Assembly (NCBI GenBank): GCA_001920415.1
Contig: MNJR01000117.1
Coordinates: forward strand, 1-43,408
Source of the DNA: Acidobacteria bacterium 13_1_20CM_3_53_8
GTDB taxonomy: Bacteria; Acidobacteriota; Blastocatellia; Pyrinomonadales; Pyrinomonadaceae
DNA length: 43,408 nucleotides
Direction: 5' to 3'
Numbering within the stretch: the first letter of the stretch is position 1; each line of letters begins with the position of its first letter. The notes below the pieces were generated by a model. It searched no databases and was not told the origin of the DNA. It saw only the letters and a program-made list of their open reading frames with translations. The position numbers and the translations under genes were made by a program. Shown here piece by piece: positions 1-43,408 of this stretch.

Positions 1-1
1 G

Positions 2-3000
2 CATGGATGGTTAGAGTATCCAGAACGTGATGACCCCTGGTATCACCCGAACACGGGCTTCACCGGAACGGACTCTCTGGTATATCAGATTTGTGATTCC
101 TACGGCGGCTGCGCTACTGCAACAGTAACCATTACTGTCTATAATAATCCGCCTGTAGCCGTAGATGACAGGTTCAATGCAACGCCTCCAACCACTAATC
201 TGGGAAACGTTCTGCTCAACGACTATGACCCTGATAATGACCCCTTCAACTCTTACAGCGTCATCATACCGCCCGCGCATGGAAGGCTTGACCCTGATCC
301 CTGGTATAACCCCGACCCCGGCTACTCCGGGCCGGACTCTTACGTCTATCAGATTTGCGATACCTTTAATGTTTGCGCGACTGCTACCGTCTATATAAAC
401 GACGACGACGCAAACGCGGGCGCTGTCTCCTGCAATTCAAGGGCGGGGCTGCCTATCAACGTCACCAATGGCAACATGTATTTGCAGCAGACCGACTACC
501 AATTACCGGGTGTTGGAGAGTCGTTGGACGTGACGCGTACCTACAACAGCAATTCGATGCACGTGAATCTCTTCGGCAGAGGTTGGACAACTGATTATGA
601 TGAGGCTATTAAATCCTTCGATAGCTCAAAGCTTGAGTTGTACTTGCCGGATGGCAGAGGCGTTGATTTTAGCAGGCCATATACAACCGGCGCATACAAT
701 CCCGTACAGGGCGATTTTCATGCTCAGATAGTTAACTCTGCTGACGGCGGCTTTGTTCTGACGTTCAAGGATGGGCGCGTTCACCGCTTCAACAAGAATG
801 GCAAGCTTCTCTCTCTTACAGACATCAACAATAATCAGACTACGCTGACTTACAACGCGGACGGGAGTCTAGCCTCAATCACAAACCCGACGGGTCGCGT
901 GCTGACGCTTGTGAGCAATGCTCAGGGGCATGTCACCTCTATCAGCGATCAGATGGGAACAATCGCCAGCTATACCTACGGGACGAGTAACGAGTTGTTG
1001 TCCGTGACCTACGCGGATAATTCTAAATACCAGTTCGATTACAGCACTATAAACTCAAACCTTTTGCTGGCCTCTGTCACGGACGCGCTCGGCAACATTC
1101 TTGAAGCACACACTTACGATTCACAGGGGCGCGCGCTCACGTCGGAAAGACAGGGAGGCGTCGAGCGCGTCACGCTCAATTACATTAGCTCGACTGAGAC
1201 AGATGTTACGGATGCGCTGGGTCACGTAACAAAATACTTCCTCGACAAGAGCAAGGGGCGCAACGTGGTAACGCAAATTGAGGGCACGTGCGGCTGTGGC
1301 AATTCACAGGTGCAGACATGGACTTACGACAACCAGTTGAACGTCACATCTAAGACAGATGCGCTGAATCATACGATCACATTCACCTATGACACGAACG
1401 GCAATAGACTGACGGAAACAGACGCGACCGGAACGGTCACCAACACCTACAACCAGTTCGGTGAAGTGCTAACGAGCACAGATCAATTGAACGGAGTGAC
1501 TACGAACACGTATGACGCGCAGGGAAATCTTCTGACGACAAGAGATGCTCTGAACAACACGACAACCTTCACCTACAACACACGCGGGCAGATGTTGACG
1601 GCGACGGATGCGCGCGGCAAGGTGACAACCTTCACCTACGACGCGAGCGGCAATTTGTCGCAGCGTAAGGATGCGAACAACATCTCAACTTTCTATTTCT
1701 ATGATGCTCGCAGCCGCCTGACCAGTGCGCAAGACCCTCTTGGCCGGTCTACGCTTTACGCTTACGATGCAGCAGGGCGTGTAAACAAGGTCACGCATCC
1801 AGACAGTTCTTTCGTCAGTTTCACATATGATCTGGCCGGAAGGCGTGTGGCTGTGACAGACGAGCGCGGCGATTCAACCAACTTCGCTTACGATAGCGCT
1901 TACCACATGACGAGCGTAACAGATGCTCTAGGCCACTCGACTTCAAGCGGCTATGATGTGATGTCAAACCTCGTGAGCATGACGGATGCGCTCTCGCGTG
2001 TGACAAACTACGACTACGACGACTTTAACCGTCCGGTGAAGATCACCTATCCGCCCGCGACCACAGGCGCAACACGTCTGTTTGAGACTGTGACTTATGA
2101 TGCGGCAGGCAACGTAACTGCGCGCACAGACACTGCCGGGCGTGTGACTCATTACGCTTATGACAACGTAAATCGCATGACGAGCACGACGGATGCCGAC
2201 AACAAGACGACCGGCTTTGAATACGACGCTCTGAGCCGCACGACGGCTGTCGTGGATGCGCTCAATCAACGCTACCAGTTTGCTTACGACGCCGTTAGTC
2301 GGCAGACACAGGTCACGCGCGGCAATGTTTCGATGAGCTATGCCTACGACGTCGTAGGCAATCGCACGCAGCGCACGGATTATAACGGGACTGTCACAAC
2401 TTACGTCTACGACAATCTGAACCGGCTGAAAACTATTACTTATCCGACGCGCACAGTCACATACGCCTACACGAGCGCAAGCCAGTTGTCGCGTGCGACG
2501 AATGAAAACGGCTCGGTCTTTTTTGGATATGACAACCGGTATCGTTTGAGCAGCGTTACAGACCCATTCAATTACGCGGTCAGCTACGGTTACGATACGG
2601 TGGGGAATCGCACAAGGATTTCTCTGAACAGCGTAACTTATGCGACCTACACTTATGACACTGTGAACCGATTGACGAATCTGGCGGATAGTTCAAATCA
2701 GAACTTCCCGCACGGCTACGACGAAGCGAATCGCCTGACAAGCCGCACAGCGCCGAACGGCGTCGTGACTAGCTACGCCTACGACGGCCTTGACCGTTTG
2801 AGCAGCTTAACGCACACGGCTGGAGCTACGACGCTTATCAGCAACCAGTATCAGTATAACGATGCCAGCAACATTACTAACTGGGCGAACGCTTCGGGCA
2901 ATCACGCTTATAATTACGACACGGTTAACCGGCTAACTTCAGCGACCAACAACGGCCAGCCGGGTGAGAATTACGTTTACGATTCAGTAGGCAATCGCGC

Positions 3001-4273
3001 GAGTTCACACCTGAGCGCAAGTTACCAGTATCAACCATTCAACAAACTCACTAATACAGCAAGTGCAAGTTACAGCTACGACGCGAATGGGAATCTTCTC
3101 TCTAAGACCGACGGCACAGGCACAACGACCTACAGTTGGAATGAAGAGAATCAATTAAAGCAAGTTAGTTTGCCCAATGGTCTAATCATTAATTACAAGT
3201 ATGATGCACTAGGCAGAAGAATCCAGCGCACTACAAGCAGTGGAGCAAACGAGCGATACGTCTATGATGGCAGTGATGTGTTGATTGATCTGAATGCTAA
3301 CGGGTCTATTGCTACTACATATCTGAATGATTTAGGAATTGATAATCATCTTAGACAGACTAGCTCAACGACAGGAGTATCTTATTATCTGACAGACCAT
3401 CAGGGTTCTACTGCTGGATTGACCGACTCATCCGGCAACATCGTAGAACAACTCTCTTATGATTCATTCGGTAATAGCACAGCAAGCACACGCACCAGAT
3501 ATAGCTATACTGGTAGAGAGTGGGATGGTGATGCTCAACTCTATTACTATCGCGCTAGATTTTATGACCCTCAATTGAGTAGGTTCATCAGTGAAGACCC
3601 TATCGGATTTAATGGTGGTGTGAACTGGTATGCTTACGTAGAGAATAATTCAATTAATACCATTGATCCGTCGGGGCATGACGGCTTTGGAGTTGACCGA
3701 GTACCACCCAGAAGACACAGACCAACAGGCGGCGCACCTCCAACAAGGCCCATAATTGAGCCTCCACCGCCAACGCAGCCGCCACCGCCCACGCCGACGG
3801 CTTCGCCTACCCCCTCTCCTGGTGGGCCATCCGGGCCATCTTATCCGCCGACAGAATGTGACTGTGAGACTGCTATTCCCAGACTGCCTGATTTTTGGAC
3901 ATTTTCAGGGAGCGTTCCATTACCTGGGCCTGTACCGAATGTTGGAGTGAATGTGTCTATAACAATTGATAGAAATTGGCACGGTTATATTGCAGCAGGG
4001 CCGACAGCAGGAATTGGTTATGGCGGCGTAGGAGGGGCAAGCTTTACAGGCGGCTGGATTTGGCAAAGATGCAAACCTAACGAAAGAGAGTTACATGATT
4101 TCTTAACTGGGTGGAGTATTGGCGGTAGCGGATATGTCCCGTTAGCCAATCCGATAGTAGGGGCAGGAGGAGGGGCTAATTATTCTCCTAGCACTGGTAA
4201 GTGGGGTGCTCACGCGGGACTGGGTTCACCAGGCGCTAGCGGCAGCGTTACAGGAGGATGGGAGTTATGGTAA
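2..4273 (+). CDS. Cadherin-like/RHS-repeat polymorphic surface protein, 5' end outside window
   Basis: The frame is open from the first bases of the window, so only the last 1423 residues are visible. The first 140 or so residues are tandem cadherin/bacterial-Ig-like modules: two copies of a segment with a D-D and N-D-x-D-x-D-x-D pattern ending in Y-Q-I-C-D. A DUF6531-type entry follows near residue 157, then dozens of YD/RHS repeats (NRL-TS-TYD type) and the RHS core, with YYRARFYDPQLSRFISEDP near residues 1181-1200 and DPSG near 1222. A proline-rich linker (about 1240-1290) leads to a Gly-rich tail of about 130 residues. Known RHS proteins form a shell around a C-terminal effector; here the tail has no toxin motif I recognise. 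From about 3140 onward the DNA is visibly more AT-rich than the repeats before it, which suggests the tip was acquired separately. The protein is probably secreted, but its N-terminus cannot be seen. Confidence 0.9.
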   Translation, partial: HGWLEYPERDDPWYHPNTGFTGTDSLVYQICDSYGGCATATVTITVYNNPPVAVDDRFNATPPTTNLGNVLLNDYDPDNDPFNSYSVIIPPAHGRLDPDPWYNPDPGYSGPDSYVYQICDTFNVCATATVYINDDDANAGAVSCNSRAGLPINVTNGNMYLQQTDYQLPGVGESLDVTRTYNSNSMHVNLFGRGWTTDYDEAIKSFDSSKLELYLPDGRGVDFSRPYTTGAYNPVQGDFHAQIVNSADGGFVLTFKDGRVHRFNKNGKLLSLTDINNNQTTLTYNADGSLASITNPTGRVLTLVSNAQGHVTSISDQMGTIASYTYGTSNELLSVTYADNSKYQFDYSTINSNLLLASVTDALGNILEAHTYDSQGRALTSERQGGVERVTLNYISSTETDVTDALGHVTKYFLDKSKGRNVVTQIEGTCGCGNSQVQTWTYDNQLNVTSKTDALNHTITFTYDTNGNRLTETDATGTVTNTYNQFGEVLTSTDQLNGVTTNTYDAQGNLLTTRDALNNTTTFTYNTRGQMLTATDARGKVTTFTYDASGNLSQRKDANNISTFYFYDARSRLTSAQDPLGRSTLYAYDAAGRVNKVTHPDSSFVSFTYDLAGRRVAVTDERGDSTNFAYDSAYHMTSVTDALGHSTSSGYDVMSNLVSMTDALSRVTNYDYDDFNRPVKITYPPATTGATRLFETVTYDAAGNVTARTDTAGRVTHYAYDNVNRMTSTTDADNKTTGFEYDALSRTTAVVDALNQRYQFAYDAVSRQTQVTRGNVSMSYAYDVVGNRTQRTDYNGTVTTYVYDNLNRLKTITYPTRTVTYAYTSASQLSRATNENGSVFFGYDNRYRLSSVTDPFNYAVSYGYDTVGNRTRISLNSVTYATYTYDTVNRLTNLADSSNQNFPHGYDEANRLTSRTAPNGVVTSYAYDGLDRLSSLTHTAGATTLISNQYQYNDASNITNWANASGNHAYNYDTVNRLTSATNNGQPGENYVYDSVGNRASSHLSASYQYQPFNKLTNTASASYSYDANGNLLSKTDGTGTTTYSWNEENQLKQVSLPNGLIINYKYDALGRRIQRTTSSGANERYVYDGSDVLIDLNANGSIATTYLNDLGIDNHLRQTSSTTGVSYYLTDHQGSTAGLTDSSGNIVEQLSYDSFGNSTASTRTRYSYTGREWDGDAQLYYYRARFYDPQLSRFISEDPIGFNGGVNWYAYVENNSINTIDPSGHDGFGVDRVPPRRHRPTGGAPPTRPIIEPPPPTQPPPPTPTASPTPSPGGPSGPSYPPTECDCETAIPRLPDFWTFSGSVPLPGPVPNVGVNVSITIDRNWHGYIAAGPTAGIGYGGVGGASFTGGWIWQRCKPNERELHDFLTGWSIGGSGYVPLANPIVGAGGGANYSPSTGKWGAHAGLGSPGASGSVTGGWELW

Positions 4274-4309
4274 TTCATTTCGTCCTATCTTAAAGGAATT
4301 AATCTTGTT

Positions 4310-4561
4310 ATGAAAATTCTCTTAACGGCAGCAGTCGCAATAGTGTTTTTGACTATTGGCATCCGTTGCTTATTTTGGCCCCAACAAGTTGCACTTCGTC
4401 ATTTTCAGAGGGGGCTACGAGGCCCGATGGCGGTTAAAGAAGAGGACATTCCACGCTTGATTAACTCTCCAATAAATGTGCTGATCATAAGAATTTTCGG
4501 CCTCCTATGCATAGGTGCGTTTATCGCTTGTATGTATGGCCTGATTAGAGGATTACCTTGA
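4310..4561 (+). CDS. Small two-helix membrane protein downstream of RHS tip
   Basis: This 83-residue protein has two likely membrane segments, at about residues 4-22 and 55-78, with a basic, polar stretch between them (HFQRGLRG). An AAAGGA ribosome site lies at 4292-4297, 12 bases before the ATG. It begins 36 bases after the RHS stop and shares the AT-rich composition of the RHS tip. Genes in this position after RHS or CDI tips often encode immunity proteins, so an immunity role for the preceding tip is a reasonable inference. No family is recognised and the function is unproven. Confidence 0.6.
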   Translation: MKILLTAAVAIVFLTIGIRCLFWPQQVALRHFQRGLRGPMAVKEEDIPRLINSPINVLIIRIFGLLCIGAFIACMYGLIRGLP

Positions 4562-4562
4562 T

Positions 4563-4652
4563 TCGCCAAAAGCACAGCAAGCACACGCACCAGATACAGC
4601 TATACTGGTAGAGAGTGGGATGGTGATGCAAATCTCTATTACAGGGCGTCTT
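4563..4652 (+). pseudogene. Displaced RHS-core fragment
   Basis: This stretch repeats, almost base for base, part of the RHS core located at about 3470-3550. In translation it reads RTRYSYTGREWDGDANLYY, against RTRYSYTGREWDGDAQLYY in the intact gene. The homology then stops. It has no start codon and no continuing frame. It is best read as the scar of an older RHS tip left downstream when the present tip and its neighbour gene were inserted by recombination in the core, a process known for RHS loci. Confidence 0.8.
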
Positions 4653-4804
4653 GGAGCATTCTTCTTTATTTAACCAGTAGCGCGTCTGGCGGAAATCGTT
4701 TACAATTGGTCTGTGGCGGAAGGGCGAGACGGCAGCAGTGGACGGCTCGCCCTTATTCGCAGCAACTGAAAAAAGGTTTTCATCGAAAAGAGTCATTACG
4801 AGTT

Positions 4805-7243
4805 ATGGAAGAATATTCAGACAGAATGCCCACGGACATCGCGCGCTTTCCTATGGTTCCCATACGCGATGTCGTCATATTCCCCTTCACCAAAGTCGCG
4901 TTCAAAATCGGACGCCCCGGCTCTGTGCGCGCTCTCGAAGCTGCGCTCGCAGCAGACCGCACAATCTTTCTAGCCACGCAGCACGACGCTACAGTTGACG
5001 AGCCTTCGCCCGAACAGATTTATAGCGTAGGCACGCTGGGGCGCATCCTGCAATCGCAGAAGCAGGAGAACGGCCAGATCAAAGTCGTTGTGGAGGGGCG
5101 CGAGCGCGCCACGACCGTGCGCGTAGAAAATAACGACGGAGCTTTCACTGCGCTTGTGCGTCGCGCGCCTGTTGTGAGCGAAGAAGGGCCGCGCGTTGAC
5201 GCGCTCATACAGAAAGTGGGTCAACTCGTAGAGCAACACATACGGCTCGCGCCTGATACGCAGACGGACGCACTGCAAACTGCTTTGAGGAATCAAGACC
5301 CTTCGCATCTGGCGGACGCGCTCGCCTCGCAGCTTCGCGTCGCTGTCGAAGATAAGCAGGGGCTTTTGGAAATCTTCTCCGTCTCGGCTCGTCTTCAAAG
5401 ATTGGCAGAACTCCTGGACACGGAGATTGAGAAACGCCAGCTTGATCGCACGATTCAAACGCGCGTGAAGCGGCAGATGGAGAAAGCGCAGAAGGAGTAT
5501 TACCTTAACGAGCAGATTAAGGCCATACACAAGGAGCTTGGCCGCAAGGACGAGAAGGCTGAACTCGAAGAATTGAAGAAGAAGATTGACGAGGCAGGGA
5601 TGACCGAAGAGGCCAAGGAGAAGGCCATGCAGGAGCTTCATCGCCTGGAAGCCATGCCGCCCATGTCCGCAGAAGGAACGGTCTCGCGCACCTACATTGA
5701 CTGGCTCGTCAGTGTGCCCTGGAAGCAGAAGACGAAAGAGATTAGAGACCTACAGAAAGCCGAAGAGGTTTTGAACGAAGACCACTACGGGCTTGAGAAG
5801 ATAAAGGATCGCATACTCGAATATCTGGCTGTGCGCCAGTTGGTCAAAAACCCTAAAGGCTCAATCCTATGCTTCGTTGGCCCGCCGGGAGTCGGCAAAA
5901 CTTCTCTTGGCAAATCCATAGCACGTGCGACCAATAGAAAATTCGTGCGCCTCAGTTTAGGCGGCGTGCGCGACGAGGCGGAGATTCGCGGCCATCGCAG
6001 AACTTACATAGGCGCGCTGCCCGGTCAGATCGTTCAGATGATGAAGAAGGCCGGAACCGTCAACCCGCTCTTCCTTCTGGATGAAGTAGACAAGCTCGGC
6101 GCTGATTTCAGGGGCGATCCCTCGTCGGCTCTGCTTGAAGTTCTTGACCCTGAGCAGAACAACACTTTCATGGATCACTACATGGACGTTGAATACGATC
6201 TCTCGAAAGTCTTCTTCATAGCGACGGCGAATGTGCTGCATACGATTCCGCCCGCGCTGCAAGACCGTCTTGAGATAATTCGTCTCTCCGGTTACACAGA
6301 GCGCGAGAAGCTTGAGATTGCCAAACGTCATCTTGTGCCGAAGCAGGCAGAGACCAACGGCCTCAAGGCCGATCAAGTCGAGTTCACGGAAGATGGCCTG
6401 CTTGAAATCATACGCCACTACACGCGCGAGGCTGGCGTGCGCAACATGGAGCGAGAGATTGGCTCCTGCATGCGTAAGGTCGCCAGAAGATTTGTCTCGG
6501 AAAATTCCACGGAGGAATTCAAGGATGTGGTAACAGCCGAGCGTGTGCGCAATATGCTTGGCCCAATCAGATTCCGTGAGCAGGATTTGGCAGCGCAGAG
6601 CGAAATCGGTCTAGCCACGGGGATGGCATGGACTGAATTTGGCGGCGAAGTGTTGCAGATTGAAGCGACGCTCACGAAGGGGCGCGGCCAGGTCATTCTC
6701 ACTGGAAAGCTAGGCGACGTTATGCAGGAATCTGCCCACGCGGCTCTCACCTGCATAAAGGCTCGCGCAGAACGCCTCGGAATGAGCCTTGACTTCATAC
6801 GCAAGCGCGACCTGCACATACACATTCCCGAAGGCGCAATCCCTAAAGATGGGCCGTCGGCTGGAATCACGCTGGCAACAGCTATGGCTTCTGCGTTGGC
6901 GCGCGTTCGCGTGCGCAAGGGCATAGCGATGACCGGCGAGATAACCTTGCGTGGTCGCGTGCTGCCCATAGGCGGCGTGAAAGAGAAGCTTCTTGCCGCA
7001 CATCGCTTCGGTCTGATGACAATCATTCTTCCAAAGGACAGCGAGAAGGATTTGGTTGAGATTCCCGAAGAGGTGCGCGCAGAGTTGGAGATCAATCTGG
7101 TCGAAACGATTGACGAAGTCCTTGCGCTAGCGCTTGAGGACTCCTGCCCGACAGATGTTGCGCCTGCGGATGAGACACAGGCTCCGCCGCTCTGGACTAC
7201 AGAGCCTCCATCGCAGGGCGTGCGTACGCCAGCCGCCGAATAG
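4805..7243 (+). CDS. lon: ATP-dependent protease Lon
   Basis: This is a cytoplasmic AAA+ serine protease that degrades damaged and regulatory proteins. It has 812 residues, normal for bacterial Lon. The N-terminal LON domain begins at FPMVPIRDVVIFP (from about residue 15), followed by a coiled helical region with YYLNEQIKAIHKELG. Walker A GPPGVGKT lies near residues 359-366 and Walker B FLLDEVDK follows. The protease domain has KDGPSAGIT with catalytic Ser685 and PIGGVKEK with catalytic Lys728; their spacing of 43 equals that of E. coli Lon. The frame is open upstream to 4706, but ATG 4805 fits where family members begin. The ribosome site is weak. The last 30 or so residues are a poorly conserved acidic/proline tail. 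A strong hairpin follows the stop codon. Confidence 0.96.
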   Translation: MEEYSDRMPTDIARFPMVPIRDVVIFPFTKVAFKIGRPGSVRALEAALAADRTIFLATQHDATVDEPSPEQIYSVGTLGRILQSQKQENGQIKVVVEGRERATTVRVENNDGAFTALVRRAPVVSEEGPRVDALIQKVGQLVEQHIRLAPDTQTDALQTALRNQDPSHLADALASQLRVAVEDKQGLLEIFSVSARLQRLAELLDTEIEKRQLDRTIQTRVKRQMEKAQKEYYLNEQIKAIHKELGRKDEKAELEELKKKIDEAGMTEEAKEKAMQELHRLEAMPPMSAEGTVSRTYIDWLVSVPWKQKTKEIRDLQKAEEVLNEDHYGLEKIKDRILEYLAVRQLVKNPKGSILCFVGPPGVGKTSLGKSIARATNRKFVRLSLGGVRDEAEIRGHRRTYIGALPGQIVQMMKKAGTVNPLFLLDEVDKLGADFRGDPSSALLEVLDPEQNNTFMDHYMDVEYDLSKVFFIATANVLHTIPPALQDRLEIIRLSGYTEREKLEIAKRHLVPKQAETNGLKADQVEFTEDGLLEIIRHYTREAGVRNMEREIGSCMRKVARRFVSENSTEEFKDVVTAERVRNMLGPIRFREQDLAAQSEIGLATGMAWTEFGGEVLQIEATLTKGRGQVILTGKLGDVMQESAHAALTCIKARAERLGMSLDFIRKRDLHIHIPEGAIPKDGPSAGITLATAMASALARVRVRKGIAMTGEITLRGRVLPIGGVKEKLLAAHRFGLMTIILPKDSEKDLVEIPEEVRAELEINLVETIDEVLALALEDSCPTDVAPADETQAPPLWTTEPPSQGVRTPAAE

Positions 7244-7252
7244 CATCATGTA

Positions 7253-7309
7253 TTTGAGAGATAGTTGCGCTTTGTTACCAAGAGACGCAAAGCGCAACTG
7301 TCTCTTAAA
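7253..7309 (+). terminator. Long hairpin after lon
   Basis: Arms 7253-7274 and 7288-7309 pair over 22 bases with only two non-Watson-Crick positions (G-U possible), around a 13-base loop. The inner arm contains GTTGCGCTTTG. It begins 9 bases after the lon stop. A short T run follows (CGTTTTC), so it could act as an intrinsic terminator or as an mRNA-stabilising 3' stem. Confidence 0.7.
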
Positions 7310-7425
7310 TCGTTTTCACCTCGCGCAAGACATTCGACCGTCAATAATTTTCCAAGCATTTTGAAGCAATCTAACCTTTGCCGACTGCAAGCAGAGTCGA
7401 GCACTAAAAATTTTGGAGGAGCAAG

Positions 7426-7884
7426 ATGAGCGAGAAATATGAAGATGCCCAACTGATTCTTAAACTTTACGACCTCAGACGCGAAGAGGTTATGCGCAAA
7501 GCGCGTAACTGGTATTTCGCTGAATTCAACCCCGAGAGTGTGCAAGACGTCTTTTCGATTTTGATGGGCGAGAAGAGTGCATACCTTCGTATGGTTATGA
7601 CCTACTGGGACATGGCAGCGTCGCTAGTGAACAACGGCGCGATTGACCCGAAGATGTTCGCAGACTCGAACGGCGAGCAGATCGGCGTCTTCCTAAAACT
7701 TGAACCCTTCATCGAAGACATGCGCCGCGCCTTCGATGCCCCGAACTACCTGGAAAACCTTGAGCGCTGCATTAAGAGCATGCCCGACGCCGAAGATACA
7801 CTGGCGCGCGCACGCGAGCGATTCAAGAAATTCAGGGCGTTGCGCGAAGAAGCTATGAAGAAGGCTGCTGGCGAAAGCCAGTGA
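7426..7884 (+). CDS. Conserved-looking hypothetical protein, 152 aa
   Basis: I do not recognise a family. The protein is soluble, largely helical and rich in charged residues. It has no signal peptide, membrane segment or Cys motif. It contains ILKLYDLRREEVMRKARNW near the N-terminus, an aromatic central region (MVMTYWDMAASLV) and a very basic C-terminal helix (RARERFKKFRALREEAMKK). An excellent ribosome site, TGGAGGAGC, lies just before the ATG. It stands between lon and engB as a single gene framed by hairpins, so no operon partner suggests a role. Coding is supported by the ribosome site and by codon use like that of its neighbours. Confidence 0.8.
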   Translation: MSEKYEDAQLILKLYDLRREEVMRKARNWYFAEFNPESVQDVFSILMGEKSAYLRMVMTYWDMAASLVNNGAIDPKMFADSNGEQIGVFLKLEPFIEDMRRAFDAPNYLENLERCIKSMPDAEDTLARARERFKKFRALREEAMKKAAGESQ

Positions 7885-7889
7885 TAAGA

Positions 7890-7969
7890 AAAAGTCTGGA
7901 GTCTGGAGTCAGAAGAAGAAAAGCTTTCTGCCTTTGACTCCAGACTCCAGACTCTAGACTCCAGACTTC
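7890..7969. repeat. Palindromic repeat family A, copy 1
   Basis: The arms are built from the iterated word GTCTGGA/GACTCCA. The left arm is at 7892-7911, and the right arm at 7935-7967 carries about one extra unit. The loop contains AGAAGAAGAAAAGCTTTCTG. A stretch of about 45 bases including the loop is identical to the copy at 11931-12001. The right arm ends only a few bases before the engB start codon. Confidence 0.85.
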
Positions 7970-7972
7970 CCC

Positions 7973-8560
7973 ATGAAAGTTACCAGTGCTGAGTTTGTAA
8001 AGAGCGCGTTCACGGAGAAAGATTGGCCGCGCGATGGCAGGCCGGAAGTGGCTTTTCTGGGGCGCTCGAATGTGGGCAAGTCTAGCATGATAAATTCGCT
8101 GCTCGGCGTGAAAGGTCTGGCGCGAACTTCATCCACACCGGGTAGAACTCAGTCGCTAAACTACTTTCTAATCAACCAAAAATTCTATTTCGTTGACCTG
8201 CCGGGCTACGGTTACGCGCGTGCGCCGCGAGAGGTTCGTGAGTCATGGGGAGAATTCGTCACGGATTACCTTGCAAAGCGTGAGCCTCTTGTGCTATCAA
8301 TTCATATCGTAGATTCGCGTCACGAACCCACAAAATTAGATTTGCAACTGCGAGAGTGGCTCACCGTTTACGCGAAGCCGCGCGTAGTGGTTGCCACTAA
8401 ATCCGACAAACTCTCAAATAATGATTTGAGGAAAAATCTGGAGCGAGCGCGGCGGGCGCTTTCCGTTGACAGGGTCATTGCTTATTCAGCCGCAACGGGT
8501 CAGGGACGCGAAGAAGTTTGGCGGACTATCGAAGAGAACATTACGGATTTTAGATTTTAG
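7973..8560 (+). CDS. engB: Ribosome-biogenesis GTPase EngB/YsxC
   Basis: This is a TrmE-Era-EngA-EngB-Septin family GTPase needed for 50S ribosome assembly. It has 195 residues, the usual size. G1 is GRSNVGKS at residues 30-37, the G2 region is TSSTPGRTQ, G3 is DLPGYG, G4 is TKSD and the G5-like YSAATG lies near the end. The ATG follows the palindromic repeat almost directly, with no recognisable ribosome site. The last residues, DFRF, and the stop codon are encoded by the next repeat, so the natural C-terminus may have been replaced by a few repeat-encoded residues. Confidence 0.95.
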   Translation: MKVTSAEFVKSAFTEKDWPRDGRPEVAFLGRSNVGKSSMINSLLGVKGLARTSSTPGRTQSLNYFLINQKFYFVDLPGYGYARAPREVRESWGEFVTDYLAKREPLVLSIHIVDSRHEPTKLDLQLREWLTVYAKPRVVVATKSDKLSNNDLRKNLERARRALSVDRVIAYSAATGQGREEVWRTIEENITDFRF

Positions 8561-8643
8561 ATTTTGGATTGCGGATTAAAACCCGACTTCCCTGCTCCAA
8601 CCTCTTTGCTTCAATCTAAAATCGCAAATCTAAAATCCAAAAT
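8545..8643. repeat. Palindromic repeat family B (GATTTTA words)
   Basis: The left arm at 8545-8577 is made of GATTTTAGATTTTGGATT words. The right arm at 8613-8643 is its imperfect complement (AATCTAAAATC words). The unpaired centre of 35 bases is pyrimidine-rich. It overlaps the end of engB and can form a long AT-rich hairpin that may end engB transcription. Confidence 0.8.
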
Positions 8644-8644
8644 A

Positions 8645-8977
8645 TGATTGAGGCCACGCGCGGGATGCGTCTTGCATCCAAATGGACGCCGGATAAATCC
8701 CGCAAAACCGATTTTTGATTCAGAGATAGACGAGCGCTGCTCGGTGCAGTAACCGAAGCAAAGACTTTTCCCCTCGCAGCAGATAAGTCTTAAAAAGCGC
8801 CCCACACGCGACTTTCGCTTAGGCCATGCAACCAAGGCAGGGTTCATTCCCCGTTCAAAATAATCCGTTTTTATCAATTTGACACCGATGCGGCAATAAG
8901 CCGTCACGAATGATGATTAGAGTCGCGGGCATTCCACCCTTTGTGAATCCCGTGCACCTAGAGAGAAAGAACTGAAA
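8645..8977 (+). other. Long, structured rho leader without a gene
   Basis: No plausible coding frame is seen in these 333 bases before rho. There are several short perfect stems. GGATGC/GCATCC lies at 8663-8668 and 8674-8679. GCGGGA (8660-8665) can pair with TCCCGC (8698-8703) and would exclude the first stem. AAGACTT/AAGTCTT lies at 8761-8767 and 8785-8791. This could be an attenuating leader, since rho is autoregulated in several bacteria, or a separate small RNA. I could not match it to 6S, SRP, RNase P or tmRNA. Confidence 0.4.
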
Positions 8978-10378
8978 ATGGCACAGACAACTACACGCAA
9001 ACGCACTGGAGGCACGAGCGCCAGTAACGACAATGCCGAAGAGAACGGCAAACAGAGCGCAACTGCCACCGCTGAAGCTCCGCCCGAAAGAGAGAGCGAG
9101 GCTGATAGAGAAACGCACAGCGACGAGATATTCAATCTCTCCGAGTTGAAGGAGATGTCCATCTCCAAATTGACGCAGATAGCAAAGAACATGGACGTGC
9201 CCGGCGCAACGGGCATGCGCAAGCAGGAGCTTGTCTTCAAGATTCTTGCAGCGCAGACGGAGAAGAGCGGACTAATCTTCTCTGAGGGCGTTCTGGAAAC
9301 CTTGCCCGACGGCTTCGGCTTCCTGCGCGCGCCCGAATACAACTATCTGCCCGGCCCGGACGACATCTACGTCAGCCCGTCGCAGATTCGCAAATTTGAT
9401 TTGCGCACGGGCGACACGGTTTCGGGTCAGATACGTCCACCGAAAGAGGGCGAGCGATACTTCGCATTAATCAAAGTCGAGGCGATAAATTTTGAAGCGC
9501 CCGATCAGGCGCGCGAAAAAGTTTTCTTCGACAATCTGACGCCGCTCTACCCCGACGAGCAACTCAGGATGGAGACGACATCGGAAAATCTTTCGGCGCG
9601 CGTCATTGATCTGGTGACGCCCATAGGTAAAGGGCAGCGCGCTCTTATAGTCTCGCCTCCGCGCACTGGCAAGACCATGCTCTTGCAGACAATCGCCAAC
9701 TCAATTACCAACAACCACCCGGAAGTCACGCTCATAGTCCTGCTGATTGACGAGCGCCCGGAAGAGGTCACGGACATGCAGCGCAGTGTGAACGGCGAAG
9801 TCATCTCTTCTACGTTCGACGAGCCGCCTACGCGCCACGTGCAGGTTGCAGACATGGTGATTGAAAAGGCTAAGCGACTGGTCGAGCACAAACGAGACGT
9901 TGTAATCCTTCTTGATTCGATAACGAGGCTCGCGCGCGCGCACAACGCCGTCGTTCCGCCATCGGGCAAGATTCTTTCCGGCGGTATTGATTCTAACGCT
10001 TTGCAGCGCCCCAAACGATTCTTCGGCGCGGCGCGCAACATAGAAGAAGGCGGGAGCTTAACCATAATCGCCACCGCGCTGATTGACACAGGCTCGCGCA
10101 TGGACGACGTAATTTTTGAAGAGTTCAAGGGCACAGGCAACTGCGAGATTCACCTTGACCGACGCCTTTCGGACAAGCGCCTCTTCCCAGCCATTGACCT
10201 GCAACGTTCAGGCACACGCAAGGAAGAACTTCTTTTGAGCAAAGAAGACCTCAACCGCATCTGGGTCATGCGCAGGGTCTTGAACCCCCTCTCGCCCGTA
10301 GAGCAGATGGAAGTCGTCTTGGAAAGATTAGAAAAGACGAAATCCAACGCGGAATTCCTGGCTTCAATGCAAAGCTAA
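8978..10378 (+). CDS. rho: Transcription termination factor Rho
   Basis: Rho is a hexameric RNA helicase that ends transcription at Rho-dependent sites. This copy has 466 residues. The first 48 or so form a low-complexity, hydrophilic extension rich in Thr, Glu and Ala, as in many non-enteric Rho proteins. The Rho N-terminal domain follows ([19 protein letters not shown]), then the cold-shock-like RNA-binding fold ([20 protein letters not shown]). Walker A SPPRTGKT lies near residues 226-234, the Walker B region is [17 protein letters not shown], and the Q/R loops lie in [20 protein letters not shown]. The ribosome site is weak (GAGAGAAAGAA). The long upstream leader may regulate it. Confidence 0.97.
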
Positions 10379-10381
10379 GAA

Positions 10382-10448
10382 GCAGTTTTCAGTTTCCAGT
10401 TTTTAGTTTTTAGTTAAAGGCGATTGCTGAAAACTAAAAACTGAAAAC
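10382..10448. repeat. Palindromic repeat family C, copy 1
   Basis: The left arm (10384-10415) consists of AGTTTTCAGTTTTTAG-type words and the right arm (10428-10448) of CTGAAAACTAAAAACTGAAA. The loop reads AGTTAAAGGCGATTGCTG. The copy at 12904-12981 has the same arm words and nearly the same loop in the opposite orientation. It lies right after the rho stop and could serve as its terminator. Confidence 0.85.
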
Positions 10449-10454
10449 CGTTTC

Positions 10455-10486
10455 TTGACAAAGGCGAGCGCGGTTCAGCATAGTAT
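10455..10486 (+). promoter_or_regulatory. Possible sigma-70 promoter for glgA
   Basis: A perfect TTGACA lies at 10455-10460. TAGTAT (10481-10486) or CATAGT (10479-10484) could be the -10 element, with spacings of 20 and 18 bases. It sits between the rho hairpin and the broken glgA gene. The -10 element is weak. Confidence 0.4.
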
Positions 10487-10568
10487 CTTCCGTTCCTCCG
10501 CTTTATCAGCCAGTTAATTTCGGTAATGACCCGCGCAAGGTTTGCGCGAGCGCGAAGGTTGAAGAGTT

Positions 10569-11946
10569 TTGCGCGTTGCAATACTTTCGTCTGAAGCTGT
10601 GCCTTACGCCAAGACGGGCGGACTGGGCGATGTGGCAGGTGCGGGTTGATCGTAATCTTTTAGATAAGCCGATCTTTGATAATCTTGAAGTACAGTGGGG
10701 CGGTGGCGTTTCCCGCGCTCGCGTATGGTACAGCTTCGCTTCCGCCGCTCCGACTTTTTTGATTGATGCCGGAGAATATTTCAATCGCCCGAACATCTAC
10801 GGCTACACGGACGATCACGCGCGCTTCGCTTTCTTCTGTCGCGCCTGCTTAGCGCTGTTCAAGCGGCTGGGAGGAACTGCGCCAGACATTATTCATAGCA
10901 ATGACTGGCCCGGCGGCTTCGCGCCCGTAGAGCTTCGCGCGCGCCGCTCATTCGACCCGTTCTATGCGAAAACGCGCACGGTCTTCTCCATTCATAATCT
11001 GGCCTATCAGGGTCTATTCGATCTTGGCGATTTATGGAAGATGGACTTCGGTGAATTGAACGAGCGCAACGCATTTCTATTTAACGGTATGGCGTCGGCG
11101 CTCAAAGCCGGGCTGATGACCAGCGACGTGTTGACGACCGTAAGCCCGCGCTACGCGCTTGAGATTCAGACGCCTGATCAAGGCTATGGACTCGACTGGC
11201 TTTTGCGCGACCGCCGCGATCATCTTGTAGGCATCACGAACGGCATTGACGACAATGCATGGAATCCTGAAACCGATCCGCACATCGCCGCGCACTTCAA
11301 CGCGGAAGACATTTCGGGCAAACGCGAATGCAAACGAGACCTTCTGCGCCGCTTCCACTTGCCGGAAGAGTTAGAGCGCCCCGTTATTGCAATCATCTCG
11401 CGGCTCGTAGCTCAAAAAGGTTACGATTTAATACGCGAAGCCGTTGGCTCTATACTTCATGAAGGGGCATTCTTCATAGCTTTGGGCGCGGGCGCGCGCG
11501 AGTACGAAGATTTCCTACAGGCGCTGCACGATCATGCGCCGCAGCGCGTAGGAATTTATAAAGGCTATGCGGGTGAACCGTTGGCGCACCAGATTGAAGC
11601 TGGCGCTGACATCTTCCTGATGCCGTCGCTCTACGAGCCTTGCGGCTTGAACCAGATGTACAGCATGCGCTACGGCACTGTGCCTGTTGTTCGAGCTACA
11701 GGGGGTTTAGATGATACGGTTGAGAATTTCAACCGGGAGACAGGCGAGGGCACAGGATTTAAGTTTGAGCGCTATGCGGCAAACGCTCTACTTGAAAAAA
11801 TACGCGAGGCGCTTTACTGTTATAACCGACCTGAAATATGGAAGAAGATTCAGACGAACGGAATGCGGCAGGACAATTCCTGGCGTGTTGCCGCGCGAAA
11901 ATACCTTGATCTTTATCAAGCTGTAATGAAAAAGTCTGGAGTCTAG
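10569..11946 (+). pseudogene. glgA: Glycogen synthase GlgA with N-terminal deletion and frameshift
   Basis: The main frame, open from about 10576, encodes a clear GT5 ADP-glucose glycogen synthase: IIHSNDWPGGFAPVEL, SIHNLAYQG, LTTVSPRYALEI, GITNGIDDNAWNPETD, ISRLVAQKGYDLI and PSLYEPCGLNQMYSMRYGT. The true N-terminus, MRVAILSSEAVPYAKTGGLG and then DVAG, is in a different frame. It starts at TTG 10569 and hits TGA about 24 codons later. Comparison with the family suggests that about 25 codons after DVAG are gone, with a net shift. Without the shift, the KTGGL substrate-binding loop is not joined to the rest, so the gene should not make an active enzyme unless this is an assembly error. Its 3' end runs into repeat family A, which supplies the last residues (KSGV) and the stop. 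Confidence 0.85.
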
Positions 11947-12001
11947 AGTCTGGAGTCAGAAGAAGAAAAGCTTTCTGCCTTTGACTCCAGACTCTAGACT
12001 T
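11931..12001. repeat. Palindromic repeat family A, copy 2
   Basis: The arms are iterated GTCTGGA/TCTAGAG words at 11934-11957 and 11979-12000, around the same AGAAGAAGAAAAGCTTTCTG loop as the copy at 7890-7969. Its left end overlaps the end of glgA and supplies that gene's stop codon. Confidence 0.85.
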
Positions 12002-12025
12002 ATTCGGCTTTAAGGGAGAAATTGC

Positions 12026-12370
12026 ATGAGTGAGCATGTTACCGAAGTGAGCGACAACAGTTTCGAGAAAGACGTGTTGGAGTCGGATCAGCCGGTGCTG
12101 GTTGATTTCTGGGCTGCGTGGTGCGCGCCATGCCGCATGATTGCGCCGACGGTCGAAGCCGTGGCAGAGCAGTTTGCTGGAAGCGCGCGCGTCGTCAAAC
12201 TTAATGTTGACGACAACCCTTCCGTCTCGCAACGCTACGGGATTAAAGGCATCCCCACGCTCATCCTTTTCAAAGGCGGTAAGGAAGAGGAGCGCGTAGT
12301 CGGCGCGACAAGCCGCGAGGCCATATCGCGCATGATTGAAAAGCACGTCACCGGCGCAGCAAGCGCCTAA
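12026..12370 (+). CDS. trxA: Thioredoxin
   Basis: This is a cytoplasmic disulfide reductase of 114 residues, typical of the family. The active site WCAPC has Cys33 and Cys36, with VDFWAAWCAPCRMIAP preceding the helix. The cis-proline loop is GIKGIPTLILF and the buried Asp region is VLVDFWA. The N-terminus has no signal peptide. A good ribosome site, TAAGGGAGAA, lies 6-8 bases before the ATG. It is a single gene between two palindromic repeats, and GGKEEERVVGA is the usual C-terminal strand. Confidence 0.96.
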   Translation: MSEHVTEVSDNSFEKDVLESDQPVLVDFWAAWCAPCRMIAPTVEAVAEQFAGSARVVKLNVDDNPSVSQRYGIKGIPTLILFKGGKEEERVVGATSREAISRMIEKHVTGAASA

Positions 12371-12493
12371 GAAGGGATGAGGGATGAGGGATGAAGTAAT
12401 TGAATCATTCAATCATTGTTTCATTAATTCAATGATTAAATGAATCAATCTATTAATTCCTATTCATCCCTCATCCCTCCGCCCTCATCCCTT
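12371..12493. repeat. Palindromic repeat family D (GGGATGA words)
   Basis: The left arm (12371-12394) consists of three GGGATGA words and the right arm (12464-12492) of matching TCATCCC words. The AT-rich centre contains further iterated ATTCAATGATT-type words that can pair with one another (about 12400-12445). It begins directly at the trxA stop and ends next to the following start codon. Confidence 0.8.
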
Positions 12494-12495
12494 AT

Positions 12496-12900
12496 ATGAC
12501 GCGAACGAGCAAACGTCGCTCTGCACGCCAGCGCTCACTTGAAGAAGTGCTCGCCGAGCGTTTGCGCTCGCGCGCAGTCGAAGACGCAAAGTTTCGCGCA
12601 CGCCAGGCGCAAGGGAAGCTACGACGCTTCGTCACTGCAACCTTTCGCAAGGAAGAGGTCATAGAAAAGCTTGCGCTCCGAAGAGGCGAGTGTAACCGAT
12701 GCGGCGCATGTTGCGAGATTCTTTTCAAGTGTCCGTTCCTGAAGAAACAGACGGACGGCACGACCTCGTGCGGTATATACGAAGACAGACCCAACCAGTG
12801 CCGCCTCTTCCCTATGGAGCAACGCGACCTAGCAGAAGTACGCGGCACATGCAGCTTTTACTTCATCGAAAAACCGGTCAAGCTTGAGAAGGCAAGCTGA
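12496..12900 (+). CDS. YkgJ-family cysteine-cluster protein
   Basis: This 134-residue protein has the CxxCxxCC signature: CNRCGACC at residues 66-73, with further Cys at 79, 92 (SCGIY) and 102 (NQCRLFP). This pattern defines the YkgJ/CxxCxxCC family, proposed to bind zinc or an iron-sulfur cluster; its biochemical role is not established. The first 60 residues are very basic and helical (RSARQRSLEEVLAERLRSRA). No ribosome site is seen because the hairpin of repeat family D ends at the start codon. The exact start is therefore less certain than the family. Confidence 0.85.
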   Translation: MTRTSKRRSARQRSLEEVLAERLRSRAVEDAKFRARQAQGKLRRFVTATFRKEEVIEKLALRRGECNRCGACCEILFKCPFLKKQTDGTTSCGIYEDRPNQCRLFPMEQRDLAEVRGTCSFYFIEKPVKLEKAS

Positions 12901-12903
12901 AGA

Positions 12904-12981
12904 ACAGTTTTTAGTTTTTAGTTTTCAGTTTTGAGCAATTGCCTTTAACTGAAAACTGAAAACTAAAAACTGAAAACTGAC
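12904..12981. repeat. Palindromic repeat family C, copy 2
   Basis: The arms at 12905-12935 and 12947-12980 consist of AGTTTTTAG/CAGTTTT words. The loop, read on the minus strand, is AGTTAAAGGCAATTGCTC, one or two bases different from the loop of the copy at 10382-10448. It lies in reverse orientation to that copy and ends 3 bases before the purA ATG. Confidence 0.85.
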
Positions 12982-12983
12982 TT

Positions 12984-14297
12984 ATGATTGTTGTCGTTGT
13001 CGGAGCACAGTGGGGTGATGAAGGCAAGGGGAAGATCGTTGATCTTCTGGCCGAGCGCTTCGAGATTGTGGCTCGCTATCAGGGCGGGCACAACGCAGGC
13101 CATTCTGTTCAGGTCGGTGATCGCTCGTTCGTGCTTCATCTTCTTCCTTCGGGCATAGTTCACGAAGGGCGCACGTGCGTGCTGGGCAACGGGATGGTCA
13201 TTGACCCGAAAGCTTTCTTTCAGGAGGCAGACCGTCTGGCAGAGCAGGGCATAAAGGTCACGCCTGAGCGTGTTCTGGTAAGCTCGCGCGCGCATCTTAT
13301 ACTTCCCTATCATCGCGCTCTGGATCACACGAGCGAAGAGCGTCTCGGCAACGAGAAAGTTGGAACAACTCTTCGCGGCATTGGCCCAGCTTACGAAGAC
13401 AAAGCTGGAAGAAGAGGCATTCGCGTCGCGGACGCACTCGTTCCAGACGTATTGCGTTCACGCATCGAGCGCAATCTGGAAGATGCCAATCGCATCATCG
13501 TTGCATACGGCGGCGAGGCTCTGGACGCCGGAAAGATTTACGACGAGATTGCTCCGCTTGCCGAGCGAATAGAACCTTTCATAGCCGACACCACGCACTT
13601 TCTAAACAAAGCTGCCGGGATTGGCCGCTCCATCTTAATAGAGGGCGCGCAGGCCGCACTTCTGGACGTAGATCATGGCACATATCCTTTCGTCACCTCT
13701 TCAAGCACGACCGCCGGAGGCGCTTGCATAGGCACAGGCATCGCGCCGCATCGCTTCACTGGCGTGCTTGGCATCGTTCGCACCTACACTACGCGCGTTG
13801 GCGAAGGGCCTTTCCCAACGGAGATGTTGAAAGCTGAAGAAGAGTTGGGACAATTGATAAGGGAACGCGGGCGCGAGTACGGCGCTTCTACGGGAAGGCC
13901 GCGACGTTGCGGCTGGTTCGACGCATTCGCCACACGCTACGCCGCAGAGATAAACGGCTTCTCTTCCGTAGCACTGACGAAATTGGACGTGCTGGACGCG
14001 CTGGATGAAATCAAGGTGTGTGTAGGCTATCGTCTTGACGGGCGCGATGTGGAAGGTTTCCCGCCCGTCTCATCAGACCTTCGGCGCGTCGAACCCGTTT
14101 ACGAAACCCTGCCCGGCTGGAAGACCTCTACCGTAGGCATGACCGAACTCGATCAACTGCCCGGCGCTGCGCGCGACTACATAGAATTCCTCTCCCGCGC
14201 CATCAACGTAGAGATTGGTCTGGTCTCAACAGGCCCCGAACGCGCGCAGACGATTCTTTGTCAAGGCTCAGCACTTTCAAGATGGCTCGGAGAATAA
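12984..14297 (+). CDS. purA: Adenylosuccinate synthetase
   Basis: PurA makes adenylosuccinate from IMP, aspartate and GTP, the first step to AMP. It has 437 residues, the usual length. The P-loop-like start is GAQWGDEGKGK (residues 7-17), followed by RYQGGHNAGHSV. GIGPAYEDKAGRRGIRV, ILIEGAQAALLDVDHGTYPFVTSS and the C-terminal GRPRRCGWFDA are all family signatures. The ATG lies directly after the family C hairpin and no ribosome site is visible. The start is still secure because catalytic residues follow within 15 codons. Confidence 0.97.
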   Translation: MIVVVVGAQWGDEGKGKIVDLLAERFEIVARYQGGHNAGHSVQVGDRSFVLHLLPSGIVHEGRTCVLGNGMVIDPKAFFQEADRLAEQGIKVTPERVLVSSRAHLILPYHRALDHTSEERLGNEKVGTTLRGIGPAYEDKAGRRGIRVADALVPDVLRSRIERNLEDANRIIVAYGGEALDAGKIYDEIAPLAERIEPFIADTTHFLNKAAGIGRSILIEGAQAALLDVDHGTYPFVTSSSTTAGGACIGTGIAPHRFTGVLGIVRTYTTRVGEGPFPTEMLKAEEELGQLIRERGREYGASTGRPRRCGWFDAFATRYAAEINGFSSVALTKLDVLDALDEIKVCVGYRLDGRDVEGFPPVSSDLRRVEPVYETLPGWKTSTVGMTELDQLPGAARDYIEFLSRAINVEIGLVSTGPERAQTILCQGSALSRWLGE

Positions 14298-14298
14298 C

Positions 14299-14366
14299 TT
14301 TAATTTAGCTCAGATGGTAGAGCAACTGATTAAAAGCCTGTGGGTCGTATGAGTTCATGCCTCCAT
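14299..14366 (+). pseudogene. Degenerate tRNA-Lys-like copy
   Basis: A 23-base stretch at 14306-14328 (D arm and start of the anticodon stem) is identical to 14953-14975 in the intact tRNA-Lys. GTGGGTCG of the variable region is also shared. The acceptor stem, anticodon stem and T arm no longer pair, so it cannot fold as a tRNA. It begins 2 bases after the purA stop. Confidence 0.7.
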
Positions 14367-14369
14367 TTG

Positions 14370-14831
14370 TCATTTGAATTTTTTCCATCCAAATTTTTCT
14401 GCCGTTTTTCTTCGATGACAGTTCGCGCAACGGATTTCACACTTCTCGATTTCCTCCAATATGTCAGCCCACTGTTTATTGGAGCAGATTAATTTGGAGA
14501 TTGCATATTTCTTATCGCGCTGGTGATCAAAATCCAGAACTGTGACATCCGATTCGCCACAGTCAGCACAAGGATGGATTCTCAAATACTCAAAGACACA
14601 TCGTCGGATTTCATTCCTCTTTCTTTCATTATATCGTTGCGAGCGTTTCAGAAAAGATTCCCTATGAGTTCTCTGAGAACTCACAACTGATTTACGATGA
14701 CAATCGCGGCAATAATGCTGAAGACCATCGCTTTTCCATTTGTTCTTATTAAATTTGCCGGTTGGCTTTAGGGATTGGCATTTGGTGCACAGTTTGGGAG
14801 GTTCGCTATTGTCGTAGCTTTCATGTTTCAT
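14370..14831 (-). CDS. HNH-family endonuclease with two zinc knuckles
   Basis: This 153-residue protein has an N-terminal zinc knuckle (Cys15, 18, 41, 44: CTKC...CRDC) and a C-terminal HNH core. The core consists of CADC (88-91), LDFDH with Asp102/His103, and CANCHRRKTAEKFGW (135-149), the usual Asp-His / Asn / His arrangement on a zinc-binding beta-beta-alpha fold. Proteins like this occur in phages and as homing or free-standing nucleases. A ribosome site, TTGGAG, precedes the start. It is the only gene between a degenerate tRNA copy and the intact tRNA-Lys, and its DNA is clearly more AT-rich than its neighbours, which suggests transfer. The target site is unknown. Confidence 0.8.
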   Translation of the reverse strand: MKHESYDNSEPPKLCTKCQSLKPTGKFNKNKWKSDGLQHYCRDCHRKSVVSSQRTHRESFLKRSQRYNERKRNEIRRCVFEYLRIHPCADCGESDVTVLDFDHQRDKKYAISKLICSNKQWADILEEIEKCEIRCANCHRRKTAEKFGWKKFK

Positions 14832-14863
14832 AAAGCATCACTCCAATTGTCAGTGAACTAAGG

Positions 14864-14892
14864 TTGAATAATTCAAGTTGAGTTATTATAAT
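14864..14892 (+). promoter_or_regulatory. Likely sigma-70 promoter for tRNA-Lys
   Basis: TTGAAT (14864-14869) and a perfect TATAAT (14887-14892) are separated by exactly 17 bases, and transcription would start about 45 bases before the tRNA. The -35 element is the left half of a palindrome (TTGAATAATTCAA, 14864-14876), and ATTCAAC recurs at 14897-14903. Confidence 0.6.
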
Positions 14893-14945
14893 TTCATTCA
14901 ACTATTAAGCCGAGTGAAATTTTACTTTTTAGACTTGGCTAATAT

Positions 14946-15018
<73 letters not shown>

Positions 15019-15486
15019 TCAATCCTTTCAACGAATTACGGGCATTACTAAGATGTCCGTTTCGCTTTACGCCCACATTCGCGCCCACATTGAAAACGGT
15101 GAATGCTTATTAATCCTGTCATATAGCATCCACTTAATTGTTTGTAACAGACGCGTTGTAAGTTTAAACTCTACTGATGGGCTAATATCATTTAATATTT
15201 AGCCTTAATCAAATGCCTTGTTGCTTCTATGATTGAAAACGAGAAATGAATTAGATAGATGAAAGTTTTCTAAGTCTGACTCATGTTGAAGATTTCCGAT
15301 GACGCCGTTCATATAGAGCGACTCTTCATTTTATCCTTTCAGGTTAATCTGGCTTTATAGAATTCAGTATCTTTCCAGAGGAATCAGAGTACATAAGAGA
15401 TATCCACTTTTTCTCACCGAGAAAAGATGGGATTGGGTGTTAGCAAAATGTATTCACTTTCCTTAGCCACACAGGCGTAAGGCTTT
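15019..15486 (+). other. AT-rich intergenic stretch before the TonB receptor
   Basis: No convincing gene is seen. A weak hairpin, GGCTAA (15180-15185) with TTAGCC (15199-15204), could end the tRNA transcript. The rest is AT-rich and presumably holds the promoter of the following receptor gene, but I cannot place -35 and -10 elements with confidence. Confidence 0.4.
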
Positions 15487-15496
15487 GGAGGTTACT

Positions 15497-18400
15497 ATGA
15501 AAAAGAATCTGCTGCCGAGATATGGAGTATTGTTCTGGTGGCTTCTCATGTTATCCCTCTCAAGCAGTTCTCTTGGTCAGGCAGGCCGATCAACCGTGCG
15601 CGGCACGATAACTGATCCGCATGGTAGTGCCGTTGCAGGCGCTACCGTGACACTCAGAAACACCGAGCGGGGTTTAGCGCGCACGCAGATAACTACCACT
15701 GACGGAAGCTATGTCTTTACCACCGTGCCGCCGGGCATATATCGAATTGAGGTTGAAGCTAGAGGTTTCAAGAAGGCGGCGGTGTCAGAAGTTAACGCGC
15801 TCGTGGATACGACCGTTGAGCAAAACGTGCAGCTCGAAATCGGCAGTGTTACAGAGGTGGTTACAGTTACTGACGTGCTTGAAGCGCCGCTCAATACAAC
15901 AGACGCGACCATTGGTAATGCATTTGAAAGACGCCGTATTGAGCAACTTCCGCTCAATGCTCGAAATGTGGTTAGCCTGCTTTCGCTCCAACCGGGTGTA
16001 ACTCGCACTGGATACGTCAACGGCGGGCGCTCTGATCAGGCTAATGTCACGCTTGATGGAATTGATAATAACGAACAACAGCGCGGTCTTGATATAGTGT
16101 CAGCCGAAGCCTTTGCTAGTGTCCTGCGCTCGACGCCGGATTCATTACAGGAGTTTCGTGTTATTACAACAAACCCGAACGCCGAATATGGACGTTCCTC
16201 CGGCGCGCAGGTTTCCCTTGTCACCAAGTCTGGCACAAACGAATTTCACGGCTCGCTTTACGAATTTCACCGCAACACCGTCACGACTGCTAACGACTTC
16301 TTCAATAACGCCGCTGGTCGATATACAGCAAACGACTTTCCAGTCCAAATCGGAATTGCGCGGATAGGCGACCCGCGTGTGCCGCGTCCGCAACTGCTGC
16401 GCAACATCTTTGGCGGCTCAATCGGTGGGCCAATCAAAAAGAATCGTGCCTTCTTCTTCTTCACATATGAGGGATTTCGTGAAGCCTCTCAAACTCCTGT
16501 TGTGCGTGAAGTGCCTTTGCTCACGATGGGCCAAGGTATCGTCCGCTACCGGACAGCGAGTGGCGCAAGTGATCCTACTTGTCCGCCAAGAACTCCGGCT
16601 GGCGTTGCCTGTTTGACCACTGCACAAATTAATGCTGCATACATGGCAGCCAATGGTCAGTCTCCGGGAATCAATCCCGCGACTTTGGCCGTACTTGCCG
16701 ATGCAGCGCGTAGGTATCCGGCCAATGACGCGACGGTCGGTGATGGTCTCAACACGGGCGGCTTCCGCTTTAACGCCAAGACACCGGCTAGGTTAAATAC
16801 CTACATCGCAAGGTTTGACTTCAACCTGACAGATCGCCAGACGCTATTTCTACGTGGTAACTATCAGTGGGATCATGTGACGCATAGCGTCTATGGCGGA
16901 CCGGACTGCGGTGTAGATTTTACTGGGGATAACATCCAATGTTTCCCTGACACTCCTCCACTCTTGATCTGGAATCACCCTCAGGGCATCGCCATAGGCC
17001 ACACGTGGACCATCTCAAACAATCTCGTTAACCGTTTTACTTACGGCTTCACGCGCGCGGCTTTTACGGATAGCGGCGAATCGAGTGTGAACGACGTTGT
17101 CTTCCGTTTTATTTTTGTTCCGCAAGGTCGCAGGCGTGGTCTCAATCGCACCACTCCTGTAAACAATTTCGTGGATGATATATCGTGGATCAGGGGCAAC
17201 CATACCTTTGGCTTTGGCGGCAACGTGCGTCTCATACGCAACAATCGCCTCTCATTTGCCAACTCTTTTGATGAAGCGGTCATCAACCCATCGTTTTACA
17301 ACCTCTCTGGCGCGGTACTGATCAGAGATGTTAACGGTAATCCAATTTTTCCTGATGTTGGCGGCAATTCAAACGACCTGCGTGATGCGCTCGCCTCTGT
17401 CATTGGTCGTTACTCGCAATACAGCGTCCGTCTCGTCTATGACCAGAGCGGGCGGCTTCAACCTGTGGGGACGCCAACCAATCGCTCATTTGCCACGGAA
17501 GAGTATGAGCTTTACTGGCAGGATTCATGGCGCATACGTCCGAACCTGACTATCACTTACGGTCTGCGCTGGTCCACTTCTACACCCGTCTACGAAAGGA
17601 ATGGTCTACAGGTGAGGCCTACACCTAGCCTAGGCCAATATTTTCAGGACCGCGTCGAAAGCGCCGACCGGGGTGTACCCTTTAATGATCCGATAACTTT
17701 CGATTTGGCGGGCAGAGCTAATAATCGTCTGGGCTATTACAGTCAAGACTGGAACAACTTTGCACCCTCGATCTCCGTCGCATGGTCGCCCGATTTCGGC
17801 GAGAACTTCTTCGGGCGACTCGTTGGTCGCAAAGGCAAGTCCGTACTTCGCGGCGGCTTCCGCGTAACCTACGACCGCATAGGCAGCCAACTGGCTGTCA
17901 ACTTTGACTTGAATAACTTGGCAGGCTTTACCTCTTCTAGAAACATCAGCGCCAATACTTTTGACATCGTGAGTGATAACACGCCTAGCGGGTTAGGCCC
18001 GCTCTTCACGGGCTTCAACCCGAACGTTCGCGTTCTTCCGTTCCCGGGCGCTAACGGGGCTATTCCAACACAGTTAGCCTTTCCGCTCACAGTTCCATCA
18101 GATCAGGAGCAACGCATAGAGGTGTCGCTTGATGACACTATTAGGACTCCTTACAACTACAGCTTCAATTTTTCTTATGGTCGTGAGCTTAGAAAGGGGT
18201 TGTCTTTTGAGGCCAGCTACGTCGGGCGCTTCGCGCACAATTTGTTAGCGCAACGCGACATCATGCAGCTTAACAACCTGCGTGACACTTCTTCAGGCAT
18301 GACTTGGTATCAGGCCATCAACCTGCTCATTGACGCGCGATACCAGAATCGTCCCATCTCGTCAATACAGCCGATTCACTACTTTGAATATTTCTTCCCC

Positions 18401-19411
18401 GGTCTGCCGGGCTTTTACGGAACGCCCGGACTGACTCCGACACAGGCCGTCTACGAACTCATCGCGCCCACCGGCGTCGGCGGATTCGACCTCACTGACT
18501 ATACAACCTTGCAACTCTTGCTCGACGATCAGCCCGTGGCGCGGTTCAACAACATGTTCTTCCAGCCGCAGTTCGGTGCGCTCTCGGCCTTCTCGACCGT
18601 TGCACGGTCGAACTACAACGCAGCCCAGGTCAGCCTGCGCGCGCGTTTCAGCGACAACATGGTGCTTGATTTCAACTACACGTGGTCTCACTCGCTCGAT
18701 AACGCCTCCGGCTTACAGAGTGCGACTAACTACAGTTCGTCGGCATTTATCGTCAACGCCTTGTTCCCCAACTTGGCCTACGCGAATTCCGACTTTGACG
18801 TTCGCCACATCATCAATGCCAATTGGCTAGTTGGCCTGCCATTCGGTCGTGGCAGAGCCTTCTTGAGAAATAATAATAAAGTGGTTGATGCCATTCTGGG
18901 TGGCTGGCAAATGACCGGCATCTTCCGTTGGAATTCCGGCCTGCCGGTACAGACGCCATTTGATTGTTGCGTCTGGGCTACGAACTGGAATGTGCAATCG
19001 AATGGCGTACGCGTTGGCCCGATTCAATCATCGCCGACACACTCGGGCAGCCCAAATCTCTTCAGCGATCCGGTGGCTGCTTATCGCAGCTTCCGCAACG
19101 CACGCGCTGGCGAGATCGGAGACCGCAACGTTCTGCGCGGCCCGTCCTATATTTCGCTTGACGCTGGATTAATGAAGACTTTCAAGTTGCCATGGGAGGG
19201 TCATACTCTTCAATTCCGCTGGGAGGTCTTCAACGTGACAAACACTCAGCGCTTCGATGCCAACACTATCTCTGATCTTAGTCTAGGCGAAGATCCTTTC
19301 CGCGGTGGCAATCCTGGCCCTAACTTTGGTAGATTCACCTCTACGCAAACTCCACTGAATGAGACCAAGGCCGGACGCGTTATGCAGTTCGCGCTGCGCT
19401 ATCAATTCTAG
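15497..19411 (+). CDS. Oar-like TonB-dependent outer-membrane receptor
   Basis: This 1304-residue protein starts with a signal peptide (MKKNLLPRYG, hydrophobic WWLLMLSLSSSSLG, cut near GQA). A carboxypeptidase-regulatory-like Ig fold follows at about residues 27-110 (GTITDPHGSAVAGATVTLRN, PPGIYRIEVEARGFKK). The plug domain comes next (LPLNARNVVSLLSLQPGV, DQANVTLDGIDNN, NPNAEYGRSSGAQVSLVTKSG), then a large beta-barrel ending in the aromatic terminal strand MQFALRYQF, the usual outer-membrane insertion signal. This architecture is widespread and strongly expanded in Acidobacteriota. The substrate cannot be told from sequence. ATG 15497 is chosen because GGAGG lies at 15487-15491; the frame is open to a TTG at 15485. 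Confidence 0.93.
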   Translation: MKKNLLPRYGVLFWWLLMLSLSSSSLGQAGRSTVRGTITDPHGSAVAGATVTLRNTERGLARTQITTTDGSYVFTTVPPGIYRIEVEARGFKKAAVSEVNALVDTTVEQNVQLEIGSVTEVVTVTDVLEAPLNTTDATIGNAFERRRIEQLPLNARNVVSLLSLQPGVTRTGYVNGGRSDQANVTLDGIDNNEQQRGLDIVSAEAFASVLRSTPDSLQEFRVITTNPNAEYGRSSGAQVSLVTKSGTNEFHGSLYEFHRNTVTTANDFFNNAAGRYTANDFPVQIGIARIGDPRVPRPQLLRNIFGGSIGGPIKKNRAFFFFTYEGFREASQTPVVREVPLLTMGQGIVRYRTASGASDPTCPPRTPAGVACLTTAQINAAYMAANGQSPGINPATLAVLADAARRYPANDATVGDGLNTGGFRFNAKTPARLNTYIARFDFNLTDRQTLFLRGNYQWDHVTHSVYGGPDCGVDFTGDNIQCFPDTPPLLIWNHPQGIAIGHTWTISNNLVNRFTYGFTRAAFTDSGESSVNDVVFRFIFVPQGRRRGLNRTTPVNNFVDDISWIRGNHTFGFGGNVRLIRNNRLSFANSFDEAVINPSFYNLSGAVLIRDVNGNPIFPDVGGNSNDLRDALASVIGRYSQYSVRLVYDQSGRLQPVGTPTNRSFATEEYELYWQDSWRIRPNLTITYGLRWSTSTPVYERNGLQVRPTPSLGQYFQDRVESADRGVPFNDPITFDLAGRANNRLGYYSQDWNNFAPSISVAWSPDFGENFFGRLVGRKGKSVLRGGFRVTYDRIGSQLAVNFDLNNLAGFTSSRNISANTFDIVSDNTPSGLGPLFTGFNPNVRVLPFPGANGAIPTQLAFPLTVPSDQEQRIEVSLDDTIRTPYNYSFNFSYGRELRKGLSFEASYVGRFAHNLLAQRDIMQLNNLRDTSSGMTWYQAINLLIDARYQNRPISSIQPIHYFEYFFPGLPGFYGTPGLTPTQAVYELIAPTGVGGFDLTDYTTLQLLLDDQPVARFNNMFFQPQFGALSAFSTVARSNYNAAQVSLRARFSDNMVLDFNYTWSHSLDNASGLQSATNYSSSAFIVNALFPNLAYANSDFDVRHIINANWLVGLPFGRGRAFLRNNNKVVDAILGGWQMTGIFRWNSGLPVQTPFDCCVWATNWNVQSNGVRVGPIQSSPTHSGSPNLFSDPVAAYRSFRNARAGEIGDRNVLRGPSYISLDAGLMKTFKLPWEGHTLQFRWEVFNVTNTQRFDANTISDLSLGEDPFRGGNPGPNFGRFTSTQTPLNETKAGRVMQFALRYQF

Positions 19412-19514
19412 CGGGGATTTCGCTTGAGGCTTAAATTTGACGATTCAGGGATGGGACTAGGCTTAATCATTGCTCTTCATCTCCCGCAGAAAAGTTACCG
19501 GGCATTCTTTTGCA

Positions 19515-19552
19515 CTTTGTCTAGAGTCATGGCTAGCCATGACGGCACAAAG
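19515..19552. terminator. Perfect 18-base palindrome between convergent genes
   Basis: GTCATGGCTAGCCATGAC (19526-19543) is a perfect palindrome. It lies inside outer arms CTTTGT (19515-19520) and ACAAAG (19547-19552). It directly abuts the stop codon of the caspase-like gene on the minus strand and lies 104 bases after the receptor stop. It could serve as a terminator for both convergent genes, although neither side has a long T run. A protein-binding site is the alternative. Confidence 0.5.
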
Positions 19553-21658
19553 CTACTTCTGCTGTACTCTGACTTCAGCTTGAGCGACTGTCCACTCGTT
19601 GCTAGCATAAGGGGCTAAACTCAATTCGCGTAGGCCGTGGCCCTGGAGCATAATGGCGGCGAAAAGTTCTTCGAGCGGGTCGGACGGTGCGCCGCGCAAT
19701 GCTTGATCTTGCCGTTGCGGCTGATCTAGTGGGAGTAATTCTAGCCAGCGAAAGTTAGACGTGCCAACAGTGGCGAAGACTTTGATAACGTCCGTGCCTT
19801 CTTGATAAAAGCTTGGGAGGCCTGCGCGTAACGGCAATTGAATCGCCTGACCAGAGTCGAGCGGTTCATAGTTAGCAGCGCCAGACGGATAGATTTGGCG
19901 AATAGCCCAGTCGGATTGCAAGTTTAGCACGGTGACGTTAAGTACATGCGTATGTTTATTCTCAATGCGCAGGAAGACCCATTCATCGGCCTTAACTGTC
20001 GGCGGTGACTCATCTGCCGCGAAGGGACGGGGAGAGGGTTTCTCGCCAGGAGTAAAATCTGCCTGCACGCCGACTATCTCAATTGAGATGGCGTGCGCGA
20101 GAGTAGAGTTCCTGTCCCAATTGTCCAATCCTAAAACATTACGGTATCTAGCCAGATGCATCAGACGCTCAATGGTGCGGGCGGGCGCATTATAATCTTC
20201 TACTCTGAGAGTCGGGCGCAGATTAGGAATCTTCTCGCCTAACGGGTCGCAAATCACCAACTGATTAAACAGGTCGACGGTGACAACGAAGTCCGCAGCC
20301 TCTTCATCAGAGGCGAGACCTACAAACCCGTTGCGGTCATGCTTTAACATGCGCTCAACCTCTGCTAGTGCCGCAACGGATTCGGGAGATGGCTCGTCTT
20401 CGGCCTGCTGCTTCAGACGTACCAGGCGTTGCAGCCGGATTGCTCCCAAGTCTACGAGCACGGCCTGATCTCCCTCCTCAATTGGCTCTAGGGTGAATTG
20501 CCTGATGAGCTTGGTACGGCTGCTGGTCGCGCCGAGTTCAACTATCTCGACCAGCGCGACCCGCTTGTCTTCCTGCCTGAAATTTTCGTCACGATTGCGA
20601 TAAATAGCAAACTGCGCAACTTTGCTCACGCCCTGAGACTGCCCAGCGTTCAGAATGATCTCCTGCCCGTCGGGCCCAACGCTCAACACGACGGCAGCAT
20701 AAGAAGGTTCCACCAATTCGCTGCCGAATATTACACGGTTGCGCTCTCCTTGCAGTTGCGGTGTCTGATCCGCGAACTGGCTGTGGACTTTGGCGAGCAC
20801 TCGGTCGTAGACCTGTTTATAAGTGAGTTCCCGGTCTAGCTGTTTGAGCGTGTCGAGCAGCCAGTAGGTTAGAACGCCGTTCTTGCGTCGGCCGTCAAAA
20901 GCGAACTCGTGCGCGTATTCAGATGCCCGGCAAGCGGACAGCAGGACATAACCCTTTGGCTCTAAAAGCCACCCGCCCTCGGCCTCGAAAGCGCGCCCGC
21001 CCGTATTCGATAGTGCCAGCCACGTCGCGGCCAACTCTTCATCGGAGGCAACGATTGTCGGCATTTGCGGGAAGATTGTATTAATAATGCCTATGCTTCG
21101 GACGCCGATATCATTCAAACCGCGCGTTGCGCTCCCGGCATGGCAACTGTCAAGCACGACTGTGACAATCTGCTTTTTGTTAACCAACAACCGAAGCAGG
21201 TGGGCTAATTCAAAGTCTCGTATATAATGGTCTTCCGTATTACTAATATCCATCGGCACGAGCACCTCATCGAACCCATCACCGCCTTTAATCGTCTGAA
21301 ATTGCGGTGGTGTCCGCACGCGTCCCCCGTGTCCAGAGTAATGTATGTAAACTTGATCGCCGGGCTGACCGATTTCGTGAAGCTTTTTGAAGGCCGCGAC
21401 AATGTTCTCTTTTGTCGGCCATTGCTGAGGAGGCTCGACCACCTCCTGCGTGCCAGTGTCAGTGGACGTGAGCATGAAGATGTGGTCACGCGGAAGATCT
21501 AGATTGTCCCGCAGGAATTTTTCAACGTTCTTGATGTCGCGCACACAACCCTTCAGGTTCAGGAAGTAGGTGCCATCAGGCAGCGTGTTCGGCAGGTAGT
21601 GGTCAATGCCTATCAAGAGTGCGTAGAGGTTTTGGCTTGCTTGATTGTTGCTGCTCAT
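19553..21658 (-). CDS. Caspase-like (peptidase C14) protein with C-terminal DUF4384-like region
   Basis: This is a 701-residue bacterial metacaspase/orthocaspase. The caspase fold starts at YALLIGIDHY (residues 12-21). The catalytic pair is His110 in YIHYSGHGG and Cys172 in VVLDSCHAGS, the canonical spacing. Two further parts follow: a middle region of unknown fold (about 330-560), and a C-terminal region (about 565-680; VFLRIENKHTHVLNVTVLNL, IYPSGAANYEPLDSGQAIQL) resembling DUF4384 domains often attached to caspases. No signal peptide is seen. It lies last in a minus-strand run after a sigma/anti-sigma pair, 233 bases below the anti-sigma stop, so it may also have its own promoter. Cleavage specificity is probably basic, as for other prokaryotic caspase homologues; this is inference. 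Confidence 0.88.
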   Translation of the reverse strand: MSSNNQASQNLYALLIGIDHYLPNTLPDGTYFLNLKGCVRDIKNVEKFLRDNLDLPRDHIFMLTSTDTGTQEVVEPPQQWPTKENIVAAFKKLHEIGQPGDQVYIHYSGHGGRVRTPPQFQTIKGGDGFDEVLVPMDISNTEDHYIRDFELAHLLRLLVNKKQIVTVVLDSCHAGSATRGLNDIGVRSIGIINTIFPQMPTIVASDEELAATWLALSNTGGRAFEAEGGWLLEPKGYVLLSACRASEYAHEFAFDGRRKNGVLTYWLLDTLKQLDRELTYKQVYDRVLAKVHSQFADQTPQLQGERNRVIFGSELVEPSYAAVVLSVGPDGQEIILNAGQSQGVSKVAQFAIYRNRDENFRQEDKRVALVEIVELGATSSRTKLIRQFTLEPIEEGDQAVLVDLGAIRLQRLVRLKQQAEDEPSPESVAALAEVERMLKHDRNGFVGLASDEEAADFVVTVDLFNQLVICDPLGEKIPNLRPTLRVEDYNAPARTIERLMHLARYRNVLGLDNWDRNSTLAHAISIEIVGVQADFTPGEKPSPRPFAADESPPTVKADEWVFLRIENKHTHVLNVTVLNLQSDWAIRQIYPSGAANYEPLDSGQAIQLPLRAGLPSFYQEGTDVIKVFATVGTSNFRWLELLPLDQPQRQDQALRGAPSDPLEELFAAIMLQGHGLRELSLAPYASNEWTVAQAEVRVQQK

Positions 21659-21891
21659 CTTCTTGCCTTTCGTCGTACCTGCTCTGACCAGATTTTCCCG
21701 CGCCGACTGGCTCGCGGTCTACTGCCCGGCCGTTACAATTCTCTATGAGATTTCCGGAGAAATATTACACAGGCAGCCGGGTCGGCCTCTGCTCAGTCGC
21801 ATGGCGAGCCGCAATGCACGATGGGCATCTATTGATGAAGCATTCGGATAGGCAGCACCGCTAGAGGAGTTAGGAGAGCTCCATTACGGGA

Positions 21892-22821
21892 CTAGGTTAC
21901 GCCCGAGACGCGGAAAGTATAATCGGCGATGGCTTCGTATTGTCCGGAGTCCGCAAGCCCGCTCAATTTGAGTTGATAATCACGCCGCTGAAAGAACTTC
22001 GTCGGAACGTTGATGATGACTTGTCTGCCATCGTTTGTATTATTCGCCCTCAATCCGCTGAGCGTAAACACTTCGCCCTCGTCAGTTCGCAGCACCGCTT
22101 GATAGCTACGGTATCCACCAATTACTCCGTTGAGTCGCAACTGCACGACGGATGCTCCAGCGGGGATGGAGAAGCTCTTAGCCTCTCCGACCTCCCTGAC
22201 AAGGACAGGTGCGAGCGTCACAGTGAACATTGGTGAGCGCATGGCAGGCGACGTGTTAACGTTCGACGGCTGGGTGTTGAGTTCAACCAGTTCTTGGTAG
22301 AGTGCATTGCGCGGGTCGTTTCGACGGAGAAGCACTATAAGGAAGAGCATGGTGAGCGCCAGGAGAATGAGCGAGGCTAAGGCCAGCCTTCGAGCCTTCC
22401 ACGCGCGGAGATCCTTGAAGAAGTCGCGGAGACGAGCGAAAGTCTCCTGCGCGGTGCTTGCTGAAGAATATGAATGAGGTGCGAAGTGTTCGTCGGCGCG
22501 CTCGCTGAGCGCTTTGGTGATTCTCAGCTTCTGTACCTGATGAGGTGTCGTCAAGTAATTTTTTGCGAACTTCTCCCGCTCTGACGCAGACAATCTACCG
22601 ACCACGTAATCTTCGATCAGTTCATCCTCGACCATCAAAACGGCGTCTCTGAACACAGGATCGGTGATGAACCGCACCTCGAACTGCTCCCGTTCTGCTT
22701 TATCCAACTCGCCTAGCAGGTATTGCCTAGTGAGTCTCTCTTTTTGCTCAATCTCATTCATCGGATTCATTCTCAGGAGATGAGGCTCAATTACCATGCA
22801 ATTTTCGTCAATCTGTTTCAT
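21892..22821 (-). CDS. Membrane-anchored anti-sigma factor
   Basis: This 309-residue protein overlaps the end of the preceding sigma gene by 14 bases, a layout typical of translational coupling. The N-terminal cytoplasmic part (to about residue 140) is helical and acidic (TRQYLLGELDKAEREQFEVRF, VGRLSASEREKFAKNYL). A single membrane helix lies at about 145-166 (LALASLILLALTMLFLIVLL), followed by an extracytoplasmic beta-rich domain (FTVTLAPVLVREVG to the end). It lacks the HCC zinc motif of classical ZAS anti-sigma factors. The role is inferred mainly from its position and topology. Alternative starts at the internal Met codons of MNPMNEIEQKERL are possible. Confidence 0.75.
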   Translation of the reverse strand: MKQIDENCMVIEPHLLRMNPMNEIEQKERLTRQYLLGELDKAEREQFEVRFITDPVFRDAVLMVEDELIEDYVVGRLSASEREKFAKNYLTTPHQVQKLRITKALSERADEHFAPHSYSSASTAQETFARLRDFFKDLRAWKARRLALASLILLALTMLFLIVLLRRNDPRNALYQELVELNTQPSNVNTSPAMRSPMFTVTLAPVLVREVGEAKSFSIPAGASVVQLRLNGVIGGYRSYQAVLRTDEGEVFTLSGLRANNTNDGRQVIINVPTKFFQRRDYQLKLSGLADSGQYEAIADYTFRVSGVT

Positions 22822-23398
22822 CCGAACCCTGCTGCAGGCATAGCAGCATGCATTTATGAATCCTCATACGCAACCTGTGCATTTTGACGCGCAGTGTGTT
22901 TTGCGTGAGTTTAAGTTGTTGAGCCATCTCCTTCCTGAAGTCTATCTTCCTCTGCTTTGCCTCCTGATAGTAATGTAAAACCAGATCACGATCTGTCTGT
23001 GGCAGTTGCGCTAGACACTTATCGAGACATTCGCACATGCGCTCGCGTTCGTCAGACTCGGTGCCGATGTTATTGTCGGGTGGTGCGGCAATCATATCCG
23101 AAAGGCTCTGGGGAGGATTCTGCCGACCGCTCTCCAGCATTACCTTTTTCGCCACGCCGTAGAAGTAGAGTGCCGGATCGCCCGTATAATTCTCTGTCAG
23201 TTCATCCACTTTCTGATTGACCCGGTTGATCGTTTCGTCTACCAAGTCCTCGGCATTGTCGAAGCCGCGCCACGCGAAGACCTTGATGAGATTTCGGCGG
23301 ATGTCCTCGTACTTCTTTCCCGCCCGCTCACGGTCTGAATCGAACCATGCGAGCAGTTTGTCGAATGCTTCCTGCGTTAATGTCCATTGCTTGCGCAT
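22808..23398 (-). CDS. ECF-type RNA polymerase sigma factor
   Basis: This 196-residue protein has two sigma regions. A divergent region 2 spans about residues 30-100 (NLIKVFAWRGFDNAEDLVDETINRV, DPALYFYGVAKKVM). Region 4, with its helix-turn-helix, spans about 120-190 (CLAQLPQTDRDLVLHYYQE, RKEMAQQLKLTQNTLRVKMHRLRMRI). The C-terminus is Cys-containing (CMLLCLQQG). It is co-transcribed with the overlapping anti-sigma gene and lies 56 bases after the TPR-CHAT gene. Its targets may include the neighbouring protease genes, but I found no convincing shared promoter motif. No clear ribosome site precedes the start; the message even carries CCUCC just before the AUG. Confidence 0.85.
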   Translation of the reverse strand: MRKQWTLTQEAFDKLLAWFDSDRERAGKKYEDIRRNLIKVFAWRGFDNAEDLVDETINRVNQKVDELTENYTGDPALYFYGVAKKVMLESGRQNPPQSLSDMIAAPPDNNIGTESDERERMCECLDKCLAQLPQTDRDLVLHYYQEAKQRKIDFRKEMAQQLKLTQNTLRVKMHRLRMRIHKCMLLCLQQGSDETD

Positions 23399-23454
23399 TT
23401 AAGGAGGGTCTCAAATGTTTATTAGATAACTCCAATTACTTTCATCGCCGCGAG

Positions 23455-26400
23455 CTATATTCGCTGCCTGCCTAGAATGGAAGACCAACGCCGAAGAGCA
23501 TAGAAGACAACAACTGGCAAAGCAAATATCAGCACCAGCATGACCAGCCCAGCAGTATTTCTACGGGTAGCATGCATAGGTATGATGCTCCCCCGATATT
23601 CGCCTTGTAAGGTGAAAGCCGCCCAGTAGTAAGGCGCTCGCCACCGCTTCTGGCTCAACATCTTCACTTTAGCCTTTTTGAGCGCGGTTGACGGCGGCAG
23701 TCCTTCGCTGAGCATTGCCTCGTAAAAATAGCGCATTAGCTGCGCCGTTGCTTCATCATCCACTTTCCACAGGCTGGCGACGACGCTTTTTGCCCCTGCA
23801 TACATGAAACCCTGCGTCAAGCCTATCAGCCCTTCACCCTTGATCTGCTTCCCTAATGCTGTGTTACAAGCGCTGAGGACAACGAGTTGGGACGAAAGGT
23901 TCAGATTGTAAATGTCGTGCAACTGGAGGAAGCCGTTCTCCAGTCCGCCGCGCTCGTCAATCGTGGAGAGGAGAATGCCTGACAACTCAGGGTGCACACT
24001 GTTGACCAGCCCATGTGTTGCGAAGTGCAGAATGCGATACTGACCTAAATCACCTTTGATGACCAGATCACGCTTCGCCTCAAAGCCCGTTACGATCTTC
24101 ACCGTCCCGTTGGCTGTCGCTGCCCTAATAGCTTCGGCCTCCTCAAGCGTGGCTGGTAGTCGCGCGAAGCTCTCGCCTTCTCGCAGTCCGGCACCACCGC
24201 GTGCGGCGACCATCTCGGCTGGCTCTGCGCTGTCGCTTGAGCCATCTGTCGTACCACCGAATTTTGAGCTCACCCGTGGATCATTCTTTCCGAAGACCGG
24301 GTCGGCTAACACGACGGCGACCCTATCAGACGGTAATTCAACATGGTTGCGTGTCTGTCTGAGAAGGGCGAGCGTTGATGCAGACGGGAGATTGACGACC
24401 TCGTGCCGGAAGATGAGTGGATTTTGATCGGCCTCAGCAGAAGCGCGGTTCTCGCTAGAGACTGAAGGTATCGAGGGGTCTGGCAGAGCATCGAAGGGTA
24501 TATACTGTAGTGCCCCGTCGGCGACGATTAACAGCCGTCTGGACGAAAGCTGTGCTATCACCTGACTGAAGAGCATCTGGCTGAGTTTGGAAGCGATCTG
24601 CCCGTATTCACGATCCGAGGCGTCGACGCGAGCCTTGTAGTCTGCATACGTCTCGTCAGGCTTAGGTTGACGCGCAGTGAGGAGACTGTAAAAATCACGG
24701 GCAGCCTGCTCTATATCTGCTCCTTTCGGCAATTCGTAACTATCAAAGGAGGTCGAGGTTACTGCCCATAGATAGCTTCTCTCATCCCCTAGCATGAACT
24801 CAAGCAGAAGGGTATCATCGCCCTGCAACTCGGCTTGAATATCATTTAGGGATAGTGGTAAAGGCTGTGTGAGAGTCGCGTAGCGCGGGCTCTGTTGCTT
24901 GATGCGTGCCTCTACTTCTTGGTAGACACTGGTTAGCTGGCGAATCTCCTCTTCGACTTCGGATGCTTCTGGGGTCGGGTTATTAGCGTTGAGCAGGCGT
25001 ATCTGGTATTGGGCCTTCGCGGCGAGCATTTCCTGAAGAGATCGCTCGCGTTCCAACAAAGCAGGGTCAACTGCCTGCCGAATGTCCGCATGCGCTTCGT
25101 TTAGCAGTTCGAGCAGTGAGCGAGCGCGTGCACGCTCGCTTACATTCAGAGCAGCAGTGGCAAAGCCCGCGTCCGGTCTTTGCTTGTGCATCTGCATTAG
25201 CAGATCTACGTAAACATCGTAGCGCTCGTGGACGGCGGCGAAATACGACGTGCGCAACTCCTGATTAGTAACCATTATCCGCAGCGATTCGGTGATCCGA
25301 ATCGTCTCCTCAATGTCAGCGAGCGCTTCCTGTAAGAGCCCGCTGCTGTGCTCTGCACGCGCAATGTTGTAGAGCATGGAAGCTTCGCCGCTACGGTCGC
25401 CTGCCGCCCTGCTGAACAGCAACGCACGCTTGTAGAAGATGAGTGCGCGTCGAGCGTCACCCGCCGCCTGATGGATGTAGCCAATGCTGTTGAGAGCGAG
25501 AGCCTGTCCTCTTCGATCTGCAATCTCCTGAAAAAGCTTCAACACCTTATTGTACTGAGCCAGCGCTTTCTGCCTGTCACCGTGCAGGCCATGAATGGTA
25601 GCCACGTTAACCAGCGCGTAACCTTCGGCGCGTCGTTTACCCATCTCTCGGCACAGCCGTATGGTTTGCTCGTAATAGGCGAGTGCGTTTTCATCGTCTC
25701 CAAGCGTATGATATACCCTGCCTATGTAATATCTAGTGACGGATTCGGAGTCACGGTTACCGTTCTTTTGATAATAGTTAAGCGCGAGTAAGTAATTGTC
25801 GAGCGCTACCTGTGGCTCGTTCAAATCTTCGTAAGCTTGGCCGATGCTGTTAAGCGCTACCCCAGTGCCCTGGCGATCGCCAATCGCGCGGAAGAGCGCC
25901 AGCGCCTCGCCGTGATTGTCGAGCGCTTTCTGCTGTTCACCGAGAAAAGCATGAACCGTCCCGAGCGCTGTTAGCGAGAGCGCCTCTAATCTGCGGTCAG
26001 CGACAGTCCGCACGAGCGTGAGCGTCTGCCCGAAGTGGTCAAGCGCTTTGGGTAGATCGCCTGAGTCTGAGTAGGTATAACCTAAATTGAGATGTGCCAG
26101 CGCTTGGCCTCTGCGGTCGGGTATTTGCGACCAGATGGCTAGGGCACGGTTGAAATTATTCAGCGCCCCCCTAAAATCTCCCAGCGCGTAATTCACCTCG
26201 CCAATGTTGTTGAGAGCATGTGCTTCGTACCAGTCTGCTTCGTTCACGGCGCTGCGTCGTCGCCGCTGACGGAGAGTACTGAGGACAGTTTCAAAATACC
26301 GGATGGCCTTTTGGTTCTCGCCTAGATAAACATACGCGTAACCGACGTTGTTGAGCGCCAGCAGTTCCCCGCTTTGATCCCCTCCTGCACGGCTCGCATT

Positions 26401-27129
26401 GAGCGCTAACTGAAAGGAATCGAGTGCGCGCTGGTATTCGCCGAGCGTGAAATAAATGTCGCCGCTGCCTTCCATCGCCGCGGATGCCTCACGTAATCGT
26501 GAGATTGCTCGCCAGCGTTTCCATGCAGCAGCGTATTTTTCGAGCGCCTCACGTAAAGAGTTCTCTTGCCAATCACCGCGCAGCCTTTCTGCCTCAACGA
26601 AAGATGATTGCGCGCTCTCCTCCAGCCTGTCACGAACATTTGCGCTGCGTACCTCTACAATCTCCAGAGCAACAGGTCTCTCAACCGCATCGTTCTCAAA
26701 CGACTTAACCTCAAGGTTGTAAGCCCCAGATGATTCCGCTATGAACATGAACGACAGCGTCCCGTAACCCCTGCCAGTAAACTCGTCCAGCCTTCTACCA
26801 TCAGGGCTGAAGAGCGTCACTGCTATGTCCAGGTCGCCTTTGGTGACGAGCGTGCGGACAAGCTGACCTGCATGTAGGCTCATCTTGTAGCTACGGGACT
26901 TGCCGCTGCTCAACCCTATAGTTACAGGTGAGCCGGGCGTAAGCTCTAAGCTCGCAATGACATCAGATTGATTAAGAGAGGCGACCGCTCGGCGTGCGCA
27001 CGCGCCTAGTATGGCTTGAATGAGACAAACGCATATGAGCAGTTGCAGGATCGAGTTTGCCGGGCATAGATAAATGTACGGTTTCGAGGAAATGGCCCTG
27101 AGCAAATGTACACTTGAGATTTTAATCAT
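23455..27129 (-). CDS. TPR-CHAT protease, predicted lipoprotein
   Basis: This is a protein of about 1224 residues. It has an N-terminal hydrophobic stretch with a lipobox-like LGAC (LLICVCLIQAILGAC), a bacterial pre-peptidase-like beta domain (to about residue 165; SYKMSLHAGQLVRTLV), about ten tetratricopeptide repeats (roughly 190-630), a helical linker, and a CHAT protease domain. The CHAT catalytic pair is His near 1039 (RILHFATHGLV) and Cys near 1088 (LVVLSACNTALG). A further membrane helix lies near the C-terminus (about 1193-1211; LVMLVLIFALPVVVFYAL). CHAT domains are caspase/separase relatives; TPRs usually bind a partner or activator. ATG 27129 is chosen to give a compact signal; the frame is open to 27174. 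It is first in the run with the sigma, anti-sigma and caspase genes. Confidence 0.88.
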   Translation of the reverse strand: MIKISSVHLLRAISSKPYIYLCPANSILQLLICVCLIQAILGACARRAVASLNQSDVIASLELTPGSPVTIGLSSGKSRSYKMSLHAGQLVRTLVTKGDLDIAVTLFSPDGRRLDEFTGRGYGTLSFMFIAESSGAYNLEVKSFENDAVERPVALEIVEVRSANVRDRLEESAQSSFVEAERLRGDWQENSLREALEKYAAAWKRWRAISRLREASAAMEGSGDIYFTLGEYQRALDSFQLALNASRAGGDQSGELLALNNVGYAYVYLGENQKAIRYFETVLSTLRQRRRRSAVNEADWYEAHALNNIGEVNYALGDFRGALNNFNRALAIWSQIPDRRGQALAHLNLGYTYSDSGDLPKALDHFGQTLTLVRTVADRRLEALSLTALGTVHAFLGEQQKALDNHGEALALFRAIGDRQGTGVALNSIGQAYEDLNEPQVALDNYLLALNYYQKNGNRDSESVTRYYIGRVYHTLGDDENALAYYEQTIRLCREMGKRRAEGYALVNVATIHGLHGDRQKALAQYNKVLKLFQEIADRRGQALALNSIGYIHQAAGDARRALIFYKRALLFSRAAGDRSGEASMLYNIARAEHSSGLLQEALADIEETIRITESLRIMVTNQELRTSYFAAVHERYDVYVDLLMQMHKQRPDAGFATAALNVSERARARSLLELLNEAHADIRQAVDPALLERERSLQEMLAAKAQYQIRLLNANNPTPEASEVEEEIRQLTSVYQEVEARIKQQSPRYATLTQPLPLSLNDIQAELQGDDTLLLEFMLGDERSYLWAVTSTSFDSYELPKGADIEQAARDFYSLLTARQPKPDETYADYKARVDASDREYGQIASKLSQMLFSQVIAQLSSRRLLIVADGALQYIPFDALPDPSIPSVSSENRASAEADQNPLIFRHEVVNLPSASTLALLRQTRNHVELPSDRVAVVLADPVFGKNDPRVSSKFGGTTDGSSDSAEPAEMVAARGGAGLREGESFARLPATLEEAEAIRAATANGTVKIVTGFEAKRDLVIKGDLGQYRILHFATHGLVNSVHPELSGILLSTIDERGGLENGFLQLHDIYNLNLSSQLVVLSACNTALGKQIKGEGLIGLTQGFMYAGAKSVVASLWKVDDEATAQLMRYFYEAMLSEGLPPSTALKKAKVKMLSQKRWRAPYYWAAFTLQGEYRGSIIPMHATRRNTAGLVMLVLIFALPVVVFYALRRWSSILGRQRI

Positions 27130-27606
27130 AAGCGCGGCGCGAGTTACTTTGACAAAGCCACTGCCGAAATTCATCTGGCAGAACGAAGCGCAGCCGAAAG
27201 AGTTAGCGGATCAATTTCAGCACGCCTCTGGCGAGGAGCGTTGGCAAGGAATGCAAGCGATTCATCAGAGCGGGGCCGTCCAGGCTTAGCGTTAAGACTT
27301 CATTTGCTGCTAGAGGAGATGTACCGAGTCTATCTGCTATCAACGGCCTCTGACACGTCGGGTAGCTCATAACGAGCTTTGGCTTGAAGATGCTCTGAGA
27401 AGAACCTTGCCAAGTCGGGATTATTAAATATATCTGTCTCGAAATCAATACGCTAATAATCAGCTAACGCGACTCCAGCGATAACCGATCATCTAAATTC
27501 ACCGGTTGGACAAGTGTGGACACACTCCTTTGATGGCTGCCCGGCAAGCGCCCGCTCCGATGCTTGGCTGTTACATACTCTCTTGCGTCAGAGATGTGTT
27601 GATAAC
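27130..27606. other. Intergenic stretch upstream of the TPR-CHAT gene
   Basis: Nothing convincing is encoded here. An 81-codon minus-strand frame (27203-27448) has no ribosome site and no recognisable composition. The promoter of the minus-strand TPR-CHAT run should lie here. Confidence 0.4.
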
Positions 27607-27609
27607 TTG

Positions 27610-27666
27610 CCCTCGCTTCTGCCAAAACAAAAAAGGATAGCCAGAAAGGCTATCCTCAAGCGAGGG
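27610..27666 (-). terminator. Nested perfect stem-loops with T tract on the minus strand
   Basis: The inner stem GGATAGCC (27635-27642) pairs perfectly with GGCTATCC (27648-27655) around a 5-base loop. Read on the minus strand it is followed at once by TTTTTTGTTTT, a textbook intrinsic terminator. A second perfect pair, CCCTCGCTT (27610-27618) and AAGCGAGGG (27658-27666), encloses it and could act as a competing structure. The nearest gene it would end is the small Gly-rich gene at 27827-28066. Confidence 0.8.
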
Positions 27667-27724
27667 TTGAAACCAGATGATTAAAGTCTAACGTTTACAC
27701 TGTGATGATTATTACGGCTAAATA

Positions 27725-27809
27725 GAGAGCGACCCATGTTCAGAGTAGAGCTTAAAAGGCTGCGTAGGGTAAGCAGGCTGGAAGCGTCAACTCTAAACGG
27801 GTCGCTCTC
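27725..27809 (-). other. 85-base stem-loop in the 3' region of the small Gly-rich gene
   Basis: GAGAGCGACCC (27725-27735) pairs perfectly with GGGTCGCTCTC (27799-27809), 11 bases. Inside, AGAGT (27742-27746) can pair with ACTCT (27790-27794). It starts 18 bases below the stop codon of the small gene and lies between it and the terminator at 27610-27666. It may be a stabilising 3' element or a separate small RNA. Confidence 0.55.
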
Positions 27810-27826
27810 ATCTCTCATCCGTAAGC

Positions 27827-28066
27827 TTACCTATCCCCGCCTGCGGACTTCTCATCCTCATTTATCTCGCCGGGCTCTTTAGAGGCATCATGGCTTCCCC
27901 CGGCACCACCACTCGCGCCCTTTGTCTGCAAATTTCCGCCAGCTCTAGTATTACTATGTTCGCCCGGCGGAGGTGGAGTAGGTTGGCTACCGCCTTTAGT
28001 TTGCAGATTACCGCCTGCCCTATTATCGATTTCCTGGTTTGCTTGGTTCTCAACTTTGTCTGCCAT
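27827..28066 (-). CDS. Small disordered protein with two copies of the decapeptide RAGGNLQTKG
   Basis: This is a 79-residue, highly hydrophilic, Gly/Asn/Pro-rich protein with no Cys and no hydrophobic core. RAGGNLQTKG occurs twice (about residues 16-25 and 41-50), separated by a linker with PTPPPP. Seven of the ten codons differ synonymously between the copies, so the peptide sequence itself seems to be kept. AAAGGAGAG lies about 10 bases before the ATG, an excellent ribosome site. Two strong stem-loops follow the gene. It lies alone between the TPR-CHAT gene and the large gene at 28538. No family is recognised. A peptide precursor, a protease substrate or a binding scaffold are all open possibilities. 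Confidence 0.7.
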   Translation of the reverse strand: MADKVENQANQEIDNRAGGNLQTKGGSQPTPPPPGEHSNTRAGGNLQTKGASGGAGGSHDASKEPGEINEDEKSAGGDR

Positions 28067-28537
28067 ATCTCATCTCTCCTTTGTTGATTGATAAATTCAA
28101 TGAAGCTTTCCCGAGCAAGGCGACCGATAGAAGGAGGAATCCGGCATCAGGAGCAGCCGCTTTTGCTGCGAGTGCTGCGACGAATTCAGCTTCCTCTATA
28201 TCTAACTGAGGTCGTCCTTCACCCACTAATGCTCGCAGCCCTCAAAGCATTACAACTCGTCAGGCTATTGGTGAGCGCGCATGAAACGATTGTCAGATAG
28301 TAGTGCGCCTCTAATTTCAGTTGTGCTCGTAAATTAGAGCCATGAATCACCTCAACTTTATTAAGGAAGAGCAGCGCGAGTCGCTTAGACAAATCACGCC
28401 AGCACCGAACAATCATTACCGGCTAAATGTAACGTTTTAAGGAGAAAAGCATAGTGAGGAGATGGAAGATTTCGCTCGCGAAGATGCCCAGGCGGGAGTC
28501 TTCCTCGTAAAAAGATGGTGCGGAGTGAAGCGCACCG
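28067..28537. other. Divergent control region between the small Gly-rich gene and the large plus-strand operon
   Basis: No supported long gene is present. A perfect 9-base inverted repeat, CTCTAATTT (28309-28317) and AAATTAGAG (28331-28339), could be an operator or a stem. AAGGAG at 28438-28443 precedes a possible 28-residue leader frame starting at ATG 28462 and ending at 28548, overlapping the start of the next gene. The leader is only a suggestion. Confidence 0.4.
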
Positions 28538-31138
28538 ATGCCGTCTGATGAGCAGGAACCAGCAATGTATGAAGATGATTTAGCTCCGACAGCTCCCCGT
28601 ATCGGTGAGGATGATGACGCGGCTGATGCCGAATTGCGCGCGCCTGTAGACGCGGCTAAAGCTTCGCTTGAGGACGAGGAACGAGCCTCTTCAGCCGATG
28701 AGACCGGCGCGTACGGGCAGGGAGTCGAAGGCGAGGAGGCTTCCGAGGATGATCGTGCCGATTCCTCTACACACGTCTACGAATCGCCCGATGCGACTAT
28801 CCACAACGTCGCAGATGGGCGCGGAGCAACGTTCGCGCGCGACCTCTTCAGTGCCGTTATCAACCTCGGACAGACAAAAGAGCAGACGCAGAAGGATGAA
28901 GATGAAGAGTCGCTGATTGAGCTAACCACGATTCTCCCCTTTAGAACGCCGAACCTGTCGGAACTGGACTCTGAAGAGTTCTCCTTCCACCTCAAGAAGT
29001 TGAAAGAGGAGCGCTTGATTCTGATTAGCTGTCCCAGCCAAGAGGTCTCTATCAACGCAGCCTATGCGCTGGCCGATAATCTGGGCATTCCCTGGGGCGA
29101 GCAGAGGCGTTTGCTTAACGTCGAGCGGGTCGCCAAGGAAAGCAGGACGATGAACCTCTTTTTCCTGAGAAAGAGGAGTGACGGGGTGACGGCAATCATA
29201 TTAAACGCGCTCGGAGAGTTGTCGTGCCCGTCCCTTGATTACTTAATTTTCTCAAACCGTCTTTCCTGGGCCGACTTTCAGGACGACTTGAGGCGAAATA
29301 GTATCTACATGCTCTGCCTCGTTGACTCAAACTATGTCGAGGACAGGTTCAAAGGAGAGCAGCCCGCGCAGCGCTCGGCCAGGGAGTTACAGATCACGCA
29401 CTGGCGCGTATCCTTCCTGCGCCCGTTGTTGCGACATCACTTCCCGGCGCGGGAAGCCGAGCTTGAAGTGAAGATACTTGAAGAGCGGAAGCGCCACTGG
29501 TGGAGTCCGAACGACTGGGAGTTCTATTATGAGATAAAGAGCGAGATAGAGACCGGCAAGCTGCTTGAAACAGTTAACTCGCGCCAGGGAGCGCGACCGC
29601 CCAACCCAATTCACCCACGCACCATCTTCAAAGGCGACGAGCCTCTTCACAACATAATACTGTATGTCGCCACCTTTCTACCGAATCTCTCCCCACGCGA
29701 ATTCCGCAAAGTCACTCACTTGCTGCTGGAGGCACAGGCGAAATCCATGCCTCCAGCCCCGCCCGATCCGGTCGCAGGCGAGAGCATAGAAGCGGCGCAT
29801 ATTCCGAAGAAAAAAGATTCCATGCGGGCGTGGATGGAATCACCGGATGGCGTCCTGCGCGACTGCCGTCTTGTGACTATGCCTCTTAATAATTCCATAA
29901 AGGTCATCGGTTTTGACAATTTTCGCCGGAGGGAGGAGCTACGCGAGTATCTAGAGAGGGACTACAGTCTGTTTCTTGAGCAGCAGTTCGAACGGCTACT
30001 GGGACTCGGCATGCTTTTCAGCCCGTCGGCTAGAGTCGCTGACGGGATGATGCGGCTCGTCATGGAGATGGCGTCTGCTTACCCGGACGATTACGGCGCG
30101 CGATGGCTGGCGGAAACCGTCAAGGGTTTCAAACAGGTTGCTGAGTCAAGCAATGACGCCTCGCATGATTCGGAGACGGACGTGTTCCAGACGCTGGGCG
30201 TAGCGGACTCTGCGCAAGCAAAAAAGCTTGTTTCTCTGCGCGCGTCTGAGTTGCTTCGCAGGATGCTGGAAGCCCCAGGCATGGAGGGCGCAGTTGATAC
30301 TTTCTTCCAACAGCTTATTTCCTCAAAAAATTTCAAGCTTGTATTTGAGATCGTAAAACGACTGCAACTCGCCCCGAATTTCGATGAATTCAGATGGCTC
30401 AAACAGCTAGTGGAAAGAGGAGACCCTGAGACGCGCTCACAGGTTTACGGGTATTTGTTCGGCTACCTGAAAAAAGTTAGGAGTAAGGTCTACCAGATTC
30501 TATGGACTTTGGAGTCGTGGCTGCCTGAGCCAACTAAGCTGGCGGAGTCATATTCAGTCTCGAATAAATATGCCTTGCGACTGCTGCTGGCTTACTGTCT
30601 GGGAACGACCCTCAAGTTTGAAGAGAAGCTTTTCGGCTGTTGGCCTAGCCAGTACCCGCTCTTCTCGTTCAGCGATGTCGAGACAGCCAACCGAAACTTA
30701 GACCTACTGACAAAGTGGCTCTTCCATCCGGGCATGAGCGTTATTTTGCGCGAGCGAAATATCAGTTGGAATAGTGTTGGAGCATTAACGGTCAAGTGGA
30801 TTTTCATTCTTCTGGATCGCGATGAAGCGAGCAGCTCAGACATAGATTGCGGAACAGCATCCACTTCTCCGAATGGCACTACGGCGGAGGGGCAATTCAG
30901 TGCTCTTGATGTACGCGACATCCTGCTGGCTCAAATGGTGCTAAACGCCGAGCAGGTACAGCATCATAGGCTGCTCACTTACTGGGAGGAATCTGTCGAT
31001 AACATGCTCGACGCCATCACGGAAGCGCCCTACGGTAGCGAAGCGCGAGATAGGCTCGTCAGAAGGAGAGATATTCTTGCCGACACGGTGACGAAGTTTA
31101 GAGCTTTGCAATATGAGCTTGGAGGCAGAATTTCCTAG
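28538..31138 (+). CDS. Large hypothetical protein, 866 aa, first gene of the ubiquitin-like island
   Basis: I do not recognise the family. The first 85 or so residues are acidic and disordered (many Asp/Glu/Ala). A short motif, ATIHNVADGRGATFARD, follows. Next comes a region with alternating hydrophobic strands (LKEERLILISCPSQEVSINAAYALADNLGI, YMLCLVDSNYVED) that resembles a nucleotide-binding core but lacks a recognisable Walker A lysine loop. The C-terminal 450 or so residues are helical, with ARWLAETVKGFKQVAESS and FFQQLISSKNFKLVFEIVKRLQ, like an alpha-solenoid. No membrane helix is seen. GGAG lies 12 bases before ATG 28538; ATG 28565 with AGGA before it is an alternative. The next gene starts within a few bases, so the two are surely co-expressed. 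Confidence 0.8.
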   Translation: MPSDEQEPAMYEDDLAPTAPRIGEDDDAADAELRAPVDAAKASLEDEERASSADETGAYGQGVEGEEASEDDRADSSTHVYESPDATIHNVADGRGATFARDLFSAVINLGQTKEQTQKDEDEESLIELTTILPFRTPNLSELDSEEFSFHLKKLKEERLILISCPSQEVSINAAYALADNLGIPWGEQRRLLNVERVAKESRTMNLFFLRKRSDGVTAIILNALGELSCPSLDYLIFSNRLSWADFQDDLRRNSIYMLCLVDSNYVEDRFKGEQPAQRSARELQITHWRVSFLRPLLRHHFPAREAELEVKILEERKRHWWSPNDWEFYYEIKSEIETGKLLETVNSRQGARPPNPIHPRTIFKGDEPLHNIILYVATFLPNLSPREFRKVTHLLLEAQAKSMPPAPPDPVAGESIEAAHIPKKKDSMRAWMESPDGVLRDCRLVTMPLNNSIKVIGFDNFRRREELREYLERDYSLFLEQQFERLLGLGMLFSPSARVADGMMRLVMEMASAYPDDYGARWLAETVKGFKQVAESSNDASHDSETDVFQTLGVADSAQAKKLVSLRASELLRRMLEAPGMEGAVDTFFQQLISSKNFKLVFEIVKRLQLAPNFDEFRWLKQLVERGDPETRSQVYGYLFGYLKKVRSKVYQILWTLESWLPEPTKLAESYSVSNKYALRLLLAYCLGTTLKFEEKLFGCWPSQYPLFSFSDVETANRNLDLLTKWLFHPGMSVILRERNISWNSVGALTVKWIFILLDRDEASSSDIDCGTASTSPNGTTAEGQFSALDVRDILLAQMVLNAEQVQHHRLLTYWEESVDNMLDAITEAPYGSEARDRLVRRRDILADTVTKFRALQYELGGRIS

Positions 31139-31165
31139 ACCATGCTACCAGGACGGGTAAACGCT

Positions 31166-33376
31166 ATGAGACTAACCGACCCTTTATACGCTGTCATACG
31201 CAGAGCGACGAGAGATGCCAGAGCCGCCACGCGCGCGGAGAAGGTCGTCATCCTTGACCCGCGCCGCAGACAAATCGTTGAGGATAACTGGCGCACACGC
31301 AACATTCTGTTTTCTGACTTCGAGTATTACCTGGTGCTGAACACGAACGATCCTCGTAACATGGCACAAGGCAGTGTGCCCGTAAAAGTTAGCGATCTCG
31401 TTACTAATCGGGCGCTCAGCCTGAGCGTCAGCTACAGCGCGACATGCACGCCCGGCAACGAGCAGAGGCTTGCCATAGCCATGTGCGGCGGAACGCGCCC
31501 CGGCGAGATTTTTCACACGTTGATTGCGAAATGGGTGAACGAATTCGCTGGCACACAGCCGGGCGCATTCATAGAGCAATTCTTCAACCGGAAAGATGCT
31601 CTGAAGACCTACATCACGAACCACGCGCTCAGCGAAGCCGGACTGACGCTCGGTGTAGACGTGTCGCCCGATGGGTTAGGAGATGTTAGCCAGGCAATCT
31701 CCGTTGAGTTGAAAGATCTGCCCGTACGCTTGCGGGACAGGGACGCAGGGCAGCAACTAACTCTCAGCACGCAACTCATAATAGACGAGCCGAGCAAGAT
31801 CAACGCTTATCTGTACCAGCCCAGCAATGAGCAGTGGACGACGTGGGTCAGCGAAACTGTTTCCAACTATCTTGCCGAGAACGTCTCATTGGATGAGTTC
31901 TGTACCGGGTTGAACCGAGGACCAGTCTGGGCGGGGCTTATGAGCTACCTGGACAGCGGGCTCAAGATGGCAGGTCGACGCCTAGCCTTCTTACGCCTCG
32001 AAGGCAAATGGGATCGCCAGGGTGAGCGCTTAGAGTTCTATGAGTCGCACATTAACGTGGAGTACAGAATCCAGGGATACAGTGAGCCTATAACCATAAA
32101 ATGCACTGTGCAGATGATCTTACGCAATCGCGCGCTCTTCTTGAACAGCGGAGCGTCCGCGCCGGAAGACTGGCTAAATACCAATCTTCAAGAGGTGGTG
32201 AAGCTGGCTCTCTTCGGTAAGAAATATATTGACCTACTTCTCAGATTCAACTCTCTGGAAAGAGAGATTAAGACTAAACTGAGCTTCAGGGCAGCCGCCA
32301 TCGGTTACGACATTCAGCAACTCATCACCATACCCGATCTGGAAGAGTATACGCTGCTTGAAAACATCACCACTGAGATTTATGAGGAGTTCAGCGCAAA
32401 GGATTCAAGGTCTCGCGTAAAGTTAAAGCTTATTATCATCGCCAGAATTAGACAGCTTCAAGATGTCGCAGACTATCTTAACCGCGACCAAGACGTTCGC
32501 AAGAAGATGAGGGAGGCTATCCTCGAAGAGACGCGGCAGCTACTACACACAATTGACCTGGCGCGCCTCTACATGCGCTTCTATTTCACGGAGAAAGTGG
32601 GCGAGGAGACTGTCGCCAAGTTATTGGAAGACAAGATCAGAGACGTTCTGACCCAGAAATTCAAAGCTGAAATCAGCACAGTCACTTTGCATCTGGAGAC
32701 TCCGTATGATCGCCTGTTAAGGGAGATTGCCCAAAAGATTAGAGTATTCAGTGTGACAATCTCAGGCCCGCGCGACATAGGGGCTGTCACTATTACCGGG
32801 GACTTTCAAGTGCTGGCTATTCATTCGGATTACTGGGAAAAATTTCAGATGATGAATCTGGACCTTGACGAGATTACAGTTCAGCTTGAGAAGAACCTTT
32901 TGTCCGAGATGGAAGCTGTCCCGCTCCTGGCGCTGACATACGAGAGCGCCGAGAGAGCAAGAACTGTGAAGAACTGGGTCAGGGAGGTAGCCAGGAACTA
33001 CGTCCTTGAGACATATGGTCTGGTCATCGAGGTGAGCAACTTGCGACGGCAGATTACGGGGCCTGCATATCTGGACGAGCTATACAGGAGCGAACTGGAA
33101 GCGGACGTGGCGACGGAGAAGTTTAGGATTGACAAGCTACGCAAGCTCAAGCAAGACCGCATCAATCTCTTGACTGCCGGAGTGCCCAAAGCGCAAATAG
33201 AGAAACTGGATGAACAAATCGAGATTTTAGAATCATCTCGCGTTCCCGTCGGCCTGCCTCCGCGCGAAGAGGCCAGGCAATTGTCCGCCGCTGACTCATT
33301 CAGCCTACCTAATTCATCCGGCAACGAGACGCACGCGCCCGATGATGACAAACGTAATATGCCTGGCACTGAATGA
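31166..33376 (+). CDS. Hypothetical protein, about 736 aa, possibly with repeated SPFH/band-7-like domains
   Basis: The family is not recognised. Several segments recall SPFH/stomatin folds. One has VPVKVSDLVTNRALSLSVSYSATC and then a helix. A second has ISVELKDLPVRLRDRDAGQQLTLSTQLIID. A third part, about residues 500-620, has a strand ITGDFQVLAIHSDYWEKFQM followed by helices and YGLVIEVSNLRRQ. The C-terminus is a charged coiled-coil helix (RSELEADVATEKFRIDKLRKLKQDRINLL) and a disordered tail. No membrane helix or signal peptide is seen. ATG 31166 is preferred because AGGACGG lies just upstream; the frame is open to ATG 31142. It follows the 866-residue gene almost without a gap. The SPFH idea is inference and needs structure prediction. 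Confidence 0.75.
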   Translation: MRLTDPLYAVIRRATRDARAATRAEKVVILDPRRRQIVEDNWRTRNILFSDFEYYLVLNTNDPRNMAQGSVPVKVSDLVTNRALSLSVSYSATCTPGNEQRLAIAMCGGTRPGEIFHTLIAKWVNEFAGTQPGAFIEQFFNRKDALKTYITNHALSEAGLTLGVDVSPDGLGDVSQAISVELKDLPVRLRDRDAGQQLTLSTQLIIDEPSKINAYLYQPSNEQWTTWVSETVSNYLAENVSLDEFCTGLNRGPVWAGLMSYLDSGLKMAGRRLAFLRLEGKWDRQGERLEFYESHINVEYRIQGYSEPITIKCTVQMILRNRALFLNSGASAPEDWLNTNLQEVVKLALFGKKYIDLLLRFNSLEREIKTKLSFRAAAIGYDIQQLITIPDLEEYTLLENITTEIYEEFSAKDSRSRVKLKLIIIARIRQLQDVADYLNRDQDVRKKMREAILEETRQLLHTIDLARLYMRFYFTEKVGEETVAKLLEDKIRDVLTQKFKAEISTVTLHLETPYDRLLREIAQKIRVFSVTISGPRDIGAVTITGDFQVLAIHSDYWEKFQMMNLDLDEITVQLEKNLLSEMEAVPLLALTYESAERARTVKNWVREVARNYVLETYGLVIEVSNLRRQITGPAYLDELYRSELEADVATEKFRIDKLRKLKQDRINLLTAGVPKAQIEKLDEQIEILESSRVPVGLPPREEARQLSAADSFSLPNSSGNETHAPDDDKRNMPGTE

Positions 33377-33439
33377 TAAAGCTGACTTCAAACGGTTGTC
33401 GCCAAATCAGGAGTTGCCGCTTTTTGGAGAAGATGCTTA

Positions 33440-34213
33440 TTAATCCCGCCCTTTTTTCTTGGACAACTTATAACCGTCTTCGACAGCGCGCGTTAACTCA
33501 TCTGCCCATTGTTTGATCTTATCAGTCTTCCGTTTCGGTTCAATTTTCCGGCCAACAGGTTTATTTGCTTTTGATTGATTTGGTCTGGGAGCAAGGGAAA
33601 GACGCTTAACCTGCTTCACAAAAGGCTCATTAGGATCAATGCCATCTTTGACAAGCATGGCGAGGGACATATTTGTATACTCTTCTTCCATCCCCACTAA
33701 GGTGCTTGCCATTTTCATGGAGGCTTTCGCCGACAGCCCATTAGCAAACGCTTTATAGAAAGAGGTCGCGAAAGTAATAGCCTGATTATCTGGAATTGCC
33801 TGGTCGGTTCCGATGGTGTAATCAGATAAAGCGCGAAGCAACTCTGCCTGATTCTGTGTATAGCATGAGTTCAAGAAGATAAGACGAATATCCCAATCAA
33901 GACAGCTCAGCAGGTCAGCCAGAGCTTTCATGTCAACCGTCACGCTCTTCCCCAGATCATCCTCAAGAACAATTCCATGACGGTTTCCGTGACCGCAAAA
34001 GTGAATGATCTGCGGCCGGTCTATAAGTAAGGCATCAATAAAGTCCTTCAATCTCGCCGCGAAGCGGGGTACCAGCAGTTTGATGCAATCCGACGGTCTT
34101 CCTGTATCAACTACGTTACTAATCTCGCGGAATTCTTTGTCCAAACGTAACAGCGGGAGGCCGGATGAGGAAGGATTCGCGGAAATAAAAAGCATTTTTA
34201 TTTTGTCGGTCAT
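33440..34213 (-). CDS. Compact CHAT-family cysteine protease
   Basis: This 257-residue protein consists mostly of a CHAT protease domain. The first strand is KMLFISANPSSSGLPLLRLDKEFREI. The catalytic His75 lies in QIIHFCGHGNRHGIVLED, Cys117 in LIFLNSCYTQNQAELL, and AITFATSFYKAFANGLS follows as usual in short CHAT proteins. The C-terminal 50 or so residues are a strongly basic tail (KANKPVGRKIEPKRKTDKIK). ATG 34213 with AAAGG just upstream is preferred; the frame is open to a TTG at 34243. It is the only minus-strand gene in the island and is divergent from the zinc-ribbon/E1 run, with a shared control region of about 300 bases. Its substrate is unknown. Confidence 0.85.
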   Translation of the reverse strand: MTDKIKMLFISANPSSSGLPLLRLDKEFREISNVVDTGRPSDCIKLLVPRFAARLKDFIDALLIDRPQIIHFCGHGNRHGIVLEDDLGKSVTVDMKALADLLSCLDWDIRLIFLNSCYTQNQAELLRALSDYTIGTDQAIPDNQAITFATSFYKAFANGLSAKASMKMASTLVGMEEEYTNMSLAMLVKDGIDPNEPFVKQVKRLSLAPRPNQSKANKPVGRKIEPKRKTDKIKQWADELTRAVEDGYKLSKKKGRD

Positions 34214-34517
34214 GCGTCTTTGCCTTTGAAATTCGCTCACCAACTACCTTGGCGAGGGTTGCAATTATAGCTCATTGCTGACAGCTCGAAGAAGCTTTCT
34301 CGACATCGAGGTGTAATGTTTTGACGTGTCTGCGCATGAGAGATGAAGAGGCAGCATGGAGAGAACGGTACGAGAGGCTCTAAGGACAGAAGTTCTCCTG
34401 CTTTCGCCTCTTCACTCAGCGATTCAACCGAGGGGCGTGCAGGCGGATGCTCTCCCCAGCGCTGCATCAGCAGCTACTGATTTCAGTTGAGAGAAGAGTT
34501 CTAAACACTGCACGGGT
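34214..34517. other. Divergent control region between CHAT and the E1 operon
   Basis: No supported gene is present; a 76-codon minus-strand frame lacks a ribosome site. Short inverted repeats are seen, for example GAGAAC...GTTCTC near 34360-34395 and CTCGACATCGAG near 34300. The region must hold promoters in both directions. I cannot place them firmly. Confidence 0.35.
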
Positions 34518-34832
34518 ATGAGCGGATACTTTCGGCGGATAGTTGAGGCGGTTCGTAACTGGCTCAACAGTGGTAAGGAAGAGAATCACGGCGACCACGG
34601 CATGAGCCGAACGTCCGAGGCCAGCGCCAGGAGAAGCAGGAAAAAGTTTTCAATATTGCGAGAGAGTTTCGGCGGCGGAGAAATTGCCAGCGTTCGCTCA
34701 ACCCGGCGGCGCTTCAATACGGCAGGCGCAACACGCCCCAAGCAATGTCCCAGATGTCGAACGCGCGACGACGTAACGAGGGTCTCAAAGAGTCGTTGGA
34801 TGTGCAAGGCGTGTGAGCATCAGTGGAGATGA
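34518..34832 (+). CDS. Small basic zinc-ribbon protein preceding E1
   Basis: This 104-residue protein has a basic, probably disordered N-terminal part (RRSRKKFSILRES) and a C-terminal zinc ribbon with CPRC (about residues 76-79) and CKAC (about 96-99), the latter in SRWMCKACEHQW. Its stop codon lies 4 bases before the ATG of the E1 gene, so the two should be translationally coupled. The ribosome site is weak. The zinc ribbon could bind nucleic acid or a protein partner. No specific family is recognised. Confidence 0.6.
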   Translation: MSGYFRRIVEAVRNWLNSGKEENHGDHGMSRTSEASARRSRKKFSILRESFGGGEIASVRSTRRRFNTAGATRPKQCPRCRTRDDVTRVSKSRWMCKACEHQWR

Positions 34833-34836
34833 ATGG

Positions 34837-36087
34837 ATGAGCAGGTTTGTTATCAGCCACATATTCGACCCCGACAGCAATCCTTTCGACAGGCAGGAGC
34901 GAATCTCCTGGTGGAGTCAGGAAAATATCAGCCGGGCCAACGTTATGGTCGCTGGGGCGGGCGCTATCGGCAACGAGACCTTGAAGAACCTGGCGCTGCT
35001 CGGCTTCCGAAACTTCTTCATACTGGATTTCGATACTATCTCGACTTCTAACTTGAGTCGCACATTGTTGTTCCGTCCTGAAGATAAGGGGCGAAAAAAG
35101 GCTGAAGTCGCCGCAGAGCGTACGCGCGAGCTTTGCCTCGCTGATAACCCGCGCATTGATTGGTTTCATGGGGACGTAGTCTGGGACCTGGGCACCGGAG
35201 CTTTTCGCGCGATGGACGTTGTGCTTGGCTGCTTAGATAACGCCGAAACGCGATTTGCGATTAACCGGCAATGCTGGCTCGCGCAGACTCCCTGGGTTGA
35301 TGCAGGTATCTACGAGTTGGCCGGAGCCGTCAGCCTCTTTATTCCGGGCAAGCCGCCTTGCTATCAATGCGGCGCGACGAAAGAGCAGCTAGAGGCGGCG
35401 CGCCTGCGCTATTCCTGCGATGACTTCAAGCGCGTCCTGAGTGAACAGGGGAAAGTGGCGACCGTGCAGGTCGCCTCGGCCATAGCTTCCGCGATTCAGG
35501 TGCAGGAGGCCGTGAAGCTCATCTGCGGGCAAGAGGTTGCCGCCGGAAAGAAAATATATTTTCAGGGGAAGAACAATGATTTCAGTCTCTTGAACTATCC
35601 AGTCAACCCGCAATGCACGGCGCACGCGACATACACGGAAGTCACTCCCATCCAGATGAGCTATGAAGCGATGCTTAGAGATTTTTTGGAATTCGTCTCA
35701 CGTGAGGAGCTTTCGGGCAAGGGGGCGACACTCGATTTTCGCGGCGACAGAACTTTTGTCGTGTCCGCACCGTGCCGCCGCCTCTGCGGTCGCTCTGTAG
35801 AGCTTCTCAAGCCAAACTTCCGCGTCTTCGAACATGATGTCATCTGCGCGGACTGTAACGAAAGGGATGATGGTGCGGTCGTCGCTGACGGCGCAACGAA
35901 GCCCAACCAGGTAGCGCCCGGCACCTTCTCGCTGGAGGAAACAGAAGAGCGCATTCTCAGAATGACTTTGCGAGAGCTAGGCGTCCCGCCGCTGCACATC
36001 GTCGCAGTCGCTGACAGAAGCAAGGCTTATCGCTATTACGAGCTTTCGGCTGACGGGCACTCCCTTTTTCCGTCCAGATTCTCGTAG
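34837..36087 (+). CDS. ThiF/E1-like ubiquitin-activating enzyme
   Basis: This 416-residue protein has a ThiF/MoeB/E1-type adenylation domain. Seen are the nucleotide loop VAGAGAIGNE (residues 38-47), the acidic residues in FILDFDTIS (Asp64, Asp66), the arginine motif SNLSRTLLF (Arg75), and GCLDNAETRFAINRQCW. A CYQC knuckle (175-178) resembles the zinc site of such enzymes; its partners may be CRRLC (313-317) or CADC (337-340). Cys194 in YSCDDF or Cys260 could be the thioester residue; this cannot be decided here. The C-terminal 150 residues are an extension of unknown fold. ATG 34837 has GGAGA 8 bases upstream; the frame is open to GTG 34813. The enzyme should activate the ubiquitin-like protein encoded next. 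Confidence 0.9.
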   Translation: MSRFVISHIFDPDSNPFDRQERISWWSQENISRANVMVAGAGAIGNETLKNLALLGFRNFFILDFDTISTSNLSRTLLFRPEDKGRKKAEVAAERTRELCLADNPRIDWFHGDVVWDLGTGAFRAMDVVLGCLDNAETRFAINRQCWLAQTPWVDAGIYELAGAVSLFIPGKPPCYQCGATKEQLEAARLRYSCDDFKRVLSEQGKVATVQVASAIASAIQVQEAVKLICGQEVAAGKKIYFQGKNNDFSLLNYPVNPQCTAHATYTEVTPIQMSYEAMLRDFLEFVSREELSGKGATLDFRGDRTFVVSAPCRRLCGRSVELLKPNFRVFEHDVICADCNERDDGAVVADGATKPNQVAPGTFSLEETEERILRMTLRELGVPPLHIVAVADRSKAYRYYELSADGHSLFPSRFS

Positions 36088-36145
36088 GAGGCGATTGATT
36101 CGATGGTGATTTCAAACCTTATTACTACCAAGCGAGGAGAGCTTT

Positions 36146-36406
36146 ATGCCTGATGTAAATGTGAATTTCATGCACCCGACCGATGGCAGAGTAATAACCG
36201 TCACGGTTGACGACACCATGACGGCGCAAGAGGCCATAGGCGAATTGCTGGCTAACAATTTCGTCCCGCCCCACGATCAAGGCTACCAGCTCTCGGTCGT
36301 AGAGAGCGGCAACATCATCGCAGATAACCAGACGATGGCTGAAGCGGGCGTCAGGAACAGCGCGAAGATTAAAGTCATTCCAATTACTCAAGCCGGAGAG
36401 CAGTAA
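36146..36406 (+). CDS. Ubiquitin-like (beta-grasp) modifier candidate
   Basis: This 86-residue protein fits a YukD/ubiquitin-like beta-grasp fold: strands DVNVNFMHP and VITVTVDD, helix TAQEAIGELLANNF, strands YQLSVVESGNII and loop DNQTMAEAGVRNSAKIKVIPIT. It ends in TQAGEQ. There is no diglycine; a single Gly lies two residues before the end, so a JAMM peptidase could expose it by removing Glu-Gln. GAGGAGAG just before the ATG is a strong ribosome site. It lies between E1 and E2 genes in the same direction, which is the main reason to call it a conjugated modifier. Confidence 0.85.
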   Translation: MPDVNVNFMHPTDGRVITVTVDDTMTAQEAIGELLANNFVPPHDQGYQLSVVESGNIIADNQTMAEAGVRNSAKIKVIPITQAGEQ

Positions 36407-36417
36407 AGGGAAAAGAG

Positions 36418-36957
36418 ATGCCTACACCACAGGAGATAAGAAACATCCGCTTGAAGAGCGATTACAAGGAGATGTGCAATATCAGGGGGCCTATCATCTC
36501 CTGGCGTGCGATACGCGGTACTCCGCCATACGTGGAAGCATACATGCTAAAGGTAAACGTCAGGAGCATAGTAGGTCAGAGGCCGGACTACCGAGACCAG
36601 CATGATATATATGTCGAGATGCCGTCCAACTACCCATCCGCCCCGCCGAAAGCCGAAATGGTCAGCGATACCGTCATCTTTCACCCGAACTGGTGGCCCG
36701 ATAAGCGCTGGTGTTATGGCACATGGGATATGTCGGAAGGGCTGGGGTATTACGTTATACGCATGATTCGTACGCTCCAGTTCGATCCTATCATCACGGA
36801 CGAGAATAGCTCCGCGAACCCTGCGGCCAAGGACTGGTACTTAGCAAACAGGAGGCTCGGAATCTTTCCTTGCGATACGCAAGTTCTGCCAGACCCTGAG
36901 CGATCCAAAAACGAGATACAGCCCAAAGTCAGGAAGAAGTTCGAGTTTCACGGATGA
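36418..36957 (+). CDS. E2-like ubiquitin-conjugating enzyme
   Basis: This 179-residue protein keeps the E2 core in order: IYVEMPSNYPSAPPKAEM (the strand and loop before the active site), the HPN motif (His89-Pro90-Asn91) and Cys99 in HPNWWPDKRWCYG. The distance from HPN to Cys is the same as in eukaryotic E2 enzymes, so the protein should carry the modifier as a thioester. Downstream are VIRMIRTLQFDP and NPAAKDWYLANR, the usual C-terminal helices. It starts 11 bases after the modifier gene with ribosome site AGGGAAAAG. The C-terminus is basic (KVRKKFEFHG). Confidence 0.9.
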   Translation: MPTPQEIRNIRLKSDYKEMCNIRGPIISWRAIRGTPPYVEAYMLKVNVRSIVGQRPDYRDQHDIYVEMPSNYPSAPPKAEMVSDTVIFHPNWWPDKRWCYGTWDMSEGLGYYVIRMIRTLQFDPIITDENSSANPAAKDWYLANRRLGIFPCDTQVLPDPERSKNEIQPKVRKKFEFHG

Positions 36958-37003
36958 AGGTCATGCCTTGTCGGTTAATGCTCGCTTAAAGCAGATGTGA
37001 AGT

Positions 37004-37861
37004 ATGGAGCGAAGAGTCATGGGTAAAAGGTTCGAGATCATCAATGCTGTGCCACCCTACCAGCCTTCCGAGCGAGCGGAGCCGGTCTTAAAGCTGATAG
37101 AGAATCTCGCCTCCAGCTACGACAAGGATTGCGTCGAGAGCCACAAGCTCTATATCACTCTGGGGGCGATGGAGCAGATTGCGCATCACATCGGCTGGGG
37201 CGAGTACACCAAGGAGAATCTGAATGAACAGGGAGGGATTCTGCTCGGCGAGGTTTTTACGGACAGCACTAGACAGATCGTGTATGGCGTGGTGAGCGCA
37301 GCTATTGCAGGCGCATCGGCCAAAGGTTCTAGCGCTTCCCTTGAGATGTCTCACAGAACATGGAAGGAGATGCTTGATGCCACCGAAGCTATAAAGGCCA
37401 GAGAGCCGGATAGGGGGCTACAAGTTATAGGCTGGTATCATACTCATCCTAATAATCTCTCTGTGTTCATGTCCGGGACGGATCGTGCAACACAAAGCCG
37501 GCTTTTCTCGCGCGACTGGCAGTTCGCTCTGGTGCTGAATCCGCATATCCGAGATTGGCGGGCATTCTTCGGGCGCGATGCTACGCAGTGTAGAGGCTTT
37601 GTGGCCGAAGAGATTGAGCAGCGATTGCTGGAGCCGACCGAGTCGTTTGACAAAGGCAGCGAGAACGTTGACGAAGGGCCATCGGATGATGACGAGGGCA
37701 ACGAATTCGCCGCCATTGGTAGAATCTCAATGAAGATTGAGACTCAGACTGCGCGAAGCCTGAAACTGCTATGGCTCATCCTGGCGCTTTTCCTATTCGT
37801 CATTATCCTCGAAGCGGTCATCATTGGCTTACAGATTCTCGCCATCTTCCTGCGGCGGTAA
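37004..37861 (+). CDS. JAB/JAMM deubiquitinase-like metalloprotease with C-terminal membrane anchor
   Basis: This 285-residue protein has a complete JAMM motif: Glu75 in NEQGGILLGE, then GWYHTHPNNLSVFMSGTD with His146, His148, Ser157 and Asp160 (HxH, eight residues, SxxD). Such enzymes mature ubiquitin-like proteins and remove them from targets. An acidic linker (about 215-235, EGPSDDDEGNE) leads to a membrane segment at about 253-283 (LLWLILALFLFVIILEAVIIG), long enough to be a tightly packed hairpin or one tilted helix. The protease should therefore work on the cytoplasmic face of the membrane. It lies 46 bases after E2. Met6 (ATG 37019) is an alternative start. Confidence 0.9.
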   Translation: MERRVMGKRFEIINAVPPYQPSERAEPVLKLIENLASSYDKDCVESHKLYITLGAMEQIAHHIGWGEYTKENLNEQGGILLGEVFTDSTRQIVYGVVSAAIAGASAKGSSASLEMSHRTWKEMLDATEAIKAREPDRGLQVIGWYHTHPNNLSVFMSGTDRATQSRLFSRDWQFALVLNPHIRDWRAFFGRDATQCRGFVAEEIEQRLLEPTESFDKGSENVDEGPSDDDEGNEFAAIGRISMKIETQTARSLKLLWLILALFLFVIILEAVIIGLQILAIFLRR

Positions 37862-37926
37862 CGCGCCGACTTTCGGGTCGTCCGTTGCCCGCGCGTCTGG
37901 TGTGAAGAGAGGGATTCAGTAATCCT

Positions 37927-38355
37927 ATGAAATATTATGTCACTGTTCTGGACAGTAAGAGGCACGACGCATTCCTGCGGCAGCAGCGCAAGGACCCTGT
38001 GACTAAGGAGATTTTTAAAGCCGGAGACCGCGTAGTCATGTGCGCAGGGACGGGTTGTCAATCTGCTTTCCTGGAAACAAGCTGGCTCTTTCGCGGCCAG
38101 AGACACTGTGGACAGTCTGGAACGCTAAAGAGCCTCGAAGTTGATGATACCGAGAAGCGCTTCTCAAAAAGGGCTGCACATGACTATGCGCACAACTTTT
38201 CGGAGACGGGAGCGGAGAACAGTTCGCCATTCCCTAAAGAGCAGAGCGCAGAACGCACGCCCGAACGGGGCGCTGTCAGGTTAAGGGATGTTCCGCTGAG
38301 ACTCATGGACATCGCCGTTCAACTTAACCCGATAATTAAACTCCGCGACATTTAG
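37927..38355 (+). CDS. RING-like protein, possible E3
   Basis: This 142-residue protein has KDPVTKEIFKAGDRVVMCAG followed by TGCQSAFLETSWLF and RHCGQSGTL. Cys39, Cys44, His60 and Cys61 could hold one zinc ion. The line of DPVT, GDRVVMC, aromatic-Trp and HCG recalls the prokaryotic RING/treble-clef domains known to occur beside bacterial E1/E2/JAB genes, but the first Cys pair is missing, so it would be a reduced form. The rest (70-142) is polar and disordered with a basic end. It stands between the JAMM and DUF4407 genes with a GAGAGGG ribosome site. An E3 or adaptor role is inference. Confidence 0.55.
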   Translation: MKYYVTVLDSKRHDAFLRQQRKDPVTKEIFKAGDRVVMCAGTGCQSAFLETSWLFRGQRHCGQSGTLKSLEVDDTEKRFSKRAAHDYAHNFSETGAENSSPFPKEQSAERTPERGAVRLRDVPLRLMDIAVQLNPIIKLRDI

Positions 38356-38385
38356 GAGCTAAGAACCAGATCAAGAGGAAAGGCA

Positions 38386-39399
38386 ATGAATATAATTAGC
38401 AGATTCTTCCAGTTTCTATCCAAGACTGACCGCCACATCATTTCTCATTGCACGGACTACACCGCTAAGACGCAGACTGCCTATGGAGTCTTCGTTCTAC
38501 TCACAGGCGCTTTTGCTTTTCTCTCCTGCATGTACGCGGTGAATTCGACCTTCAAGTCGCTCAAGGTCGCTATCCCGGTGGCGCTCTTGTACAGCACCGT
38601 CATCATCTTTATTGATCGCGAGATCGTCTCTGCGCAGACAAAGTGGGCGGTCTTTCCGCGCTTCTTTCTGGCCCTTGCCATCGGCCTGGTAATCTCGGTG
38701 CCACTTGAGATGCGCTTATTCTCCGACAGAATCGAGCAGGAAATTAAGAGGCTCAGCAAGCTGGAAAACCAGCAGGCTTTCGACGACAGGCGCAATGGCG
38801 AAAATGCTTACCAGAAAAAGATTGACGACCTTCAAAATGAGATTAAAAGCTACCGCCAAAATATCAACGACGCCATGACGGCCATGCAGGATGAGGTCGT
38901 AGGGGCAGTCCGAGCGGGCAAGGCTAGGACAGGCAAGGCTGGCAGAGGCGCTGCCTATGAAGAGGCGGACGAGCAGAAGAGACTGAACGAAGGGCTGCTA
39001 CAAGCCGCAGAAAATGAGTTGCGAATTTTAACTCAGCAACGCGACGAGGTACAGGCAAAAATTGATAGGGATTTTGGGGCACGAGCGATCAATCCGGTTG
39101 ACGACTTCCTGGCACGCTATGAGGCAATGGAACACGTCAAACAGAGTTCCTCTTCCTCTTTCTACATGTCCTGGGGGCTAAGGGCGCTAATCATACTGAT
39201 AGAGATCATCCCGGCGCTGATGAAACTTTTCCAGCGAGATAACGAGTACAGCGCGATTTTAGAGGCTCTACGCAGGCGGAATCTCACTCGCATTTATGCA
39301 ATCGCCAATGACCATATTGATCAGATACTAGCCCAACCCAACCTTGTCCCGACGCCGCCCCTTTTACAGCAATTGGAGCAAGATCCGCTGACGAGGTAA
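38386..39399 (+). CDS. DUF4407 membrane protein with cytoplasmic coiled coil
   Basis: This 337-residue protein matches the DUF4407 pattern. Three membrane helices lie in the first 110 residues (about 30-54 VFVLLTGAFAFLSCMYAV; 60-80 VAIPVALLYSTVIIFIDRE; 86-108 FFLALAIGLVISVPLEM). A long charged coiled coil follows at about 112-230 (RIEQEIKRLSKLENQ), then a fourth helix near 263-285 (LRALIILIEIIPALMKLF) and a cytoplasmic tail. GAGGAAAGG precedes the ATG. The function of DUF4407 is unknown. Here it closes the E1-Ubl-E2-JAMM run, 30 bases after the RING-like gene, so it may be a membrane scaffold or effector of the system. It is followed at once by a transposase remnant. Confidence 0.85.
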   Translation: MNIISRFFQFLSKTDRHIISHCTDYTAKTQTAYGVFVLLTGAFAFLSCMYAVNSTFKSLKVAIPVALLYSTVIIFIDREIVSAQTKWAVFPRFFLALAIGLVISVPLEMRLFSDRIEQEIKRLSKLENQQAFDDRRNGENAYQKKIDDLQNEIKSYRQNINDAMTAMQDEVVGAVRAGKARTGKAGRGAAYEEADEQKRLNEGLLQAAENELRILTQQRDEVQAKIDRDFGARAINPVDDFLARYEAMEHVKQSSSSSFYMSWGLRALIILIEIIPALMKLFQRDNEYSAILEALRRRNLTRIYAIANDHIDQILAQPNLVPTPPLLQQLEQDPLTR

Positions 39400-39409
39400 G
39401 GTGAAGGTA

Positions 39410-39640
39410 ATGCCCCCTCAAACCGTACCAGATTTTGCTAAGATTCGCGCCCGATGCGACGAATATGTCCAAGATGTGGACATCATTGGGCGTGGATGCT
39501 TTCTGACGGTCGGTTTAAGTGTAGAAAGTGCCGCTCGCCCTACACCTTTCACAGTGTGTGGCAGAGCACACGGTTGAGTGAACGTACCAAGCTTCGGTTG
39601 CTCGATTACTTCGTGCGCGGCGGCGTGCCCTGCGCGCAGC
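39410..39640 (+). mobile_element. Remnant of an IS1595-type transposase gene (5' part)
   Basis: ATG 39410, with a good ribosome site (AGGTGAAGG), begins MPPQTVPDFAKI, a typical IS1595-group start. About 30 codons appear to be missing, and the reading continues in another frame as ICPRCGHHWAWMLSDGRFKC and then RKCRSPYTF, the transposase zinc ribbon, and TRLSERTKLRLLDYFV. After about 39600 the transposase is lost and the SWIM-protein gene of the opposite strand takes over. No terminal inverted repeats were recognised. It is a dead fragment marking a recombination point. Confidence 0.7.
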
Positions 39641-40263
39641 AGTTCGCGCAGATCCTGAATCGTTTTACGAATGGCGTGCGCGTAAGCGCCCGCCTCGTAG
39701 TAATCAACGAAGCGCCCCGGCTTCACAGCATCTTTGATGGCACGTCGGTAGGCCTCAAGATCAAGCCCGGCGGGATTTGCTCTTGCTGCGTTGAGAAGAA
39801 GGCGCTCGCGCAAACGCTTGTCTTCCAACGCGTGCTCCAACAAAATTTCGATGAGCGATTCTTTGCTTTGCTGTTCAAGGTATTCACGGGCACCATCAAG
39901 CGTTCCGGCTCGTCTGCCCGCTGCCGTGCTGCTCCTGCCGGTCTTTCTCCCGCTACGTTTCTCATCGGCGCTTTCCGCCTCGCTGGCCCAGACCAGCGCA
40001 GTTGCGACGCAGTGCTTGCAAAACTCGCCCATCTCGCCCACAGGGCAGGTGCAATCGGATTCGAGTGAATCACGCTCCACCCACAGCTTGACCTGATAAT
40101 CGTGCGTGCCGGTGACGGTGGCGACAAGCTTCCCCTTGTACTCGGTGATGGAATGCACATAGCCCCCAGCCGCGTAATTTTCGCCACGCTCGTAGCTGCG
40201 TGGTCCAGCCAGATCACGCAAGAGTTCCGTATCGCCAACCAGTTCGATGAGAGTTGCCGTCAT
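39418..40263 (-). CDS. SWIM zinc-finger protein, 3' end replaced by transposase remnant
   Basis: The 281-codon frame begins with a SWIM-type family pattern: SYERGENYAAGGYVHSI near residue 23 and the zinc motif CTCPVGEMGEFCKHCVA (Cys71, Cys73, Cys82, His84). A basic linker and a helical part follow (SLIEILLEHALEDKRLRERLLL, IRKTIQDLRELLRAGHAAA). After about residue 215 the sequence no longer looks like a SWIM protein. It is antisense to the transposase remnant (39410-39640) and ends by chance at 39418. Full-length relatives are usually clearly longer, so this gene is probably truncated and may be inactive. SWIM domains bind nucleic acids or proteins. The ATG region is normal. Confidence 0.75.
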   Translation of the reverse strand: MTATLIELVGDTELLRDLAGPRSYERGENYAAGGYVHSITEYKGKLVATVTGTHDYQVKLWVERDSLESDCTCPVGEMGEFCKHCVATALVWASEAESADEKRSGRKTGRSSTAAGRRAGTLDGAREYLEQQSKESLIEILLEHALEDKRLRERLLLNAARANPAGLDLEAYRRAIKDAVKPGRFVDYYEAGAYAHAIRKTIQDLRELLRAGHAAAHEVIEQPKLGTFTQPCALPHTVKGVGRAALSTLKPTVRKHPRPMMSTSWTYSSHRARILAKSGTV

Positions 40264-40321
40264 ATCCTTTATTCTGGTAGCTCGCTCACATTACCCTCTT
40301 TATTACCTCTTTATAAGGGTA

Positions 40322-41365
40322 TTACCTCTTCTTACGCCATTGTGCGCCCGGCCCGCGCCCTAAAGGCTCAACTCTCCCCGCCTGTTTGAGTTGGCGCAGC
40401 ACGCGGCGCACCATGTCACGGCTCACGCCCGGACATGCCCTTTCCAAATCGCTAATCGTAAATGGCTCTTTCTGCGACTCGATGACGGCTTCAACCATCT
40501 CCGTCTTAGCGCCTTTGGGAGAGGATGTCTGGCCCACTCTGCTCTCGAATTCTCCGTAAGCGAGTTTCAGAATGTAGAGCAAGAAGTTTATCAAGGGCCA
40601 TGGATCATGTTTCCCTTCGTGCCAACCTTGCGAGCTGAGTTCAAGCGTCTCGTAATATCGCTCTTTGTTCTCTTCTATCAACCGCTCAAGACTGATATAG
40701 CGTCCTACTTCATAGCCAAGCTGATAGCAGCCCAGTAGCAAGAGCAGGCGCGACACGCGCCCATTGCCATCACGAAAGGGATGAATACAGAGGAAGTCGA
40801 GATTAAAAGCGGCGAGCGCGATTAAGGGATGCATCCAGCGCTCATTGAGATTCCGTTTCCAGTAATCAATGAGAGCGCGCATGTACTCTGGGGTGTCGGC
40901 GACGCGCACCGTCTTGAAGCGAACTCTCTGCCGCCCGTCCTTGTACTTCTCGATGATGTCGCTGTCACGCTCTTTATACTGCCCGGCGTCTCCAAGGCCC
41001 GCTCTGGACAGACGATGCAACTCAAGTATTAGGTCTTCCGTAAAATTCAGCTTCGCGCCGCGCTCGTGAATTAGCTTCAGTGCATCGCGGTAGCCGCGCA
41101 CTTCCGCTTCATCTCTGTCTCGCAGATGCGATTGTCCGAGTACGACCGTCTTGATGCGCGCCTGATCTATCTCGACGCCTTCGATGCGATTAGAGGAGAC
41201 CGCGCTTTCAATGAGCGCGTGCTCGCGCAGCACCTTTAATTTTTGAGGAGACTGTTTAGTGAAAAGCTCCTGCCTGCCGCGCATCTCGCCGAGGTCAGCA
41301 AGATACCAGCTCGTAGTTAATGGAACGGAAGCGATTTGATGCTCGAATTGCTGGAAGGTTCTCAT
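40322..41365 (-). CDS. Fic-family protein (AMPylase) with inhibitory motif and winged-helix tail
   Basis: This 347-residue protein has the full Fic active-site motif HPFRDGNGR (His195-Arg203) preceded by ALAAFNLDFLCI. The N-terminal helix contains SSNRIEG, matching the Fic inhibitory motif (Ser58xxxGlu62), so activity is probably self-restrained (class II). The region 1-45 resembles Fic/DUF4172-type N-termini. The C-terminal 60 residues form a winged helix (TISDLERACPGVSRDMVRRVLRQL) that may bind DNA or sense a ligand. Fic proteins move AMP or other nucleotides onto protein hydroxyls. It lies 58 bases above the SWIM gene on the same strand. No antitoxin gene is adjacent, consistent with inhibition from within. 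Confidence 0.92.
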   Translation of the reverse strand: MRTFQQFEHQIASVPLTTSWYLADLGEMRGRQELFTKQSPQKLKVLREHALIESAVSSNRIEGVEIDQARIKTVVLGQSHLRDRDEAEVRGYRDALKLIHERGAKLNFTEDLILELHRLSRAGLGDAGQYKERDSDIIEKYKDGRQRVRFKTVRVADTPEYMRALIDYWKRNLNERWMHPLIALAAFNLDFLCIHPFRDGNGRVSRLLLLLGCYQLGYEVGRYISLERLIEENKERYYETLELSSQGWHEGKHDPWPLINFLLYILKLAYGEFESRVGQTSSPKGAKTEMVEAVIESQKEPFTISDLERACPGVSRDMVRRVLRQLKQAGRVEPLGRGPGAQWRKKR

Positions 41366-41472
41366 TCTGAATGGGCACGTTTCGTGGTTTCTTAGAAAGC
41401 GAAGCTCTAAAATCCCTAACTCAACCCTGATAGCTCAGTCACATGATTGCATATCTGCTTTGCAGGCCGCGT

Positions 41473-41817
41473 TCATGTTGAGGCTGGACGATTGACACGG
41501 ACGAGTTGGCCCTGTGGAGATGAAATCTTATCCATTGCTTCGGCAATTCTTTGCGCCTGCCTCGTAAAATCCGGATCAAACGTGCAAACGATGATTCCAG
41601 CATGAGCGGGTTGTTTCCGATGGAGAGTGATGAAATGCCTGCGATTCGTGGTAAGAACCGCCCTTTGCTTTTCTGTGGCAAGAGTGAGCACTTGATCGTC
41701 CGGCAAGGATTGATTGGCTTTTCTATCTTCATACATGGTCAGCACGTCGTATCCTAGGCGACGAAGCTCTTCCACCACAGGCAGCGGAACGTTTTCGTCG
41801 GAGTAGATTTGCCACAT
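41473..41817 (-). CDS. DUF5615 PIN-like toxin candidate
   Basis: This 114-residue protein begins MWQIYSDENVPLPVVEELRR, with the early Asp-Glu-Asn of DUF5615 PIN-like proteins, and continues with GYDVLTMYEDRKANQSLPDDQVL, AVLTTNRRHFITLHRKQPAHAGI and IVCTFDPDF. The acidic residues (Asp7, Glu8, Asp40-41 region) would form the metal site of a PIN-like nuclease. The frame is open far upstream, but ATG 41817 gives the family start. It overlaps the end of the DUF433 gene in another frame, the usual order (antitoxin first). Confidence 0.85.
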   Translation of the reverse strand: MWQIYSDENVPLPVVEELRRLGYDVLTMYEDRKANQSLPDDQVLTLATEKQRAVLTTNRRHFITLHRKQPAHAGIIVCTFDPDFTRQAQRIAEAMDKISSPQGQLVRVNRPAST

Positions 41818-42091
41818 TATGGCTCGTCCTCGCATTAGTAAGATCATCAGCACGCAGTGTTGGATAGGCTCGAAGCAATTCTGCTTCGCTTGTGCCAAGT
41901 CGCCGAGCCTGTTCGAGGAGCCAGACCGGAATGCGCGTTCTGACGATGCAGGGATAACCTCCGGCAACGCCATCGCGGCTCTCGATTCCGGGGAAAGCAT
42001 CACCAAGATCGCGGGCGATTAATTGGAGTAGATGAGCCTTCTCTGCACGGGTTAGATTGGCTAGTATTTTTTCCGTCTCTTCTATCATCAC
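41729..42091 (-). CDS. DUF433 antitoxin candidate with abnormal C-terminus
   Basis: This 120-residue frame has a short N-terminal helix region (NLTRAEKAHLLQLIARDLG) and then the DUF433 core (GVAGGYPCIVRTRIPVWLLE, QARRLGTSEAELLRAYPTLRADDLTNA), a DNA-binding fold typical of antitoxins paired with DUF5615. After DDLTNA the family sequence ends, and the frame runs 89 bases into the DUF5615 gene, giving about 30 residues of unrelated, basic sequence. A small deletion or frameshift at the gene junction is the likely cause. Whether the protein still neutralises its partner is uncertain. Confidence 0.8.
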   Translation of the reverse strand: MMIEETEKILANLTRAEKAHLLQLIARDLGDAFPGIESRDGVAGGYPCIVRTRIPVWLLEQARRLGTSEAELLRAYPTLRADDLTNARTSHNVANLLRRKRSAACGGRASSPRIRRADHV

Positions 42092-42218
42092 TATCCGCCT
42101 TTTTTAATGTCTGACAGAAAGATACATTCTAGCATCCTTCGGATAAAGGTATTGAAGCCCAGTTTACAATAAGTTCTAAGTGAATCTCCTTGAGCTATCA
42201 ATGAATAATTTCATCTCC

Positions 42219-42908
42219 CTAGCTGGCCGGAACGCTTGATTGGGCATTGAATGCACTCAACATCTCCGCGGCGCGTTTCAGTGAGTGCTGGTTCGGATTG
42301 ACGTATCTGGCGAAAGTTGACATCTGAGTGTGGCCGCTGATTTTCATCACCTCCATCGGCGGAGCACCGGCGGCAATCATGCGAGTGATGGCCGTATGGC
42401 GGCAGTCATGCAGCCGGAAGTCATCAATTCCCGTCTCGCGCAGCAGTGACGCAAAGCCATGTTTGATCGTGTCCGTGATGCCGAAGACAAGCGAATCCTC
42501 GTCCTGCGGAGAGCGATTCCACAAATCAACCAGTGATTCATAGACCCGATCAGTCATAGACACATTACGTGCTCGCTTCGTCTTGGTATTCATCGCGATA
42601 ATGGTAATGTCTCTGTTATCTAAATCAACGTCTCTCCAGCGCAATTTGAACATTTCACCACGGCGCATAGCAGTATCGAGCGCAGTGATTAACAGAGGCC
42701 ATAGGTGTTCGCGACGACCGGTACATGCTGCCAGCAGACGCGCTTCTTCTTCGTGAGTGAGGGTGCGCTCGCGCTGAATCTCGTCGGCCTTGCTGATAAG
42801 CGGCGAGCCTGTCTCGAACGGGCTGCGCGAGATCCATCCCTGACGAAACGCATAGCGCATTAAGGCGCGCATGAGTTCCATCTCGCGGTTGACGCTCGCA
42901 GAGGATAA
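42219..42908 (-). pseudogene. Tyrosine recombinase (integrase), 5' truncated
   Basis: The catalytic domain is complete: Arg in ALDTAMRRGEM, the beta-hairpin Lys near NTKTKRAR, HDCRHTAITR (His-x-x-Arg), SGHTQ and the nucleophile Tyr in FARYVN. Only the end of the core-binding domain is left (SASVNREMELMRALMRYAFR). Upstream of about 42908 the frame belongs to the nuclease gene, which is read in another phase. About 140 N-terminal residues usual for phage-type integrases are gone. It is therefore a remnant of an integrated element, not an active integrase. Confidence 0.85.
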
Positions 42909-43372
42909 AAATCTGTAAAATTGGTCATGAGCCAATCAATCCCATTAATCTCAACAGGACCTTGCATCTCTTTTTCCAGTCTAACGCGCGCCTCCCGACT
43001 AATGTCTCCTGCGATAATGACGATTACTTTGTTTACTGGAAGTTTTGGAAAATAATCTTTCAATTCCGCTTCATGAGCGAAAGCCTGTTTAATCTGACTT
43101 TCAACTTCTCTGGTTCTCTTTTCGGAATTGTATGTTAATGCTAGATTCACTTGACCCGAAACCCTATCGACTTCTCCTAGAGTTTTTGCTTTAATATTTC
43201 CACATTTCACCACGACTCCTATCACGTCAACAGTTAGTTTATCTTTCTTTACGAGAACGAGGTCTTTTCCATGCTCACTAGCCCCTTGTGTTACTTCTAC
43301 TGTGTAACCCGGCTCCATCGCCTTAAAAAGTTCTTTTAGGTGTTGTTGTAGTTCCAGCTCAGGAAATGACAT
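42860..43372 (-). CDS. PD-(D/E)xK-like nuclease domain protein, 3' end joined to integrase remnant
   Basis: This 170-codon frame has a restriction-nuclease-like core: LQQHLKELFKAMEPGYTVEV, then SEHGKDLVLVKKD (Glu33, Gly-Lys-Asp37) and IGVVVKCGNIKAK (Lys56), as in Mrr-type fold enzymes. A later part (LPVNKVIVIIAGDISREARV, GPVEINGIDWLM) resembles the C-terminal part of such proteins. The last 15 or so residues (from about LRAST) are read from integrase DNA in another frame, so the natural end is lost or lies right at the junction. The DNA is more AT-rich than its neighbours, a sign of transfer. It could be a defence nuclease. Confidence 0.65.
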   Translation of the reverse strand: MSFPELELQQHLKELFKAMEPGYTVEVTQGASEHGKDLVLVKKDKLTVDVIGVVVKCGNIKAKTLGEVDRVSGQVNLALTYNSEKRTREVESQIKQAFAHEAELKDYFPKLPVNKVIVIIAGDISREARVRLEKEMQGPVEINGIDWLMTNFTDFYPLRASTARWNSCAP

Positions 43373-43408
43373 GAGAATTTCTTTTCTACGATCTCTTGGT
43401 AATGACTT

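Follow-up and report, generated by a model that had tools for sequence, protein, structure and literature searches.

A small repeat-motif protein of sigma factor-CHAT protease loci in Acidobacteriota: a candidate protease client

In a 43,408-nucleotide stretch of the Acidobacteria bacterium 13_1_20CM_3_53_8 genome (contig MNJR01000117.1; here, "the window"), we characterized a small gene, P0002, that lies between genes for two CHAT proteases. The best reading of the data is that its product belongs to an uncatalogued family of small disordered proteins that form a standing part of loci encoding a sigma factor, an anti-sigma-like protein, a TPR-CHAT protease, and a second caspase-fold protease, the last of these usually a short CHAT. 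Judging from sequence, we put at slightly below even the chance that P0002 is a dedicated client of this CHAT pair, acting as a multi-site substrate or a competitive inhibitor in a sigma-factor switch whose logic would resemble that of Craspase and Csx30.

The P0002 gene and its neighborhood

The open reading frame (ORF) at positions 27827 to 28066 was recovered on the minus strand, which the initial annotation had left unstated; it reads from 28066 to 27827 and encodes 79 amino acids (aa; MADKVENQ...SAGGDR). The decapeptide RAGGNLQTKG is present twice, as described previously, at residues 16 to 25 (positions 27992 to 28021, minus strand) and, 25 residues later, at residues 41 to 50 (27917 to 27946, minus strand). 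In a codon comparison of the two 30-nt copies, 3 of 10 codons were identical and the other 7 differed by one base each, all synonymously. If seven substitutions fell at random within these 30 nt, all would be silent together with an exact probability of 1.5e-5; a simulation with a transition weight of 4 gave 5.25e-5. Seven synonymous and no amino acid differences indicate that the frame is translated and the peptide constrained, so the earlier claim of a peptide kept by selection stands. A good ribosome site was also confirmed: the Shine-Dalgarno-like sequence AAAGGAGAG (28074 to 28082, minus strand) lies 7 nt before the ATG. The two stem-loops noted 3' of the gene proved to be, on the same strand, a near-perfect 85-nt hairpin after the stop codon (27725 to 27809) and an intrinsic terminator beyond it, with a 10-pair stem and a T run (27633 to 27657). 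The 206-nt stretch containing both folded with a z score of -6.3, and none of 200 shuffles was as low. The 85-nt hairpin had no second copy in its own genome, where the only other match above noise was its own reverse complement. P0002 is predicted to have its own transcription unit, and the synonymous differences between copies, the ribosome site, and the terminator support it as a real gene.

The P0002 protein had no Pfam, NCBIfam, or PADLOC match. Hydrophobic residues make up 8% of the chain, its net charge is -4, and inspection of the translation found no hydrophobic run at the N terminus. A single-sequence AlphaFold2 model was of low confidence (mean pLDDT, 64.4; pTM, 0.20) and contained one helix, at residues 3 to 18. 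P0002 is apparently intrinsically disordered.

The position of the gene between CHAT genes was borne out by Pfam. Downstream on the same strand, 653 nt from the P0002 ORF, is a 1,239-aa TPR-CHAT protease (23455 to 27174; Pfam CHAT E value, 1.1e-71, with TPR matches). Three further minus-strand genes follow: a 196-aa ECF-type sigma factor (22808 to 23398; TIGR02937, 45.1 bits against a cut-off of 42.9), a 309-aa anti-sigma-like protein (21892 to 22821; NF052375 at 26 bits and zf-HC2 at 16.9 bits, both below cut-off), and a 701-aa caspase (Peptidase_C14) protein (19553 to 21658; Pfam E value, 4.1e-21; PADLOC caspase E value, 7.3e-41). On the other side is the short CHAT protease, a 267-aa minus-strand ORF (33440 to 34243, likely start at 34213; Pfam CHAT E value, 5.4e-9; PADLOC SAVED_CHAT E value, 5.1e-10) in which His75 and Cys117 were invariant in a three-row alignment. 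Between P0002 and the short CHAT gene lies a plus-strand two-gene unit, divergent from P0002 (28538 to 33376), that also occurs beside two counterparts (L056 and L059, below). Its products of 866 and 744 aa had no Pfam matches, and the 866-aa protein is rare (4 of 396 phylum genomes).

Other features of the neighborhood were also observed. The uncatalogued 866/744-aa unit recurs (window, L056, L057, L058, L059, and L065) with exchangeable effectors: a short CHAT, a TIR domain (fused, L057), or a caspase (L058, by eye). One 744-aa homologue matched DO-GTPase2, and another matched Band_7. Beside the CHAT genes, positions 34518 to 37861 hold a compact ubiquitin-like set consisting of a zinc ribbon protein, an E1 (ThiF E value, 8.9e-47), a ubiquitin-like protein (36146 to 36406) that ends in AGEQ without a terminal GG, an E2-like protein below the Pfam cut-off, and a JAB peptidase; this set was not seen in the gene lists of L056, L059, or L065. 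A DUF4407 membrane protein (37927 to 39399; Pfam E value, 8.3e-52) recurs in L059 (7944 to 9380) and L065 (17052 to 18218; both by eye), accompanied in the window and in L059 (by eye) by a protein of 123 to 142 aa.

Counterparts and a shared motif

The initial annotation proposed searching for homologues carrying the decapeptide. No further instance of the literal RAGGNLQTKG turned up in the collections searched; of 396 phylum genomes, a DNA pattern for GGNLQTKG matched the window genome alone. Ten counterparts with a looser motif were found by gene order. When P0002 was searched against 119 family genomes, 51 genomes matched at an E value of ≤1, the best outside the window being 0.002; 17 of 33 loci were inspected and judged to be chance, as was the one tblastn match left from the contig collection, a 15-residue stretch (PPPPGEHSN) inside a long unrelated Massilia ORF (L033). 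The L070 and L078 counterparts had no tblastn match in plasmids, and the L070 counterpart had none among PDB sequences. A profile of four counterparts of the DWR type (below) recovered its four seeds in 162 class genomes (E values of ≤3.8e-22) and, beyond them, nothing better than 0.002; eight weak places checked by regular expression held no family-like ORF. Ten family members tested matched no Pfam family at an E value of ≤1 (no Pup model among them) and no RiPP or NCBIfam model.

The counterparts (L056, L059, L070, L071, L075, L076, L078, L079, L128, and L179) are ribosome-site-led ORFs of low hydrophobicity, 42 to 121 aa long, in CHAT or caspase loci. Searches with the 866- and 744-aa genes identified L056, L057, L058, and L059, and a profile of the 744-aa family added L065. 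In L059, the place of P0002, between an 852-aa homologue and the TPR-CHAT gene, is taken by an ORF of 68 aa (...HAGGGTFRIGTKDDIRASGGAAGG...VRDGTK) preceded by a ribosome site of the same type; as in the window, the surroundings include sigma, 852/767-aa, short CHAT, and DUF4407 genes. L056 holds a 68-aa ORF just 5' of a short CHAT gene and an 865/829-aa pair, with neither sigma nor TPR-CHAT on the stretch examined; its two copies, LVGGNEDTRS and RVGGCEDSRN, are 24 residues apart. No peptide ORF was found in L057 (TIR effector) or in L058 (where, by eye, a caspase replaces the CHAT).

A scan of short-CHAT loci yielded L070 (RDGSLDRVRG, RDGSLDKTRA, and RSGSLDDVRG), L071 (RDGTLDRARG, RDGILEKARG, and RDGVLDSARG), and four loci with similar peptides, L075, L076, L078, and L079 (RMGTLIDWRE, RVGTIEDWRE, RVGMLEDWRE, and RAGIIEDWRA), most of which end in LRDGS or LRDGR. 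The peptide ORFs of L070, L075, L076, L078, and L079 lie 5' of a TPR-CHAT gene, and that of L071 is divergent from the sigma gene on a short contig without TPR-CHAT. L128, with a weak short-CHAT match and a caspase, encodes RGGGDVVAKT in an ORF 1,747 nt out. L179, from the held-out control described below, encodes RGGAAGEDRS; a caspase gene lies next to it in divergent orientation, and the stretch examined holds no short CHAT. The chance of the motif match in L179, given the composition of its peptide, is 0.06. Positions 12582 to 18044 of L179 hold a caspase, two TIR proteins, and other genes beside the peptide/TPR-CHAT/sigma module. In L087, a Shine-Dalgarno-led 53-aa ORF occupies the equivalent place without the exact motif. 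Three other candidates were rejected: a basic repeat ORF in L084 (1051 to 1506) with CRISPR-like genes (by eye), no exact motif, and no sigma gene, and, as chance, a 33-aa motif match in L169 and an R-rich one in L176.

RAGGNLQTKG had been described as old and kept. What is common to these loci is the motif unit, and its shared form is a degenerate ten-residue R-x-G-x5-[K/R], which all copies fit except the first in L056, which starts with L. The window, L056, and L059 peptides held 4 matches against 0.20 expected (1 of 20,000 shuffles as high), and six other peptides held 12 against 1.55 expected (0 of 20,000), figures that are descriptive and no independent test, because the motif was framed on the data used for the first tests, and that include two overlapping matches not taken as copies, RGGAPTKKK (L071) and REGSIKAGK (L075). 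The motif is loose: a small ORF matched it by mechanical rule in 5 of 39 loci that had the sigma gene only. Copies are spaced by 25 residues in the window, 24 in L056, 23 and 24 in L070, and 24 and 24 in L071. A C-terminal RDG half-motif follows the main motif by 23 to 26 residues in L059, L075, L076, L078, and L079 (counted in L075 from the first match, R32) and by 31 in L070. Linkers between copies vary freely. The copies within L070 and within L071 use different synonymous codons at 3 to 8 of 10 positions, like those of the window. In ten loci examined, the motif was absent from all proteins other than the peptides themselves. Pairwise similarity of P0002 to the counterparts was not significant (shuffle P of 0.061 for L059, 0.16 for L056, 0.063 for L128, and 0.42 for L071); the kinship therefore rests on motif, anatomy, and position, and common descent, as judged from these sequences, is not proven.

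Strong hairpin-plus-T terminators lie directly 3' of the peptide gene in some counterparts. Upstream of the peptide genes, a shared promoter-like dyad was not above shuffles. The hexamer CACTCA, often inside a small inverted repeat, occurs within ~180 nt upstream in 6 of 11 (L056, L070, L071, L079, L128, and L087), a count reached by 3 of 300 shuffle sets; it is a lead to a possible operator or promoter element.

Association with a CHAT locus type

The peptides mark one locus type, with an ECF sigma factor, an anti-sigma-like protein, a TPR-CHAT, and a second, short CHAT. The class sample comprised 162 genomes with 32 short-CHAT places at an E value of ≤1e-12, all of which were examined. The sigma family was present on the stretch examined at 10 of these (window, L059, L070, L071, L075, L076, L078, L079, L087, and L128), 9 of which have a motif ORF. 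Among the 22 places without sigma, which include L077, where no short-CHAT ORF was recovered, L056 has a motif ORF and L169 has the match judged to be chance. Applied mechanically to 86 loci, the motif rule found an ORF in 9 of 11 loci with both short CHAT and sigma, 5 of 39 with sigma only, 2 of 30 with short CHAT only, and 1 of 6 with neither (Fisher test for loci with both, 3.5e-5 versus sigma only and 7.7e-6 versus short CHAT only). The five sigma-only matches, in GTG-started or R-rich ORFs, were taken for chance.

A second rule made no use of the motif: a Shine-Dalgarno-led ATG ORF of 40 to 130 aa, less than 27% hydrophobic, on the same strand and within 2.2 kb 5' of TPR-CHAT. P0002 qualifies under it. 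Where short CHAT and sigma were both present, 9 of 10 loci held such a peptide-like ORF. The comparison group, sigma-only loci for which no less than 1 kb of 5' sequence was available, gave 0 of 18 (Fisher test, 1.4e-6; L096 was dropped for lack of sequence). The link to CHAT genes implied by the initial annotation is thus nonrandom. The 2.2-kb width was chosen knowing that the L128 ORF lies far out; at 1 kb, the counts were 8 of 10 versus 0 of 18. As a held-out control, with the rule fixed beforehand, we took 20 further sigma loci, 5 of which had a suitable TPR-CHAT and enough 5' sequence (L187 was dropped). One of the five, L179, had an ORF, and it carries the motif. Pooled with this control, the counts were 9 of 10 versus 1 of 23 (P = 2.5e-6).

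A sample of 307 genomes, which counts the in-class rows, gave 11 short-CHAT places outside the class, spread over 10 loci; none had such an ORF. A sigma gene was present in one of these loci, L165, which has neither peptide ORF nor motif. A tree built from 31 short CHATs placed 9 of the 10 loci that carry a peptide in one 15-row group, the support for which (92/88) is under the tool's starred level. The peptide label changed 5 times on this tree compared with 8.5 on shuffling (3 of 500 shuffles as low). The short CHATs of L065 and L068 belong to the peptide-bearing group, yet neither locus has a peptide ORF. Two other short-CHAT loci, L069 and L072, which are among the 22 places without sigma, were uninformative, as their contigs end just upstream in sequence resembling a TPR-CHAT C terminus.

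Proposed role and known systems

A disordered chain, a repeated motif, its own transcription unit, and two adjacent caspase-fold proteases together make P0002 most simply a candidate protease client. On the mechanism that we propose, P0002 would offer ten-residue linear motifs (one to three copies per family member), ~24 residues apart on a flexible chain, that may dock into the short CHAT or the TPR-CHAT protease and would most likely be cut there at a basic residue. Specificity for a basic P1 residue is known among clan CD proteases, and the basic residues at motif positions 1 and 9 suit such an enzyme. P0002 could then serve in one of three ways: as a substrate with several sites, the cutting of which signals that the protease is active; as a competitive inhibitor that keeps the protease in check, pending an upstream signal, and has to be consumed first; or as a linker between the two CHAT proteins. 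Output would run through the anti-sigma/sigma pair, in a direction of regulation that we can only infer. A substrate role appears the most plausible from these sequence features, followed by an inhibitory or docking role. More speculatively, and with a probability that we would put low, fast-diverging disordered repeat peptides could be the native currency of bacterial CHAT/caspase proteases, written in locus-specific dialects (RAGGNLQTKG, RVGTIEDWRE, or RDGSLDRVRG) repeated about every 24 residues, with the proteases releasing or binding the units and so controlling a sigma factor and a response of cell suicide or defense.

The same features bear on other explanations. Several evenly spaced copies would suit multivalent docking, in which the motif is never cut and acts on the CHAT proteases or the TPR domain purely by docking or inhibition, in the manner of a decoy, a chaperone, or an antitoxin-like guard. 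The absence of the motif from other proteins in ten loci, which leaves no obvious mimicry of a neighboring cleavage site, and the strong terminators right after some counterparts, which suit a separately expressed buffer protein, point the same way. However, the basic residues at both motif ends suit a basic-P1 clan CD protease, and we regard docking without cleavage as rather unlikely. The initial annotation also raised a signal precursor or RiPP-like peptide, with the motif copies as core or signal peptides freed by the proteases. Tandem conserved cores with freely varying linkers do resemble multi-core precursors, and the window encodes an E1/ThiF enzyme. But this sole nearby candidate modifying enzyme sits in the ubiquitin-like set with an E2, a JAB peptidase, and a ubiquitin-like protein, and none of ten family members tested matched a RiPP or NCBIfam model; the RiPP suggestion thus found no positive support. 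The exported-signal form is weakened by the lack of a hydrophobic N-terminal run in a protein only 8% hydrophobic overall, and a precursor of either kind is improbable.

A nucleic acid-binding RG-type disordered protein, unrelated to proteolysis, would accord with the R-x-G motifs and with the basic charge of several counterparts (+7 to +13 in L071, L075, L076, L078, and L079). P0002 (-4), L056 (-5), and L128 (-3) are acidic and keep the motif nonetheless, which makes this explanation quite improbable. Proximity to the ubiquitin-like enzymes at 34518 to 37861 and the AGG sequences of P0002 (internal RAGG and C-terminal ...AGGDR, from which the JAB peptidase could trim the DR) would fit a ubiquitin- or Pup-like modifier or a substrate of those enzymes. 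That enzyme set has its own ubiquitin-like protein at 36146 to 36406, the counterparts end in RDGS, RDGR, DGTK, or similar and not in GG-x, and no Pup model was among the Pfam matches; we consider a modifier role highly improbable. Pup and ubiquitin-like tags end in GG-Q/E or GG, whereas P0002 ends in GGDR.

The preferred reading of P0002 as a protease client has practical consequences. Few systems have an identified native substrate for a bacterial CHAT or caspase-like protease. In this locus type, a small candidate partner whose gene adjoins that of the protease, and whose repeated linear motif is plain to see, can be tested directly. Homology searches miss partners of this kind: their sequence diverges, but the motif, the size, the ribosome site, and the position of the gene are retained. 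R-x-G-x5-[K/R] with its ~24-residue spacing offers a handle to find more.

Several known systems resemble this module in part. In heterocyst-forming cyanobacteria, the CHAT protein HetF acts in one pathway with PatS, a small peptide bearing an R-G-type pentapeptide. The pairing of a CHAT protein with a motif peptide is similar. Closer in gene content is Craspase, the type III-E system of Cas7-11, TPR-CHAT (Csx29), Csx30, and CASP-sigma, in which, according to PMC10028731, TPR-CHAT cuts Csx30 and thereby frees an ECF sigma factor. The window likewise combines TPR-CHAT with an ECF sigma factor and a small protein as its candidate partner, and its sigma factor matches the NCBIfam type III-E sigma model below cut-off (27.6 bits; cut-off, 100). 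Unlike Csx30, a two-domain protein of 565 residues in the same source, P0002 has 79 aa, is apparently disordered, and bears repeats; the window also differs in that its anti-sigma-like protein is encoded separately and a second CHAT is present, and no match to Cas7-11 or another Cas protein was found among the window proteins scanned. CHAT cascades or protease-anti-sigma-sigma logic are also described, in PMC11229360, for SAVED-CHAT and CalpL/CalpT/CalpS of type III CRISPR. The match of the window short CHAT to PADLOC SAVED_CHAT (E value, 5.1e-10) spans only model positions 332 to 451 of 498, and no SAVED domain was matched in Pfam and PADLOC scans. The NTP-dependent conflict systems with effector-associated domains (Kaur et al. 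2020, 2021) combine constant genes with exchangeable effectors, as does the 866/744-aa pair with its short CHAT, TIR, or caspase; in their accessible text, "CHAT" is absent from PMC7159879 and occurs three times in PMC8195603, and no small motif peptide is described. Across the CHAT literature covered (Craspase, SAVED-CHAT/CalpL, and conflict systems, with subscription papers mostly outside its scope), no such peptide family was found. The module type is known in kind, and its peptide component appears to be new.
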